DNA of 64,000 nucleotides from Gilliamella sp. Pas-s25 (GTDB lineage Bacteria > Pseudomonadota > Gammaproteobacteria > Enterobacterales > Orbaceae). A model generated the notes under the pieces. It was not told where the DNA came from. It did no database searches and saw only the letters and a program-made list of their open reading frames with translations. The translations under genes were made by a program, and so were the position numbers. Of the stretch, positions 1 to 64,000 are shown piece by piece. Each line of letters starts with the position of its first letter. Position 1 is the first letter of the stretch. The stretch spans positions 1 to 64,000 of the forward strand of contig NZ_WTEV01000004.1 in assembly GCF_009795885.1 (NCBI RefSeq), in the 5' to 3' direction.

Positions 1-620
1 AAAATAATGCATTGGTTTATTTAAAATAAGATTATTTTTTATTCTGTGCAATCTTTTTTTACCTTATTTTTTCTAATTTTTTAAATATCAAACAATTAAA
101 AATACATTTTTTTACAAAAATTTGATAAATTTTGGTCATGAATATACATAAAAATAAAACTAATTTTTTTATATTAGTTTTGTAATCATTGTGGGGTATT
201 ACCTCAGTATTTACTTTTTCGGTTATATTTTGTAAAAAATATTCAGGATTCTATACCGTTTGATGATGAATTGAGACTTCGCAGTCTCTTTTTATTAAAA
301 AAGTTAAAAGATATGATAACTAATGTATCAATCAAACATTCACAAAATCTGCCAGCCAACTAAATTACAAGATGATTCCTTTATTATTTCAGTACTAAAT
401 GCCGTCATTAACAAACATTTATGCTAGATCTTACCCATACATTTTAAACCGATGGGATATTACAAATTTTATCTGTACTTAAATGTATAAATTTCATTAA
501 ACTTCCTTACAAAATTATTATCACTTATTAAACAATATTCTTGTTAAATTCAGCCTTTATTTCCCACTATTGCAATTAGTCGGTATAATGCCAGCAATTT
601 TATTGTAAAGTGGATTATGC
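1..620. other. AT-rich non-coding stretch upstream of rlmL
   Basis: No credible coding frame was seen on either strand. The stretch holds a weak hairpin (156-164 with 173-181), a good intrinsic terminator (273-293, listed separately) and a TATAAT hexamer at 584-589, a plausible -10 for rlmL though no good -35 lies at the right distance. Sequence left of the terminator may be the 3' end of a transcript that begins before the window, or a small RNA. Confidence 0.5.
273..293 (+). terminator. Intrinsic terminator of an unidentified upstream transcript
   Basis: Six-base perfect stem (273-278 with 283-288), loop TCGC, followed at once by TTTTT. It points rightwards but no gene precedes it within the window, so it ends either a gene lying left of position 1 or a small RNA. 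Confidence 0.65.
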
Positions 621-2741
621 ATGAAAACGCTATTTGCCAGCACATCTCGCGGGCTTGAAGAGTTATTAAAAAAAGAGTTAGAACACATTGGTTCAACCAA
701 TTGTAAGATTACGCAAGGCGGTGTCTATTTTGATGCTGACGAAACAACTTTATATCAATCACTATTGTGGTCACGTTTAGCGTCACGCATTTTATTGCCA
801 ATAGCCGAATTTGATATCTATAGCGATTTAGATCTGTATTCTTGCGTATTTAATATTAAATGGACAGATATTTTTGCTGTCGATAACGCTTTTGTGATCA
901 ACTTTGTTGGTGTTAATGAGTTTATTCGTAATAGCCAATATGGTGCGCTAAAGATCAAAGATGCCATTGTCGATCATTTTTTACGTAATACCAACCAAAG
1001 GCCCAATGTAGCAAAGCAAGATCCGGATATTCGGCTTCATGCTTATTTAAATAAAAACCGTGTCACACTGTCTTTAGATTTGAGTGGTAACAGCTTACAT
1101 GAGCGTGGTTATCGCCAGCAAACAGGGCAAGCACCATTAAAAGAGACCCTTGCTGCTGCCATTATTATGCGTTCAGGTTGGCAAAGTGATGAACCACTGC
1201 TTGACCCGATGTGTGGCTCGGGCACGCTACTGATTGAAGCCGCTATGATTGCATCAAAAATCCCACCGGGATTACAACGCAAACAATGGGGATTTTTTGC
1301 TTGGAAAGGCTTTAATCCAACTTTATGGAATGAGCTATTATTTTCAGCTAAACAAAATGTTGGCAAACCCAATACCCCTTTTATTGGTTACGATAATAAC
1401 TCAGCAGTACTTGAACGAGCCAAACAAAATGCCATCCAAGCAGGCGTGGGTGATTTAATTACGTTTTCGATGCAAGATGTAACACAATTAAGTAATCCAT
1501 TACTAGCACAAACAACAGGTATGATTATTAGTAATCCACCTTATGGCGAACGCTTAGAAAGTGAGCCAGCACTTATTGCTTTGCATACGGCACTTGGTCG
1601 ACAAATTAAACAAAATTTTGGTGGGTGGAAATTATCACTATTTAGCGGCGCTCCGCAGTTATTAGATTGTTTACAAATGCGAGCAGATAGACAATTCAAA
1701 GCCAAAAATGGTCCACTGGACTGTATACAAAAAAATTATGTCATTGCTCAGCGTAACACTGAACATCCAATCAATAATCCAACGTTGCCAGCTACAGACT
1801 TTGCTAATCGATTACGCAAAAATAGACAAAAGCTAGAAAAATGGGCTGCTCAAGAGCAGCTAGAATGCTATCGACTTTATGATGCGGATTTACCTGAATA
1901 CAACGTTGCTATCGATCGTTATAAAGATAAAATAGTGATGCAAGAATATGCCGCACCTAAAAATATTGATCCACAAAAAACACGCCAGCGACTTTTTGAT
2001 ATTATCAATGCAACCATGTCAGTACTTGAACTTACTGCCGATCAGCTAGTATTAAAAACGCGTGAAAAGCAAAAAGGTAAACAGCAATACCAAAAGCTTG
2101 GACAAAAGCAGGACTACTTTTTAGTACATGAATACCCAATTAATCAACGCAAAACCGCATTTTGGGTTAATGTAACCGATTATTTAGATACAGGATTGTT
2201 TTTAGATCATCGCTTAGCGCGAAAAATGATAGGTGAAATAAGTGCCGGCAAGGATTTTTTAAATCTATTTGCCTATACAGGTAGTGCAACAGTTTATGCT
2301 GGACTTGGCGGAGCAAAATCGACCACCACGGTCGATATGTCACGCACCTATTTGGAATGGGCTGATCGCAATTTAAAACAAAACGGTTTAACGGGTAAAA
2401 AACATCGATTAATTCAGGCTGATTGTTTGCTCTATTTATCTCAGGCTGATGAGCAATTCGATTTAATTTTTATCGATCCGCCGACATTTTCGAATTCAAA
2501 ACGTATGCACGATACCTTTGATGTTCAGCGTGATCATCTAAAATTAATGACGGATTTAAAACGTCTGTTAAGACCTAATGGTACTATCATTTTCTCCAAC
2601 AATAAGCGTGGTTTTAAAATGGATAGTAGTAGTATGCAAAAGCTAGGACTAACCTATCAAGAAATTACCAATAAAACGCTATCGCTTGATTTTAAACGCA
2701 ACAAACAGATCCATTGCTGTTTTATTGTAAAACATCAATAA
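621..2741 (+). CDS. rlmL: Bifunctional 23S rRNA methyltransferase RlmKL
   Basis: Methylates 23S rRNA at two guanines: N2 of G2445 (RlmL half) and N7 of G2069 (RlmK half). The 706 residues match the fused family length. Visible order: THUMP region (about 45-155), an AdoMet motif [14 protein letters not shown] near 194, the catalytic [10 protein letters not shown] near 304, then a second methyltransferase domain with [16 protein letters not shown] near 543 and [10 protein letters not shown] near 618. The start follows AAAGTGGA with suitable spacing and gives the expected N-terminus [13 protein letters not shown]. The gene stands alone, with a hairpin just after its stop. Assignment is very secure; the G2445/G2069 specificity is taken from the E. 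coli enzyme. Confidence 0.97.
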
Positions 2742-2745
2742 ATAA

Positions 2746-2764
2746 AACCGCCTACATGGCGGTT
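2746..2764 (+). terminator. Hairpin after rlmL
   Basis: Seven-base stem (AACCGCC 2746-2752 with GGCGGTT 2758-2764), loop TACAT, five bases after the rlmL stop. The following T content is modest (GATTTGTT), so termination strength is uncertain. Confidence 0.6.
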
Positions 2765-2885
2765 GATTTGTTAAAAACAAGCCAAATAGAAAATTAAATA
2801 AAATCAACATCTTTCCTGAACAGTTTTGGTTTGGGTTTATTTAGCTAAAATATCATTGATTGTTATAATTATGATCACAATAAAC

Positions 2886-2938
2886 AAAGGGGAGAATACC
2901 GCGCTTAAAGGCGCTCGTTTTATATCTCCCTCCCCTTT
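2886..2938 (-). terminator. Two-tier hairpin downstream of the universal stress gene
   Basis: An outer stem AAAGGGGA (2886-2893) pairs with TCCCCTTT (2931-2938) and encloses an inner GCGC hairpin (2901-2904 with 2911-2914). It lies 34 bases past the stop of the minus-strand stress gene. The plus-strand side ends in TTTTTT, so it may also stop rightward transcripts. Confidence 0.5.
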
Positions 2939-2971
2939 TTTAGCTATATACGTCAATATATAATGCTAAAC

Positions 2972-3400
2972 CTACCGAATCACAAGCACCGCCGTTTTAG
3001 CTCCACGCACCACTCCTGACGCATTCGATCCTAAAAGATGCGTTGAGATATTGGGACGACGCGAGCCTAAAATTATTAAGTCTGGTTTGATTTCGTCAGC
3101 TAATGCAAGGATTTCATCTCTTGGATGACCAAATGCGATAGAAAACGATACATGCTCATGCGGTAAATTAATCGAATCCATTAATTGATGAAGGTATTGT
3201 TCCGTTTGTACTGTTGCATGATCTTTAAATTCATCAAATCCAAAAGAGTAAGCATTGATAATAGCCGATGAAACAGGCAAGGCATGAAAAAAGATGACTT
3301 GCGCATTAGACAATCTGGCTAAGCACTCTACATGTGGAATGACTTTTTTAGTTAATTCATCTTCAAGCACATCGATAGGAACTAAAATTTTTTTGTACAT
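2972..3400 (-). CDS. uspF: Universal stress protein, UspF type
   Basis: A single Usp domain of 142 residues. It begins MYKKILVPIDV, the ATP-binding strand of the family, and ends with LIILGSRRPN and LLGSNASGVV, which form the phosphate-binding G-x2-G-x9-G(S/T)-like loop of UspF/UspG proteins. The overall pattern (ELTKKVIPHVE near the start, GHPRDEILALA mid-protein) follows E. coli UspF closely. These proteins are stress-induced nucleotide-binding proteins linked to adhesion and motility in enterobacteria; no enzymatic role is implied. It is a lone gene with a GGAGGG ribosome-binding site just upstream and a hairpin downstream. Confidence 0.85.
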   Translation of the reverse strand: MYKKILVPIDVLEDELTKKVIPHVECLARLSNAQVIFFHALPVSSAIINAYSFGFDEFKDHATVQTEQYLHQLMDSINLPHEHVSFSIAFGHPRDEILALADEIKPDLIILGSRRPNISTHLLGSNASGVVRGAKTAVLVIR

Positions 3401-3533
3401 AACTCCCTCCTTGCTTTGTTATAGATTAGATTATATATTCAGCGAAACTAAAATAGGTTTTACCTTGCTAGTATGATACTAATTTTAAATGTAATCCCTA
3501 ATTATTTTTATTCGTTTTATGATAGAGATCAAC

Positions 3534-3938
3534 ATGAATTGCATTATTTATCGTTCTGATGTCAAACCGACACTAGAACAAGCCACCACCCTTTATCGTC
3601 ATTGTTCATTAGGCAAACGTCGTCCACTTACCGATACCGTACGCTTTCAAGCTATGTTAGATAATGCGAATTTGGTGGTAACTGCTTGGCATGATGATAA
3701 ATTGATTGGCATTGCGCGTTGTTTAACGGATTTTGTTTATATCACCTATTTGGCAGATCTCGCGGTGGATGAAAATTATCAACGACAAGGCATCGGAAAG
3801 CAATTAATTAAAGAAGTGAAAAACAATACTGACAAATCATGTTCAATTACTCTACTAGCTGCACCACAGGCAGTTGATTATTATGCTCATATCGGTTTTA
3901 ATGCGCATCCTTCAGCTTGGATTTTAAGAGATAATTAA
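3534..3938 (+). CDS. GNAT-family N-acetyltransferase
   Basis: Small GNAT acetyltransferase (about 134 residues). The acetyl-CoA pyrophosphate-binding motif QRQGIGKQLI is clear near residue 83, preceded by the usual beta-4 strand ITYLADLAVDENY. A conserved YYAHIGFNAH segment closes the fold. Substrate cannot be told from sequence. A frame start lies at 3519, but the ATG at 3534 is preferred because GAGA sits seven bases before it. The stop is one base before the yceF start, so the two are probably cotranscribed and translationally coupled. Confidence 0.8.
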   Translation: MNCIIYRSDVKPTLEQATTLYRHCSLGKRRPLTDTVRFQAMLDNANLVVTAWHDDKLIGIARCLTDFVYITYLADLAVDENYQRQGIGKQLIKEVKNNTDKSCSITLLAAPQAVDYYAHIGFNAHPSAWILRDN

Positions 3939-3939
3939 A

Positions 3940-4521
3940 ATGAGAATCATATTAGCCTCGACTTCACCATCACGTAAAAAGATACTTGAAAAATTAGCTA
4001 TCCCTTTTGAGTGTGTGCCACCTGTATGCGATGAAACACCGCTAGTCGGCGAATCAGCTCAGCAATTGGTGGTTCGGCTAGCTAAGCTTAAAGCGCAGTC
4101 ATTAGCTGCACAATTTACTGATAGTTTAATTATCGGCTCGGATCAAGTCGGCGTATTAGACGGTAATATTGTTTGCAAACCGCATACGGTTGATAATGCC
4201 CGCAAACAACTTCGACAAAGCAGCGGTAAAGCCTTCTATTTTTATACGGGAATGACAGTAATTAATACCAAAACTCAACAACAAACTACCATTTGCGAAC
4301 CATTTAAAGTGACCTTTCGGCACTTAACTGATTCAGAAATTGATGCCTACATTAGCAAAGAGATGCCTTTACAATGTGCTGGCAGTTTTAAATGTGATGA
4401 ACTGGGCATTACCCTGTTTGATAAACTAGAAGGCGATGATATTAATTCATTGGTTGGATTGCCATTACTAAAACTCAATAAAATTATGATCGAAATGGGC
4501 TGTAATCCACTTTTAATATAA
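3940..4521 (+). CDS. yceF: Maf-type 7-methyl-GTP pyrophosphatase YceF
   Basis: House-cleaning nucleotide pyrophosphatase that hydrolyses 7-methyl-GTP (activity known for E. coli YceF). The 193 residues carry the Maf N-terminal signature LASTSPSRKKILEKL, the catalytic LIIGSDQVGVLDG near residue 66, FYTGMTV near 101 and the C-terminal LVGLPLLKL. The residues resemble the YceF branch (DETP, CAGSFK) more than the dTTP/UTP branch YhdE. In E. coli yceF lies beside rpmF/plsX; here it instead follows an acetyltransferase, so the context is different. Confidence 0.93.
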   Translation: MRIILASTSPSRKKILEKLAIPFECVPPVCDETPLVGESAQQLVVRLAKLKAQSLAAQFTDSLIIGSDQVGVLDGNIVCKPHTVDNARKQLRQSSGKAFYFYTGMTVINTKTQQQTTICEPFKVTFRHLTDSEIDAYISKEMPLQCAGSFKCDELGITLFDKLEGDDINSLVGLPLLKLNKIMIEMGCNPLLI

Positions 4522-4545
4522 CAATTGAGCTAATAAATAAACCCA

Positions 4546-5211
4546 TTAATCAATAAATCGCCCTGCTGACATTTTCATAACTTTCTGACTATAATGGGCA
4601 ACATCGTGATCATGAGTAACAATCAATAACGCTGTACCTTGTTGATGAATTTGAGTAAGTAATTGCATAATCTCGGTTGCACTCTCTTCATCAAGATCAC
4701 TGGTTGGCTCATCGGCAATAATTATTTGAGGTCTACAAATTAGTGCTCGCAATATCGCAATACGACGCATTTCACCACCAGACATATTAGCTGGATACGC
4801 ATCTTGTAAGTGGCTTATTTTGGCTTTTTCAAGCAAACTCTTGGCTTCATTTAAGGGATTTTGGTTTTCTCGTTTGGTTAAATAAAAAGGCAGTCGAATA
4901 TTATCAATTGCCGTTAAATTAGGTAGTAAACTGCTACCTTGAGGAATATAACCAATATGCTGATTGCGAAAGGCAGAAACTTGCTGATCATTAAGCTCAA
5001 ACAAATTAGTATCATTAATAGTGATTTTGCCTTGTGTTGGCGTCAGTAAACCAGCAATCATATTAAGTAACGTGGTTTTTCCACTGCCCGATTTACCCAT
5101 AATGCAAATAAAGTCATCTTTTGTCATTGAAAAACTAACATTATTCACTGCTGAAAAGGTTTGTTGCCCTCTTGTGTAATCTTTACGTAGATTTTTAACA
5201 TTCAGTAACAT
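4546..5211 (-). CDS. ABC transporter ATPase, MacB/LolD type (distal module)
   Basis: ATP-binding subunit of 221 residues. Walker A is GKSGSGKTT (near 39), the ABC signature is MSGGEMRR, Walker B is IIIADEPTSDLD, and the switch histidine is in IVTHDHD. This architecture partners FtsX/MacB-type permeases that act by mechanotransmission rather than by moving substrate through the membrane. It is the last gene of the minus-strand iron cluster, two bases after the preceding permease, so the pair forms one module. Role inferred from position: energising a periplasmic or envelope step in iron handling. Confidence 0.85.
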   Translation of the reverse strand: MLLNVKNLRKDYTRGQQTFSAVNNVSFSMTKDDFICIMGKSGSGKTTLLNMIAGLLTPTQGKITINDTNLFELNDQQVSAFRNQHIGYIPQGSSLLPNLTAIDNIRLPFYLTKRENQNPLNEAKSLLEKAKISHLQDAYPANMSGGEMRRIAILRALICRPQIIIADEPTSDLDEESATEIMQLLTQIHQQGTALLIVTHDHDVAHYSQKVMKMSAGRFID

Positions 5212-5213
5212 TA

Positions 5214-6425
5214 TTATTCGCCCTCTCTAAGAGTACTATAAGTATCAAATTTAGTCATTGATAAGGCACCATAAATGCTTGATAAAGGACCAATAATTAG
5301 CGTCAAAATAAAAACAACAATTGCATACAACACGGCATCAAATAGCGAAATATTCATACATGGCAAACCAATAGATTGGCAGATTAATAAACTAAATGCA
5401 TAAAGTAATACTGCCGCAATGAAAATGCCTGCAACTCCACCTAATGCACTGATAATTAATGATTCACGCAACAACATGTTAACTAAATCTCGACGTGAAG
5501 CGCCCAGTATTCGTAATAAACTAATTTCACGCTTGCGTTCATTTAAGGTTGAAGAAAATATCACAAAAATCACAATAATGGCTAACACCCAAAAAATAGC
5601 CGATAAGCTATAGACAATGGTTGAAAAGCCTGTTAACCATTTAGCGATATTGCTTAGCATTCCTTTGGTCATAACAAAATCGATATTATAGTCCATGGCA
5701 TATCTGGGCATAATTTGATTAACAATATCTTTAGGTTGATAATCTGAATTGACCTTAATAAAAATCGACGAAGCATAATCAGCAAAATGGTCAACATCCC
5801 CTTCCACTAATTTTGCATTTTTCATTAATGATTGTGCTGCAGACATAGTCATAAAGACAGAGGTATCAAATCCCATCCCTGTACTATCCATTTTAGCGGC
5901 AATTTTGAAGGGATGATTAAAAAATATGATTTCATCCCCGACTTGTGAGTTAATTTTGGAACCCACAACCACTTGATTGTCGGTTAACGGTTGTGTCAGT
6001 TGCGATTGTAGCCAAGGTTTTATCACAAAGTCGCTCTGCTGTTCAAACCCGATTAACTGTACTTTTGTTGTGCAACATCCCGCATTTAATGAAGCTATAA
6101 ATAGCTGGGGTGAAATAGCATCAATGCCTTTGATATCTTTTATTTTATCAATCAAATCGACTTTTAAATAAAAGCTACTTGGTTCACCACGCAATAGAGC
6201 AACTTCCATATTTTTTTCATAACCATAAGGTACAATAAGAATATCAGCACCCAATCGGTTAGCCATGCCCGAAATACCAAGACTAAGATTTTTCATCAGC
6301 ACGCTACCACCAAATAGCGTTGCTGCAAAAAGCATAATGATAATAATCAAACAACAACTTCGAAATGGTCGTCGCTGAATGTTTCGCCACGCTAAATTTG
6401 CCATGGTGAGCGGTTTTTCTTGCAT
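5214..6425 (-). CDS. FtsX/MacB-type ABC permease (distal module)
   Basis: Permease of 403 residues with the four-helix FtsX layout: one N-terminal helix (about 25-47), a large periplasmic MacB-like domain (about 50-265), and three C-terminal helices. The ERKREISLLRILGASRRD segment is the cytoplasmic coupling motif typical of the family. It pairs with the ATPase that follows. The Campylobacter-type iron cluster known to me has two FtsX permeases and one ATPase, so this third permease is an addition. A CC pair sits in the periplasmic domain (NAGCCTTKVQ). Start is the ATG giving MQEKPLTMANLAWRNI; an internal ATG eight codons on is also possible. Confidence 0.82.
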   Translation of the reverse strand: MQEKPLTMANLAWRNIQRRPFRSCCLIIIIMLFAATLFGGSVLMKNLSLGISGMANRLGADILIVPYGYEKNMEVALLRGEPSSFYLKVDLIDKIKDIKGIDAISPQLFIASLNAGCCTTKVQLIGFEQQSDFVIKPWLQSQLTQPLTDNQVVVGSKINSQVGDEIIFFNHPFKIAAKMDSTGMGFDTSVFMTMSAAQSLMKNAKLVEGDVDHFADYASSIFIKVNSDYQPKDIVNQIMPRYAMDYNIDFVMTKGMLSNIAKWLTGFSTIVYSLSAIFWVLAIIVIFVIFSSTLNERKREISLLRILGASRRDLVNMLLRESLIISALGGVAGIFIAAVLLYAFSLLICQSIGLPCMNISLFDAVLYAIVVFILTLIIGPLSSIYGALSMTKFDTYSTLREGE

Positions 6426-6510
6426 GATGACTTCCTGCTTGTTTTATTAAAAGGCTATCTTTGCCTATATCAAACAAAGATGAGTATGGTTGATGTTTGC
6501 TAACAATTAG

Positions 6511-7044
6511 CTATCGATTTTTAGTCTTTTTATTTAAGTAATAAGTGTTAACTACAGCTACAATAAATAATAAGCTAGATAACAACACCAAAGCTGGTTT
6601 AGAGCCCATATTACATCGCATCATCTCGTTTGAGCAGACACCAATTAAAATGGTTGGAATAGCCATAGCTAATAAAGAAATACAGGCAAGAGCCATGCTT
6701 AATCCCATTCGAACAAAAACAGTACGACTAATCAGTAGTAATACGCCAATGGCAATGACTAAACAACCGACACCAATTTCAGCTCTTGCTGTCCAAAAAC
6801 ACTTCATGATTTTCCCTGCACCAGCAGCATGCATGTGTCCGCTATGGGCAAGCTCACTACTCGTTCTATCCATAGCATTACTTACCGTGCCACCTATTGA
6901 ATCATTCATGGTATGACTCATTGTATCAACTGGCATCACAGCATTTTCAGGCGGTGGGCAAACAGGTAAGATATATAATGGAAATAAAATAATTAATACA
7001 CCAAGGACAATAAAGATACTTGACGAAATAATACGGTTTTTCAT
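6511..7044 (-). CDS. DUF4418 membrane protein with Met/His-rich periplasmic loop
   Basis: Four-helix membrane protein of about 177 residues that fits the DUF4418 family: a first helix ending in LPVCPPP, a conserved MKCFWTARAEIGVG block, then three more helices. The loop between the first two parts is unusually rich in Met, His and Ser (MSHTM, HSGHMHAAG), looking like a soft-metal binding patch. It lies between the proximal ATPase and the distal FtsX-ATPase module, so it probably belongs to the latter. The start at 7044 is preferred over a TTG three codons earlier because AAGG stands nine bases upstream. Function unknown; metal binding is inference. Confidence 0.7.
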   Translation of the reverse strand: MKNRIISSSIFIVLGVLIILFPLYILPVCPPPENAVMPVDTMSHTMNDSIGGTVSNAMDRTSSELAHSGHMHAAGAGKIMKCFWTARAEIGVGCLVIAIGVLLLISRTVFVRMGLSMALACISLLAMAIPTILIGVCSNEMMRCNMGSKPALVLLSSLLFIVAVVNTYYLNKKTKNR

Positions 7045-7064
7045 ATACGACAACCTTTTGTTGG

Positions 7065-7724
7065 TTAATTATTAATGATACGCGCGACTTTGCCGTGCTC
7101 CAGTACTACTGTGGTTTGAGCATGTTTTGATACTTCTGGTGAGTGAGTAACCACAATGATTGTACTGCCTTCTTCGTGCAGTTGATGTAGTAAGTTCATA
7201 ACCATCGCTTCATTGCTTTCATCTAAATTACCAGTTGGTTCATCGGCTAATATTAACTTAGGATAATTAATTAATGCCCTAGCAATACAAACTCGTTGCT
7301 GTTCTCCCCCCGATAACTGTCGCGGTAAGTGCTTAGCACGGGCGGCAAGCCCTACCCGCTCAAGTGCTTGCATGGCTTCTTTTTCGTCAACCATACTATG
7401 ATAATACTGGGCGACCATAACATTTTCTAGTGCAGTTAAATACGGTACTAGATGGAATTGTTGAAAAATCAAGCCTATCTTATCTCGGCGAATTTCTGTC
7501 AATTGGGACAAAGAAAGCTGAGTAATATCTTGTCCATCGAGAATAACCGAACCAAGTGAAGGTTTATCCATACAACCAATGATATTCATCAAAGTCGTTT
7601 TACCGCTACCAGATGGTCCCATGATCGATAACCAATTCCCTTCCTCAACCGTTAGATTCACCTCAGACAATGCATGCAGTGAACCATAAATCTTAGACAC
7701 ATTTTTTACTTCGAGTATATTCAT
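7065..7724 (-). CDS. ABC transporter ATPase of the P19/FTR1 iron cluster
   Basis: ATPase of 219 residues: Walker A GPSGSGKTT (near 36), signature LSGGEQQRV, Walker B LILADEPTGNLD, H-loop VVTHSPEV. It matches the position of Cj1663 in the Campylobacter iron cluster (ATPase after two FtsX permeases). It starts ten bases after the stop of the second permease, consistent with one complex of ATPase plus two different FtsX subunits. Likely role, by family and location: powering a step that works with P19 and the DUF2318 protein in iron uptake at low pH or low iron. Confidence 0.87.
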   Translation of the reverse strand: MNILEVKNVSKIYGSLHALSEVNLTVEEGNWLSIMGPSGSGKTTLMNIIGCMDKPSLGSVILDGQDITQLSLSQLTEIRRDKIGLIFQQFHLVPYLTALENVMVAQYYHSMVDEKEAMQALERVGLAARAKHLPRQLSGGEQQRVCIARALINYPKLILADEPTGNLDESNEAMVMNLLHQLHEEGSTIIVVTHSPEVSKHAQTTVVLEHGKVARIINN

Positions 7725-7734
7725 ACTTTATATC

Positions 7735-8877
7735 CTATTCACCACGTAAAACTAACGCTGGTTCAACCTCAAGTGCACGTTTTACCGGAATTAAACACGC
7801 AATCACCGTAACTATCGCCGAAATAATAATGGTGACCGGGATTAGATAAAACTCAATAATAATTGAACGACCAAACACATTGGTACTGATGATTTGCGCA
7901 AAAATAAACCCACAAATAGCACCAATCATGCCACCAACGATACCTAAAACTAATCCTTCGGCTAAAAACTCTTTTGCGATACTTTGGTTAGTTGCCCCGA
8001 TTGCTTTTTTAAGACCAATCTCTTTGCGGCGCTCCATGACCACAGTCATCATGGTGGTGGCCACACAAATCATAGTTAGTATTAATACAACAAAAGTGAC
8101 TAAATAAAGTAACGAGGATAATTTACCAAGTACTAGAGTTTCGGATTTTGTCACCCATTTAATCAAATGAGGATCGATTGTGCTGGATTGTTGTTTGAGT
8201 GTCTCAATATACTGCTGTAACTCAAGTTCAGTTGCCGTAATACTCACTTCGACTACTTCGGCTTGTTCTCTTTCTTCAAATAACTGTTCTAAATCATGTA
8301 AGTCAATAAAAATAAAACCATCTTCAGAGCGACCCGTTTTGACAATGCCGGTGACTTTCAGGTCCTCATCAAAACGTGAGTCTTGTTTAGATTTACCCGA
8401 AATGGTCACAGGGCTACCAATGGTTAACTTAGCGAAATTAGCAATATCGGTACCAATCATTATTTCATGTGGATTTTGTGGCAACGTACCTTCAATGTGC
8501 CAATAAGGACTAGTTTTAGTTACTTGCTTAAAGTCTGTTCCCACAATAGTATAAGGGTGCTGATTACTACGAATGGACTCATAACGAAACGGGGTCACGC
8601 CAAGTAATTTATCTTTTGGCAAAAAACTCACCGCATTATTAACATCCGTCATTGCCACAGTTGGCTGATTATTAGCGGGTAACAATAGAAGATTAGCCCC
8701 ATAAGAACGGAACTCTTGCCCCATTTGCCGTGGTATATCATAACAAAGCGTGATCATACCAAGGAGCACAGTTGCCCCAATTGCAACACCAAGCAAGGCA
8801 ATAGCAATGCGAGAACGGCGGCGGATAAGTGAACTAAACACCGTTTTAACAATAAAGCGTCTATTTTTATTCATCAT
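7735..8877 (-). CDS. FtsX-type ABC permease 2 of the iron cluster
   Basis: Permease of 380 residues: N-terminal helix (about 25-47), periplasmic MacB-like domain, and three C-terminal helices with the coupling segment MERRKEIGLKKAIGAT. It corresponds to Cj1662. Together with the preceding permease and the following ATPase it should form a heteromeric transporter. An ATG one codon downstream could also serve as start. Intergenic gaps are 17 bases upstream and 10 downstream, so cotranscription is very likely. Confidence 0.85.
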   Translation of the reverse strand: MMNKNRRFIVKTVFSSLIRRRSRIAIALLGVAIGATVLLGMITLCYDIPRQMGQEFRSYGANLLLLPANNQPTVAMTDVNNAVSFLPKDKLLGVTPFRYESIRSNQHPYTIVGTDFKQVTKTSPYWHIEGTLPQNPHEIMIGTDIANFAKLTIGSPVTISGKSKQDSRFDEDLKVTGIVKTGRSEDGFIFIDLHDLEQLFEEREQAEVVEVSITATELELQQYIETLKQQSSTIDPHLIKWVTKSETLVLGKLSSLLYLVTFVVLILTMICVATTMMTVVMERRKEIGLKKAIGATNQSIAKEFLAEGLVLGIVGGMIGAICGFIFAQIISTNVFGRSIIIEFYLIPVTIIISAIVTVIACLIPVKRALEVEPALVLRGE

Positions 8878-8894
8878 GATAGTGACCTTTCACC

Positions 8895-10181
8895 TTATCG
8901 ACCATGCAGCACATTTGTTGGACGTAAAAACATCATAATACGCAATGCTGGTAAGCTACCTAGCAAGGTGATCAAGCTAACCATAATTAGGACTAAAGGC
9001 ACAATGATCATTTTAGGCTGAACAAACGATCCAAATACGGTATGACCAATGATTTGCGCAAAGCCAAGCCCAATAAAGTAACCCAAAAAACCACCAAGCA
9101 AGGCAATAATTAAGATCTCAGTTAATATTAACATCGCAACCGCTGTATTGGTTGCGCCAAGCGCTTTTAATAAACCAATTTCGGTACTACGCTCAATAAC
9201 ATTAGCTGTCACCAAATTCGAAATCGCCAATGCCGAACAAATCAACGATAAGATAGTCAGCAATAACATTAATAATTGTGTTTTTTGTAATATTGCACCT
9301 TCAGATTCAGCCACTTGCATAATAGCTTTGACTCTAACATCAGGCATTAATTCTTCAAGTTGATAAGCTATTGAACTGATATAAGCGGTACAATACCATG
9401 TGTCCCACTCGGTTCTAGATAAGCTATTCGGATCTTGCGCCGCTTTGCGCGCTAATTCGTTTTCGGGGGTGGTTAATGCACTCACCTCAACACGCTCAAC
9501 CAGCCCTTTTTTATTGGCAAGATCTTGTGCAACTGGTAATGATACATAAATTTGAGCATCTTCTACGCCCCCACTATGAAAAATATTATTCACTGTCAGA
9601 GTAAGCTTTTTGTTGTTTTGCATTGAGATAATATCTATCGTATCACCTAGCTTTAAATTCCACTGTTTCGCAACAGTTTCACCTACCATCACACCTTGCA
9701 AATTGTCATCGATCATGGGCTTACCGTCAATTGTCCACCACGATTTCATAGCTAACATGCCCGTATCAACCTGATCGCCAGTTGGTATGTTAAGATGTTT
9801 ATTAAACCAAGTGCCCACCACCGTAATTGGCTTATCATTAAAGTCTGCTTTAGTCGTTAGGAATGGCGCAAAATCAACGATATTATAGGCCCAAAATATC
9901 ATCTTAATTTTGACAAGTTCATCTTGCTTAATATACTGCACAGCTTGCCCTTTATCATTGTTATCAAGTTGATACATTTCACTAATTACAGAACTACCAC
10001 GAGGAACGATATTAAGATTAGCGCCATAGGCTTTTAATTCTTGGTTCACTTTATCCCCCACGTCAAACATCACATTTAACATGGCGGTAGCAAGCGAAAC
10101 GCCCAAAGCAACCGTTAGGGCAATAAGAAAGAGTTTCTTTTTTTGGTGAACTAATACACTACATAACATTCTGCGAAACAT
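8895..10181 (-). CDS. FtsX-type ABC permease 1 of the iron cluster
   Basis: Permease of 428 residues, corresponding to Cj1661. An N-terminal helix (about 17-38) is followed by a long periplasmic domain and three C-terminal helices; the coupling motif is VIERSTEIGLLKALGAT. A DTWYCTAY segment puts a cysteine in the periplasmic part, and redox partners are known in related clusters (thioredoxin-like Cj1664/1665), but none is encoded here apart from the nitroreductase-like first gene. It follows the DUF2318 gene by 22 bases. Confidence 0.85.
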   Translation of the reverse strand: MFRRMLCSVLVHQKKKLFLIALTVALGVSLATAMLNVMFDVGDKVNQELKAYGANLNIVPRGSSVISEMYQLDNNDKGQAVQYIKQDELVKIKMIFWAYNIVDFAPFLTTKADFNDKPITVVGTWFNKHLNIPTGDQVDTGMLAMKSWWTIDGKPMIDDNLQGVMVGETVAKQWNLKLGDTIDIISMQNNKKLTLTVNNIFHSGGVEDAQIYVSLPVAQDLANKKGLVERVEVSALTTPENELARKAAQDPNSLSRTEWDTWYCTAYISSIAYQLEELMPDVRVKAIMQVAESEGAILQKTQLLMLLLTILSLICSALAISNLVTANVIERSTEIGLLKALGATNTAVAMLILTEILIIALLGGFLGYFIGLGFAQIIGHTVFGSFVQPKMIIVPLVLIMVSLITLLGSLPALRIMMFLRPTNVLHGR

Positions 10182-10203
10182 AACCTATTCCTTTTAATAC
10201 GCT

Positions 10204-11469
10204 TTATTTGAAACGACTTTTTTCTGCTTCAAGATTCGCAGGGCGAATCACCATATTGCCGTCAATAATTTCGTATTTAAGTGGGACAGGGTTACACCCA
10301 CCCGAAAATCCAATCGTTGCAATATTCATAACTACATCACACAAACTACATACCACTTGATTACCGCGTTGGTAGTAACCACTTGCACCACAAATATCAC
10401 AAGCATCAAATCCAACACCATAAGCATTTTCGCTTTTTTTGATAATAATAAAGCGAACTAGAGTACCATCCGTTGTTTTATAACCATAACGATGTAAATT
10501 ACCATCGTTCACTTGATCAAGGGGAATAACAATTAAGCCATGGGCATTAGGGGTCACTGGCTCAGCTGGTGTAAGCTCTACCCCTTTTTCAAAAATATAA
10601 CGCGCACGCGTTACAGTATAAGCAGTGATTGCGGTACCCGCCATAATCATTAAGGCACTTCTTCTATTGCTGTGTAATTGCGCTTTTAGTTTGCGAATTT
10701 GAGCTGGATTACTACCCACTAACGAGGTTGTTTTAGACTTGATGTATAAAGCAATGGCTAAACAAAGCACAATAGCCATAAAAATAAAGATAAAAAAGTT
10801 AACATGTCCAAGAATGAAAATAACCAACTTCATCATCCAAGGCTGTGTTGAAATAAAACGTCTAACAATTAATATTTGTAAAATATTAATGCTATTTTGA
10901 ATAGCAAAAATAATAATCGACAATGCAGTAATGGTAAAAACAAATTTAGTCGACAATCGACCACAAGCACGATAAACAAACAGCCCCGTTAACAAAATAA
11001 CCAGCAGAGCAAACCCATAGCCTACCCACTTAAATAAGTAGTCATGATTAAAGATAGAATCCATACCAACTGCAAATTCGAACGGGTAAAGCATTAAATT
11101 AGGTAAATATTGAGCACTGATCGAGCCAATACCTACTACAAATAGCACTATCAATACAGCATTGCCAACACGTCCAATGCAATTATCAGTAGATTTTTGT
11201 AAACAAATACCTATTACAACGGGTATAGCAATAATAACCCAAGGTATAATTACCCCAAGATCATAAAATTCACGAACAGCAAAACCCGTATTGCGTTTTA
11301 AAACGACATAGACTAAGGCAGCAACAAATCCCACTATAAAACCGAATAAAATAATTTTTTTACTATGATTAGGTATTGATTTCACAACTACTGCACTAAG
11401 TAGTGCCATCATCATGGCCGGAACGAAAGTATTATCGGTAATATTGATAAGGTATTGAAGCATATTCAT
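10204..11469 (-). CDS. DUF2318 membrane protein of the iron cluster
   Basis: Membrane protein of 421 residues. About seven hydrophobic helices fill the first 240 residues, an eighth lies near 265-285, and the C-terminal DUF2318 domain carries the family cysteine set CDICGASGYY then CSLCDVV then GGCNPVPL. This CxxC/CxxC/C arrangement suggests a metal or Fe-S centre, or redox-active thiols, on the outer face of the membrane. It corresponds to Cj1660, always found beside P19 and FTR1. Inference: electron or metal transfer between P19 and the permeases. Confidence 0.88.
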   Translation of the reverse strand: MNMLQYLINITDNTFVPAMMMALLSAVVVKSIPNHSKKIILFGFIVGFVAALVYVVLKRNTGFAVREFYDLGVIIPWVIIAIPVVIGICLQKSTDNCIGRVGNAVLIVLFVVGIGSISAQYLPNLMLYPFEFAVGMDSIFNHDYLFKWVGYGFALLVILLTGLFVYRACGRLSTKFVFTITALSIIIFAIQNSINILQILIVRRFISTQPWMMKLVIFILGHVNFFIFIFMAIVLCLAIALYIKSKTTSLVGSNPAQIRKLKAQLHSNRRSALMIMAGTAITAYTVTRARYIFEKGVELTPAEPVTPNAHGLIVIPLDQVNDGNLHRYGYKTTDGTLVRFIIIKKSENAYGVGFDACDICGASGYYQRGNQVVCSLCDVVMNIATIGFSGGCNPVPLKYEIIDGNMVIRPANLEAEKSRFK

Positions 11470-11488
11470 TGCCTAGTGATTACAAATG

Positions 11489-11517
11489 TTATTGGTGAGC
11501 ATAATGCTCACCAATAA
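11489..11517 (-). other. Strong intra-operon hairpin between the P19 and DUF2318 genes
   Basis: A 13-base perfect stem (11489-11501 with 11505-11517) with a three-base loop TAA. No U-run follows on the minus strand, so it looks more like an mRNA processing or 3'-end protecting structure than a full terminator. It would favour higher steady-state mRNA for P19 than for the distal genes. Confidence 0.6.
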
Positions 11518-11565
11518 CTGACTATTAATTATCAAATATAATTATATTTAGTGTTTAAAACACAA

Positions 11566-12129
11566 TTACCATGCACGTGGAATATAATCAAAGTCCCAAG
11601 AAACTTCAATCGGTTTAGTCCAGAAGCGACCTTCTACCCCTGTTTCTTTATCAACGTGTAATAAATAACCTTGTTTTTCAGGATTTTCAATCGTAAACGT
11701 GACTTTATATTTACCTGCACCATCAAGTTTAATATTATTACCATAGTGAGGGCCATCCGATGCGTTCATTGGCATAAAGTTACCTTCGATCGCTTTATCG
11801 CTACCTTCTTTTTGTATTTTATACTTAACGGTCAAATAAGGGACAAAATCACCAACGCCATAACCTAATTTGTTACCTTCTGCAGCAGAGATATCTGCTT
11901 CAATATGCATATCTGATTTTGAAGCTGGCAAACCACCCATTCCAGCCGGTTCCATATCAACAGGTTGGAAATAAACTGCGCCAATATGTAATGGACCAAC
12001 AGTGACTTCATCACCGATTGGGAACTCTTCAAAACCTTTTTGTTCACCTGGCGCTGGCGCTGCTGCGTGAGCAAACGAAGATAACGCAAGTATTGAAGCA
12101 ATACCCGCCGATAATACTAATTTTTTCAT
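11566..12129 (-). CDS. Periplasmic iron-transport protein P19 (Tpd/FetP family)
   Basis: Secreted protein of about 187 residues with a signal peptide (MKKLVLSAGIASILALSSFA, cleavage near AHA). The mature part has the family sequence: EFPIGDEVTVGPLHIGAVYF, a Met patch PVDMEPAGM and SDMHIEADI, which supply the copper/iron site of P19 and Tp34. P19 homologues are dimeric, bind copper and support iron uptake with an FTR1 permease. The start at 12129 is chosen because AAGGAG lies eight bases upstream; a GTG five codons earlier overlaps that site. It follows the FTR1 gene after a 122-base gap. Confidence 0.92.
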   Translation of the reverse strand: MKKLVLSAGIASILALSSFAHAAAPAPGEQKGFEEFPIGDEVTVGPLHIGAVYFQPVDMEPAGMGGLPASKSDMHIEADISAAEGNKLGYGVGDFVPYLTVKYKIQKEGSDKAIEGNFMPMNASDGPHYGNNIKLDGAGKYKVTFTIENPEKQGYLLHVDKETGVEGRFWTKPIEVSWDFDYIPRAW

Positions 12130-12251
12130 TGAAAACTCCTTCACTTTCTTTTTAACAACTTTTTTAACGAATATTCCTAAAGGCTTGTCTCTATTTTATT
12201 GGTGGCAAATCCGTTCACTCTTCAAACCATTCTTTTAAATGAATTATATTA

Positions 12252-13454
12252 TTAACTCTTATAATTTTTATGACTAGGCTTAAATATGTAATATATAACT
12301 GCAAACGCCACAATAAACACCATAATGACTTGTGGAATTAATGTCTCTAGTGTTGGATAAATACCTAAAATCTCAACAGAATGAACAAAATCAACAGGAG
12401 AAACCGAAATAATATCAGCCTCTTGCAACTCTTTCACTCCACCACCAGCAAAAGCAATTGCCATAACATACATTAATATACTAGTACCAATAAAGAATGG
12501 TTTAATAGGCAGTTTCATTGAGCCAAAACGAATCACCATAAAAATCACTGCTAGCACAATTGTCCCAAAGGCTAGTCCATACCAAACCTTATCCATATGA
12601 TCTTGAGCATCAACTAACATGGCTTGATAAAATAAGATCGTTTCAGCACCTTCTCGAAAAACAGCTAAAAAAGCGGCAAAACCTAATGCAAAACGACTTC
12701 CTGATGAAATTGCTGTTTGCACTTTACCTTGGACATAACTCTTCCACGCTTCAGCTTCGGCTTTAGAAAACATCCAGTTACTAATAAAAAACAACACCAC
12801 TGTTGCAAGTAACATTGCCGAACCTTCTATAATTTCTTGATTAGCGCCACTGATTGTAATTGCAGATCGGAGTGCTATCGCAGCAAGTACACTGGCAAAA
12901 ACAGCAGCAAGTGAACTCATATAAACTACTTTCACCATTGGCATATTCCCAGAACGAACAAGATAAGCTGAAATTGCTGCAATGACTAAAATCGCTTCTA
13001 AGCCTTCTCGGAATATAATAATAAATGAAGCAAAGAAAACGCCCCAACCACTCTCTTTTTTGCCATCCAATTCGTTAGCGTCTTCATGCAACATTTTTAA
13101 AATTGTATCTATCTCAACACGAACAGCTTTATTTGGTGCACCATCACTCATCAACCGCTTAATTTTAGCAAATTGATATTCAGTATCAGTGCCACGCTTA
13201 CCCGAAATATAAGACATAACAGCACGCTCTACCCCGTGCTTTTCATAAAAGCCAAAATAGGCATTATTAACACGAGCTTTGGCACGCTCAACATCTTTCA
13301 TAAAATAGATATCATAAGCGTCATTTAAAATGACATCCATTTCACTAATAATGGCATTCCAACTTTCATATTTTTTTTCTACCGCATAAGACGATGGTGC
13401 AAAGGACATCAAGCTTGCAATAAGGAGCAAAGCAAGTGTAATAAATCTTTTCAT
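12252..13454 (-). CDS. FTR1-family iron permease (FetM/EfeU-like)
   Basis: High-affinity iron permease of 400 residues. A signal-like N-terminus precedes a periplasmic helical domain (about 25-135), then seven membrane helices with two REGxE iron-binding motifs: IIFREGLEAILV (near 150) and AVFREGAETILF (near 270). Duplicated REGxE motifs define the FTR1/EfeU family. The N-terminal extension resembles that of FetM and Cj1658. It sits 17 bases after the nitroreductase-like gene and just before P19, the standard partner. Gene names differ between species, so no symbol is given. Confidence 0.93.
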   Translation of the reverse strand: MKRFITLALLLIASLMSFAPSSYAVEKKYESWNAIISEMDVILNDAYDIYFMKDVERAKARVNNAYFGFYEKHGVERAVMSYISGKRGTDTEYQFAKIKRLMSDGAPNKAVRVEIDTILKMLHEDANELDGKKESGWGVFFASFIIIFREGLEAILVIAAISAYLVRSGNMPMVKVVYMSSLAAVFASVLAAIALRSAITISGANQEIIEGSAMLLATVVLFFISNWMFSKAEAEAWKSYVQGKVQTAISSGSRFALGFAAFLAVFREGAETILFYQAMLVDAQDHMDKVWYGLAFGTIVLAVIFMVIRFGSMKLPIKPFFIGTSILMYVMAIAFAGGGVKELQEADIISVSPVDFVHSVEILGIYPTLETLIPQVIMVFIVAFAVIYYIFKPSHKNYKS

Positions 13455-13470
13455 ATCCCGTTATTACCTC

Positions 13471-14103
13471 TTATTTTCCTAATAAAAGCATACCAAGTGG
13501 TTTACTGCCTTCGGGTAATTCTAGCTCTTGGATGATGACGTCTGGTTTAATAGAATGAATATAACGGGTGCTTAATTTCAACGCTGTCGCAGCTAGATAG
13601 GCATTTTGACTCATTGCACCAACAGCTGTGTAACTAAAGTTAGTAATTTGTTCTGGATTGATATCCGTAAATGCACGCGCATCTGACACAAAAATCAACG
13701 AATAAGCCGCTCGCTTAGTAAAATTTTGTAAACCAATATCAGCACGAATATCTTTATTATTAATTTCTTTTAAATAATGTCCTTCCCACTCATATAAAAA
13801 AGTGCCCTTTTCACCGGCAACATAAATTCGTACGTAAGGAGAATTACCATTAGCCATTGGCACAGTCCAACCATTTTTGCCTCGGTTTAAACCACTTGCC
13901 GCCCAAAGCACAGTTGAAAGTTCATCATCAGCCACTTGACCAACAGGGAAACCGCCTCCGGGCGTTGAAGAGCGCTTTTTCAAACTTGCAAACAAACTCA
14001 TGCCATCTCTAGTTTGTGGTGTTGGTAATGTAATATCGGCATAACAACAAGAAAAGCAAAATAAAGATAAAATGGCAATGACTTTCCGTATAAAACACGG
14101 CAT
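13471..14103 (-). CDS. Secreted nitroreductase-like (SagB/ThcOx family) protein
   Basis: About 210 residues with a signal peptide (KVIAILSLFCFSCCYA). The mature part opens TLPTPQTRDGMSL and contains KKRSSTPGG and LSTVLWAASGLNRGKNGWTV, the flavin-pocket pattern of SagB/ThcOx-type nitroreductases; QNFTKRAAYSLIFV and a conserved C-terminal half follow. Start at 14103 is preferred over upstream frames because CAGGGG sits six bases before it. It is the first gene of the iron cluster. A periplasmic flavoprotein could supply reducing power for Fe(III), replacing the thioredoxin-like genes of the Campylobacter cluster. That role is inference. Confidence 0.72.
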   Translation of the reverse strand: MPCFIRKVIAILSLFCFSCCYADITLPTPQTRDGMSLFASLKKRSSTPGGGFPVGQVADDELSTVLWAASGLNRGKNGWTVPMANGNSPYVRIYVAGEKGTFLYEWEGHYLKEINNKDIRADIGLQNFTKRAAYSLIFVSDARAFTDINPEQITNFSYTAVGAMSQNAYLAATALKLSTRYIHSIKPDVIIQELELPEGSKPLGMLLLGK

Positions 14104-14138
14104 AGCAACCCCTGACATTATAATAATGGAATAGGGAT

Positions 14139-14167
14139 ATCTTATTGCGAATGACATCAATTATCAA
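14139..14167 (-). promoter_or_regulatory. Candidate promoter of the iron cluster
   Basis: On the minus strand TTGATA (14162-14167) and TAAGAT (14139-14144) are separated by 17 bases. This places transcription start about 30 bases before the first gene's ATG. Match to the sigma-70 consensus is good but not unique in AT-rich DNA. Confidence 0.45.
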
Positions 14168-14176
14168 CATCAAATA

Positions 14177-14193
14177 GTAACAATTATCATTAG
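14177..14193 (-). promoter_or_regulatory. Fur-box-like operator
   Basis: Minus-strand CTAATGATAATTGTTAC aligns with the core of the Fur consensus GATAATGATAATCATTATC at about 14 of 17 positions. It lies nine bases upstream of the candidate -35, between the iron cluster and the divergent LTA-synthase-like gene. Iron repression of the cluster by Fur is therefore likely; binding is not shown. Confidence 0.6.
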
Positions 14194-14310
14194 TAACACT
14201 ATTTTTGTTGGTATTTTATAATACGAAATTAACCGATATTTTTATTTTTTTGCGCATTAAGTATATACTTAAGCAAAATTGATTTTTGAATAAATTGAGT
14301 AATAGATCTT

Positions 14311-15753
14311 ATGCCATTATCGACATTAATTGTTTTACCCCTTTTTATTATTACAATTGTTTTTGCCTCGCTTTTTAAACAGAAAAAATGGCAACTTTTA
14401 ACCATAACTTTGCTGACGGTATTTATCGTAATGGAGCTCACTTCTATCTACTTTAGTGGTGGCTTTATTGATTATCAGTTTTATGTGAATTTAAACGTTA
14501 ATGACATTATTGAAGGGCTATTTATCTTTAAATTACAAGCTGCTTTGGTTATTGTCGTCTTTTTTACCCTTATTTTTTTGCTATCAAAACTAGCGAATTG
14601 GTGCAAACACAAATGCCCTTTAATTGTTCGTTTATTATTAGCCGTTGTAGCAATTGTATCAATTAGTTATCACAATGGACCACTAAGCCGTTTATACGAA
14701 ATTTATCAAGTGACAAGTGCCCCTCGTAAGCCATTTGATCAAGCGTTACAATCACTCAACATGACTAACTATACTAATAAAAATCAGCTTGTTAGCCATC
14801 AGGGTAAAAATATTATTGTGCTATCTTTAGAATCGTTTGAACAAGGCTTTTTTGATTTTGACAACATAACGCCTAATTTACGACAACTTCGCCAAGATTA
14901 TACCTTTTTTGCCAATATGCCAATGAGCCCTGGTAGCAGTTGGACTACCGCATCGATGTATACTTATATGACTGGTATGCCTTTTTTAATTGGCGGCTAC
15001 ACCACATCGCCATTAATGCGTGCAGATAAAACAAACTTAGTCAGTTTGGGAGATGTGCTTAAACAAGCGGGGTATCAAACCCGTTATGTAATGGCAAGCC
15101 CCGATTTTGCTGGCATTGGTCATACTGCTGAGCTATTTGGTATGCAAGTTATTTCCGAAAAAAACTATGTTGGGCAATATCCACCAGCACCTTTTGGATT
15201 GTATGACAAAGATATTTTTGATGTTGCGCAAAAACAAATTAGCGAAATGCGCCAAGCAAACAAGCCCTTTGCTTTGTTTGTTTCAACTGTATCAACCCAT
15301 GCACCAAATGGTTTTGATGATGAAAGAATGCGATCGGTTATTTCCCCCAAAGCAGATAACATGTCGTTTGTTGCAGCATCGTTAGATCATAACTTAGGAC
15401 TTTTCATCCAACATTTAAAAGATGCTGGTATTTTAGAAGATACGGTATTTTACATTTTTCCAGATCATTTAATGATGGGATCTGGCACACCAACAATTAA
15501 TCGTCTTTCACAAAAAGAGCGCAAACTTTATTTATTAACAAATGCACGCACACAAGATCTACAAAAAACGCCTGATCAGACCATTTATCAAATAGATTTG
15601 CCGCGTTTAATTTTAAACGGCGCACAAATTGAAAGTAATGCCAAATTTTTGACTGACTATTTAACCAAGCCTAATTTTGATAAAAAACAGTTTATTGAAC
15701 AAAATAAATCCAATATTGCAACGATCAATAATTCAGCACAAGTGTTCAAATAG
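14311..15753 (+). CDS. LTA-synthase-like membrane sulfatase-fold protein
   Basis: Membrane-bound alkaline-phosphatase-superfamily protein of 480 residues. Three to four helices fill residues 1-125, followed by a periplasmic sulfatase domain. Metal-site residues of the LtaS/MdoB group are visible: the Glu of IIVLSLESFE (near 173), the nucleophile Thr in SSWTTASMYTYMTGMP (near 210), and the Asp-His of IFPDHLMMG (near 388). Such enzymes move phosphoglycerol or phosphoethanolamine onto glycans or lipids in Gram-negatives; the substrate is unknown here. It is transcribed away from the iron cluster and followed after nine bases by a LysE exporter. Confidence 0.82.
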   Translation: MPLSTLIVLPLFIITIVFASLFKQKKWQLLTITLLTVFIVMELTSIYFSGGFIDYQFYVNLNVNDIIEGLFIFKLQAALVIVVFFTLIFLLSKLANWCKHKCPLIVRLLLAVVAIVSISYHNGPLSRLYEIYQVTSAPRKPFDQALQSLNMTNYTNKNQLVSHQGKNIIVLSLESFEQGFFDFDNITPNLRQLRQDYTFFANMPMSPGSSWTTASMYTYMTGMPFLIGGYTTSPLMRADKTNLVSLGDVLKQAGYQTRYVMASPDFAGIGHTAELFGMQVISEKNYVGQYPPAPFGLYDKDIFDVAQKQISEMRQANKPFALFVSTVSTHAPNGFDDERMRSVISPKADNMSFVAASLDHNLGLFIQHLKDAGILEDTVFYIFPDHLMMGSGTPTINRLSQKERKLYLLTNARTQDLQKTPDQTIYQIDLPRLILNGAQIESNAKFLTDYLTKPNFDKKQFIEQNKSNIATINNSAQVFK

Positions 15754-15762
15754 GCGTACAAA

Positions 15763-16386
15763 ATGGCTTTTGATACATTAATTTTAGTCGCTACGATTAG
15801 TTTTCTAGGTATGATATCACCTGGTCCTGATTTCTTTTTGGTTTTAAAAAACAGCTTGAGTTATAACCGCAAAATGGCATTGCTCACCTGTTTAGGCGTA
15901 ATTATAGCCATCTTGGTTCATATGAGCTATTGTGTTGCAGGCATTGCAGTGCTTATCACCACCACCCCACTACTTTATAATGCTTTACGTTACGCCGGTG
16001 CCACTTATCTAATATGGCTTGGTGTAAAGGCACTAATTGCCCCAAAACCAAATACAATCTATATAGGTAAGCAACAGACCCAAAAGTTAATTTCAGAAAA
16101 ATCAGCCTTTATGCAAGGATTTTTATGTAATTTACTAAATCCTAAAGCAACGTTATTTTTTCTAGCAATTTTTACTCAAGTACTTGATGCTGAATCATCA
16201 ATGACAGATAAACTTATCGTCGCAGTTGTTATATGGATTGAAGCCATTTTTTGGTGGCCTTTTGTAGTAGTTATTTTTCAAACACAAAGCGTACAACGCC
16301 GTTATTTTAAAATTCAATTTATAATTGATAAATTACTAGGTATAATTTTAATTACACTAGGAATTAAAGTTGCTTTGGGGATTTAA
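15763..16386 (+). CDS. LysE/RhtB-family amino acid exporter
   Basis: Six-helix exporter of 207 residues. The family N-terminus ISPGPDFFLVLKNSL (near 18) is present, as is the RYAGATYLIWLGVKAL block near 72 and NLLNPKATLFFLAIF near 122. Family members pump out homoserine, threonine, leucine and similar compounds; the specific substrate cannot be assigned. It starts nine bases after the LTA-synthase-like gene and is probably cotranscribed with it. Confidence 0.88.
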   Translation: MAFDTLILVATISFLGMISPGPDFFLVLKNSLSYNRKMALLTCLGVIIAILVHMSYCVAGIAVLITTTPLLYNALRYAGATYLIWLGVKALIAPKPNTIYIGKQQTQKLISEKSAFMQGFLCNLLNPKATLFFLAIFTQVLDAESSMTDKLIVAVVIWIEAIFWWPFVVVIFQTQSVQRRYFKIQFIIDKLLGIILITLGIKVALGI

Positions 16387-16424
16387 ATTGTTAACGTTTT
16401 GTAAGTAAATATTTATACTAAAAT

Positions 16425-16451
16425 GTATACTTTCCTGAAAGTTTTTTACAA
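16425..16451 (+). promoter_or_regulatory. Shared 27-bp element upstream of gutQ
   Basis: This segment matches 52566-52592, upstream of gmhA, at 24 of 27 positions. It contains the perfect dyad ACTTTC-CT-GAAAGT (16429-16442), then TTTTTTACA, which may be a -35 hexamer. It ends 136 bases before the gutQ start. Shape and sharing suggest a regulator-binding site next to a promoter; the regulator is unknown. Confidence 0.5.
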
Positions 16452-16587
16452 ATAGATGTTCTTCTTTGAATATTCAAACTTTAATTGCTAGACTAATAAC
16501 AATGTAGTCGTTTTTATAATTGTTCCATCTTGGTTTACCGATTATAAATCCACCGATCACTCATTTTTATTCAATAGGCTAATTGAA

Positions 16588-17550
16588 ATGGATAAATTAT
16601 TACAATATGGTCGAGAGCTTCTTGAATTAGAGATACACGAAGCGCAAAAATTACCTAATCGACTAGGCAACGATTTTGTTAATGCATGCCAACTTATTTT
16701 AAACACCAAAGGTAAAGTGGTTGTTTCAGGTATTGGAAAGTCTGGTCACATAGGTAAAAAAATTGCCGCTTCATTAGCAAGTACAGGTAGTCCAGCTTTT
16801 TTTATGCATCCATCGGAAGCCTTACATGGCGATTTAGGGATGGTTACACCAAACGATGTAGCTGTTTTAATTTCTTACTCAGGTCGAGCCAAGGAATTTA
16901 ATTTAATTTTACCTATTCTTGCCGAAATGAATGTACCGGTTATTGCTATTACTGGGGGATTAGATTCGCCACTAGCAAAATCAGCCCAAGCCATTGTTGA
17001 TATTTCAATTGAAAAAGAAGCTTGTCCAATGGGACTTGCGCCGACATCAAGTTCAACCAATACATTATTAATGGGCGATGCACTTGCGATCGCTGTAATG
17101 CGCGCACGGGGCTTTAAAGAGGAAGATTTTGCACGCTCTCACCCTGCTGGTAGCTTAGGAGCCAAATTACTTAACCATGTGAGAGATGTAATGCGAACCG
17201 GCGATCAAATTCCTAAAGTTTCACAAACGGCAACGGTGTTTGATGCTATGCTCGAATTAAGCCGTACAGGTGTAGGTTTAGTTGCAATCTGTCAGGATAA
17301 TAATAAAATAACAGGTGTATTTACCGATGGTGATTTACGCCGATTATTATTAAAAAATGGTACATTACAAGATAGCATTATGGACGTTATGACCAGCCCA
17401 GGACATCGCATCCCTGAAAACTGGAAAGCGGTTGAAGCATTAAAATCATTTAATGATCATAATATTACCGCCGCTCCAGTCGTTAACAGTGAAGGGGAAT
17501 TAGTAGGCGCGTTAAACATCCATGATTTGCATCAAGCGGGTATTAGCTAA
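16588..17550 (+). CDS. gutQ: D-arabinose 5-phosphate isomerase, GutQ type
   Basis: Converts ribulose 5-phosphate to arabinose 5-phosphate, the precursor of Kdo in lipopolysaccharide. The 320 residues comprise a sugar isomerase (SIS) domain, with GKVVVSGIGKSGHIGKKIA near 43 and EACPMGLAPTSS near 148, then two CBS domains (about 205-320). Across its length it follows E. coli GutQ (321 residues) more closely than KdsD: LELEIHEAQKLPNRLG, EEDFARSHPAGSLGA. No gut operon surrounds it, so it probably serves as a housekeeping enzyme for Kdo synthesis. A 27-bp element shared with gmhA lies upstream. Confidence 0.93.
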   Translation: MDKLLQYGRELLELEIHEAQKLPNRLGNDFVNACQLILNTKGKVVVSGIGKSGHIGKKIAASLASTGSPAFFMHPSEALHGDLGMVTPNDVAVLISYSGRAKEFNLILPILAEMNVPVIAITGGLDSPLAKSAQAIVDISIEKEACPMGLAPTSSSTNTLLMGDALAIAVMRARGFKEEDFARSHPAGSLGAKLLNHVRDVMRTGDQIPKVSQTATVFDAMLELSRTGVGLVAICQDNNKITGVFTDGDLRRLLLKNGTLQDSIMDVMTSPGHRIPENWKAVEALKSFNDHNITAAPVVNSEGELVGALNIHDLHQAGIS

Positions 17551-17738
17551 AACTATTGATAAATACCTATTGCCAAAAGGTGCTATCTATTGAGATAATT
17601 ACCGTCCTAAATTTTTGTCGTTAGACGGAGATCAAAGAAAAGTTACACAATTAAATTCTGGTTTGGTTTTTTTTGAATCACATCAAATTGATATTGTGTT
17701 GTATATTTTAACCAAAATTAATAGATGATGAAACTACA

Positions 17739-18260
17739 ATGGCAGAAAAGCGAAATATCTTTCTAATTGGCCCTATGGGGGCAGGAAAAAGCACAATAGG
17801 CCGACAAATTGCACAACAACTAGGCATGGATTTTTTTGACTCGGATCAAGAGATTGAAAAACGTACTGGTGCTGATATTGCATGGATTTTTGACCTAGAA
17901 GGGGAAGACGGATTCCGTGCCAGAGAAGAAAAAGTCATTAATGAATTGACTGAAAAACAGGGCGTCGTTCTTGCAACTGGCGGGGGTTCTGTCTTGTCCA
18001 AAGAGACACGCAATCGATTATCCGCTCGAGGAATTGTTGTTTATCTTGAAACAACCATTGAAAAACAAATGGCAAGAACACAAAAAGATAAACGTCGACC
18101 TTTATTACAAGGCGGAAACACACCTCGAGAGCTTTATGAAGAGCTTGCTGGTGAGCGCGAACCACTTTACGAAGAAATTGCCGATATTACAATTAAAACC
18201 GATGAACAAAGTGCTAAAGGTGTTGCAAGTTATATTATTGATAAAATAGAACAGATTTAA
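17739..18260 (+). CDS. aroK: Shikimate kinase I
   Basis: Phosphorylates shikimate at the 3-position in aromatic amino acid synthesis. The 173 residues carry the P-loop [13 protein letters not shown] (near 11), the shikimate-binding [11 protein letters not shown] (near 34), GFRAREEKV and ATGGGSVL (near 79), and a lid RRPLLQ. Length equals E. coli AroK. In enterobacteria aroB follows directly; here the next gene is damX-like after 67 bases, so aroB is absent from the block. Confidence 0.96.
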
Positions 18261-18327
18261 GTCATTTATTTTAGGAATAATGGCTAATCATAAAGCAATA
18301 AATCTTTTGATAGGTTAAGGAGTAAGT

Positions 18328-19170
18328 ATGCGTGTAGACAAAGATGACCGTTATATATCAGAACAACCTAGTAAGGACTCTACGCCCTCATTAAAATTGC
18401 CAAACCTTTTTAAAGATTTTCCAAAGAAAAAATTAATTATTTTCTGTTTAGCAATTGTGATTCTTTTATTGCTTAGCTTGATTATCTTTCATTCTGCTCG
18501 TAAAAAAGAAGCAACACCATTAACGCCACCAGAGGTTAATGGTGTCACTTCAACAGAAGAAACCAACAATACACAAAACAATGTTGGGATTAGTGAAAAT
18601 CAAACTAGAATTGATGATTTGATAGAAGAAGCGCTTCCTGACAATGCGTTAAATCAATCGAATAGGCAACAGCCACTTGAATCCGATGATGAGACAAATA
18701 ATAGCCTAACTTCATCAGCAAATAATCAAAACAGGGGTTATAGAGTAAGTGGTCATTCTTCGACAATATTAAATAGCAGAACTAATGCTAATAAATCTAG
18801 TAACACAAATATTACACAATCAACCAATACAAAAAAAAATAGCCATAATAAAAACTCAGCTAGTCGTAAAGATGAAAATAGTGATTTAGGAAAAAACATT
18901 AAGATAAAAAATGATCGTTATGTCATTCAGCTTAGTGCATCTAAATCAGTTGAAGGTTTAAAAAAATTCGTTAAACAAAACAATATAACGGATTACCATA
19001 TTTATGAAACTAAACATAAATCTGGTTCATGGTTTATTTTAATCAAAGGCAACTATTCATCAGTAGATGAAGCACATAAGGCAATCAAGGCTTTACCAAG
19101 TGCACTACAAAAAGACAAACCATGGGTTAAATCGGGTGCAACGATTAACAAAGAAAAAGCATCAAAATAG
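18328..19170 (+). CDS. damX: DamX-like SPOR-domain membrane protein
   Basis: Inner-membrane protein of 280 residues: a short cytoplasmic part, one transmembrane helix (about 36-58), a low-complexity Asn/Ser/Thr-rich periplasmic linker (about 70-185), and a C-terminal SPOR domain (about 190-275: RYVIQLSASKSVEGLKKFV, SGSWFILIKGNYSS). SPOR domains bind denuded peptidoglycan at the division septum. It is shorter than E. coli DamX (428 residues), mainly in the linker and N-terminal part. The name rests on position between aroK and dam plus this layout. A good AAGGAG lies before the start. Confidence 0.85.
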   Translation: MRVDKDDRYISEQPSKDSTPSLKLPNLFKDFPKKKLIIFCLAIVILLLLSLIIFHSARKKEATPLTPPEVNGVTSTEETNNTQNNVGISENQTRIDDLIEEALPDNALNQSNRQQPLESDDETNNSLTSSANNQNRGYRVSGHSSTILNSRTNANKSSNTNITQSTNTKKNSHNKNSASRKDENSDLGKNIKIKNDRYVIQLSASKSVEGLKKFVKQNNITDYHIYETKHKSGSWFILIKGNYSSVDEAHKAIKALPSALQKDKPWVKSGATINKEKASK

Positions 19171-19218
19171 CAAAGAATATCGTTTATTTATCCGATCAAC
19201 GACAAATAGGAGCATCCG

Positions 19219-20040
19219 TTGAAGAAGCACCGAGCCTTTTTAAAATGGGCTGGAGGAAAATATGAGCTAGTGGAAACAATTAAACAATATCTGCCAGAAG
19301 GTGATCAACTAATTGAACCTTTTGTCGGCGCTGGTTCCGTATTTTTAAATACCAACTACAAAAGTTATATTTTAGCGGATATTAATCATGATCTAATTTC
19401 ATTATACAAATTGTTAAAATCAAGTCCTGATCAATTTATCCATGACTTGAAATTGCTATTTGTCGCTCAAAATAATCAACCTGAAGCGTTTTATCAGCTT
19501 CGAGAAGTATTTAATCGCAGCCAAGATCAATATTTTAGATCACTATTATTTGTCTATCTAAATCGTCATGGTTATAACGGCTTATGTCGTTATAATAACA
19601 GTGGACTATTTAACGTACCATTTGGGCGTTACAAGACCGTTTATTTTCCTGAAAAAGAGCTCTATTTTTTTGCAGAAAAAGCGCAAAAAGCACAGTTTAT
19701 TTGCGCTCCTTATCACGAGGTAATGAAAAAAGCGAAAAAAAATTCGGTCATTTATTGTGATCCGCCCTATATCTCTCCAAATGAATCAGCAGGTTTTACT
19801 GCTTATTATTCAAATATTTTTGGGTTTGAAGAACATAAAAACTTGTCACAATTGGCTGAAACCATGGCATATAAAAAAGATATACCGGTGCTAGTATCTA
19901 ATCATTACACTGATTACACAATGAGCCTTTATAGTAAAGCAAGTCATCTTTATCAAGCAGAAATGCGACGTTCAATTAGCTGTGCTGGTGAAGGTCGTAA
20001 AAAAATCGACGAGATTTTAGCCTTATATAAAAAGTCATAA
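19219..20040 (+). CDS. dam: DNA adenine methyltransferase Dam
   Basis: N6-adenine methyltransferase acting on GATC. The 273 residues show FLKWAGGKYEL (near 8), EPFVGAGSVFLN (near 34, AdoMet site) and the catalytic YCDPPYISP (DPPY near 181). Length is close to E. coli Dam (278). The start is a TTG at 19219: AGGAG stands six bases upstream and no in-frame ATG gives the conserved N-terminus. It lies in the conserved damX-dam-rpe order. In E. coli Dam serves mismatch repair and replication timing. Confidence 0.96.
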   Translation: MKKHRAFLKWAGGKYELVETIKQYLPEGDQLIEPFVGAGSVFLNTNYKSYILADINHDLISLYKLLKSSPDQFIHDLKLLFVAQNNQPEAFYQLREVFNRSQDQYFRSLLFVYLNRHGYNGLCRYNNSGLFNVPFGRYKTVYFPEKELYFFAEKAQKAQFICAPYHEVMKKAKKNSVIYCDPPYISPNESAGFTAYYSNIFGFEEHKNLSQLAETMAYKKDIPVLVSNHYTDYTMSLYSKASHLYQAEMRRSISCAGEGRKKIDEILALYKKS

Positions 20041-20078
20041 AAAGGCTTCAATTTAAGGTGAGTTATTAGAGGTAGGTT

Positions 20079-20756
20079 ATGAAAAAATTTATTATTGCCC
20101 CATCAATATTATCAGCTGATTTTGCTCGTCTTGGTGAGGACACTCAAAAAGTGCTTGATGCTGGTGCTGATGTTATCCATTTTGATGTTATGGATAACCA
20201 TTTTGTACCTAATCTCACCATGGGGGCAATGTTTTGTAAAGCACTGCGAGACTATGGAATTACCGCACCTATTGACGTGCATTTAATGGTATCACCTGTT
20301 GAAGAGTTAATAGTCTCATTTGCCAAAGCTGGCGCAACCAATATCTCTATCCACCCAGAAGCGACTGTTCATTTGGATCGTTCTTTACAGTTAATTAAAG
20401 ATCATGGTTGCACGGCGGGTATTGTACTTAACCCCGCCACACCGCTTGATTATTTAGATTATATTATTGACAAAATTGATATTATTTTATTAATGAGTGT
20501 TAATCCTGGTTTTGGCGGACAATCTTTTATATCTTCCACTATTAAGAAATTACAACAAACCAAACAGCGTGTTATTGAATCTGGGCGCGATATTCGTTTA
20601 GAAGTTGATGGTGGCGTAAAAGTAGAAAATATCGCAGAAATTGCCAAAGCAGGGGCTGATATGTTTGTTGCCGGCTCAGCTATATTTAGCCAACCTGATT
20701 ATAAAGCCGTTATTGATGCCATGCGTAAAGAGTTAGCAGGAGTTATATATGAATAA
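20079..20756 (+). CDS. rpe: Ribulose-phosphate 3-epimerase
   Basis: Interconverts ribulose 5-phosphate and xylulose 5-phosphate in the pentose phosphate pathway. The 225-residue TIM barrel shows [30 protein letters not shown] (metal ligands), [16 protein letters not shown] and [13 protein letters not shown] lies upstream. Its stop overlaps the gph start by eight bases, so translation is probably coupled. Confidence 0.97.
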
Positions 20757-21444
20757 ATTAAAAAATATTCAAGCAATAGCATTTGATTTAGATGGTACAT
20801 TGGTTGATAGTGTGCCGGGGCTGGCACTAGCTACACAAAATATGTTAGCAGAGTTGAATCTACCAACAATTAGCAATGAACAAGTCAAAAATTTTGTCGG
20901 TAATGGTATTGATATCATGCTCGAGCGAGTATTTCAAGCAATTCAAGTTGATCCATCAACTGAGCTACTTGCAAAAGCTAAAAATCTATTTAACCAGCAT
21001 TATGACAAAGTTATTGATGCAGAAACGAAACTATTTCCCAATGTTAAAGAAACCCTAAAAGTGCTTCATGATAATGATTATCCGCTGGCATTAGTGACCA
21101 ATAAACCTGCACAATTTTTGCCCGCCTTGCTGACTTCCTTAGGTATAAAAGAGTACTTTTCGTTAGTACTTGGTGGGGGTGATGTGATTAAATTAAAACC
21201 ACATCCAGCACCGTTGTATCAAGTAATGGCTACATTTGGATTATTTAGTGATCAGTTACTTTTCGTTGGCGATTCTAAAAATGATATTACCGCAGCGCAA
21301 AATGCCAACTGTCCAACCGTTGCATTAAGCTATGGCTATAACTATGGTATTTCAATTGCTACTAGCAATCCTGATTTTCTAGTAGATGATTTTAAAGACA
21401 TATTAACATTATTACCTCAGCCAAAAGCTGATGCAAAAAAATAA
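20749..21444 (+). CDS. gph: Phosphoglycolate phosphatase
   Basis: Haloacid-dehalogenase-family phosphatase of 231 residues that removes 2-phosphoglycolate formed from DNA 3'-end repair. Motif I is [11 protein letters not shown] (near 10), motif [11 protein letters not shown] (near 114), and motif [11 protein letters not shown] (near 173). The start overlaps rpe and is set by AGGAG eight bases upstream. It lies between rpe and trpS as in enterobacteria. Confidence 0.95.
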
Positions 21445-21467
21445 TTAGCATAAATTAGGAACAAATT

Positions 21468-22463
21468 ATGAGTAAACCGATTGTATTTAGTGGCGCTCAG
21501 CCTTCAGGAGAATTAACACTTGGCAACTACTTAGGTGCGTTAAAAAATTGGGTGGCTCTGCAAGGCGAATATGATTGCGTTTATTGTATTGTCAATCAAC
21601 ATGCCATTACCGTACGCCAAGATCCAAATAAATTACGCAAAGCCACATTAGATACACTGGCCCTTTATTTGGCTTGTGGTATCGATCCGCAAAAAAGCAC
21701 TATTTTTGTACAGTCACAAGTACCTGCGCATGCAGAACTGGGCTGGGCATTAAATTGTTACACCTATTTTGGTGAACTTAGTCGTATGACTCAATTTAAA
21801 GATAAATCGTCTCGTCATTCTGAAAACATTAATGCCGGTTTGTTTGATTATCCAGTGCTGATGGCTGCCGATATTTTGCTTTATCAAGCCAACTTAGTAC
21901 CTGTGGGCGACGATCAAAAACAACATCTTGAATTATCGCGTGATATTGCTATGCGGTTTAATGCACTTTATGGCGATATATTTACTGTTCCTGAGCCATT
22001 TATTGCCAAAGTGGGCGCCCGCGTTATGTCACTGCAAGAGCCGACTAAAAAAATGTCTAAATCAGATGAAAACCGCAATAATGTGATTGGATTACTCGAA
22101 AATCCTAAAGATATTGAGAAAAAAATCAAACGTGCGATGACCGATTCTGACGAACCGCCAGTGGTACGTTACGATATAAAAAATAAAGCTGGTGTTTCAA
22201 ACCTACTTGATATTTTAACTGGCGTGACAGGTAAACCGATTGCCGAGCTTGAAAAAGAATTTGAAGGCAAAATGTATGGTCATCTCAAAACCGAAGTTGC
22301 AACGCAAGTCATTGACATGCTAAGTGCTTTGCAAGCCAAGTATCATCAGTACCGGGATGACGAAAGTTATCTGTTTTCAATCATGCAAGAAGGTGCCGAA
22401 AAAGCACGTTCAAAGGCCGAACCAACTTTGAAAAAAGTCTATGATGCAATCGGCTTTGTATAA
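21468..22463 (+). CDS. trpS: Tryptophanyl-tRNA synthetase
   Basis: Class I aminoacyl-tRNA synthetase of 331 residues. The HIGH-like signature appears as [17 protein letters not shown] (near 11), and KMSKS as KKMSKSDE (near 195). The MAADILLYQ block is in place. AGGAAC precedes the start. Last gene of the dam-rpe-gph-trpS run, with a long-loop hairpin beyond its stop. Confidence 0.97.
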
Positions 22464-22508
22464 TTACCAAATCAATAATTGATTATTACTACAAATAAAA
22501 CAGTATGC

Positions 22509-22553
22509 AATGGCTTTAATAGACTAAATAAATCGGCAACAATTAAAGCCATT
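22509..22553 (+). terminator. Long-loop hairpin after trpS
   Basis: A 12-base perfect stem (22509-22520 with 22542-22553) encloses a 21-base loop between trpS and trkA. No long U-run follows, so it is a candidate terminator or mRNA 3'-end structure. Confidence 0.4.
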
Positions 22554-22571
22554 TAACTATACAGGTTAGTT

Positions 22572-23933
22572 ATGAAGATTATTATTCTTGGTGCAGGACA
22601 AACAGGTAGTGCGCTTGCTGAATATCTCGTTACCGAAAAACAAAACGATGTGACTGTGGTTGATGAAAACCATGACAAATTACAATCTCTACAAGAACGT
22701 TTCGATTTACAGGTGATTTGTGGGAAATCATCCTATCCTCAAGTTTTAGAAAGCGCAGGCGCGGAATCAGCGGATATGCTTGTCGCTGTAACGAATTCTG
22801 ACGAAGTCAATATGATGGCCTGCCAAATTGGTCATGTCATGTTTAACATTCCACAAAAAGTCGCACGCATTAGAGCACCTGAATACAATGACGAACATTA
22901 CCCTTTGTTTAATAAAAATTGTATTAATATTGATCATATCATTGCCCCAGAAAACCTTATTACTAACCATATTAGTCAATTAGTACAATATCCTGGTTCG
23001 TTACAATTTGCGTCTTTTTATGACAATCGAGTCTGTTTGGTGGCTGTTACCGCCTATTATGGTGGTGCTTTAGTTGGCAGTGAACTTTCTGGACTTAAAG
23101 AGCACTTACCCCATGTTGAAGCACGGGTTGTCGCAATTTATCGCAAAAATCGCTTTATACGTCCACTATCATCAACCCTAATTGAAGCTGGTGATATGGT
23201 TTATTTCATCACCCCACCAGTTAATATCAAAGCTGTGACCAGTGAGTTACAACGGTTAGAAAAGCCTTATAAACGAATCATTATTAGTGGTGGTGGTGGC
23301 GTAGCTGTCACTTTAGCAAAGCGTTTAGAAAATGACTATCAAGTCAAGTTAATCGAACGCAATGCCGAACGTGCCGAATTAATTGCTGAGCAACTTACTA
23401 ATACAACAGTTCTGCACGGAGAATCATCGGATCAAGAATTGCTCTCACAAGAACAAGTTGAACTTACTGATCTGTTTATTGCTGTCACCAGTGATGATGA
23501 ATCCAATATCATGTCATCCATGCTAGCCAAAAGGATGGGGGCTAAAAAAGTGATTGTGTTGATTCAACGCCAAGCCTATCTTGAACTGATTAATGATAGT
23601 GTGATTGATATAGCAATTTCACCACAACATGCCACCATTTCAGAGCTTCTAAGTCATGTAAGACAAACAGGCGTTGTTAAAGTCGTTTCACTAAGACAAG
23701 GTGAATCTGAAATTGTCGAAATTGTTGCCAATGGTCGTAGTGAAACATCAAGACTGGTTGGCAAAAATATTAATGGCTTAAAACTACCTTCGGGCGCAAC
23801 CATTGGCGCTGTAGTGCGTGGTGAAGATGTTATTATCGTTAATACTGATTTAACTATAGAAGATAATGATCATCTAATCATCTTTTTACCAGATAGAAAG
23901 GCAATTACCGACATTGAAAAATTATTACAATAA
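22572..23933 (+). CDS. trkA: Trk potassium uptake regulatory subunit TrkA
   Basis: Cytoplasmic NAD(H)-binding gating subunit of the TrkG/TrkH potassium channel. The 453 residues form two RCK repeats: IIILGAGQTGSALAEYL (near 3) and IIISGGGGVAVTLAKRL (near 237), each a Rossmann domain followed by a TrkA-C domain (about 140-220 and 365-450). Length is close to E. coli TrkA (458). It is not beside rsmB and fmt as in E. coli, but stands between trpS and the thiamine operon. Confidence 0.96.
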   Translation: MKIIILGAGQTGSALAEYLVTEKQNDVTVVDENHDKLQSLQERFDLQVICGKSSYPQVLESAGAESADMLVAVTNSDEVNMMACQIGHVMFNIPQKVARIRAPEYNDEHYPLFNKNCINIDHIIAPENLITNHISQLVQYPGSLQFASFYDNRVCLVAVTAYYGGALVGSELSGLKEHLPHVEARVVAIYRKNRFIRPLSSTLIEAGDMVYFITPPVNIKAVTSELQRLEKPYKRIIISGGGGVAVTLAKRLENDYQVKLIERNAERAELIAEQLTNTTVLHGESSDQELLSQEQVELTDLFIAVTSDDESNIMSSMLAKRMGAKKVIVLIQRQAYLELINDSVIDIAISPQHATISELLSHVRQTGVVKVVSLRQGESEIVEIVANGRSETSRLVGKNINGLKLPSGATIGAVVRGEDVIIVNTDLTIEDNDHLIIFLPDRKAITDIEKLLQ

Positions 23934-23977
23934 CTTGTTAAAAATAGATAGTCAGTTCATACTAACCCAATAAATTT

Positions 23978-24063
23978 TGACTCGGGGTGTTTTTTGTTTT
24001 AACAAAAAACTGAGATTTTACCCGTTGAACCTGATCTGGATTATGCCAGCGTAGGGAAGTCTA
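23978..24063 (+). ncRNA. TPP riboswitch (THI element)
   Basis: Upstream of thiM lies the conserved aptamer: CTCGGGGTG at 23981, then CTGAGATTTTACCCGTTGAA and CCTGATCTGGATTATGCCAG, ending CGTAGGGAAG at 24059. Spacing between the CTGAGA and the second arm is normal; the variable P3-like insertion is a short A/T hairpin. It senses thiamine pyrophosphate and should reduce expression of the salvage operon when thiamine is plentiful. Confidence 0.95.
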
Positions 24064-24122
24064 AGCCATCAAGTTACAAAATTGGCAAATTCTTCCCTAC
24101 ATGCAAAGATAATAAGGAGGAA
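24051..24122 (+). promoter_or_regulatory. Expression platform of the TPP riboswitch
   Basis: GTAGGGAAG at the 3' edge of the aptamer (24051-24059) is exactly complementary to CTTCCCTAC (24092-24100). The overlapping TTCTTCC (24090-24096) can instead pair with GGAGGAA (24116-24122), the ribosome-binding site of thiM. The two pairings exclude each other, giving a simple translational switch. No U-tract terminator is seen. Confidence 0.7.
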
Positions 24123-24128
24123 ATAAAT

Positions 24129-24914
24129 ATGCCAGCAGTCAAATCATTCCCAACTAACCAAGCAACCTTTTTTATCCACCACATTAAACAACAACGCCCA
24201 CTTGTGCATTGCATAACTAATGATGTAGTCCAAAATTTTACCGCCAATGTACTACTTGCCATTGGCGCATCACCGGCAATGGTTGTTGCCGAGCAAGAAG
24301 TTGCTGCATTTGTTTCCATTGCCGATAGTTTATTGATTAATATTGGTACCATTCACGGCAACATAGCCACAAGTATGTTATTAGCAGCAGCTAAAGCGCA
24401 GCAAACACAAACACCATGGGTACTTGATCCAGTCGCTGTAGGACCTATGCTTAGTTATCGTACAGAAATTGCATATCAATTATTGTCATTAAAACCAACG
24501 GTAATTCGAGGTAATGCCTCAGAAATATTAGCACTAAATGGTCAAAACGCATCGGCAAAAGGACCTGACGGTCAAAACTCAACTCAATCAGCTTTAAACG
24601 CTGCCAGAGAAATTGCGCAAAAATATCAAACAATCGTTGCAGTGACAGGTGATATCGACTATATCACTAATGGTAACAACGTATATAGCATAACTGGGGG
24701 CGATATTGCTTTAACTAAAGTGACGGGAACAGGATGTTCATTATCCGCCATGGTAGCAGCTTTTATAGCCAATTCACCTGACCCTTTATCTGCTACCGCC
24801 TCGGCATGTTTTATGATGAAAAAATCCGCTGAACTTGCCAATAAACAGCAAGGGTTAGGTACCTTCTCGGTATCCCTATTAGATCAACTCTCACTATTTA
24901 ACCCATCGCTTTAA
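24129..24914 (+). CDS. thiM: Hydroxyethylthiazole kinase
   Basis: Salvage enzyme that phosphorylates 4-methyl-5-hydroxyethylthiazole. The 261 residues show RPLVHCITNDVVQNFTANV (near 22), TPWVLDPVAVG (near 96), a conserved RGNASEILAL (near 121), and the catalytic TGTGCSLSAMVAAF (near 199). AAGGAGG lies seven bases before the start and is the target of the riboswitch. First gene of a three-gene salvage operon. Confidence 0.96.
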   Translation: MPAVKSFPTNQATFFIHHIKQQRPLVHCITNDVVQNFTANVLLAIGASPAMVVAEQEVAAFVSIADSLLINIGTIHGNIATSMLLAAAKAQQTQTPWVLDPVAVGPMLSYRTEIAYQLLSLKPTVIRGNASEILALNGQNASAKGPDGQNSTQSALNAAREIAQKYQTIVAVTGDIDYITNGNNVYSITGGDIALTKVTGTGCSLSAMVAAFIANSPDPLSATASACFMMKKSAELANKQQGLGTFSVSLLDQLSLFNPSL

Positions 24915-24926
24915 TAAGGATATAAG

Positions 24927-25583
24927 ATGAAAAAACAACTGGATTTAAGCCTTTATTTAGTGCTCGATCCACTACTCTGTGGTGGTATTAGTGGTATGGT
25001 CAATACAACAAAAATTGCTGTCAAAAACGGCGTAACCGCTATACAGTTAAGATCAGAAAAAGAAATGGCAGGTAAACAATGGTATCAAGCCGCATTAGCA
25101 TTGAAAGAAGCGTTAAGTGATACAGCTGTGCCATTATTTATAAATGATCATGTGGATATTGCTTTAGCTGTTAATGCCGATGGCGTACATATTGGACAAC
25201 TTGATTTACCTGCCGATGTCACTCGCCAACTCATTGGAGAAAACAAATGGTTAGGATTTTCAGTATCTAGTCGCCAACAACTTGATACCACTCCTTGGCA
25301 ACTGATTGATTATATTGGTATTGGTCCTATCTTTCCAACAACAACCAAAAAAGATGCAACAGGCGCACTGGGAACTGAACAGTTAAGCAAGTTAGTAAAA
25401 CTAAAGCTGTGCCCTGCTGTTGCCATTGGGGGTATTGATGAAAACAATGTAACTAATGTCATCCAAACAGGCATTGACGGTATTGCAGTGGTTTCGGCTA
25501 TTTGTGGCAAAAAAGATATTCAACAAGCAACGTTATCGCTTATTAACAAAATCAAACAAGCTAAAGAGGAAATACTATTATGA
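24927..25583 (+). CDS. thiE: Thiamine-phosphate synthase
   Basis: Joins HMP-pyrophosphate and thiazole phosphate to give thiamine phosphate. The 218-residue TIM barrel shows AIQLRSEKEM (near 36), LFINDHVDIALAVNADGVHI (near 71), the IGIGPIFPTTTKKDA phosphate loop (near 131) and AIGGIDENNV (near 168). It overlaps thiD by four bases (ATGA), a sign of translational coupling. Confidence 0.96.
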   Translation: MKKQLDLSLYLVLDPLLCGGISGMVNTTKIAVKNGVTAIQLRSEKEMAGKQWYQAALALKEALSDTAVPLFINDHVDIALAVNADGVHIGQLDLPADVTRQLIGENKWLGFSVSSRQQLDTTPWQLIDYIGIGPIFPTTTKKDATGALGTEQLSKLVKLKLCPAVAIGGIDENNVTNVIQTGIDGIAVVSAICGKKDIQQATLSLINKIKQAKEEILL

Positions 25584-26374
25584 CAACAATTGCATTAACC
25601 ATTGCTGGATCTGACCCTAGCGGTGGCGCAGGTATTCAAGCCGATTTAAAAACCTTTTCTGCACTCGGCGCTTATGGCATGTCAGTCATTACGGCCTTAA
25701 CGGCACAAAGCACACAAGGGGTTGATGCGGTATTAGCGATCTCACCAGAATTTATTGAAGCCCAATTTAATACGCTTTATCAAGATATTCAAATTGATAG
25801 TGTAAAAATGGGCATGCTCATGAATAAAGAGATAGTCACAACCGTCCACCACCTACTAAAAAGTAACCCAATCCCGATCATCGTATTAGACACCGTCATG
25901 GTCGCCAAAGGGGGACATTCGCTCCTAAAACCTGACGCCATCACAGCCATTCGTGAACTTTTACTCCCCCTAGCAACCATCATCACACCCAACTTACCAG
26001 AAGCGGCTGCACTACTTGATTGTGACGAAGCAAAAAACGAAGATGATATGCAAAAGCAAGGGCATGAATTACTCAAGTTAGGCTGTAAAGCGGTCTTAAT
26101 GAAAGGAGGACACTTACCAAGCAATGAAAGCCCTGATTATTTAATCACTCAAAATAACACAGTTAAAATAACCGCTCCACGCATTCAAACAAAAAACACC
26201 CACGGTACAGGCTGCACATTATCCGCAGCGATTGCCGCATTATTACCTAAAAACAGCTTGCCAGATGCAATAGCTCAAGCCAAAAATTACCTACACGGCG
26301 CAATTAGTCATGCTAACGATTTAAATATAGGGAAAGGGATTGGACCAACACACCATTTTTACCGCTGGTGGTAA
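25580..26374 (+). CDS. thiD: HMP/HMP-phosphate kinase
   Basis: Phosphorylates hydroxymethylpyrimidine twice to its pyrophosphate. The 264 residues show TIAGSDPSGGAGIQADLKTF (near 6), SVKMGML (near 74), VLDTVMVAKGGHSLL, TPNLPEAA (near 137) and the anion-hole HGTGCTLSAAIAAL (near 209). With thiM and thiE it makes a salvage-only thiamine set; thiC, thiF, thiS, thiG and thiH are not in the window. A decayed copy of its 3' end occurs about 1 kb downstream. Confidence 0.96.
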   Translation: MTTIALTIAGSDPSGGAGIQADLKTFSALGAYGMSVITALTAQSTQGVDAVLAISPEFIEAQFNTLYQDIQIDSVKMGMLMNKEIVTTVHHLLKSNPIPIIVLDTVMVAKGGHSLLKPDAITAIRELLLPLATIITPNLPEAAALLDCDEAKNEDDMQKQGHELLKLGCKAVLMKGGHLPSNESPDYLITQNNTVKITAPRIQTKNTHGTGCTLSAAIAALLPKNSLPDAIAQAKNYLHGAISHANDLNIGKGIGPTHHFYRWW

Positions 26375-26395
26375 TCGCACAATAAACAGACTAAG

Positions 26396-26437
26396 TGGGA
26401 TTTGAGCTATCTGCTAATGCATGTAATAAAAATCCCA
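26396..26437. terminator. Hairpin between thiD and the convergent secreted-protein gene
   Basis: TGGGATTT (26396-26403) pairs with AAATCCCA (26430-26437) around a 26-base loop. It sits between convergent genes and could serve both. The same hairpin recurs at 27481-27523 beside the second gene copy. No strong U-run on either side. Confidence 0.4.
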
Positions 26438-26445
26438 TACCTCAA

Positions 26446-26901
26446 CTAATGCAGATCCTTTGCTTCACTTGTGCTACAAGTAAGTGTCCCTTTTTTTCCT
26501 TGTTCATTTTTAGAGTAGTCAGCCCAACAACTTTTCATTGATAAATCAATTTTTTTTATTAACTCAATTCTGCTTGTACTGTAAGCGCAACTAACATAAT
26601 AAGGTTCAACGTCCGTATAGTGATTAACTTCCCATATTAACTCATGTTTCTTACCATCAACCGTTCCTTTTGCTGGTTTTAAAACCGCCATTCTAGAAGG
26701 ATGATCATAATAAACAATCATGCTATGAAAAGCGCTACTCAGACTATCTTTCTCAAAAACCTCCCATCCTTCGGGCATGTTTTCTACTTTTTCTTTAACG
26801 TCGATTTTTTGTGGGCACTCAATCTGATAAGCATTAACAAAAAAAACCGCACCAAACCAAGCCATAATAGCCACAGTAATACTCAATATTTTACCTTTCA
26901 T
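26446..26901 (-). CDS. Small secreted protein, STY0301-like, copy A
   Basis: About 151 residues. The signal segment KILSITVAIMAWFGAVFFVN is followed by YQIECPQKIDVKEKVENMPE, a central YYVSCAYSTSRIEL, and a C-terminal KSCWADYS and TLTCST. The spacing of CP, PxGW, PYYxxCxY and the last Cys matches what I recall of STY0301-type periplasmic proteins of unknown function. Four mature cysteines suggest two disulfides. Start 26901 is chosen because GAAGGA lies eight bases before that ATG. It is a close paralogue of the gene at 27532-27990. Confidence 0.6.
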   Translation of the reverse strand: MKGKILSITVAIMAWFGAVFFVNAYQIECPQKIDVKEKVENMPEGWEVFEKDSLSSAFHSMIVYYDHPSRMAVLKPAKGTVDGKKHELIWEVNHYTDVEPYYVSCAYSTSRIELIKKIDLSMKSCWADYSKNEQGKKGTLTCSTSEAKDLH

Positions 26902-27116
26902 AATATATCCTTCTAACAATAGCTTTTTAATAAACAGATAAAAGCATTCTAAAATTTCAAAAATCATGCCAATATATTAAATAAAAACAATTATAATTAA
27001 TTAGTTATAAGTAATTAAGCTTTTTTCACCATGTTAACTAAATTAAACAATTTTTTTATTATTTCTGTTTTGGGGGTGCAATTTCAATAATGTGGCATAA
27101 CGAAGGTGTCGCCAAA

Positions 27117-27352
27117 AAAAGCCCTGTACCATAAAATAAGACTCATCACTACCATACGCAATTCAAACTCAAAATATCTACGGAACGGATTGCACACACC
27201 CTACCGCAATTGCGCATTATAACCGAAATATTACAACCTAGATGAAGCCATAAAGCAGCTAAAAGCTATTTGCAAGGTGTAATTAACCATGCCGATAATT
27301 TAACCATTGGCAAAAGCATTGGTCCTACACATCATTTTTATCAATGGTGGTA
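27117..27352 (+). pseudogene. Decayed duplicate of the thiD 3' end
   Basis: The last part reads, in one frame, YLQGVINHADNLTIGKSIG then PTHHFYQWW and a stop, matching the C-terminus of intact thiD (YLHGAISHANDLNIGKGIG, PTHHFYRWW). Upstream, nucleotides 27155-27240 still align with the HGTGCT and AIAAL segments of thiD but with frameshifts and stops. About 230 bases are recognisable. The relic lies between two copies of the secreted-protein gene, so a unit of thiD-tail plus that gene was duplicated, or arrived twice, and one thiD tail decayed. Confidence 0.8.
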
Positions 27353-27480
27353 ACAAGTAAATGATTAGAATTAATTTGATTTAAGACGTTTTATATAATT
27401 CTATGAAAAGTATCGCTAAAGCATTAAACCTTAAATTAAAATAATGTATTGAAAAAATAAACTATGGTTCAAAATTTTAG

Positions 27481-27523
27481 TGGGATTTGAGTTATCGGCT
27501 ATTACATATAACAACAAATCCCA
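27481..27523. terminator. Second copy of the TGGGATTT hairpin
   Basis: TGGGATTT (27481-27488) pairs with AAATCCCA (27516-27523), repeating the hairpin at 26396-26437 beside the second paralogue. Confidence 0.4.
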
Positions 27524-27531
27524 TATTTTAA

Positions 27532-27990
27532 CTAATACAAGTCCTTTGCTTCACTTGTGCTACAGGTAAGTGTTCCTTTTTTTCCTTGTTCATTTTTAGA
27601 GTAGTCAGCCCAACAACTTTTCATTGATAAATCAATTTTTTTTATTAACTCAATTCTGCTTACATTATAAGAGCAAACAACATAATAAGGTTCAACATCT
27701 GCTTTAAAATCGACTTCCCATATTAACTCATGTTTCTTACCATTAACCATTCCTTTTGCTGGTTTTAAACTCACCTTTTTAGAAGGCTTACCGTGATAAA
27801 CAATCATGCTGCTAAACGATACAGTCAAACTATTTATATCGTCAGAAACCTCCCATCCTTCGGGCATGTTTTCTACTTTTTCTTTAACGTCGATTTTTTG
27901 TGGGCACTCAATCTGATAAGCATTAACAAAAAAAACCGCACCAAACCAAGCCATAATAGCCACAGTAATACTCAATATTTTACCTTTCAT
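27532..27990 (-). CDS. Small secreted protein, STY0301-like, copy B
   Basis: Paralogue of the gene at 26446-26901, about 152 residues. The first 45 residues (signal peptide through MPEGWEV) and the last 45 (from SRIELIKK) are identical or nearly so, while the centre differs: SDDINSLTVSFSSMIVYHGK against FEKDSLSSAFHSMIVYYDH in copy A. All cysteines are kept except that one central Cys neighbour changes (VVCSYN). Start as for copy A. Function unknown. Confidence 0.6.
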   Translation of the reverse strand: MKGKILSITVAIMAWFGAVFFVNAYQIECPQKIDVKEKVENMPEGWEVSDDINSLTVSFSSMIVYHGKPSKKVSLKPAKGMVNGKKHELIWEVDFKADVEPYYVVCSYNVSRIELIKKIDLSMKSCWADYSKNEQGKKGTLTCSTSEAKDLY

Positions 27991-28168
27991 AATATATCCT
28001 TCTAACAATAGCTTTTTAATAAACAGATAAAAGCATTCTAGCATTCCCAAAAATATGCCAATATCTTAAACAAATTTTTTGTTATTTCTGTTTTAAAGTG
28101 AAATTTCAACAAGATAGCATAACAAAGAGGTCCCCAAAAAACCTAGTGTCATCAAATATAGATGATAG

Positions 28169-28372
28169 TCAGTATGCAGTCCTAACAAACTCATAACCAG
28201 CCTCATTAACAGCAGTGATAGCAGCTTCTTGCGAAATAGAACTATTTTCGATATCAACCTCGCGTTTGGTTAAATCAACGGTCACTTTTGCATTTGGGTC
28301 AATATCATTAATCGCTTTTGTTATCATTTTCACACAATGCTGACAACTCATATTATCGACTATTAATTTCAT
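28169..28372 (-). CDS. copZ: CopZ-like copper chaperone (HMA domain)
   Basis: A 67-residue heavy-metal-associated domain. The metal site is MSCQHC (near 8-13), in the loop between the first strand MKLIVDN and helix VKMITKAI; the beta-alpha-beta-beta-alpha-beta pattern is complete and ends NEAGYEF. Such proteins carry Cu(I) to a P-type ATPase or a regulator, neither of which is nearby. The symbol denotes the family rather than a proven orthologue. Confidence 0.75.
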   Translation of the reverse strand: MKLIVDNMSCQHCVKMITKAINDIDPNAKVTVDLTKREVDIENSSISQEAAITAVNEAGYEFVRTAY

Positions 28373-28515
28373 AAAAATCTCTCTATTTCTAACGTATATT
28401 TAATAAACAACCAAGTAATATGCCTATTTATAACACTATTTTATTTGATTACATTTAATTTTTTTTCACAAACATGATAATATTTACTTCCTTTTTATAC
28501 TTATAACAAAATATT

Positions 28516-29454
28516 ATGATGAAAAAAATAAAATATTCTTTATTGTGGGTTTGCAGTTTAATCCTTGTTGGCTGTTCTGAACCTAGTTCTATCGACCGTT
28601 GGATTGACAACCCTACCGCTAACGAAATAAAAGTCACAATTGATGGCAATGAATTAACTATTCCAGCTAAATCAGGTGTTAATTATACATTTGAATACGG
28701 CAAACATACTTTATCGTATAATAATGACAACTTCAATTTTGTCGTAAAACCGGCTCAATTTGGAGAATCAGGTCTGATTAACCCAACACAAAGCAACTAC
28801 TATTTATACACAGTCATCTATTCAACGTCTGAGATGAATAATGAACAATACGAAAAGATCTTAAGAGAAAACAGAGAAATCAATAACATTCCAGCCATTA
28901 TTGATGGTAAAGAGCAAGAAATAGAGATGCCAGCAAAATTAATCAATGATGTATTTATTGAAAAAAGCCAATATCATTGGGATTATTCTTATGATCAGCC
29001 TTTCCCAAAAGAAATAACTCAAGAACTAGGATTAAAGAAAAACCAATCTTATCAAGAACGATTAAGAAAATTATATCGTGAAAGTGACTTTATTGAGTTA
29101 TTAAAAGAAGATGAGCAAGGCGACATTAATTTCCCTTACCAACCTAAAAAGTTCAGTGAAATAAGCCAATATGTTATTCCTAAGATTGACTTAAATAGCA
29201 TAAAATGCGAAGAAGGTCGCCAATATATGGAAAGTCTGTTAAATGATTGGAATCACCTTATGACATTAAAAGGTAGTGATTTTACAAAACCGTACGACAA
29301 TTTGGCATCAAATGATGCAATGGCTAAAAGCTATGGTTCAGAAGACAAATGTACAGAAGAAAACGATCCTGAGCAAAGTTACAGTAAAGAATTAAGGCAA
29401 TTTGTTGATGCCCTCCGAAATACTCGCGATGTGAACTTTTATGTGATCAAATAA
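28516..29454 (+). CDS. Putative lipoprotein of unknown function
   Basis: A 312-residue protein with a lipoprotein signal: a hydrophobic run then the lipobox LVGC near residue 20. The mature protein is hydrophilic and rich in Glu, Asn and Tyr. A short beta-rich stretch (IKVTIDGNELTIPAKSGVNY) near 40 resembles carbohydrate- or PEGA-like beta folds, but I do not recognise the family. Two cysteines (near 235 and 279) could form a disulfide. Alternative start one codon downstream. A strong terminator follows, so it is a single-gene unit. Confidence 0.65.
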   Translation: MMKKIKYSLLWVCSLILVGCSEPSSIDRWIDNPTANEIKVTIDGNELTIPAKSGVNYTFEYGKHTLSYNNDNFNFVVKPAQFGESGLINPTQSNYYLYTVIYSTSEMNNEQYEKILRENREINNIPAIIDGKEQEIEMPAKLINDVFIEKSQYHWDYSYDQPFPKEITQELGLKKNQSYQERLRKLYRESDFIELLKEDEQGDINFPYQPKKFSEISQYVIPKIDLNSIKCEEGRQYMESLLNDWNHLMTLKGSDFTKPYDNLASNDAMAKSYGSEDKCTEENDPEQSYSKELRQFVDALRNTRDVNFYVIK

Positions 29455-29482
29455 TAGTCCTTGATCATTTTCAAAAAATCGA

Positions 29483-29509
29483 AAAAGAGGTTATTAAATA
29501 ACCTCTTTT
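29483..29509 (+). terminator. Intrinsic terminator after the lipoprotein gene
   Basis: A 13-base inverted repeat (29483-29495 with 29497-29509) rich in G/C at its centre, with As before and Ts at the 3' side (CTCTTTT). It would act in both directions. Confidence 0.75.
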
Positions 29510-29648
29510 AAAAAGAATAAAATCATTTTAAACGGATTTTATGCCTCAATAGCTCACAGACAAGTGTTATTCCTATTTTTATCTTAAGGTTAAAAAAACT
29601 AAAATTTTACTTTTTATGTTTTTCTTAATTAAAATTTTTAACCAACTA

Positions 29649-29677
29649 TTTACATCGTATAAAAAAATTACTATGAT
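29649..29677 (+). promoter_or_regulatory. Strong candidate promoter upstream of rtcB-prfH
   Basis: TTTACA (29649-29654) and TATGAT (29672-29677) with exactly 17 bases between, five of six matches to the sigma-70 consensus at each. It points rightwards with predicted start near 29684, about 28 bases before the short ORF. E. coli rtcBA instead uses sigma-54 and RtcR; no such promoter or rtcR is seen here. Confidence 0.6.
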
Positions 29678-29711
29678 ACACGCCGTTATTAACTGCGAAG
29701 GAGAATTGATT

Positions 29712-29753
29712 ATGATTTGTGTAACTAACCTTTGCAGGCTTATCGCAAAATAA
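29712..29753 (+). CDS. Possible 13-residue leader peptide upstream of rtcB
   Basis: ATG at 29712 preceded by GAAGGAG with eight-base spacing, encoding MICVTNLCRLIAK and a TAA stop. It has the best Shine-Dalgarno in this 540-base gap and stands behind a near-consensus promoter. GCAGGC inside it (29735-29740) can pair with GCCTGC (29805 region), a possible leader structure. rtcB starts 295 bases further on. No known leader peptide is recognised; it may also be chance or a relic. Confidence 0.35.
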   Translation: MICVTNLCRLIAK

Positions 29754-30048
29754 TTAAGTAATTACTCTTCCCGCTTTTACTTCAATTCATTCTGCTGATC
29801 CTTGCCTGCCAATTAACATATACCCAATGTTTAAAGACAACTTAATATAGATAAAGTAAATACTATTTTCGATTAACAACCCATCTATTGTGATCAAGTA
29901 CGGGTTAATTATTGCTAAATACAATTGCATAAATAGGCGTTTTACTTTCAGCATGTGTTTTTCTAACGAGTGATGCTTTCAAAACAATTGTCTTTATAAC
30001 TCATCAGGGTAAATCAAAAACAATAATATTTATTAAATGGATTGATAT

Positions 30049-31137
30049 ATGGACAATTCTATACAGATGTTATCAGACAAAGCGTCATATATAGCATCAA
30101 AAAATACATGGATCGAAGGTTTGGCTATTGAGCAATTACTGACAACCGCTAATTTACCCAATATGGTAAAAGTAGTAGGTATGCCAGATCTTCATCCCGG
30201 AAAAGGCTATCCTATTGGAGCTGCCTATTTAAGTCGTGAAATCATCTACCCTGCTTTAATTGGCAGTGATATCGGTTGTGGTATGGGATTTTGGCAAACT
30301 GAAATCAATATAGCAAAATTAAGTATTGATAAACTAGAACGACAAATCGGCAATATTGATGAGCCAGATATACGGCATAAATACAATCTTGGCACAATTG
30401 GTGGTGGCAACCATTTTGCTGAATTACAAAAAGTCAGTAAAATTTTTGATGAACAGCTATTTAATCGCTATCAACTTAATGCCAAAAAACTGTTTTTATT
30501 GGTACATAGTGGATCAAGAGGATTAGGGCATGCGATTTTACAAAACCAATTATCATGTTTTGGTTATCAAGGTTTATCAGAAAACAGCCCTGAGGCCTTA
30601 AACTATCTAGCTAAACACGATAATGCGATAGCGTTTGCAAAATTAAATCGACAAGTTGTTGCCGAAAGATTAATGACCAATATTAATACGCAAGGATTTG
30701 AAGTACTCAATGTCTGTCATAATTTTCTAGAAAAAGTGACGCTAGATAAGCAAGATTATTGGTTACATCGTAAAGGCGCCTCTTCGGCAAACGATGAGCT
30801 AGTAATAGTACCGGGGTCGCGTGGAGATTATAGCTATTTAGTCCAACCAGTAAAGAGTGAAAACCTCCTCATGTCTCTAGCGCATGGCGCTGGGCGTAAA
30901 TGGCGACGAGCAGACTGTAAAGGCAAATTAGATAATCGTTATTCAATGCAAGAATTAAAGCGAACGAAATTGGGTAGCCGAGTCATTTGTGAAGATAGTC
31001 GCTTAATTTTTGAAGAGGCACCACAAGCTTATAAATCAATCGATAGTGTGATTGAGTCGATGCAACAAGTCAATATCGTTAAAGTGATTGCACAGCTTAC
31101 CCCTATATTGAATTATAAAACGCAAGGAGCTCATTAA
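30049..31137 (+). CDS. rtcB: RNA-splicing ligase RtcB (RtcB2-like, PrfH-linked)
   Basis: GTP- and Mn-dependent RNA ligase that joins 2',3'-cyclic phosphate (or 3'-phosphate) and 5'-OH ends. The 362 residues keep the active site: [13 protein letters not shown] (near 46), [12 protein letters not shown] with the metal cysteine (near 72), GGGNHFAEL (near 120), [11 protein letters not shown] (near 149) and [12 protein letters not shown] with the guanylylated histidine (near 277). It is shorter than E. coli RtcB (408) and directly followed by prfH, overlapping by one base, typical of the RtcB2 branch that repairs cleaved 16S rRNA. Confidence 0.93.
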
Positions 31138-31757
31138 TGGCATTACTCTTTTTTTCATCTGCCAGAGGGCCTGCCGAGTGCACTTTAGCTGTTGCCAAAG
31201 CAGTAACAAAATTTTTAGATGAGGCAAGTAAATTATCGGTAACAACCGAAATTGTCGAAAACGTATTGGGTGATAACCCCAATACTTTTCGATCAGTGCT
31301 TATTTCGATTGAGGGTTTACAGAGTCAACAATTAATTCAACGTTGGCTTGGAACCATACAATGGATTTGCCAAAGCCCGTATCGACCGGCGCATAAACGT
31401 AAAAATTGGTTTATCGGTGTTACCTGTTTACAAAATCCTTCACACATAATGGATAATGCTATTGAATTTACCACAATGAAATCATCGGGTGCTGGCGGTC
31501 AACATGTCAACAAAACCGAATCTGCTGTTCGTGCAATGCATATTGCAACGGGTATTAGTGTTAAAGTACAAACCGAACGCAGCCAACACGCCAATAAGCG
31601 GTTAGCCAAATTATTACTAGCCCATAAACTTGCCGAATACCAAGCAAATACACATCAGCAACATAAAACTGTGCGTCAACAATTTCATTACTCGGTGCCA
31701 AGAGGTAACAGTAGCTTGGTATTTTATGGCGAAAAGTTTTGTGAAAAATTACGTTAA
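31137..31757 (+). CDS. prfH: Peptide chain release factor homologue PrfH
   Basis: A 206-residue class-I release-factor-like protein. The peptidyl-hydrolase loop is intact: [18 protein letters not shown] with GGQ near 120-122. The codon-recognition domain of RF1/RF2 is reduced and replaced by a short N-terminal domain (1-100). PrfH recognises ribosomes whose 16S rRNA is cut in the decoding centre, frees the nascent chain, and lets RtcB2 reseal the rRNA (known from E. coli PrfH/RtcB2 work). Its ATG overlaps the TAA of rtcB by one base, so the two are coupled. Confidence 0.92.
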
Positions 31758-32304
31758 CCATGTTACTTAGATAACATTTTTATTATCGATATTAATATAA
31801 GATTTCCCCAAAATTTTACATTGCTGGCCATCTTAAATGATGGTTATGCTAGAATAAAAAATTTATATAATATCAAAACATTATAAAAGAAAAAGAGTAA
31901 ATCTTTTTTTTATCGTTATAACAAGCCATTCTATCAAGAATGGTTTGTTTAACAACTAGCAAAAATCGGAAGAACAGTTCATCATATGTTATAATCTCAT
32001 CTATTTGTTAACTTAATGCAATGCCTTTATAATTGGGCTGTAGACTTATTCTAAATAGTCTTTATCTTATCGATTCTTTTAGAGATGCAAACTGCAATAA
32101 AGCTAATAAGTTATTTTTTACTAAGTAACAAATAATAACAGGTAATGCATACTTAAATTATTTCATAGTTTTGAAAATATGTTTATCTTACAAAAGAGTA
32201 TCGATATCAATCAGAATTTGTATTGGATTAGGTTTTAAGACGACACTAAAAAATACCTATTTATTTTGCTTTAATCGCTTATTTATTGAAAGGAATTAGT
32301 TACC
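31758..32304. other. Non-coding gap with a hairpin
   Basis: About 547 AT-rich bases between prfH and the permease gene. An 11-12 base hairpin (31920-31931 with 31938-31949, one G-T pair, loop TATCAA) ending in TTTGTTT is a plausible terminator for rtcB-prfH. AAAGAG/CTTTTTTT at 31888-31911 may form a weaker one. Nothing else was recognised. Confidence 0.45.
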
Positions 32305-33336
32305 ATGTTACTTAATAATAATCAAAAATTAGGTCTATTTTGCCTCACGCTGTTTTCCGTTTTTTTTATTATTTTAATGCAAGTTCATCTAATGCCAGCT
32401 GTGATTGCCGGTTTATTAACCTATACATTAACGCAAAAATTAGATGAATTTTTATCACGAAAAATGATACGTTTTAGCCATCAATCAAAATTAGTTTCGG
32501 TACTAGTACTCACAACACTGATTATGAGTATTTTTATTGGTGGATTTTGGTATTTATTTGCTTGGTTTGTTGATATGGCGAAGCACCCTACCGAAACATT
32601 AACAAATATGAAATTAGTAGTAAACAACGTAGTAAACAGTCTACCGTCAGGCGTCACTCATTATTTACCTGATGATATTGATGAAATTGAATCAACTATA
32701 ATGGTTTATTTTAAAGATCATGTCTTTTATCTACAATCTATCATCAAAAAAGTATTCCATGATTTAGTTATATTAATTGTGGGAATGATTATTGGATTAA
32801 TCTTAGGTTATAAAGAAAATCAACGCAGTAGCAATGATAATCGAATTAAACAAAGAGCATTAACTAAAGCCCTAAAAACCAGTTTAAATCGATTAGTGGT
32901 AGTATTCCAATATGTAGCGATGTCTCAAGTTGTGATTGCATTGTTTAACACTATCATGACCGCCATTTTGTTATTTATTATTTTGCCTGTGTTTGGTATT
33001 CATTTACCATTTAGTAAAAGTTTAGTGCTAGCAACATTTATTTTTGGCCTTATTCCAATTATTGGCAATCTAATTGTCAATGTCTTAATCTTTTTTGTTG
33101 CATTTACAGTATCATTCACCGTTGCAATGGTAATTATTGTTTATTTAATTTTAATTCATAAAATGGAATATGTACTTAACGCTAAAATAGTAGGAACAAA
33201 AATTCACGCTGGTATCTGTGAATTATTAATTGCGATGCTATTTTTAGAGACTCTTTTTGGCGTTATTGGTTTAATTTTTGCGCCTATTTTTTATGCTTTT
33301 ATTAAATTATCTTTAAAAGAACTACGGATTATTTAA
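32305..33336 (+). CDS. AI-2E-family transporter (YdiK/PerM-like)
   Basis: Integral membrane protein of 343 residues with about seven to eight helices: two near the N-terminus (10-50), one at 65-88, then a soluble stretch (about 95-145) and a C-terminal helical cluster. The segment SKSLVLATFIFGLIPIIGNL (near 235) is the typical conserved AI-2E motif, and the end LFGVIGLIFAPIFYA also fits. The family name comes from TqsA, but many members carry other solutes, so the substrate is unknown. AAAGGAA precedes the start. Confidence 0.8.
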   Translation: MLLNNNQKLGLFCLTLFSVFFIILMQVHLMPAVIAGLLTYTLTQKLDEFLSRKMIRFSHQSKLVSVLVLTTLIMSIFIGGFWYLFAWFVDMAKHPTETLTNMKLVVNNVVNSLPSGVTHYLPDDIDEIESTIMVYFKDHVFYLQSIIKKVFHDLVILIVGMIIGLILGYKENQRSSNDNRIKQRALTKALKTSLNRLVVVFQYVAMSQVVIALFNTIMTAILLFIILPVFGIHLPFSKSLVLATFIFGLIPIIGNLIVNVLIFFVAFTVSFTVAMVIIVYLILIHKMEYVLNAKIVGTKIHAGICELLIAMLFLETLFGVIGLIFAPIFYAFIKLSLKELRII

Positions 33337-33613
33337 ATCTATTCAAATTAAAATCGGGTTATTATGTTTGGCTAAAAAGATCCAACAAATCCATCAAACT
33401 TAGCGAATATATCAAAAAACAGTATTGATACCATAAGGCACGTTATTGATAGGGTTAGTTTTGGTTGATGGGGTAGGTGCTTTTTAAAGGCATAAAATCG
33501 CTCCGATAGACTATTGATTTTATTTATGTTTTACTTCTATTTTTTCAATAGTGCTATTTACCACCAAAACCTAAAGCATTCAAAATGTTGTTCTTGATGT
33601 AAGTTAAAAATAC

Positions 33614-34042
33614 TTATTTAACTTGACCCAAATCCTCATCATCCACCTGCGCCATAAACCAACGTTGCCAGCCAGTAGTCTGTTTTTGGATGTTGTCGAT
33701 GGATTGGTTGAATGAAGCAAAAGCACCGTGCGAAATCATTTTCATCTTCCAACCCACACACAACAACCCTTTAATCACATCTAACGAAGCACGAATAAGT
33801 TGTAACTGTTTAACGGCTGATTGACATTCTTCGATGTTATCTCGGTCAACGATATTAGACAATACCGCAAAGCGTATTGCCCCTGTAAGCTCGGTTAAAA
33901 TCGCTTCGCCGGTGGTAAATTTAAACGATTTAGGTAAATGACAATGCGTTTGCCAATAGCATTGGTATAATGTCACTAAATCATTAAATATTTTAGGTTG
34001 AACAAAAGTTGATTTAACAGTGTTGAGCAATTCATCATGCAT
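33614..34042 (-). CDS. Avd-like four-helix accessory protein of a diversity-generating retroelement
   Basis: About 142 residues, almost all helical, in four segments (about 10-35, 45-65, 72-100, 105-130). The pattern FNDLVTLYQCYWQTHCHLPK, FTTGEAILTELTGAIRFAVL, LQLIRASLDVIKGLL, GWKMKMISHGAF and the ending WQRWFMAQ matches the S23/Avd four-helix family, whose members bind the DGR reverse transcriptase and RNA. The start at 34042 is set by GAGG six bases upstream; an ATG six codons earlier lacks a site. Its start codon shares the palindrome ATGCAT with the divergent reverse-transcriptase fragment. Confidence 0.75.
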   Translation of the reverse strand: MHDELLNTVKSTFVQPKIFNDLVTLYQCYWQTHCHLPKSFKFTTGEAILTELTGAIRFAVLSNIVDRDNIEECQSAVKQLQLIRASLDVIKGLLCVGWKMKMISHGAFASFNQSIDNIQKQTTGWQRWFMAQVDDEDLGQVK

Positions 34043-34372
34043 AATAACCTCACAAAACAATTATTAAATGCAGCCACACAAACCGCACAAAGTTTACAAA
34101 AATCGTTATCACTATTGAACATTGCTGAACTCTGTAACGAGTTAGCAAGCGATGTACTAAACCCAAAGTACCAACCAAGCACCTATACACGTTTTGCCGT
34201 TTGCGACCCAAAGCTACGCGAAATCTATGCACCAGCTTATCGTGACCGATTATTGCAATGTTGGTTAGTAAACCAAGCTGAGCCTATAATTAGCCCTCAC
34301 TTTATTGAAGACTCTTTGGATCGGCGGCGGGGGTTGCGCTATTGTGGCTTTGCCACAATAGCGCAACCCTAA
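34037..34372 (+). pseudogene. N-terminal fragment of a DGR-type reverse transcriptase
   Basis: The frame encodes 111 residues. Residues 35-95 (YQPSTYTRFAVCDPKLREIY, then APAYRDRLLQCWLVNQAEPI and FIEDSLDRRRG) match the start of DGR reverse transcriptases: the RT motif 1 region, where PKxREIY and FRDRLVQH are typical. Everything after, including the palm with the YxDD catalytic motif and the SQ motif, is missing. The frame runs straight into an 18-bp perfect palindrome (34331-34369) and stops. It starts head-to-head with the Avd-like gene. Probably non-functional. Confidence 0.75.
34331..34369. repeat. 18-bp perfect palindrome at the reverse-transcriptase breakpoint
   Basis: 34331-34348 is the exact reverse complement of 34352-34369, with a three-base loop. 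Stem GGGTTGCGCTATTGTGGC is richer in G/C than the surroundings. It begins where homology to reverse transcriptase ends. It could be a fold-back deletion scar, a REP-like element or a terminator without a U-run. Confidence 0.85.
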
Positions 34373-34379
34373 GGAAAAC

Positions 34380-34408
34380 GCCCCAACTTACGCGGGGGCT
34401 TTATTCTT
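34380..34408 (+). terminator. GC-rich terminator between the RT fragment and target 1
   Basis: GCCCC (34380-34384) pairs with GGGGC (34395-34399), followed by TTTATTCTTTGTT. The minus-strand side reads GGGGCGTTTT, so it may also stop transcription of target gene 1. Confidence 0.6.
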
Positions 34409-34477
34409 TGTTATATTATCCTCTCAAGCACCATAACCACCCCCGCGACCTAAGGATTAAGAAATAAACGCTAAAAG

Positions 34478-35383
34478 CTAAGGTGCGGTGCAAAGGAAAT
34501 AGCGGGAGTCGCTGACACTGAAGCTGTCGACGCTGCCGGCGCCGCCGCTCGAGTGGACAATGAACTGGTTGCTACCTGTCGCGTCGCTCGTCCAGTAGCC
34601 GTAGAAGACGCCGAAGCCCGCATCAGTGTAGTAGGGCATGTCGCCCCACTCCGTGAATAATCCAGAACCAATTCGTCTCTGGTAATGATTACCACTTGAT
34701 GATGGTGTAGCACCAAAACGTCCTGCTCTAGCATTAGTCAGATCCCTGACCTGTGGCATTCGATAACCCAAACTATTACACCATGCTTCTGTATTAGGAT
34801 AGTTATCTATTTTATTTCCGCGGTTGACGAACCACTGCTTTAACACAAATCCATATTTTACTACCTCACCGCCATATATATCTCTACCCACTAACTCAAA
34901 CGTCTGCGGTAACCTTGGCTTAGCAATTAAACTCGGATGAGGATTGTTTATTTGAGCTCTTGCCTCTGGACCTGTTAGCGTCACACGAAACTCAACATCA
35001 CATTCGCGATTACATTCTGTTTTCCTCGTTACTGTTGCAGTGATTCCTTCATGCGTGACTGGTGTCCATGTCAATCCACTTGCTTCCCCCATTATGATTA
35101 AATCAAAATATAATCCATCAGCTCCCGTAGTTGGAAAATTAAGTGCGTATGATGCCGGATCAGTTGATTGAACTAGGAATCCATCTTTGGGGTTCCATAT
35201 GTCAGCGGGGCCCGCGAAGGAATTCCTGCCGAAATCAAGAATAGGTTTTACGGATTTGAGGATCCCCCATTGTAACGATGGCAGTATTATGGCATCACTG
35301 CGATCACCTCCTTGACTATTTTGACCCGATAATGCTTGTGAATTCAACGAAGACAACAATAATGATAGGAGTATCAACGCCAA
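34478..35383 (-). CDS. DGR target-like secreted protein 1 with hypervariable C-terminus
   Basis: Secreted protein of about 300 residues. A hydrophobic leader (LILLSLLLSSLNSQA) is followed by a beta-rich domain and a C-terminal module with WCNSLGYRMPQVRDLTNA, TEWG, and GYWTSDATG, like the C-type-lectin/formylglycine-enzyme fold used by DGR variable proteins. The last 55 codons are GC-rich and about 38 end in C. The frame continues upstream with homology to target 2 (RVFTLTSFISSKLS), yet no ATG, GTG or TTG exists there, the position of target 2's ATG being TTA. The first usable start is TTG at 35383, so the leader is shortened or the gene is silent. Confidence 0.7.
   Translation of the reverse strand: MALILLSLLLSSLNSQALSGQNSQGGDRSDAIILPSLQWGILKSVKPILDFGRNSFAGPADIWNPKDGFLVQSTDPASYALNFPTTGADGLYFDLIIMGEASGLTWTPVTHEGITATVTRKTECNRECDVEFRVTLTGPEARAQINNPHPSLIAKPRLPQTFELVGRDIYGGEVVKYGFVLKQWFVNRGNKIDNYPNTEAWCNSLGYRMPQVRDLTNARAGRFGATPSSSGNHYQRRIGSGLFTEWGDMPYYTDAGFGVFYGYWTSDATGSNQFIVHSSGGAGSVDSFSVSDSRYFLCTAP
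34481..34648 (-). other. Candidate variable region (VR) of target 1
   Basis: In coding sense this is the last 55 codons after GAGTGG. About 38 are NNC (GGC, AGC, GTC, TTC, TAC, GAC and so on) and only one is AAC, in a genome that prefers NNT/NNA. DGRs replace adenines of AAC template codons by random bases, leaving exactly this pattern. The flanking part of the same gene is ordinary AT-rich sequence. Confidence 0.65.
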
Positions 35384-35565
35384 CGAAATTTTTTGGGATA
35401 ATGTTGATAGTAATTTGAGAGATAACTTCGAAGATATAAACGAGGTTAAAGTAAAAACTCGTCTAACGTGGTTATTTGATAAATTTAAGACATAGGTTTG
35501 CCAGTGCTTGTGCCTTGTGCCTTGTGCCTAAAATGATAATGCATTATGGTTCACCTGTCAAGTAA

Positions 35566-35764
35566 ATTGTTGTTTTATTTATCCTTTTTATGTTCTTTCG
35601 CTTATTAAATAATCCTTTTTTTAAGTTGATGAAAGTATAACCATAAAAAAAAAACTTGGCTAGTTTTTTGGCTGACTTTTTTTATAAAGAAATGTAAAAA
35701 GAAAAACGGTCCAGTTTTATTGATAGTTAAATTTTTAATTAAAATATGGTGTTATGTTTCTAAA
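35566..35764 (-). repeat. Duplicated upstream region of target 1
   Basis: Aligns with 37378-37560 upstream of target 2. Conserved blocks (plus strand) include TTGGCTAGTTTTTT, AATGTAAA, and TTTTTAATTAAAATATG. The repeat probably carries the promoter or leader shared by both target genes. Confidence 0.65.
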
Positions 35765-35790
35765 TATCCTTCTACAATAAGTAGTGAGAT

Positions 35791-36051
35791 AAAAAGAAAT
35801 TCAAACGTAAACAAGCCTATCAAGCGCATGAGGCGGTGACACTTGCTCGGAAAAGGCGAAAAAACAGCGGTAATGATAAGCCCATAGAGGATCGGTATGA
35901 CATCAAATTGAAAAATACCTGATACATTATTACAGCCAGAGCAGATTGCCGCATGTTTAAACAAACGTCAGCGACTATTTCATTCGTTGACGACGAACAA
36001 ATAAAGAAAATACAATATTTATTGAACTCACGCCCAAGAAAACGGCCTTAG
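35791..36051 (+). pseudogene. IS30-family-like transposase relic
   Basis: Two broken pieces in different frames. 35791-35923 reads KRKQAYQAHEAVTLARKRRK then KNSGNDKPIEDRYDIKLKN, like the start region of IS30-type transposases; 35953-36051 reads SATISFVDDEQIKKIQYLLN then SRPRKRP, like the NNRPRKxL end of the IS30 DDE domain. Stops and a large deletion separate them. The second piece ends inside a 14-bp palindrome. Family assignment is tentative. Confidence 0.45.
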
Positions 36052-36081
36052 AATAAAAGCCCTGCTCCTTTTATTCTAAGG
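36046..36081. repeat. 14-bp perfect palindrome at the end of the transposase relic
   Basis: CCTTAGAATAAAAG (36046-36059) is the reverse complement of 36068-36081, loop of eight bases. It coincides with the break of the transposase-like frame, much as the palindrome at 34331-34369 does for the reverse transcriptase. Confidence 0.8.
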
Positions 36082-36266
36082 AGTTAAGACGAATTGCACT
36101 TCATGGTGTAATCTAGTTTTTTTGTTATTTTATTATTTCATTGAAAGCGCTTAACGCTTGCTTCATTGCTTAGATTCACTTACGCTGAGCGTTATTCTTT
36201 AACTGCTTTACTTTTGATTAATCCCAAGCTCAATATCTATCTTATATAAAAATTAAGAAATTAGTA

Positions 36267-37340
36267 TTAAGGATAAACGCAAATGCCATAATTAGAGCTA
36301 GAAACCCAATTTGAGTTTAGGTTTTTAACACGGCCATTGTCCGATTCTACGAAGAAATCGCTATCGCTCGTCCAATATTCACTACGGCGGGCAAAGTCTG
36401 CACTTCTATACATAGTCAAGGTGCCCCATTCCGTTACGAATCCTGCTCCTATATTGCGTTGTAGGCTATTTTTGCGTGACTGTGGTGAAGCGCCGTCTAT
36501 TCCGTTTCTACAAGGAAAATCGTCGTATCGAGGGTTACCTACGCCACACTTCGCATTGGTCAGATCTTTTACTCTTGGCGTATGATAACCTATCGCATTA
36601 CACCATGCGGCTTGCTCAGATTGGTTACCCGTTTTATCACCACGATGGACAAACCACTGCTTCAACACAAAACCATACTTTACCACCTCAGCACCATGTC
36701 TATTTCTACCCACTAATTCAAATGGTTGCGGCAAATGTGGCCTATGAACTAAATTTGGGTTATTGGAGTTTTTTTGAGTATAATTCGCTGATGGACCTGT
36801 TAAAATAACGCGTATAAATGTACTTTTTTCTAAAATAGTTCTTGTACTACAGGAAGGAATAAAACTTTCCAGAGTACTGCAAGCCTCATAAAACCAAGAA
36901 TCACTCCTTGGTATACTTGTCACTGTGGCAGTAATTCCTTCGTGTGCATCTGACTGCCATGTTAAATCATTTGCATTTTCCTCTAAGACTAAATCAAAAA
37001 ATACCCCATCAGCACCTGTGGTAGGGAAATTAAAAGCGTATAAAGGATGTGGTTGAGCGAAAAATCCTGTATTGTAAACAAATTCAGGAGCCGTGGGTTC
37101 AGGTTTAAGATCGTTCACACCTTCATTATAAATATAGTAAGGGGAAAGAGTAGGGGTAGCAAATAAGACAATTGGATCAGCAGGTATCATTATTATATCA
37201 CTACGATTACCCGCTTGAGCTTGTACATTCCATGAAGAAGATAATAATAACAGCCCCAACACCAATAAGCTTTTTCGGGATAATTTCGACGATATAAATA
37301 AGTTTCGTGTAAAAACTCGTCGAATAAGATTATTCTGCAT
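36267..37340 (-). CDS. DGR target-like secreted protein 2
   Basis: Paralogue of target 1, 357 residues. Signal peptide (SLLVLGLLLLSSSWNVQAQA) with a long n-region containing IRRVFTRNLFISSKLSRK; then FPTTGADGVFFDLVLEE, HEGITATVT, LPQPFELVGRNRHGAEVV, KYGFVLKQWFVHRG and WCNAIGYHTPRVKDLTNA, all shared with target 1. The C-terminal module has TEWG and EYWTSDSD, then a divergent tail. Here only about 16 of 52 tail codons are NNC, so recent diversification is less evident. Start 37340 is chosen because GAGGG lies just upstream. Likely surface-exposed or secreted; ligand unknown. Confidence 0.7.
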   Translation of the reverse strand: MQNNLIRRVFTRNLFISSKLSRKSLLVLGLLLLSSSWNVQAQAGNRSDIIMIPADPIVLFATPTLSPYYIYNEGVNDLKPEPTAPEFVYNTGFFAQPHPLYAFNFPTTGADGVFFDLVLEENANDLTWQSDAHEGITATVTSIPRSDSWFYEACSTLESFIPSCSTRTILEKSTFIRVILTGPSANYTQKNSNNPNLVHRPHLPQPFELVGRNRHGAEVVKYGFVLKQWFVHRGDKTGNQSEQAAWCNAIGYHTPRVKDLTNAKCGVGNPRYDDFPCRNGIDGASPQSRKNSLQRNIGAGFVTEWGTLTMYRSADFARRSEYWTSDSDFFVESDNGRVKNLNSNWVSSSNYGICVYP

Positions 37341-37377
37341 TATGTCCCTCACATCAAGTAATATTTTATTCTGTTTG

Positions 37378-37560
37378 AATTTTTACAGATTCTTGCTTAT
37401 TTAATAAGCTTACTTTTCTAACGCTATGAAAGTATAGTCGTAAAAAAAATAGTTGGCTAGTTTTTTAGCGGACTTTTGATAAATAAATGTAAAGATGAAA
37501 ATAATTTGACTTTAGATATAGGTAATTTTTTAATTAAAATATGATGTTATATTTCTGACA
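37378..37560 (-). repeat. Duplicated upstream region of target 2
   Basis: Counterpart of 35566-35764. It also carries a small GCTTATTTAATAAGC dyad (37397-37411) not complete in the other copy. Confidence 0.6.
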
Positions 37561-37986
37561 TTTTGGTCTTTGCTGGGATTATTAATATCTATGACCACGC
37601 TCTCATCAAACCTCCCCTTCTGGCGTACTAACTTTACTTAATTATCGATGCATTTTAACGCCGTGATAAGCTAGATATATTGATTTTACAATATCGTGAG
37701 ATTTTTTTAAACCATTCAGGTAGACTATTTATTTTATTTGTTTTTTATTTTGTTTTTTTAATGAAATTAATTCGCTATAAAGCATCTTCGGGGATTTTAT
37801 GTTTTGTTTAAAGTCATTTGGATGGGTTTAAGTATTACACACCAGCTTTAATTTGTTCATGATAAAAAATTCTTACTTGAGATGCAGATTTCCTCAGTTG
37901 TCAGCATATTCTGATATCGGAATGTACCAACAACTAGGTAATGTTTTGCTTAATAGACTTTATTTAGCGTAGAATTAAAGTTTGAC
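37561..37986. other. AT-rich gap between target 2 and mnmE
   Basis: About 425 bases with no credible gene. Short stretches of frame exist on both strands but none has a ribosome-binding site or recognisable product. No mnmE terminator with a U-run was identified. Confidence 0.4.
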
Positions 37987-39357
37987 CTACTTACCAATAC
38001 AAAACGAACTGAATATACGACCTAATAAATCATCAGAGGTAAATTCTCCTGTAATTTCGCTCAGGGCTTCTTGTGCTAGTCTTAGCTCTTCAGCTAGCAA
38101 TTCGCCAGCATGGAAAGTAATGAGTTGGTACTTACCATTATTTAAGTGTTCTGCTGCTTTTTCTAATGCTTGTAGATGACGTCGGCGTGCTAAAAATCCA
38201 CCTTCGGTGCTACTGGAAAAGCCCATGACTTGTTTAAGATGATCACGCAATAAAGTCATTCCCTCTCCTGTTCGTGCTGAAAGCTGAATCAGTGAGTAGC
38301 CGTTTACTTCACTGTATCCTAGTGCTTCGCCAGTTAAATCGGCTTTGTTGCGGATGACAGTGACGGGCATCTGTTTTGGTAAGCGTTCAATAAATTCTGG
38401 CCATAGTTTTTCTGGATTGGTTTCTATTGTCGTTGTGCTGTCGACCATAAATAATACACGATCAGCTTGCTCTATTTCTTGCCAAGCGCGTTCAATGCCA
38501 ATGCGTTCTACTTCGTCACTCGCTTCACGTAGTCCGGCTGTGTCGATAATATGTAGTGGCATGCCGTCGATATGGATATGCTCGCGTAAAACATCTCGGG
38601 TTGTGCCTGCTATATCAGTCACAATAGCAGCATCACGACCAGCTAAGGCATTAAGTAAGCTTGATTTTCCTGCATTAGGACGCCCAGCTATAACGACTTT
38701 CATGCCTTCTCGTAACAGTGATCCTTGTTTCGCTTCTTGCCGAACTTCGCTTAAACGAGCTATGACTTCGTTAAGCTGTGCTTCGATTTTACCGTCAGAT
38801 AAAAAGTCAATTTCTTCTTCGGGGAAATCAATTGCTGCCTCGGTAAATATGCGTAAATGAATTAAGGATTCAACCAATGCATTGACTTTTTTAGAAAATA
38901 CTCCTTGCAAGGATGATATTGCCGATTTTGCCGCTTGTTCTGAGCTAGCATCAATCAAATCAGCAATAGCTTCGGCTTGAGCAAGATCTAATTTGTCATT
39001 TAAAAATGCCCGTTCTGAAAATTCACCCGGACGAGCAATACGGACATGCGGGACTTCAAGAACACGTTTTAACAGTAAATCTAAAATAACAGGTCCACCA
39101 TGTCCTTGTAGTTCCAGCACATCTTCGCCAGTAAATGAATAAGGATTTGGGAAGAATAAAGCAATTCCCTCATCTAAGGTTGAACCATCTGAGGCTAAAA
39201 AAGGCAAATAATCAGCATGTCGAGGCTTAGGTAATTTGCCTAATACAGCTTGGGCAACAGCCTGAACCTTTGGTCCTGAAATACGTAAAATACCGACACC
39301 ACCACGACCGGGTGGGGTTGCTTGTGCGACAATAGTATCTGAATTCATATGTATCAA
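37987..39357 (-). CDS. mnmE: tRNA modification GTPase MnmE
   Basis: With MnmG it makes 5-(carboxymethyl)aminomethyluridine at tRNA wobble position 34. The 456 residues show an N-terminal folate-binding domain ([15 protein letters not shown]), a helical domain, and an inserted G domain (about 218-378): G1 [15 protein letters not shown]2 [11 protein letters not shown]3 DTAGLREA, G4 RNKADL. The C-terminal CIGK with the catalytic Cys is intact. Start at 39357 encodes [14 protein letters not shown]; the ATG three codons later is equally possible. Confidence 0.97.
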
Positions 39358-39494
39358 TTTCTAAATTAAACAGCAATACATCATAATACCATGGACAAGA
39401 CGCAAAAACAGCTGTTGCTTATTTATCTAATCATGCAAATATACGCCATTTTAAAAATCAAGCGGTTTAAATAAATAGTCAAAAAAGAGCCTGT

Positions 39495-40085
39495 CTAAAT
39501 CTCATTTTTAGGATGATCAAATAACCACGAATTAGCTAATGCTAAAGGCTCTCTTATCATTGCAATATATTTATCAAAATTAGAAAAACGTAATGGCGCC
39601 GATAATCCCGATACATCCGTAACTCCTGAACGTTTAGCTAGCATTACCGAGCGTAATAAATGAAAATCATTAGTAACAACAACCGTTTTCCCTAATGGTA
39701 ATACCTCATTGGCATATATAAATTGTTGGGCTGTTCGGGTTGATTTGTCTTCAATATAGATTCGCGAAGCGTCTATTCCTTGATTTACCAAGTAATTAAA
39801 CATCACGCTAGCTTCAGTGGCTGATTCGTCTTTGCCTTGTCCACCACAAACAACCGCTTTCGTATTGGGATTATTTTGCAAATAAGTGGCAGCTACATCT
39901 AAGCGAATTTGTAAGGTTAAAGGCGCCATTGCTGGCGTGCCAACAACTTGTGAACCCAACACAACTAATGTATCAGCGTTATCAATGGGCTTTTGTTGAG
40001 CATAGATAAAAATAATAATATTACAAACAATAAAATAACCTAAAATGGCGATAACAGCATAATTGAATAATTTTAAAATTTTCAT
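39495..40085 (-). CDS. SanA/YdcF-like DUF218 membrane protein
   Basis: About 196 residues: one N-terminal membrane helix (LFNYAVIAILGYFIVCNIII), then a DUF218 domain in the periplasm. Conserved family blocks are ADTLVVLGSQV, GGQGKDESATEA, IYIEDKSTRTAQQF and VVTNDFHLLRS. DUF218 proteins such as SanA and ElyC affect envelope integrity and vancomycin tolerance; the biochemical role is not settled. The start at 40085 is chosen because it lies just after the tag stop and behind AAGGA; upstream frame would overlap tag. Probably cotranscribed with tag. Confidence 0.8.
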   Translation of the reverse strand: MKILKLFNYAVIAILGYFIVCNIIIFIYAQQKPIDNADTLVVLGSQVVGTPAMAPLTLQIRLDVAATYLQNNPNTKAVVCGGQGKDESATEASVMFNYLVNQGIDASRIYIEDKSTRTAQQFIYANEVLPLGKTVVVTNDFHLLRSVMLAKRSGVTDVSGLSAPLRFSNFDKYIAMIREPLALANSWLFDHPKNEI

Positions 40086-40089
40086 TAAA

Positions 40090-40659
40090 TCAATATCCTT
40101 TTTTAAAACAATCGTCAAAATGGTCATTGATTAGTCCCATTGATTGCATAAATGCATAACAAATCGTTGAGCCAACAAAACTAAAGCCCCTCTTTTTTAA
40201 CGCCTTTGACATCTGGTCAGATAGTTCGGTGCTCACGGGGACTTCACTTTTGTCTTTATAGTGGTTGATCATCGGTTTACCCTTAACAAAAGACCAAATA
40301 AGTTGTGAAAAATCTTCACCATTATTTTGCATAGCTAAATAAGCTTGTGCATTTTTTACAATACTATTAAGTTTTAATCGATTACGAATTAATCCTTTAT
40401 TTTCAAGTAATTTTTCGATATCTTCAGGCGATAATTTTATAATTTTTTGAGGATCAAAATTGAAAAAACAACGCCGATACTCATCTCGCTTTTTTAATAC
40501 GGTAATCCACGACAAGCCAGCTTGTTGTCCTTCTAAACAAATTTTTTCAAATAGCTTAAGACTATCATATTGGGCTATGCCCCACTCGTTGTCATGATAA
40601 GCAATATACAGTGGATCGTTTGTCACCCAACTGCAACGCTTTACTTTTTGGTCTATCAT
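40090..40659 (-). CDS. tag: DNA-3-methyladenine glycosylase I
   Basis: Removes 3-methyladenine from alkylated DNA. The 189 residues show the family start RCSWVTNDPLYIAYHDNEWG, the aromatic base pocket in QAGLSWITVLKKR, and FVGSTICYAFMQSMGLINDH near the end, with Cys and His ligands of the bound zinc. Length equals E. coli Tag (187). AAGGATG precedes the start. Confidence 0.95.
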   Translation of the reverse strand: MIDQKVKRCSWVTNDPLYIAYHDNEWGIAQYDSLKLFEKICLEGQQAGLSWITVLKKRDEYRRCFFNFDPQKIIKLSPEDIEKLLENKGLIRNRLKLNSIVKNAQAYLAMQNNGEDFSQLIWSFVKGKPMINHYKDKSEVPVSTELSDQMSKALKKRGFSFVGSTICYAFMQSMGLINDHFDDCFKKGY

Positions 40660-40903
40660 TAAATCATCCTTTTAGATTAACCACCATGGTATGGTAAATG
40701 ATGATATCTTTTATCCAATAAAATATAAATATATTAAGATTATAAATTAAATACACAGTTTAATCTCATTCATTAAATTTTTTTATGATAGGAAAAAAGG
40801 CATCTTTTTGTGGCAGAATGAGGATTCTTTATAAGATTTGGTCAAAAAAGATAAATTTTCTTGATTTTTTATCTCTATTTAACAATAAGAATAAGGTTAG
40901 TTC

Positions 40904-42256
40904 ATGAATCAGTCTGAAATCAATGTTCGGTTACAACCCAATGCACGACCATTAAATAGTAAAGATCTAAAAACGTTAGTGTTATCTTCTTTAGGCGGTA
41001 CGCTAGAGTTTTATGATTTTGTTATTTATGCGCTTTATATCGATACCATCGTTAAACCGCTATTTTTACCTCATACATTATCCCCTTTGACGTTAGATCT
41101 GTTTGCGTGGGGAATTTTTGCTGCTGGTTATTTAGTCCGTCCTGTGGGCGGTATTATTATGGCACATTTTGGCGATAAAATGGGCCGTAAAAAGATGTTT
41201 ACCCTAAGTGTCGCAATGATGGCGCTACCGACTTTCATCATTGGGGTTTTACCCACTTACGAAATGATCGGTATTTTTGCACCACTATTGCTTTTGATTA
41301 TGCGCATGTTGCAAGGTGCAGCGATCGGTGGCGAAATGCCAGGTGCTTGGGTATTTATTGCAGAGCATGTGCCAAAACAACGTTATGGACTTGGTGTTGG
41401 CACATTAACTTCTGGTATTACTGGCGGGATTTTGCTTGGTTTTATTGTCACAATTATTATTGATATCTGTTTTACCACACAAAATATTTTAGATTATGCA
41501 TGGCGTATCCCGTTTATTATTGGCGGTATTTTTGGGGTTATTTCAGTTTATTTGCGCCGTTTTTTATCTGAAACACCTATTTTTAAGGAGTTAGCGGCAC
41601 GTAAAGCGATTGAAAAAAATATCCCTATTGTTACTGTGCTTCAAAAACACAAAACAGCGTGTTTAATTGTTGCATTGTTAACTTGGTCATTGTCTACTGC
41701 AATTATGGTGGGGATTTTAATTACCCCGGGTCGTATTGTTGGTGGAATGTATCATTTTGCCAACCTTGATTGGCGGATCGGTGGTTGTATTGCGGCTTTG
41801 ACCTTAACATTAGGTTGTATTATTTTTGGTTGGTTAGATGATAAGCTTGGTTCAACAAAAACTGGGATGATTTGTTGGGGTGGACTTGCTGTTTCTGGTC
41901 TCTATTTTTATGGTTCTTTATCGCCTGATATGTCAATCACTAAACTTTATTTGATTTGGGCGGTGTTTGGGCTTTTTATCGGCTCTGTCGCCATGACACC
42001 AATTATTGGAACAAGAACATTTCCACCAGCAATCCGCTATTCAGGTTTGTCGTTTTCTTATAATTTAGCTTATGCGTTATTTAGCGCTATTACGCCAACG
42101 TTAACGATTTATCTATTAAGTCCTGAACACTTATTAGGAGAATATAGTTATTTGGGTGCGGGTATTTATATCTCTTTTGTGGCATTAATTGCAATTGGAG
42201 TTGGTTTCTATCCTTTAGCAAAAAAGGGCTGGAGCAGTAACTCAACTAATTATTAG
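40904..42256 (+). CDS. MFS transporter, metabolite:H+ symporter (MHS) type
   Basis: Twelve-helix transporter of 450 residues. The MHS hallmark GGTLEFYDFVIYALY (near 31) opens helix 1; the loop motif HFGDKMGRKKMF (near 88) and MRMLQGAAIGGEMPGAWVFI (near 137) follow. This subgroup (ProP, KgtP, ShiA, CitA relatives) imports organic acids or osmolytes with protons; the substrate cannot be fixed from sequence. It is a single-gene unit with its own terminator. Confidence 0.87.
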   Translation: MNQSEINVRLQPNARPLNSKDLKTLVLSSLGGTLEFYDFVIYALYIDTIVKPLFLPHTLSPLTLDLFAWGIFAAGYLVRPVGGIIMAHFGDKMGRKKMFTLSVAMMALPTFIIGVLPTYEMIGIFAPLLLLIMRMLQGAAIGGEMPGAWVFIAEHVPKQRYGLGVGTLTSGITGGILLGFIVTIIIDICFTTQNILDYAWRIPFIIGGIFGVISVYLRRFLSETPIFKELAARKAIEKNIPIVTVLQKHKTACLIVALLTWSLSTAIMVGILITPGRIVGGMYHFANLDWRIGGCIAALTLTLGCIIFGWLDDKLGSTKTGMICWGGLAVSGLYFYGSLSPDMSITKLYLIWAVFGLFIGSVAMTPIIGTRTFPPAIRYSGLSFSYNLAYALFSAITPTLTIYLLSPEHLLGEYSYLGAGIYISFVALIAIGVGFYPLAKKGWSSNSTNY

Positions 42257-42273
42257 CCAGTAATGATTTTAGC

Positions 42274-42309
42274 AATAACAAAGCAGGGCGAGTTCCCTGC
42301 TTTGTTATT
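42274..42309. terminator. Bidirectional terminator between the MHS transporter and gor
   Basis: A 15-base perfect stem (42274-42288 with 42295-42309), loop CGAGTT, with A-rich left and T-rich right arms. It separates two convergent genes and can serve both. Confidence 0.85.
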
Positions 42310-42354
42310 TAACTGTGTGCTATATACTAATATGATATACAAATAGCTATCATA

Positions 42355-43707
42355 TTAACGCATGGTAACAAACTCTTCAGCAGCAGTTGGGTGAATCGCA
42401 ACGGTGTTATCAAAATCCTTTTTCGTTGCACCCATATTTAGTGCTACAGCAAAGCCTTGTAACATTTCGTCCATACCATATCCAATACCATGAATACCCA
42501 CAATTTTTTCTTCTTTACCAGCGCACACTAACTTCATCCGACACGGTTGACGATGTTGCGTAACTGCGGTGTACATGGCCGTAAAGGTGGATTTATAGAC
42601 TTTGACGTTTTCTTCACCATATTGCAGTATCGCTTCTGGCTCAGTTAAGCCTACTGTACCAATTGCTGGGTGTGTAAAGACGACGGTTGGAATATTACTA
42701 TAATCTAAATGTTCATCAGGTTTATTGTTAAAAAGCCTTTCTGATAAGCGACGACCCGCGGCAACCGCAACCGGCGTTAATGCCATGGCGCCTGTATCAT
42801 CACCGACTGAATAAATACCCTGTACATTGGTATTTTGATATTTATCCACTATCACAAAGCCTTTATTATCAATGTCAATGCCTGCTGCCTGTAAATTCAT
42901 GTCATTTGTAGCAGGTTCACGACCAATTGCCCAAATTAAACAATCGACAGTATAACTTTCGCCATTTTCTAGTGTTAAAGTTAATGACTCATCACTGTTT
43001 TTAGTAACGGATTTTGGCACTGCAAAAGTATGAAGTTGTTGCCCTTCTGTTTTTATCACTTCCATTAATGTTTCGACAATTAATGGATCAAAAGTGCGTA
43101 ATGGTGTGGCATTGCGAACAAATTGATGAGTTTGTGCGCCAAGTGCATGTAATACACTTGCGATTTCGCAAGCAATATAACCAGCGCCCACAACTGCCAC
43201 ACGCTTAGGTAAGGCTTTTAGCGCAAAAAATCCATCAGATGTAATACCATATTGCGCCCCCGGGATATTCGGAATCGTTGGTTTTCCCCCCACAGCTATC
43301 AGAATATGATCGGCACTATAATGTTCACCATTTACCTCAACTGTATGAGAATCAACAAACTTAGCATATCCATGAATCACATCAACGTTGTTATTATTCA
43401 GAACCCGATCATAAGATTGATGGATTCGATCAATATAAACGCTTCGGCTAGCAATTAATTTATCCCAACTGAATTGATTAATAGTAGTATCAAAACCGTA
43501 ATCGGGACCATAGTGATTGATGGCTTCAGCAATTTGTGCACCATACCACATCACTTTTTTAGGCACACAACCAACATTCACACAGGTTCCACCTAATAAT
43601 TTCGCTTCAATAATGGCACACTTTTTTCCATAGGACGCAGCTCGGTTGACTGATGCTATCCCACCACTACCGCCACCAATGGCAATATAATCATAATGTT
43701 TGGTCAT
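42355..43707 (-). CDS. gor: Glutathione reductase
   Basis: NADPH-dependent flavoenzyme that keeps glutathione reduced. The 450 residues carry the FAD motif [15 protein letters not shown] (near 9), the redox-active disulfide [16 protein letters not shown] (near 40), the NADPH motif [15 protein letters not shown] (near 170), and the dimer-interface [15 protein letters not shown] with the catalytic His-Glu at the C-terminus. Length equals E. coli Gor (450). AAGGATA lies before the start. Confidence 0.96.
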
Positions 43708-43947
43708 AAAATATCCTTAATACTCTTTTTCATAATTTGGTCATTAGCTTTGCATAAAGCGCGTAATAAAAAAAGTATTAATTTTGAAATTTAACAATAG
43801 TTATTAACTATTAATTTTCAATAACTGTTAATAATTTTTTTATTAAAGACTTGGTCAACATTGCTAGTGTTTTTTGATGATTTTTTTAAAGTTTGTCTTA
43901 AGGCGTAATTAAAATAAGAAAATAAATAGTTGTTTTTTCCCATTCTA

Positions 43948-43985
43948 AAGCAAATCGGTTACTCCAATGAGTAACCGATTTGCTT
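43948..43985. terminator. Strong terminator downstream of hldE
   Basis: A 17-base perfect stem (43948-43964 with 43969-43985), loop CAAT, 12 bases past the hldE stop. The left arm contains AAGCAAATCGG. The U-run is short on the hldE strand, but stem length makes termination likely. Confidence 0.75.
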
Positions 43986-43996
43986 GACAATAAGAT

Positions 43997-45421
43997 TTAG
44001 CGATTTTTTATTGCATTAATAATATTAGTTGTGGAACAACCATCTTCAAAGTTAAGCACTTTAACCGTTCCACCTGCGGCAATTACTTCCTTTCCACCGG
44101 CAATATCCTCAGGTTTATAATCGCCACCTTTGACTAAGACATCGGGCAAGACATTAGCAATGAGTCGTTGAGGAGTTTCTTCTTCAAATGGCACAACCCA
44201 ATCAACCGAATCAAGTGCACCTAGTACAATCATTCGTTGCATAAGTGGGTTTATTGGTCTTGATTCGCCTTTTAGTTTTTTTACCGAGGCATCGCTGTTT
44301 ACAGCAACAATTAGGCGATCGCCAAGTTTCCGAGCATTTGCCAAATAAGAAACATGCCCTGCATGTAAAATATCAAAACAGCCATTGGTCATGACAATTT
44401 TTTCTCCACGCATGCGCGCCTTTAGGACCTCTTCTTTTAGTTCGTCTTCGCTCATGACGCCAAAACCATCATCAGCACGTGCGCGTATAGCGTTTTCTAG
44501 TTCGACTTGTGAAACAGTCGATGTACCTAGTTTGCCAACAACCACACCAGCTGCAGCATTGGCTAAAAAGCAGCTTTCTTCTAAAGATTGTCCAGCAGCT
44601 AAAGAAGCGGCTAATGTCGCAATTACAGTATCGCCTGCGCCGGTGACATCAAAGACTTCTTTGGCTTGGGTTGGCAGGTGGTAAATTGGTTTGTCTAATT
44701 GTAGTAGTGTCATACCTTTTTCACTACGCGTGACCAGCAAGGCTTTAAGATCATACTTTTTGATAAGCTGATAACCTTTTTCGACAATGTCTTCTTCGTT
44801 TTGGCAGTGTCCAACCACGGCTTCAAATTCAGTCATATTTGGCGTTAATAATGTTGCACCACGATAACGCTCAAAATCCGTACCTTTGGGATCAACTAAA
44901 ATCGGTACATTAGCTTGATTAGCAAGCTTAATCATTGCTTGAACTGCCGATAATGCGCCCTTAGCATAATCCGATAAAACCAACACTTTATGAGTCGTTA
45001 ATGCTGTTTGAATGCGTTCAAGAATAGGGGTTGCATCAATATTACCAAATCCTTCTTCAAAATCGATACGAATTAATTGTTGATTGCGTGATAGAACTCG
45101 CAATTTGGTGATGGTTGGGTGCGTTGAAACGGATACAAAATCACAGTAAACATTATGTTTACTGAGTTGTTTATCAAGAATTTTAGCTGGCTCATCAATG
45201 CCTGTTAAGCCAATAAGTCGCGCGTTACCACAAAGTGAAGTTATATTCATGGCAACATTGGCTGCACCGCCTGGGCGTTCTTCTAAAGAGTCAATTTTAA
45301 CGACAGGAACCGGGGCTTCAGGTGATATTCGATTAGTCCCCCCATACCAGTAGCGATCTAACATAATATCGCCCACAACTAATACATTGGCACAATTAAA
45401 ATCAGGTAATGATGTTTTCAT
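43997..45421 (-). CDS. hldE: Bifunctional heptose kinase/adenylyltransferase HldE
   Basis: Makes ADP-heptose for the LPS inner core. The 474 residues contain a ribokinase-type kinase (about 1-318; [10 protein letters not shown] near 51, [17 protein letters not shown] near 262) and a cytidylyltransferase-like domain (about 340-474; [16 protein letters not shown] with the HAGH motif, near 345). Length matches E. coli HldE (477). Other heptose-pathway genes (gmhA at 52670, and gutQ for Kdo at 16588) are also in the window. Confidence 0.97.
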
Positions 45422-45475
45422 TATGACAGGTTATCCTTACTTGTTCAGTTTAATTCATTGGTTATCTGTTTATGT

Positions 45476-46237
45476 CTATTGTTCAGAATCTTGGCTCTCA
45501 TCTTCTATATTGTCATGTTGACGCGGTTGGTAAAAACGGGCAAAAAAGGTGCCAATTTCAAACAGTAAACAGATAGGTACAGCTAATAATATTTGTGAAA
45601 AAACATCTGGTGGTGTAACAAACATTGCAACGGCAAACACACCAACAATAATATAAGGGCGTTTGTTACGTAGGCTTTTGGGTGTGGTGATTCCAGTCCA
45701 GCAGAGCAAAATAATTGCCACAGGCACTTCAAAAGCAAAACCAAATACTACAAAAAGGGTCATGACAAAATCGAGGTATTTGGTAATGTCAGTGTTGATT
45801 GCAACATCAACCGGTGCCGTATGAATAAAAAAGTAAAACGCTAATGGAAACACCACAAAATAAGCAAACGCTATCCCCATATAAAATAGGATTGTGCTTG
45901 ATACAATTAAAGGCATCACCAAACGTCTTTCGTGTTGGTATAGTGCTGGCGCAATAAAGCCCCAAACTTGGTATAACACATACGGAATAGAAATGAATAT
46001 CGCTACCACCGCAGTCAGTTTAATCGGTGTAAAAAATGGCGCGGCAATATCGGTTGCTATCATGCTACTACCTTGAGGTAATTGGCTGATGAGCGGATTT
46101 GCTACAATATGATAAATATCATTAGAAAAATAAAATAAACAAATTAATACCAATAAAATACAGATAATACAACGTAAAAGCCGTGTTCTGAGTTCAACAA
46201 GATGTCCAATTAATGGTTGAGTAGCATCGTCTGTCAT
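45476..46237 (-). CDS. tatC: Sec-independent translocase subunit TatC
   Basis: Polytopic core of the twin-arginine translocase. The 253 residues have six helices and the family blocks [17 protein letters not shown] at the N-terminus, [28 protein letters not shown]-like second helix pair, and [18 protein letters not shown]. The start overlaps the tatB stop by four bases. Last gene of the ubiE-ubiB-tatABC group. Confidence 0.96.
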
Positions 46238-46572
46238 GATTTTTTATCTGAATGTGTTTGTGGATCGATTTGCGTTGCTGAGTCGATTTCGTTTTGTAAT
46301 GATTCAGTTACACGCTTTAAGTCGTCAATAGATTCTTGAATTTCAGGCGTAAGAGTTGTTAAACCACTTTTTTCAGCCTTTTTTAAACTGTCTTGTAATT
46401 CTTGCAGTTTAAGTTCTTTATTTAACTCTAACTGTACAGTGGCTGACATTCGGCGTAGCACCTTTATCCAACCTGCAACTGTTTTTATCGCAACAGGTAA
46501 CCGTTCTGGCCCTAATACCACCAGACCAATAATTAATACTAATAGTAATTGACCAAAGCTGATATCAAACAC
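46234..46572 (-). CDS. tatB: Twin-arginine translocase subunit TatB
   Basis: Single-helix protein of 112 residues: [21 protein letters not shown], then the [16 protein letters not shown] hinge and amphipathic helix, followed by a charged tail. The N-terminal FDISF and Glu-8 equivalent region are typical of TatB rather than TatA. It is shorter in its tail than E. coli TatB (171). Confidence 0.93.
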
Positions 46573-46575
46573 GGG

Positions 46576-46797
46576 TTACTCTTTCTTGTCATTATTGGTG
46601 TTAGTATCAGATGAATCGGTATTTTCGATTTTTTGTGAATTATTGCTATCTTTTTTACCGTCATCATCATTCATTGCTTTTTTAAAGCCTTTAATTGACT
46701 CACCAAGATCTGAACCCAATGAACGTAATTTTTTTGTTCCAAATAATAGTACAACAACAGCAATTAAGATGAGAAGTTGAGGCAAGCTTGGCATCAT
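46576..46797 (-). CDS. tatA: Twin-arginine translocase subunit TatA
   Basis: Pore-forming Tat subunit, about 73 residues: one helix ([20 protein letters not shown]), the [20 protein letters not shown] hinge and amphipathic helix, and an Asp/Lys/Asn-rich tail. The start is 46797 or the next codon 46794; both follow GGAG. An upstream in-frame start (46830) would give an atypical N-terminal extension. Confidence 0.92.
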
Positions 46798-46869
46798 GAT
46801 AATTATCTCCAGTGGGGGTGTTAATAGCAAAATTATACACGCAAATTAGAATATTCCCAAATAATCAGC

Positions 46870-48411
46870 TCAACGCACTATCAATATCATAAGACATAAA
46901 GCGCAAACTAATCCAAGCATGCCATATAGCGTTCGTTCACGCTTTTTACTATGCTGTAATTCTTGATTAATTTGTTTTAATTGAACATTCATCTGTTTGG
47001 CGGTTCGTTCAAAATCATTTAATTTTTCTGGTAACTGTGGCAATAGAGTGCGCCACTCGGGCAACGATTCCCAAGCTTGTTGCAGTATTTTTTTTGCACT
47101 ATATTTATCTTGATACCATTTTTCTAAAAATGGCTTTGCTGTTTGCCATAAATCAAGTTCAGGATAAAGCTGACGACCAAGTCCTTCAATATAAAATAGC
47201 GTTTTTTCAAGAAGGGTTAATTGAGGTTGAATATCCATATCAAATTGACGAGCAACTTGAAATAATTGCAGTAAAATCTGTGAAAATGAGATTTCAGCTA
47301 GAGGTTTTGCAAATGCTGGTTCACACACATTGCGCATTGCCATTTCAAGTGCGATAGCATCGGTAGTTTCTGGTACCCAACCTGATGCGATATAAGTTTC
47401 GGCTATTTTTCGATAATCTCGATTAAAAAAAGCCAAGAAATTCTCAGCAAGATAGCGCTGATCATCATTACTTAATATGCCAACAATGGCACAATCAATA
47501 CCAATATAACGCGGATTTTGTGGATCGGTAATATCGACAAAAATATTCCCCGGGTGCATATCAGCATGGAAAAAGTTATCACGAAATACTTGGGTAAAAA
47601 AAGCTTGAACACCGCGCTCTGCAAGTAATTTCATGTTGACATTATTCTGCTTGAGTTGCTCGATATCGGAGATGGGAATGCCTTTAATACGCTCTTCAAC
47701 AATTACATTTTTTCGACAAAGATCTTGATAAACATAAGGGATATATAAAGTATCACTATTGATAAAATTATCACGCAATCTAACAGTATTGTAAGCCTCT
47801 TTTTGTAAATCTAACTCTTTTAATAGCGTCATTTCATAATCATGCACTATTTCAACAGCTCGTAATTTTTCGCCTGATTTGATACGTTTAGTAAATTGTT
47901 TAGCCACCCAATACATTAAACCGATATCAGCTTGAATAACTGGTAGAATATTAGGTCTTAAAACTTTTATGACAACTTCGGCTTGGCTACGTTTTAATAC
48001 TGCGGTATGGACCTGTGCTATTGATGCTGCCGCTAATGGCTTTTCATCAAAATCGGAAAAATAATGATCTATCGGTTGCTCTAATGCAGACTCAATCAAT
48101 TGTCTAGCCATTTTTCCATCGAAAGAAATCACTTGGTCTTGCAATCTAGCCAAAGCTTCGGCTATATGTTTTGGTAACACATCACGCCGAGTTGAAATCA
48201 TTTGTCCAAACTTTATCCAGACTGGTCCTAATTCTTGCAGCGCTTGTCGTAAACGTTCACCAATTTCTTGATGTTTTGCCTTAGGTCTAACCCAAAATAG
48301 GCAGAATAATAAAGTACGAAGCCATTTTGATGAACGATGTTTCGGCAATAGTTCATTCAACTGGTAGGCTCGAAATACAGTTAAGATTTTAAACAGTCTA
48401 AAAAATGTCAT
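46870..48411 (-). CDS. ubiB: Ubiquinone biosynthesis ATPase/kinase-like protein UbiB
   Basis: Atypical kinase-like membrane protein needed for ubiquinone synthesis. The 513 residues carry the KxGQ motif in WIKFGQMISTRRDVLP (near 71), the Ala-rich nucleotide loop AAASIAQVHTAVL (near 127), the FHADMHPGNIFV metal site (near 286), and a C-terminal hydrophobic anchor (MLGLVCALCLMILIV). It starts 14 bases after the ubiE stop; ubiJ, normally between them in enterobacteria, is missing. Confidence 0.95.
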   Translation of the reverse strand: MTFFRLFKILTVFRAYQLNELLPKHRSSKWLRTLLFCLFWVRPKAKHQEIGERLRQALQELGPVWIKFGQMISTRRDVLPKHIAEALARLQDQVISFDGKMARQLIESALEQPIDHYFSDFDEKPLAAASIAQVHTAVLKRSQAEVVIKVLRPNILPVIQADIGLMYWVAKQFTKRIKSGEKLRAVEIVHDYEMTLLKELDLQKEAYNTVRLRDNFINSDTLYIPYVYQDLCRKNVIVEERIKGIPISDIEQLKQNNVNMKLLAERGVQAFFTQVFRDNFFHADMHPGNIFVDITDPQNPRYIGIDCAIVGILSNDDQRYLAENFLAFFNRDYRKIAETYIASGWVPETTDAIALEMAMRNVCEPAFAKPLAEISFSQILLQLFQVARQFDMDIQPQLTLLEKTLFYIEGLGRQLYPELDLWQTAKPFLEKWYQDKYSAKKILQQAWESLPEWRTLLPQLPEKLNDFERTAKQMNVQLKQINQELQHSKKRERTLYGMLGLVCALCLMILIVR

Positions 48412-48425
48412 TATTATTCATCACA

Positions 48426-49202
48426 TCAAAATTTAAAGCCAATATGTAACGCAACAATACCACCGGTCATATTGTGATATTTCACATCAACAAATCCTGC
48501 ATCTTGCATCATTTTTTTCAATGTGTTTTGATCGGGATGCATACGAATTGATTCGGCTAAATAACGATAACTTTCAGAATCATTTGCCACAATTTTTCCC
48601 ATTAATGGTAACATGGAAAATGAATACAAATCATACGCTTTATTTAGTATTTGATATTGTGGTTTAGAAAACTCAAGAATTAATAAGCGTCCACCAGGTT
48701 TCAGTACCCGCCACATGGATCGTAAAGCCTTTTCTTTATCGGTGACATTGCGTAAACCAAATGAGATAGTGATACAATCAAAATAGTTATCAGTAAAAGG
48801 TAATTCTTCTGCATTGGCTTGTACATATTCGATATTCTTAAATAAGCCTTTATCACGGAGTTTATCTCGTCCAACTTTTAACATTGATTCGTTAATGTCA
48901 GCTAAAACAACTAATCCATCATCACCGACCAGTTGTGAGAATTTTGCCGTTAAGTCACCAGTTCCCCCAGCAAGATCTAGAACTTTTTGGCCTTTACGTA
49001 CACTGCTATATTCAATGGTGATTTTTTTCCAAATACGATGAATACCAAATGACATAAGATCATTCATAACATCATATTTATCAGCAACAGAGTGAAAGAC
49101 TTCGGCAACACGTTTGACTTTTTCTTGTTTTGGAACTTGCGTGTAACCAAAATCAATTTTTTCTTGATTTGTATTGTCTTTATTATCAAAAGATTGAGAC
49201 AT
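48426..49202 (-). CDS. ubiE: Ubiquinone/menaquinone C-methyltransferase UbiE
   Basis: AdoMet-dependent C-methyltransferase acting in both ubiquinone and menaquinone pathways. The 258 residues contain [17 protein letters not shown] (near 39), the AdoMet motif [16 protein letters not shown] (near 69) and [20 protein letters not shown] (near 139). The end [12 protein letters not shown] is typical. First gene of the ubiE-ubiB-tatABC run. Confidence 0.96.
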
Positions 49203-49263
49203 AAAATTTACCTATCACAAAGATTTGCCTTATTTTAGCATAAGCCATAATAAATGTGATGAA

Positions 49264-50193
49264 CTAAATCAATAATGCTTCAACCTTCTTTGAGACTGTT
49301 TCAAAATACTCCTGCTGTGAACATTGTGGGTTTAAATCTTTTTCGTGAATAACTAAATCAAAATGGTAGCTGTCTTTAAAGGCTTTTAAAACATCATTAT
49401 CTTTTTGGAAGATTTGACTGTAATATTGCATTAGTGTAGCAAAATCAATTGAGGTAAAAACAAGTTTATTAGCAGTTTCAACAGCTTTTGAAACTCGTTC
49501 GACATGTAACATCGCAATTTTAATATAATCAGATTCACTTAAATAGTTATGATGGGTCGAGATTTCTCGCTCGATATAATTAATATAGCCATTAGGCACA
49601 TATTGCGTATTATAAATATTAGCCAGCTGAATAGGTAATTCACAAAATCTACCTTGACCAATAATAGCCACTTTTTTAACAAAAAAAGGTTTTGCTGCTT
49701 GCGCAATAAAAGACCAGTTCTTATAAGGATTTTCGCGGATTTGTGTGGCACTGATGTTCATAAAATGTCGATCAGCATCAACAATGGCAACCGAACAACC
49801 AAAATAGTGCTCATGATTTTTGACATCTTGAGGTTCACTGGTAAAAACAACATTTGGGATAACTTTATGCTCTGCAAGGAGCTGCTTAACACGATCACTC
49901 CAATCTTGCCAACCGTTAGGATAAAATTCAATACCTGCTTCGTTAAGTACATGGATATGAATATTATGGCGATCTTTAAACGTCTCTTTTAACCACGAAA
50001 AACGGTCGCTTACTTGAGGTTGTTTTGGTAAATGGCTTTTATCAAAGAGTTGCTTATCGCGTGAGGCTTCGCAACCAAGAAGAATATGTAATTCATCAAC
50101 TTGGCTCATAGCTTTTTCAATCAAATAAATATGACCACAATGTAAAGGATAAAACTTCCCAAAAATTAAACCAACTTTATGCTTAAAAGCCAT
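49264..50193 (-). CDS. nadR: NadR-like NMN adenylyltransferase with a degraded kinase domain
   Basis: About 309 residues. The adenylyltransferase domain is intact: GLIFGKFYPLHCGHIYLI with HxGH (near 18) and ISATQIRENPYKNWSFI. It lacks the N-terminal helix-turn-helix of E. coli NadR (410 residues), so it should not repress genes. In the C-terminal ribosylnicotinamide-kinase domain the flanks align (KPFFVKKVAIIG ... LANIYNT), but the Walker A GGESSGKST is replaced by GQGRFCELP with two residues lost, and the Asp of the FIDTDF strand has changed (FTSIDF). NMN adenylation is expected; nicotinamide riboside phosphorylation is not. Confidence 0.88.
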   Translation of the reverse strand: MAFKHKVGLIFGKFYPLHCGHIYLIEKAMSQVDELHILLGCEASRDKQLFDKSHLPKQPQVSDRFSWLKETFKDRHNIHIHVLNEAGIEFYPNGWQDWSDRVKQLLAEHKVIPNVVFTSEPQDVKNHEHYFGCSVAIVDADRHFMNISATQIRENPYKNWSFIAQAAKPFFVKKVAIIGQGRFCELPIQLANIYNTQYVPNGYINYIEREISTHHNYLSESDYIKIAMLHVERVSKAVETANKLVFTSIDFATLMQYYSQIFQKDNDVLKAFKDSYHFDLVIHEKDLNPQCSQQEYFETVSKKVEALLI

Positions 50194-50307
50194 GACAATT
50201 ACCAAAACACTCAAAAATTAATAACAATTTACAGAAAAAAAAAGCAATTTCTAATCAAATTATGCTTTATCATCTAACTTATTAATAATAAATAAAATAA
50301 CATGTAC

Positions 50308-51363
50308 TTATTTTTGTAAGTTAGATAATAAAATACCTGTTGCGACCGAAATATTCAATGCAGGCATGTTATCGTTGCCTTTTAAATGCACAACAACATT
50401 AGCACAGTTGATAAGTTTCATATTAATTTGTTGGAATATGACTAATGCAACTTTTTTATTAAAACGAATTTTATGCAATTCACTTGATGCAATGGACTTT
50501 GCTTGGCAAGGTAATAGTGCGACAATTTGGTAACCGCGTTGTTTAAGCATATCAAGTGAAGCAACAAAATCATCACTTTTAATTGCTTCAACAGCCTCTA
50601 TTCCGCCTTCGGCCACACGCATAGCTGCACCACTATCAAGTAAATTTGTTTGGCGCAACATCACCCCATTAACGCCATAAAATGCAGCACTACGTATTAA
50701 TCCACCTAGATTATGAGGATTGTTAACATCGTCAATGGCTAACACACAATCATGATCTCTATCACTTTGCTCTTCTAAATAATCTAATAAGGTAAGCGGA
50801 ACACGCTTTTTAACAATTAAACAGACACCACCATGGTGTTGAGTTTGGGTTATTTTGCTAATTTGTTCACTAGAGACAACATCATAACCTAACCGCTGTT
50901 TAACCAACCAGTCGATTATATCTTTAAACTGATAAGCCATCTCTTGGGTAATAAATAGTTTGACAATCGCTGTACGTCGATGTTTGAAAACAGCCTTACA
51001 ACTATTTTCACTATAAACCAAAGTTTCTTCTTTTTGTTGACGATATCCATCATAACCAAATGTAGGTGTTTGTTGATTAGTACGGACTCTTTTTTGCCAT
51101 GGCGAATCGTTAGCGATGAAAGATTGAGATTGATTAAGTTCAACACTAAACTTATTTTTTATAAAATCTGATTTATCATTTCGAGGTTTGAATGTTTCAA
51201 TACGGTCTTGACGATCGCGTTTAGGTTTCGACTGAAATGAATCATCTTTACGCTTACTTTTCCATCCGGTAGACTTTTCTGTAGCTGAGCGAGAAGATTT
51301 CTTTGGTGCACTATTTTTAGCGTAAAAAATAGTGGGTTTGCTTTTTTCGGTATTGTCGTTCAT
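50308..51363 (-). CDS. yfiF: YfiF-like SPOUT (TrmH-family) protein with altered motif 2
   Basis: About 351 residues: a basic, low-complexity N-terminal region (1-100), a substrate-binding domain (about 108-185, HHGGVCLIVKKR at its end) and a SPOUT domain. Motif 1 NPHNLGGLIRSAAFYG and motif 3 PALNISVATGILL are present. Motif 2, normally hhhGxExxG in the AdoMet knot, reads VIFQQINMKL and lacks the Gly and Glu. The architecture follows E. coli YfiF, an uncharacterised RNA methyltransferase homologue. Catalysis is doubtful. It starts 21 bases after nusB. Confidence 0.8.
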   Translation of the reverse strand: MNDNTEKSKPTIFYAKNSAPKKSSRSATEKSTGWKSKRKDDSFQSKPKRDRQDRIETFKPRNDKSDFIKNKFSVELNQSQSFIANDSPWQKRVRTNQQTPTFGYDGYRQQKEETLVYSENSCKAVFKHRRTAIVKLFITQEMAYQFKDIIDWLVKQRLGYDVVSSEQISKITQTQHHGGVCLIVKKRVPLTLLDYLEEQSDRDHDCVLAIDDVNNPHNLGGLIRSAAFYGVNGVMLRQTNLLDSGAAMRVAEGGIEAVEAIKSDDFVASLDMLKQRGYQIVALLPCQAKSIASSELHKIRFNKKVALVIFQQINMKLINCANVVVHLKGNDNMPALNISVATGILLSNLQK

Positions 51364-51384
51364 ATCAATCTCACAATTAATCGG

Positions 51385-51804
51385 TTATCGCGTACGAATG
51401 GTTGGGGCTATTTTATCTAATACGCCATTAACAAATTTATGGCTGTCAGCAGCACCAAATGTTTTAGTTAATTCAATAGCTTCATTAATGACCACTTTAT
51501 AAGGTACATCTTGACGTTTCATTAATTCATATAGTGCAATTCTAAGTACCGCTAATTCAATTTGCCCTAATTCATCAACCGAGCGCTCAGTGAGATAAGG
51601 CGCCATTTTATCATCTAATTCAGCAGTATTTTTGGCTACTCCATTCAACAATTCACGAAAATACTTAGCATCAACGCCTTTCATATCTTGTTCTGCAATA
51701 AAACTTGTCTCAACATCAGCAAGATCGTTTCTGGAAACTTGCCAAGAGTAAATGGCTTGTACTGCACATTCTCTTGCTCGACGACGAGGATTTACTAATG
51801 CCAC
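51385..51804 (-). CDS. nusB: Transcription antitermination factor NusB
   Basis: All-helical RNA-binding factor that, with NusE (S10), binds boxA in rRNA operons. The 139 residues show [18 protein letters not shown] at the N-terminus, [21 protein letters not shown] and [20 protein letters not shown]. Length equals E. coli NusB. It begins four bases after ribH, as in the conserved ribH-nusB pair. Confidence 0.96.
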
Positions 51805-51808
51805 TAAA

Positions 51809-52279
51809 TTACTCCTTAATTGCTTTAATAATATTTAGCATTTCCAGCGCAGTTAATGCAGCTTCAGCACCTTTATTGCCAGCCTTAGTGCCTGCACGTT
51901 CAATAGCTTGTTCTATACTTTCAGTAGTTAAAATACCAAATCCGACAGGAATGGTATTATCTAAGCTTGCGCTTAATAAGCCAGAGCTTGATTCACCCGC
52001 GACAAAATCAAAATGCGCCGTACTCCCCCGAATGACAGTGCCTAACGCTACAATTGCATCATATTTTTTCGACTGTGCTACAACTTTGGCAGCAAGTGGA
52101 ATTTCATAAGCACCTGGAACCCAGATAACCGTGATATTTTTATCATCGACTTGACCAATACGTGTTAATGCGTCAATTGCACCATTTACTAGGCTATCAT
52201 TAATAAAATGATTAAAACGTGCCACCACAATTGCAACTTTCGCTTTTGGCGCAGCCACTTTACCTTCAATTGTTTGCAT
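51809..52279 (-). CDS. ribH: 6,7-dimethyl-8-ribityllumazine synthase
   Basis: Penultimate enzyme of riboflavin synthesis. The 156 residues show [17 protein letters not shown] (near 16), [12 protein letters not shown] (near 54), [20 protein letters not shown] with the conserved His (near 79) and [15 protein letters not shown] (near 112). E. coli uses the name ribE for the same enzyme. First gene of ribH-nusB-yfiF-nadR. Confidence 0.96.
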
Positions 52280-52669
52280 ATTAATTCCTTACCAATTCTA
52301 TTATGAATGTCATTTCACTCTCTATTTAAGTGAACAGATACTTAATAAATTGTATCACGAAAGAAAAACTTATCCTATTGGCAAATAACGCTACGACCAA
52401 GTTCTGTCCAAGATATTATTTAAAATAAATGCAAAGAATTTTGCTATTGCAAATATATTATTTGTTAAATTTAAAATTAATTTAAATTTTGTCGTTATTT
52501 CAACTGTCATTATTAAAAATAACCTTAATTTATTTTTATTTTAATGTTTATTTTTACACTTAACGGCATACATTCCTGAAAGTTTTTGACAAGATAGGAA
52601 ATTTTATCGCTTGCAAGCTATTTTGAAAAAATTACAATAGAGAATAAATTTATCGATGGAGAAATATCC
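52280..52669. other. Divergent region between ribH and gmhA
   Basis: About 390 AT-rich bases carrying promoters for both directions. The only distinct element is the 27-bp sequence at 52566-52592 shared with gutQ. No hairpin terminator or riboswitch (for example FMN) was recognised before ribH. Confidence 0.5.
52566..52592 (+). promoter_or_regulatory. Shared 27-bp element upstream of gmhA
   Basis: Matches 16425-16451 at 24 of 27 positions. The dyad reads ACATTC-CT-GAAAGT (one mismatch) and is followed by TTTTTGACA, a consensus-like -35 hexamer. It ends 77 bases before the gmhA start. Confidence 0.5.
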
Positions 52670-53248
52670 GTGTACATTAACAATATTCGTAATGAGTTAA
52701 ACCAAGCTATTGACGTATTAACTAATTTTGTCTCAGATGATAAAAATCTGCAACAAATTCAACAAGCCGCAATCTTAATTGCCGATTCGTTTAAACAAGG
52801 CGGCAAAGTGTTATCATGCGGTAATGGTGGTTCTCATTGCGATGCGATGCATTTTGCTGAGGAGCTAACTGGCCGCTTTCGTGATAATCGTCCGGCTTAC
52901 CCAGCCATTGCCATATCAGATGTAAGTCACATTTCCTGTGTTGGTAACGATTATGGATTTGATTATATCTTTTCTCGTTATGTTGAAGGTGTTGGACAAA
53001 AAGGCGATGTGCTTTTAGGTATTTCAACTTCAGGCAATTCAGCTAACGTACTTAAAGCAATTGAAGCAGCAAAACAAAAGGACATGAAAATCATTACATT
53101 AACCGGTAAAGATGGTGGTAAGATGAATGGACTTGCTGATGTTGATATTCGTGTTCCGCACTTTGGTTATGCCGATCGCGTACAAGAAATCCATATCAAA
53201 GTTATTCATATTCTAATCCTACTTATTGAAAAAGAGATGGCTAAATAA
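52670..53248 (+). CDS. gmhA: Sedoheptulose 7-phosphate isomerase
   Basis: First enzyme of the heptose branch of LPS core synthesis. The 192 residues form a SIS domain: [20 protein letters not shown] (near 45), [37 protein letters not shown] (near 116) and the final [13 protein letters not shown]. Length equals E. coli GmhA (192). The start is a GTG, fixed by GGAG eight bases upstream. The stop is one base before yafJ, as in E. coli. Confidence 0.96.
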
Positions 53249-53249
53249 T

Positions 53250-54029
53250 ATGTGTGAATTATTAGGTATGAGTGCTAATGTGCCAACTGATATTTGCTTT
53301 AGTTTTACTAGCCTAATTAAACGAGGTGGGGACAAAGGTCCCCATAAAGATGGCTGGGGAATTACTTTTTATGAAGGCAAAGGCTGCCGTACATTTAAAG
53401 ATCCCGAGCCATGCAGTTATTCACCTATTGCTAAAATGGTGAAAGAATATCCCATCAAATCTAAAGCCGTAATTGCCCATATTCGACAAGCAAATCGAGG
53501 CGGTGTCGCCCTAGAAAATACCCACCCATTTACTCGTGAACTGTGGGGTAAAAACTGGACTTTTGCGCACAATGGACAATTAACCGATTACCAACATTTA
53601 GATACAGGGCTATTTCAACCCATTGGTGAAACCGATAGCGAATATGCTTTCTGTTACTTAATAAATCAACTACATCAAAAGTATTCGCAAAAACCGACTA
53701 ATGATCTTGAGCTGTTTAATTTTATTCAACAATGTGCCAATCAGTTAAGCCAACTTGGTATATTTAATATGCTATTGTCTGATGGGCAATATGTATTTGC
53801 TTACTGCACAACCAACTTACATTGGATAACCCGTAAAGCGCCATTTGGCAAAGCAAAATTGCTGGATGAAGATGTCGAAATTGACTTTCAACAACATACT
53901 ACACCGAATGATGTCGTTACCATTATTTCTACATTACCATTAACTTCAAATGAAATATGGCATAAGCTTAATACGGGCGAGGCGATCTTATTTAAAGATG
54001 GTAAAATTAACCAATTTTCCGCATTTTAA
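53250..54029 (+). CDS. yafJ: Class II glutamine amidotransferase YafJ
   Basis: N-terminal nucleophile amidotransferase of 259 residues. Starting at 53250 gives [10 protein letters not shown] with Cys2 as the nucleophile; an upstream frame would bury it, so this start is preferred. Other family blocks: [39 protein letters not shown] and [21 protein letters not shown]. Homologous to the GATase domain of GlmS/PurF; substrate unknown. It overlaps the convergent mdtH by 23 bases at its 3' end. Confidence 0.93.
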
Positions 54030-55218
54030 CGTGTGGCATTGGTGGCTCATTTTTAAATTGATATTGTAGATAACTTAAAGTTAATAGCCCAATTGTGGTC
54101 AGCACTATCCATGGTAGGTGTGGAAATCCCATTTGCTTGGCTATATCATATAACCAACCCGCACCGGTATAACCTAGAAACCCACCTAGAGCAAGCCCTA
54201 AACGGCTAAATCCCATATAACTACCTTTTGCCTTAGGATTACTTAGTACTGTAGATAAAGTTTCACGAGCGGGTTCGGCAATAATTGCCCCTAAATAAAA
54301 TAACGCAATCAGTGATAATAGCACTGTTAATTGTGATGTAAAACCTATGATAATAAAAGCAAATGACATTAAAAATAGACCAAATTTAAGGCGCTGATCT
54401 AATCTAAAATATTTTTCACTCCAACGAGCTAGTGGATAAAGCAGTACCAGGGAAATACCTGCTTGAATAGCATACATCCATTTCACATAACTTGGGCTAC
54501 CTGATACGCTTGTGATTGTTAAAGGTAACATCAACATAATTTGCACCCATAGTACATAATAACCGGTTAACGTAAGTACATAGCGAGTAAATTTTTTATC
54601 TTTTACAACCATTTTCATGCCATTAATAATAGGCGCTTTACCAATGGCAATGTGATAAGCTGGCAGGAAGAAAATATTAAAAATCCCACATAAGAAAAAA
54701 ATAAAAGCGCCACACCAACATACTAAATGGAAGTCATAATCAATTAAAATTCCACCAATAAGAGCACCAATCACAGCACCAGCATTATCTTGTATCATTA
54801 ACAGTGATATGAACTTACCTCGCTCATGTGGACGGGTAAACTTAATGGTTAGTCCCATACGAGGAGGATCAAATAATAGTCCTCCTAATGCTGAAAGTAA
54901 GCAAGAAAGTAATAATAACCAAGGCTCGCTAGCAATCGCCATTGAGATAAAACCAACGCAACGTAAAAACATACCCGCCACAATCATAGGCTTTGCACCA
55001 AAGCGATCAGCAATAGCACCACCAACAATACCAAAACCTTGTTGAACAAATTGCCGAAATCCTAACGCAAAACCAACAAATAGAGCGCTCCAACCAACTT
55101 GGTTAACAAAGTGGGTTGAAACCAGCGGAAACACCACATAAAACCCTAATACAATAAACAAATTATCAAGCAGAAGTATTTGCCGACCTGTTTTACGAAT
55201 TTGGGATGGTATTGGCAT
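54007..55218 (-). CDS. mdtH: MFS multidrug transporter MdtH
   Basis: Twelve-helix exporter of 403 residues that closely follows E. coli MdtH (402): [20 protein letters not shown], the loop motif [17 protein letters not shown] (near 62), [13 protein letters not shown] and [23 protein letters not shown]. In E. coli it gives modest fluoroquinolone tolerance. Its ATG follows the mgsA stop with no gap, so the two are likely coupled. Confidence 0.92.
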
Positions 55219-55680
55219 TTATTTGACTCTTTGCGCTAAATAGTTTTGATAATCAGGTATTTCAATGTCAACTTCTTGCGTAAAAATAGAAGATTGGATC
55301 AATGCATTGGCTGTAGCTTGATTAGTTGCAACTGGAATGTTCCAAACCGTAGATAATCGTAACAACGCTTTAACATCGGGATCATGAGGTACGGCATTAA
55401 GTGGATCCCAAAAAAAGATTAAGATATCAATTTTACCTTCTGCAATTAATGCACCAATTTGCTGATCACCCCCCATAGGGCCACTTAGCATTGGAGTGAT
55501 ATTGAGTCCCGTTGCTTGTTTTATTAATGTGCTTGTCGTCCCTGTACCACATAAATTATGTCTAGACAGCTCCTCACGATTTTTTTTACACCAATTTAAT
55601 AAAGAATCCTTTAAATGATCGTGAGCAACTAAAGCAATGTTTTTTTGAGCCGATAATTTACGTGTGGTATAAAGCATCAT
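55219..55680 (-). CDS. mgsA: Methylglyoxal synthase
   Basis: Turns dihydroxyacetone phosphate into methylglyoxal, an overflow route when phosphate is short. The 153 residues carry [12 protein letters not shown] (near 14), [16 protein letters not shown] (near 44), the catalytic-Asp segment [20 protein letters not shown] (near 64) and [20 protein letters not shown]. Length equals the E. coli enzyme (152). Confidence 0.97.
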
Positions 55681-55768
55681 TGTTATCCTAATTTATTATT
55701 ATCTTTCTAGATTTTTTAACAGAGTATTAATTAAAGTGCAAGGGATATTTAATCAGTAACGGATAATA

Positions 55769-55792
55769 AAAAAGGCACCGAGGTGCCTTTTT
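55769..55792. terminator. Terminator of porin gene 1
   Basis: AAAAAGGCACC (55769-55779) pairs with GGTGCCTTTTT (55782-55792), two-base loop, 19 bases after the porin stop. Near-identical to the hairpin after porin 2, and usable from both strands. Confidence 0.85.
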
Positions 55793-55810
55793 ATACAATA
55801 TCAAAAGAGA

Positions 55811-56953
55811 TTAGAATTGGTAGATTAAACCAAGTGCCACTGTGTCTTTTGTTGTGCCATTGATTTGTGATTTAGTAAATGAGCCATCTTCATATAAAGC
55901 ACGACGTGCACCGATGTCATCTTTATCTAACAAGTTGATTTTATAATCGATAATAGCTTGTAAGTTTTTGTTAAAGTCATAAGTTAAACCAACATCAACA
56001 TATTTAGCTACATCATTACCTTTAAGCCCTGCATCATTTGAATAATGAGATGCATCTTTAACTTTATGTTGGATATAAGCAACAGATGGGGTTAAACGAC
56101 CCACTTCAAAATCAATACCGTATTGCGCAACAAACTCATAACCTTTGGTTTTTAAATCATCAGCACTACGAGTGGTTGATGCATTATCCCAACCATATTT
56201 TTGTTTACCTTGAATATATAACGCAGCTAAATAAAGGTTGTCGTTATCATATTTGATACCAGCTGACCATGCTTTAGCATCCTTATGACCACCCGTTTGT
56301 GCATAACCAGCACCAACCGATAAACCTGTATCAAGTACATCCCAATCAACAACAGAACCCCATGCTTCAGCACTATCATGTTTTGCATTACTATTCTGTT
56401 TGTTGAAATGATTTGTTGAGCTGTTATCGCCATTATCCGCGTATTGAACAGCGAAACGCAAACCATTTACTAAGCCAAAGAAATCTGAATTACGGTAAGT
56501 CGCAACGGCTTTAGTACGAGCTGTTAATGCATAAAGATTATTATCTGAAGCATCACCACCAAATTCTGGTAAAACATCAGTATAAGACGTTAACGTTTTT
56601 AACACACCATCATTGCGACCATAATCGAATGAACCAAAATCACCAAAGTTTAAACCAGCAAATGCATAACGCGTTTCATTATCTGCATTTTTACCAGTAT
56701 TGGCTTCGTACTCCCAACGACCATAGCCAGTTACGCTGTCTGTCACTTGTGTTTGACCTGACATACCTAAACGCGCAGTGGTTTTGTCACCTTCACCAGT
56801 TTGGTTATTACGATCGGTAATATAATTTAAAGCATAAACTCGACCATAAAAGTCCACTTTATTACCGTCTTTATTCCACACTTCAATAGAAGCGTTTGCC
56901 GTACCTGCAATTAAAAGCGCAGGAATAGCGATTGCTAATAGATTACGTTTCAT
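55811..56953 (-). CDS. OmpC/OmpF-family porin, copy 1
   Basis: Trimeric outer-membrane general porin, 380 residues. Signal peptide MKRNLLAIAIPALLIAGTANA is followed by IEVWNKDGNKVDFYGRVYAL, the first strand of the family; the constriction loop contains DVLPEFGGD (near 130), and the C-terminus ends in Phe (VALGLIYQF) as needed for BAM recognition. Copy 2 lies 306 bases upstream; strands are conserved while surface loops differ. The ompF-asnS-pncB-pepN order matches enterobacteria. Confidence 0.94.
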   Translation of the reverse strand: MKRNLLAIAIPALLIAGTANASIEVWNKDGNKVDFYGRVYALNYITDRNNQTGEGDKTTARLGMSGQTQVTDSVTGYGRWEYEANTGKNADNETRYAFAGLNFGDFGSFDYGRNDGVLKTLTSYTDVLPEFGGDASDNNLYALTARTKAVATYRNSDFFGLVNGLRFAVQYADNGDNSSTNHFNKQNSNAKHDSAEAWGSVVDWDVLDTGLSVGAGYAQTGGHKDAKAWSAGIKYDNDNLYLAALYIQGKQKYGWDNASTTRSADDLKTKGYEFVAQYGIDFEVGRLTPSVAYIQHKVKDASHYSNDAGLKGNDVAKYVDVGLTYDFNKNLQAIIDYKINLLDKDDIGARRALYEDGSFTKSQINGTTKDTVALGLIYQF

Positions 56954-57219
56954 TTTGTTACCCTCGTAGGTATTTTATATTATTAAAGATGCAAATTATT
57001 TTGCTCTTGTTTTAATAAATAATTGTCAATAAATAACAATTATATTATTACTGTGATATCTATTTTTATTAGATAACGAATAGATTTTATTGCACTCATT
57101 GCCTATTTAACAATGTTAACCAGATTATTTCTGCGAATTTACGAATATTTTAATATTAAATATGGATTTTTTTAGGCATAAAATGTGTTTTTAGCAGGAA
57201 AGGTATTTAGCAGACGAAA

Positions 57220-57243
57220 AAAAAGGCACCTAAGTGCCTTTTT
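57220..57243. terminator. Terminator of porin gene 2
   Basis: AAAAAGGCAC (57220-57229) pairs with GTGCCTTTTT (57234-57243), loop CTAA. It duplicates the terminator of porin 1, showing that the duplicated unit includes the 3' end. The rest of the gap (to 56954) holds the porin 1 promoter region, not resolved. Confidence 0.85.
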
Positions 57244-57259
57244 ATAAGATATTAAGAGA

Positions 57260-58459
57260 TTAGAATTGGTAAATTAAACCAACACCTAACACGTCTTTAG
57301 TACCTGGTTTATTTTCGTGACGGTCACGTTGTTTTTCTGTGTTATTTGCTGCACCAAAATCTTTACGATCAAGAAGATTGAATTTATATTCAACAATCGC
57401 ACTGAAGTTTTTGTTTAAATCGTAAGTTGCACCTACAGATACATACTTAACTTCTGGTGAACTAAAACCTCGATGCTTCCAACGGTAACCATATCTAGAA
57501 AAATTTTCATAATCAGAAGATTTAACTTTGTGCTGAACATAAGCTAAAGAAGGAGTTAAACGACCAACTTCAAGATCAATGCCATATTGAGCAACTAATT
57601 CAAAACCTCTGATTTTTAAATCTGTATCTCTTATATGAAGGACATAATCATTAATTACTCCATAAGTACCAACCGCATTCTTATGTTTGCTTTGGAAATA
57701 GTTAGCACCTAAATATAAATTATAGTTATCATATTTAAGACCAGTTGCCCAAGTATTTTGACGACTATCACTTTTTGAAGTTTGAGCATAACCCGCACCA
57801 GCTGTTAAACCAGTGTCAAAAATATTCCATTGAACATTCGCACCCCAAGCTTCTTTCGATTTCTTGTTAATACGATCTTTAGTAGTACCAACTACAGGTT
57901 CAAACCATTGTTTTTTCTTAATATCTTTAACTGCATCACCATTATCGGCATATTGTAATGCAAAGCTGATATCATCAGTTAAACCAAAGAAATTATTGTT
58001 ACGGTAAGTTGCAACAGCTTTAGTACGTTCTGAAAGAACATGCCATGCATTGTTTGCTGCGTCACCACCAAATTGAGGTAATACATCAGTATAAGCAGTG
58101 ATTGCTTTTAACACACCGTCATTACGACCATAGTCGAATGAACCTGCATCACCAAAATTTAAACCAGCAAATGCATAGCGCACTTCGTTATCAGAATTTT
58201 TACCCGCTTTCGCTTCGTATTCCCAACGACCATAGCCTGTTACACTATCAGTAATTTGAGTTTGACCAGACATACCTAAACGAGCTGAAGTATCATCACC
58301 TTCGCCTTTTTGTGCGCGATCAGTGATGTTGTTAGCTGCTTTTACTCGGCCATAAAAGTCAACTTTATTACCATCTTTGTTCCAAACTTCGATAGATGCA
58401 TTTGCGCTAGCTGCTGCTAAAAGCGCAGGAATAGCGATTGCTAATAGATTACGTTTCAT
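57260..58459 (-). CDS. OmpC/OmpF-family porin, copy 2
   Basis: Paralogue of copy 1, 399 residues. Signal MKRNLLAIAIPALLAAASAN; mature start IEVWNKDGNKVDFYGRVKAA; loop-3 segment DVLPQFGGD, where Gln replaces the Glu of copy 1; C-terminal LGVGLIYQF. Additional length lies in surface loops (for example YGYRWKHRGF and KKKQWFEP-like inserts near 190). Basic residues are more frequent in these loops than in copy 1, so ion selectivity may differ. Confidence 0.94.
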   Translation of the reverse strand: MKRNLLAIAIPALLAAASANASIEVWNKDGNKVDFYGRVKAANNITDRAQKGEGDDTSARLGMSGQTQITDSVTGYGRWEYEAKAGKNSDNEVRYAFAGLNFGDAGSFDYGRNDGVLKAITAYTDVLPQFGGDAANNAWHVLSERTKAVATYRNNNFFGLTDDISFALQYADNGDAVKDIKKKQWFEPVVGTTKDRINKKSKEAWGANVQWNIFDTGLTAGAGYAQTSKSDSRQNTWATGLKYDNYNLYLGANYFQSKHKNAVGTYGVINDYVLHIRDTDLKIRGFELVAQYGIDLEVGRLTPSLAYVQHKVKSSDYENFSRYGYRWKHRGFSSPEVKYVSVGATYDLNKNFSAIVEYKFNLLDRKDFGAANNTEKQRDRHENKPGTKDVLGVGLIYQF

Positions 58460-58713
58460 TTTTTACCCTCATGGTTATTTTTTTAAAAAAGACACTTTCC
58501 ATAAGTTTAGTGTCAATTTTCGTACAATAATTATTCATCCAAAAAATAATATTTTTATCTATTATTTTTATCTACTTTTTACAGTATCGTAAATTATGTA
58601 TAAATTTTTTATAAAATCAAGTGAACTTTTCATTAAATATGATGCCTAAGGCTAAAAATGAGCCTGTTTGATTGTTTTTTATACATATAAAAACTAAGAT
58701 TTTTACTTTTTAT

Positions 58714-58736
58714 TCCCAACCAAATTTTGGTTGGGA
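58714..58736. terminator. Hairpin downstream of asnS
   Basis: TCCCAACCAA (58714-58723) pairs with TTGGTTGGGA (58727-58736), three-base loop, 11 bases past the asnS stop. The minus strand continues AATAAAAAG rather than Us, so termination may be partial. Confidence 0.6.
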
Positions 58737-58746
58737 TTTAATCAAC

Positions 58747-60150
58747 TTAAAAATTTGCATTACGTGGTGTCCTCGGAAATGGTATCACATCACGTACATT
58801 TTGCACGCCGGTGACATAAACAATCAGGCGTTCAAAACCAAGACCAAATCCAGAATGAGGCACTGTACCATAACGGCGTAAATCTCGATACCACCAATAA
58901 TCTTCTTTTTTCAGTCCCATTTCTTCCATACGTTTATCCAACATATCTAAACGCTCTTCACGCTGAGAACCACCAATAATTTCACCAATCCCCGGTGCTA
59001 AAACGTCCATTGCTGCAACGGTTTTACCATCATCATTCATACGCATATAAAACGCTTTAATGTCTTTAGGATAGTTTTTGACAACCACTGGCGCTTTAAA
59101 ATGTTGTTCTGCTAAGTAACGTTCATGCTCTGAGGCTAAATCGATTCCCCAACTGACAGGATTTTCAAACTGAGCATCACAATTTTGCAAAATAGTGATA
59201 GCATCGGTGTAGTCAACTTGCGCGAAATCAGCATTAATAAAGTTTTCAAGACGTTTAATTGCTTCTTTATCAACATGCTGGGCAAAAAATTGCATATCAT
59301 CAGCCCGTTTTTCTAATACGGCTTTAAACACATATTTCAACATGTCTTCGGCAAGCTTAGCATTGTCGTTAAGATCAGCAAACGCCACTTCAGGCTCCAT
59401 CATCCAAAACTCAGCTAAATGACGAGTTGTATTTGAGTTTTCAGCTCTAAATGTTGGGCCAAAAGTATAAACTTTAGAAAGTGCACAAGCATAAGTTTCG
59501 GCATTTAATTGCCCAGAAACAGTTAAAAACGCTTCTTTTCCAAAAAAGTCTTTATCAAAATCAACCTTACCACTATCCGATTTAGGCAGATTTAACATAT
59601 CTAGTGTCGAAACACGGAACATTTCGCCCGCCCCTTCGGTATCTGATGCAGTAATAATAGGTGTTGATAACCAATAAAAGCCACGCTCATCAAAAAATTG
59701 GTGAATGGCTTGTGCAAGCGTATGGCGTACACGCGTTATCGCACCAACAATATTGGTTCTTGCTCGTAAATGAGCCACTTCTCGCAAATATTCAATAGAG
59801 TGACGTTTAGCTGCCATTGGGTAAGTTTCAGGATCGTCAACAAAGCCATATACTTCAACTTGTGTTGCTTGTAATTCATATTTCTGACCTTGACCTGGTG
59901 ATTCTACTACTTTACCAGTAACTTTAACCGAACAACCAGCTGTTAAACGTAAGATCTCTTGTTCATAATTAGGTAAATTCTTTTCAATAACCGCTTGAAT
60001 AGGATCAAAGCAAGAGCCATCATAAACGGCTAAAAATGAAATACCGGCTTTAGAATCACGCCGCGTTCTTACCCAACCTTGAACAGAAATTGTGCTACCA
60101 ACAGCAATTTTGCCTTGTAACACATCAACAATAGGTGCAACTGAAGTCAT
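58747..60150 (-). CDS. asnS: Asparaginyl-tRNA synthetase
   Basis: Class IIb synthetase of 467 residues: N-terminal OB-fold ([18 protein letters not shown] near 24), class II motif 1 around [16 protein letters not shown], motif 2 [20 protein letters not shown] (near 234) and motif 3 [15 protein letters not shown] (near 440). NTTRHL and MEPE identify the Asn rather than the Asp enzyme. Conserved between porin and pncB. Confidence 0.97.
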
Positions 60151-60312
60151 TTTAATTATCCATCTCTACATTAATTTGTTTAAGTGATATTTGAAGTAAT
60201 ACAGATCTATTCTAACGGTTATTCCATAGCAAAATGGAATTTTTGAATAATAAAATCTTGATTACTGATCTCTATTTTCTAATATGAACGATAGGTTAAA
60301 TATTAATTATTA

Positions 60313-61506
60313 TCAAATTTTAACACTAAAAGTTCGTTTTAATTCATCAATAAAATCTAAATCCTGAGATATCGTTTTCCCTGGACTATCTGATAGTTTT
60401 GCAACGGATTGATCATTGCATTCCGTTAATTTAAGTACAATATTTAAAGCCTTAGTATTAGCCTCTTTAGAAGGAATATCGCAAGCCAAAAAACCACCTA
60501 CGCCAAAAGATAATTTTACGCGATGATTAAAATGCTGATAAATATTAAGTGCCTTATCAAAATTCAAACTGTCTGAAAATACCAATAACTTTGTTTTAGG
60601 ATCAATGCCTAATTGCTGGTAATGCGCGATAGCTTTTTCGCCCCACTCAATTGAATCGCCCGAATCATGGCGAAGTCCTTGATAGTGAGACGCAAAGTGC
60701 AGGTCAAAATCACGTAAAAACGCATCCATTGTAATACAATCGGTCAATGCCACTCCCAAGTCATGAGGATATTCATCTAACCAAACCTGAAGCGCATCTG
60801 TTTGGCAATCCTGAAGATTATGGCTTAAACGCTGATGAGCTTGAAACCACTCATGTGCTTGCGTTCCAACAGGCGTAAGCCCTAAACGATAGGCAAGTAA
60901 ATAATTACTAGTGCTATGAAAGTTATTAAAATGCGATTTCAAATAACTAACAACAGCCTCTTGCACCGCAAACGAATAACGCCTACGAGTACCAAAATCC
61001 ATTAAATTAAAACCGGACATATCCATATTAGCTGTTTTTTCATTAAATAAGGCTAATTTATCTTTTAGCCTTGCCAATGCTTCATTAACGCCAATATTTG
61101 GCGAACGATCTTTATGGACAACCTCACTAATAACAGCAAGTAATGGCACTTCCCATAAAATGACATCTAACCATTTTCCTTTAATGGTAATGGAAAGCTT
61201 CCCATCTTCATTTTTTATAGTAAGCAAATTACTATTGAAACGCCATTTTTTAAGCCAATTTAAATAATCAGATTTAAAAAAGGAGATATTTGACAAATAG
61301 TTAAATTCATCATCAGACAAAACTAATGATTCCATTAATTTTACTTGATATATTATTTCATCAGCATATTGCCCTAGTAAATCATCACTACGACAACGAA
61401 ACTGCGCAACCACGGTTGCTTCAGGATAGCGATGAAATACAGCCTGCTGCATATGCAACTTATAAGCATCAGTATCTAATATTGATGTAATGATTGCTGG
61501 TAACAT
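60313..61506 (-). CDS. pncB: Nicotinate phosphoribosyltransferase
   Basis: Makes nicotinate mononucleotide from nicotinate in NAD salvage, with ATP hydrolysis. The 397 residues show [20 protein letters not shown] (near 8), [16 protein letters not shown] (near 172), [12 protein letters not shown] (near 214) and [17 protein letters not shown] with the phosphorylated His (near 275). Length matches E. coli PncB (400). Divergent from pepN with a 157-base gap, as in enterobacteria. It fits the NAD-salvage theme of the degraded nadR at 49.3 kb. Confidence 0.96.
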
Positions 61507-61663
61507 GTAAATTTAGTGTTATTACTTTAAATAAAATTCCGAAGATTATAGCAGAATAATAATGAAGATATAGATTAATTATGTAATAAGATTGTTTTTA
61601 ATCAGCTATAATATTTGCTAGCACAACGTATAAATTGAGTCTAAACCCAAAGGTCATAACAAC

Positions 61664-64000
61664 ATGAATACAAAAACACCTGAATCGCAACCTATTGCAA
61701 AAAACCGTCTTGATTATAAAGCGCCTAATTTTACTATTACCGACATTGATCTTGATTTTGATTTAGCGCCCGAAATAACAACAGTAACAGCTCATAGCCG
61801 CGTTGTTCAAAAAAACCAGCAAGCGAGCGATTTAATTTTAGATGGCGAAGACCTTAAATTGATCTCCATTAATATCGACGAGCAACCATGGCATGATTAT
61901 CAAATCACAAAAACAGGACTAATTATTCACAACGTGCCTACCGAGTTTACTTTAACGATTGTTAACGAAATCAAACCAATTAATAATACCGCACTGGAAG
62001 GATTATACGTATCAGGCGAAGCGCTTTGTACGCAATGTGAAGCGGAAGGATTCCGACATATCACCTATTACCTTGACAGACCCGATGTACTTGCACGTTT
62101 TTCAACACGCATCACTGCGAATAAACAACGCTATCCTTACCTACTCTCAAATGGTAATCGTATCGCACAAGGTGAACTTGCTGATGGACGTCATTGGGTA
62201 CAATGGCAAGATCCTTTTCCTAAACCAGCCTACTTATTTGCCTTAGTTGCTGGTGATTTTGATATTTTAAAAGATCAGTTTATTACTCAATCCAAACGTA
62301 AAGTTGATTTAGAAATTTATGTTGATAAAGGTAATTTAGATCGTTCGCACTGGGCAATGACAAGCTTGAAAAATGCCATGCGTTGGGACGAAACACGTTT
62401 TGACCTTGAATACGACTTAGATATTTTTATGATCGTTGCGGTTGATTTTTTCAATATGGGGGCAATGGAAAACAAAGGTTTAAATATCTTTAACTCAAAA
62501 TATGTGCTGGCCAAACCACAAACAGCGACAGATGATGACTACCTAGGTATTGAAGGTGTAATTGGTCATGAATATTTTCACAACTGGACAGGTAATCGAG
62601 TCACCTGTCGTGACTGGTTTCAACTCAGTTTAAAAGAAGGGTTAACAGTGTTTCGTGATCAAGAATTTAGCGCCGATATGGGATCTCGTGCAGTCAAACG
62701 GATTGAAGATGTAAAACTTTTGCGTACCGTTCAATTTGCCGAAGATGCCAGCCCAATGTCTCACCCTATTCGCCCAGAACAAGTCATTGAAATGAATAAC
62801 TTTTATACAGTAACCGTATACGAAAAAGGCGCTGAAGTTATTCGTATGATGCATACCTTGTTAGGTGAAGATAAATTCCAAGCAGGCATGAAACTCTATT
62901 TCAAACGCCATGATGGTAGTGCCGCAACGTGTGATGATTTTGTTGCTGCCATGCAAGATGCCTCTGGCATCGATTTAACTCAGTTTAAATTATGGTATAG
63001 TCAATCAGGTACACCGGAACTAACCGTTACTGATAAGTACGATGCAACAAATCAACAATATACTTTAATAGTGGAACAATATACACCACCGACACAAGAT
63101 CAAAATCAAAAACAAGCATTACATATCCCGCTTGATATTGAATTATATCAACCTAACGGCGAAGTCATTACACTGCAATACCAAGGCAAAGCTATTCACC
63201 ATGTGTTAAATTTAACGCAAAGCACACAACAATTTATCTTTGATAAGGTAACTGAAAAGCCGATCATTTCATTATTACGTGATTTTTCAGCCCCCGTTAA
63301 GTTAACTTATGATTATCAAGATAATGATCTCATTTTCCTAATGCAACACGCGACTAACGCATTTAGCCGCTACGATGCAGCGCAAATGCTATTGGCAAAA
63401 TATGTTCGTTTAAATGTAAAAAATCATAAAGAAAATCAAAAGTTAACACTACCTGATTCAGTATTAGATGCATTTAGAGCTGTATTGTTATCAGAAAATA
63501 CAGATCCTTCCCTTATCGCGCAAATATTGACCTTGCCATCTGAAAACGAATTAGCTAATTTATTTACTGTGGTTGATCCAATTGCTATTCATGAAGTCCG
63601 TCTGTTTTTACTAACTCAATTTGCAAACGAACTTTATGATGAATTATTAGCCGTTTATCACCACAATAACACTTTACAATATCAAATTAAACATAATGAT
63701 ATTGCTAAGCGATCACTTAAAAACTGCTGTTTAACTTTATTAGCTTATGCTGATGACAATTCGCGCGCCAATACATTAGTGAGCCAACAATATCATCAAG
63801 CCAATAATATGACTGATTGTTTAGCCGCCTTAAATGTAGCGGTAAAAGCTCAACTTGATTGTCGAACAGAGCTATTAGTAGACTTTGATGATAAATGGCA
63901 TCAAGATGGACTGGTTATGGACAAATGGTTAGCATTGAACGCAACAAGCCCTGATAAGAACGCCCTTGCTACAGTGAAAAAATTATTAACTCACCGCTCA
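61664..64000 (+). CDS. pepN: Aminopeptidase N (5' part, runs off the window)
   Basis: Zinc M1-family aminopeptidase. The frame is open from the ATG at 61664 to the last base, 779 codons of an expected 870. The N-terminal beta domain (LDYKAPNFTITDIDLDFDLA; YVSGEALCTQCEAEGFRHIT) leads to the catalytic domain with GAMENKGLNIF (near 267) and HEYFHNWTGNRVTCRDWF (HExxH near 300). The C-terminal helical domain is cut off (ends KLLTHRS). The whole frame follows E. coli PepN without gaps or stops. Truncated only by the window edge. Confidence 0.97.
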   Translation, partial: MNTKTPESQPIAKNRLDYKAPNFTITDIDLDFDLAPEITTVTAHSRVVQKNQQASDLILDGEDLKLISINIDEQPWHDYQITKTGLIIHNVPTEFTLTIVNEIKPINNTALEGLYVSGEALCTQCEAEGFRHITYYLDRPDVLARFSTRITANKQRYPYLLSNGNRIAQGELADGRHWVQWQDPFPKPAYLFALVAGDFDILKDQFITQSKRKVDLEIYVDKGNLDRSHWAMTSLKNAMRWDETRFDLEYDLDIFMIVAVDFFNMGAMENKGLNIFNSKYVLAKPQTATDDDYLGIEGVIGHEYFHNWTGNRVTCRDWFQLSLKEGLTVFRDQEFSADMGSRAVKRIEDVKLLRTVQFAEDASPMSHPIRPEQVIEMNNFYTVTVYEKGAEVIRMMHTLLGEDKFQAGMKLYFKRHDGSAATCDDFVAAMQDASGIDLTQFKLWYSQSGTPELTVTDKYDATNQQYTLIVEQYTPPTQDQNQKQALHIPLDIELYQPNGEVITLQYQGKAIHHVLNLTQSTQQFIFDKVTEKPIISLLRDFSAPVKLTYDYQDNDLIFLMQHATNAFSRYDAAQMLLAKYVRLNVKNHKENQKLTLPDSVLDAFRAVLLSENTDPSLIAQILTLPSENELANLFTVVDPIAIHEVRLFLLTQFANELYDELLAVYHHNNTLQYQIKHNDIAKRSLKNCCLTLLAYADDNSRANTLVSQQYHQANNMTDCLAALNVAVKAQLDCRTELLVDFDDKWHQDGLVMDKWLALNATSPDKNALATVKKLLTHRS

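Follow-up and report, generated by a model that had tools for sequence, protein, structure and literature searches.

A remnant of a probable 'inverted' diversity-generating retroelement and its dispersed target family in Gilliamella sp. Pas-s25

Features of the locus

The window, a stretch of 64,000 nucleotides from Gilliamella sp. Pas-s25 (contig NZ_WTEV01000004.1, positions 1 to 64,000), contains parts of a diversity-generating retroelement (DGR) between mnmE and a gene which we take to be of the PerM/AI-2E type. The gap between these two genes amounts to about 4.65 kb in this strain, compared to about 0.14-0.36 kb in five of the ten other genomes with the PerM-type gene (L133, L134, L137, L139, L140). 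The following features were assigned (RT, reverse transcriptase; TR, template repeat; VR, variable repeat):

33337..37986, no strand: whole insert, between the PerM/AI-2E-type gene and mnmE
33614..34042, minus strand: avd, DGR accessory protein, 142 aa, open frame apparently intact
34037..34316, plus strand: N-terminal remnant of a DGR RT, about 93 codons, without catalytic motif
34317..34480, minus strand: target-gene 3' flank fused to the RT, homologous to flanks of other targets
34481..35383, minus strand: target protein 1, family member, open frame extending to 35527
about 34486..34644, minus strand: VR of target 1, from the alignment to the G. bombicola TR
36270..37352, minus strand: target-family paralogue 2, paralogue of 34481-35383

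The product of 33614-34042, described as Avd-like in a sequence-only reading, indeed matched a DGR Avd family (phrog_3206 'Avd protein of DGR', E 1.5e-8); its matches to NCBIfam DivGenRetAVD (6.1e-5) and Pfam bAvd (0.0063) lay under the curated cut-off of the former and the cut-off of the latter. It showed 91% identity to the Avd beside the intact DGR of G. bombicola R-53248 (G018) and 35% to the Avd of the inverted DGRs of Vibrio and Shewanella. Avd and RT are arranged head to head, and their start codons overlap in ATGCAT at 34037-34042. The fragment proposed as an RT N-terminus, which lies in an open frame of 111 aa (34037-34372), was confirmed by its match to phrog_1423 'Reverse transcriptase' (9.1e-15) and by 95% identity over 97 aa to the intact Gilliamella RT. 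Since the nucleotide homology to the RT genes of the relatives L020 and L021 stops at 34316, about 93 codons belong to the RT and the remaining codons are foreign. The YMDD of the intact RT, at aa 235-238, lies past this break point.

Beyond the break, the sequence is homologous to 3' flanks of target genes, from about 34319-34323 onward to those in G018, G022 and G017, and from about 34379 onward to those of other targets in the strain of the window (assembly G000). A terminator-like hairpin was noticed by eye in the 34317-34480 flank. The 3' flank of target 1 comprises a perfect 17-bp inverted repeat at 34331-34369, for which a role as a general homing hairpin was considered and dropped, since the other flanks examined lack the perfect form. 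Furthermore, the repeat is located about 110-150 nt past the stop codon, outside the distance of 4-34 bp given for the homing hairpins of phage DGRs (Guo et al.).

Target 1 comprises a secreted-type N-terminus (judged by eye), a constant domain and a C-terminal VR. With the TR of the related species G. bombicola R-53248 as reference, its mismatches fall at 16 of 35 adenines and 7 of 70 other bases (p = 6.3e-5); over TR positions 1-150 the VR differs at 20 of 45 adenines and 14 of 105 other bases. The stretch 34481-34648, from which a template repeat had been expected to differ only at adenines, is accordingly a VR, with limits of 34486-34644 or 34491-34644 depending on the alignment. Target 2 showed no adenine signature against the same TR (14/33 A, 27/63 non-A, p = 0.60), so that a 3'-end VR differing from the TR mainly at adenines is present in target 1 and absent in target 2. 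The earlier description of two target proteins holds in that they are paralogues; instead of a pair, they are members of a large genome-wide family, and the second lacks the signature. The target C-termini may have the C-type-lectin fold proposed earlier, and the targets may bind ligands at the cell surface; searches for this fold yielded no Pfam or NCBIfam match above cut-off and no significant PDB sequence match.

A complete DGR-type RT is absent at the locus, and a profile search (E <= 1e-12) found no other RT of the same type in the G000 assembly. Three long RT frames are present in this assembly, one of which (575 aa) was read as a candidate second RT and set aside, since we assign it to a group II intron. 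No TR leader was found in G000 with a query of TR plus leader, the three matches spanning the TR start only, as VRs do. The window locus is therefore a DGR remnant rather than a DGR. Since the assembly consists of 109 contigs, a DGR core may lie on a missing or collapsed contig.

Intact and broken relatives and the target family

Of the 35 genomes of the genus, three yielded an RT of this type, and in one of them it is intact. In this genome, G. bombicola R-53248, RT, Avd and TR are all present, at a locus elsewhere in the genome than the window site, which reveals the parts missing from the window, namely the remaining RT together with a TR and a small accessory gene. The RT is full-length (408 aa) and shows in the alignment YMDD and IGSASSQ, which we take to be the GxxxSQ-type DGR motif. 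Based on the adenine bias on the TR strand, where the VRs mismatch at 46% of A and 11% of T, the TR lies opposite to the RT. A target in cis was not seen, because the contig ends within the accessory gene. The accessory protein had been likened, as our own assumption, to a MutS-like factor; this idea was dropped, since there was no significant family or PDB match. The kinship of this RT with inverted DGRs is drawn from identity alone (54.7%, 45% and 44%, with the 12 phage records listed at 32.4% or below).

At the same site as in the window, Gilliamella sp. Choc5-1 has Avd together with an RT that is longer but likewise broken, with 98.7% identity over the 311 bp between the PerM-type gene and Avd; its RT runs to aa 275 and is followed by a transposase-like frame (judged by eye). 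In genome G010 a TR stub survives, and the RT was not found there. The intact G. bombicola locus and the broken RT at the same site in Choc5-1 agree with the earlier proposal of a captured DGR from which the TR and the larger part of the RT disappeared. The contrary outcome named beforehand, i.e. unrelated families for both small products and no DGR at this site in any strain, did not occur. The search suggested at that time for a full RT and a TR was negative in G000 and positive for both in G. bombicola.

The target family is present in 30 of the 35 genomes and comprises 48 match pieces in G000, 37 of them at E <= 1e-10. In single-gene tests (p < 0.01 each), 22 of 40 target open frames in G018 showed a significant adenine signature, compared to 5 of 30 in G000; the 25 G000 frames without it include target 2 and a few broken pieces. 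Pooled values were obtained by plain alignment to the G. bombicola TR. In G018 (22 alignments), 355 of 771 A differed, compared to 109/611 for C, 62/539 for G and 43/399 for T (p 5e-62); in G000 (9 alignments), the amounts were 143/314 for A and 120/632 for non-A (p 5e-17). Non-A mismatches are thus more common in the VRs of G000 than in those of G018 (214/1549), although G000 was measured against a foreign TR, and since this TR stems from another species, some of these mismatches are lineage differences. For 20 fetched targets of G010, pooled against the TR stub of that genome, differences were determined at 152 of 340 adenines and 22 of 639 other bases.

A further comparison is given by the ratio of differences at the third codon position to the mean of the first and second. 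In the constant domains it ranged from 1.25 to 1.75, in the VRs of G010 it was 0.40, and in the VRs of all targets together it was 1.01 (G018), 1.08 (G000), 1.06 (G004) and 1.12 (G014). The DGR codon pattern is hence seen in G010 and absent in these four sets, which indicates that mixed or older sets escape this test. The target-family tree shows bursts of duplication. Conserved 3' flanks were considered as a mark of live VRs, based on the correlation between flank and VR scores for 38 targets of G018 (rho 0.72). Since the scores of the constant domain correlate likewise with those of the VR (0.72) and the flank (0.64), the correlation may reflect general divergence, and the mark was dropped.

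Origin of the remnant and alternative explanations

Altogether, we are highly confident that the locus represents the defunct core of an 'inverted' DGR, in which the RT was cut and joined to a target flank while TR and accessory gene were lost. In the working form, Avd and RT would be divergent and the TR would be transcribed towards the RT; a complex of RT and Avd would copy the TR RNA, making errors at adenines, and the resulting cDNA would replace 3' ends of target genes in trans, at any location. In the lineage of the window, the RT would then have been severed near codon 93 and fused to a target-gene 3' flank, TR and small accessory gene being lost simultaneously or afterwards, with the VRs left as a frozen repertoire. 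Reaction steps and deletion route are what we infer from the comparison of the loci.

The cut need not have been a deletion from the RT to a resident target, since a copy of a target gene, bringing along its 3' flank, could also have arrived within the RT and broken it. The segment 35389-36290, together with the second target, which has a near-copy in contig C95, is a 93% duplicate of that contig, which indicates that blocks of targets move, and in G007 and G017 a target without Avd or RT adjoins the same PerM-type gene. Nevertheless, such an arrival is considered unlikely: Yersinia, Vibrio and Shewanella already place a target in the same orientation just past RT, TR and accessory gene, so that one internal deletion leads to the layout of the window in fewer steps. 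In addition, no cassette end was seen at the break, and an initial view of the break as the end of a mobile target cassette was withdrawn, since the target flanks of G018 remain alike past the matching point. If the arrival were true, target copies would be spreading pieces able to kill their own diversifier.

Could the targets of the strain still be diversified in trans by a working DGR elsewhere, e.g. on a plasmid missing from the assembly? The closest relatives are plasmid-borne and one TR can serve many dispersed VRs, but the absence of a second RT and of a TR leader in the assembly (searches as above) and the higher amount of non-A differences in G000 than in G018, with the reservation of the foreign TR, make this improbable. 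It is still less probable that Avd and the RT stub are retained for a new use of their own. Although both frames are open and Avd is 91% identical to that of the intact system, the stub ends in foreign codons without the catalytic part, and after a recent loss an open frame is expected even without selection. Variation of the target C-termini by positive selection and recombination among paralogues, without any retroelement, would fit the large family with its duplication bursts and the VR codon ratios of 1.01 to 1.12, which are not below 1 in the whole sets of G018, G000, G004 and G014. This explanation has next to no probability left, being already contradicted by the pooled adenine bias, by the codon ratios (constant domains compared to the VRs of G010) and by the G010 changes, which fall at adenines of the surviving TR stub.

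Returning to the DGR reading, the relatives suggest that one DGR is able to rewrite at least 20 scattered genes, and also that in Gilliamella the core was lost or broken more than once. Based on these sequence comparisons, a 'hit-and-run' diversifier can be put forward, tentatively and jointly with a stem in the TR RNA: a plasmid-descended inverted DGR would enter Gilliamella, act in trans on at least 20 dispersed copies of a single surface-protein family and then be lost, by separate events (in the strain of the window a deletion or fusion, in Choc5-1 an insertion, and in G010 a deletion that spared just a TR stub). An inverted repeat, with arms of 17 nt in G. bombicola, brackets the TR, and the TR RNA may be closed by a long stem between the 5' leader and the TR 3' end, common to the inverted DGRs of Yersinia, Vibrio and Shewanella; the inverted repeat of Yersinia taken alone was no better than chance (9 of 100 shuffles). 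Such a stem would be a concrete RNA feature. If the hit-and-run history were true, each lineage would keep a fixed library of binding variants, free of the cost of continued mutation. Rewriting of at least 20 genes by one core could randomise much of the surface repertoire, with a bearing, for a bee symbiont, on strain recognition of host, neighbours or phages. Core loss beside long-lived targets allows asking whether DGRs are kept or discarded after a useful repertoire is reached, in symbionts that can be cultured.

Comparison with known systems

A phage origin was dropped, since no relative was found in viral_contigs (single-protein scan, which finds close relatives only) and the best 12 of 105 phage records reached at most 32.4%. 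The closest relatives of the Gilliamella RT lie on plasmids of Yersinia, Vibrio and Shewanella. The search of phage and plasmid records gave the highest RT identity (54.7%) for Yersinia hibernica plasmid pCFS1934 (NZ_CP032488.1), which shares the order RT, TR and accessory gene, followed by a target. The C-terminus of this target shows homology to the targets of Gilliamella, with 27% identity over about 120 aa (E 3e-6). The target is the only one seen within the 13 kb fetched and adjoins genes annotated as SinI-type and inverse autotransporter. In contrast to Gilliamella, the plasmid showed no match to the Gilliamella Avd and carries an IS1 beside the RT. The TR-VR pairs of Yersinia (19/40 A compared to 1/92 other mismatches) and Vibrio (18/40 compared to 2/96) show the adenine pattern.

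The DGR type is already known: the Group 4 'inverted' DGRs of Shewanella baltica OS155, Vibrio sp. RC586 and Photobacterium angustum S14 have, as in Gilliamella, the RT on one strand and the TR on the other (Schillinger et al. 2012, PMC3521204). The identity of the Gilliamella RT to the plasmid RTs of S. baltica OS117 and Vibrio amounts to 44-45%, and the inverted DGRs of Vibrio and Shewanella share with Gilliamella the order and orientation of Avd, RT, TR and accessory gene, the last of these coding for about 155-175 aa. While the Vibrio target is the end of an Ig-repeat protein, the Gilliamella targets are separate secreted-type proteins.

Most DGRs have been described with one or few targets. 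In the portions of the literature surveyed, no clear case of the adenine type has more than four VRs or seven targets (PMC4891356) per TR, or else 15 targets for nine loci (PMC10907252); a much larger target count is given solely for an atypical case, in which A-to-N changes are few. The DGR of Treponema denticola, as far as the sections considered describe it, resembles that of Gilliamella in its single TR and dispersed targets, and strains without RT and TR still hold leftover targets; it differs in the target family and in the number of targets, two to seven per strain compared to 22/40 (G018) and 20 pooled (G010) (PMC4891356). Targets in trans are likewise reported, in the respective excerpts, for cyanobacterial DGRs with remote variable proteins (76 remote targets across a set of 21 genomes; PMC7517822) and for Thiohalocapsa PB-PSB1, the latter with nine DGR loci per 15 targets (PMC10907252). 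Compared to Group 4, the Gilliamella system is chromosomal, has tens of dispersed target-family genes, and its core is broken or lost in several lineages. What is unusual in Gilliamella is how many dispersed targets there are, that the core was lost repeatedly, and that an inverted repeat brackets the TR.

The window locus and its insertion site

The window locus is a disabled diversity-generating retroelement (DGR), probably of the inverted type, with one clearly diversified target. The insert, bounded by mnmE and by a gene which we take to be of the PerM/AI-2E type, comprises the following features.

Features of the insert in the window
33614-34042, minus strand: Avd protein gene (profile matches, relatives)
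34037-34372, plus strand: open frame, its first ~93 codons encoding the N-terminal part of a reverse transcriptase (RT) of DGR type (profile and relative matches)
34481-35383, minus strand: target 1, last ~50 codons the variable repeat (VR) (open frame, family membership, adenine test)
36270-37352, minus strand: target 2, paralogue of target 1 (sequence comparison)

The sequence-only reading had recognized the Avd protein and the RT fragment, and both assignments were borne out by profile matches and by comparison with an intact relative. The two genes lie head to head, their start codons sharing ATGCAT. Nucleotide identity to the RT genes of the relatives stops at 34316, and from ~34319-34323 on the window resembles the 3' flanks of targets in Gilliamella bombicola R-53248 (G018) and in two further Gilliamella genomes, G022 and G017, and from ~34379 on the flanks of further targets in the genome to which the window belongs, G000 (2.81 Mb in 109 contigs, the window being positions 1-64000 of contig C63). 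Within the fused target flank, a 5-nt loop separates the arms of a perfect 17-bp inverted repeat (34331-34369), and imperfect versions were seen at other targets examined. Part of G000 contig C95 (locus L112) duplicates 35389-36290 at 93%, and a near-copy of target 2 is also present there.

The PerM/AI-2E-type gene was found in 10 other genomes, in five of them with mnmE directly next to it (loci L133, L134, L137, L139 and L140). Gilliamella sp. Choc5-1 shares the insertion site of the window (98.7% over 311 bp) and carries Avd and RT there; its RT is broken after amino acid 275 and followed by a transposase-like frame. A target lies beside the PerM/AI-2E-type gene in G007 and G017, and none of the searched genes was found within the 1.5 kb examined beside it in G003 and G006.

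Intact cores and the inverted DGR type

A search of related strains for a full DGR RT, as suggested by the sequence-only reading, was successful in G018, where Avd is accompanied by a 408-aa RT bearing YMDD and IGSASSQ. The template repeat (TR) of ~150 nt, rich in AAC codons, lies directly behind the RT on the opposite strand. Beyond it, where the contig ends, comes an accessory frame of 174 aa or more. This core is located elsewhere in the genome than that of the window. Searches of the 35 genus genomes with a single sequence, and with a profile built with plasmid relatives at E <= 1e-12, detected such an RT in only three (G000, G018 and Choc5-1). Three RT frames of 464-605 aa were also noted on G000 contigs C25, C32 and C69 (L001-L003); the one inspected probably encodes a group II intron protein.

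In the plasmid and phage records searched, the closest RTs are encoded on plasmids of Yersinia hibernica (54.7%), Vibrio (~45%) and Shewanella baltica (44%). These relatives have the order Avd, RT, TR, accessory gene and target in common, except that no Avd was found in the Yersinia plasmid DGR by homology to the Gilliamella Avd. Differences between TR and VR are almost confined to adenines (Yersinia 19/40 versus 1/92 other bases, Vibrio 18/40 versus 2/96, Shewanella 21/59 versus 8/112). This arrangement is that of the 'inverted' type described by Schillinger et al. (PMC3521204). On the Yersinia plasmid, an IS1 adjoins the RT at the expected Avd position, and the target (L141:8184-9347) is a 387-aa frame absent as a gene from the annotation table viewed. 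A protein of ~155-175 aa without significant family match adjoins the TR in the inverted DGRs examined (Gilliamella L022:11839-12363, Yersinia L141:7578-8045, Vibrio and Shewanella L142:7567-8058 and L143:7567-8025).

Inverted repeats of 16-19 nt, 319-343 nt apart, flank the TR unit in each of the four systems.

Arms of the inverted repeats
L020:2724-2740 and 3084-3100: Gilliamella
L142 and L143:7213-7228 and 7548-7563: Vibrio and Shewanella
L141:7208-7226 and 7555-7573: Yersinia

The arms comprise three unrelated sequences, one of them shared by Vibrio and Shewanella, in a like position. The observed repeat score was reached by 0 (G018), 1 (Vibrio), 0 (Shewanella) and 9 (Yersinia) of 100 shuffles. 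The bracketing stem closes the predicted RNA structure of the units in G018 (z -3.0, 0/100 shuffles as good) and Vibrio (z -2.9, 2/100), and the repeats may be the closing stem of a template RNA; an alternative is that they terminate a TR segment capable of inversion.

Adenine bias and spread of the targets

In plain alignments without favour to adenines, of which only those scoring >= 60 were counted, 22 TR-VR pairs of G018 showed mismatches at A 355/771, C 109/611, G 62/539 and T 43/399 (first 113 nt; p 5e-62), and nine G000 alignments to the G018 TR at 143/314 adenines versus 120/632 other bases (p 5e-17). When the retrieved open frames that include a 3' end (40/42 in G018, 30/30 in G000, some being broken pieces) were tested with protein-guided alignment, 22/40 and 5/30 frames, respectively, reached p < 0.01; the G000 set omits more distant matches on contigs C34, C37, C56 and part of C95. 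Of the two target-like proteins named in the sequence-only reading, target 1 showed an adenine signature against the G018 TR in this test (p 6.3e-5), and target 2 showed none (p 0.60). In 19/40 G018 VRs, chosen because they combined few non-A with many A mismatches, AAY codons were altered in 161/239 cases at the first position, 131/239 at the second and 40/239 at the third.

At E <= 1e-10 the target family was found in 30/35 genomes, and a single genome has as many as 48 match pieces (not genes); five of the 35 genomes are < 90% complete. Among loci retrieved by the TR query, RT-less genomes keep adenine-biased VRs against the G018 TR: G017 103/221 A versus 50/439 other (6 loci), G007 35/71 versus 19/145 (2 loci), G022 29/69 versus 22/143 (2 loci) and G010 71/230 versus 101/470 (7 loci, p 0.009). 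The targets of G004 and G014 were without the DGR codon-position pattern, as were those of G018 and G000 taken whole. A tree of 90 constant domains places the 19 G010 targets together (100/98) and 26/39 G018 targets in a second group with modest support (86/88), which suggests that each lineage expanded its targets independently. One target-family gene (L024:18569-19324; G000:C63:82620-83432) carries in-frame stops, and therefore some targets are decaying.

The most telling of the RT-less genomes is G010. Over all pairs of 20 targets, its VRs differ twice as much as their own constant domains at first and second codon positions (0.325/0.278 versus 0.147/0.137), and less at the third (0.121 versus 0.177). 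A DNA query with one G010 VR matched 32 places in this genome, and at least one of those inspected lies outside targets: a 48-nt TR stub, with a leader that matches the G018 leader at 85% identity. Taken together, the 20 VRs depart from this stub at 152/340 adenines as against 22/639 other bases (p 1.6e-57). At one adenine of the stub all 20 VRs deviate, perhaps because the stub itself changed later. The G010 stretches examined contained no match to Avd, RT or the accessory gene. By eye, the stub (G010:C13:300137-300377; L069:1308-1548) lies near a tRNA-like sequence that may be a tRNA-Ser gene, and near an McrC-like frame.

Comparison with known systems

The literature searched contained no paper pairing 'Gilliamella' with 'diversity-generating'. 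There is a precedent for targets that outlast their core: Treponema denticola strains have two to seven targets each, and those that lost the core keep leftover targets (PMC4891356). According to PMC6642488, the VR copies of some single TRs number from a dozen to hundreds; in its example, Pseudomonas costantinii, six TRs account for 91 TR-VR pairs with few A-to-N changes, and 21 merged VRs lie inside one gene. Taken alone, the window locus belongs to an already known kind of DGR; together with its relatives it represents a DGR variant in which dispersed targets are unusually numerous and the core has been lost repeatedly.
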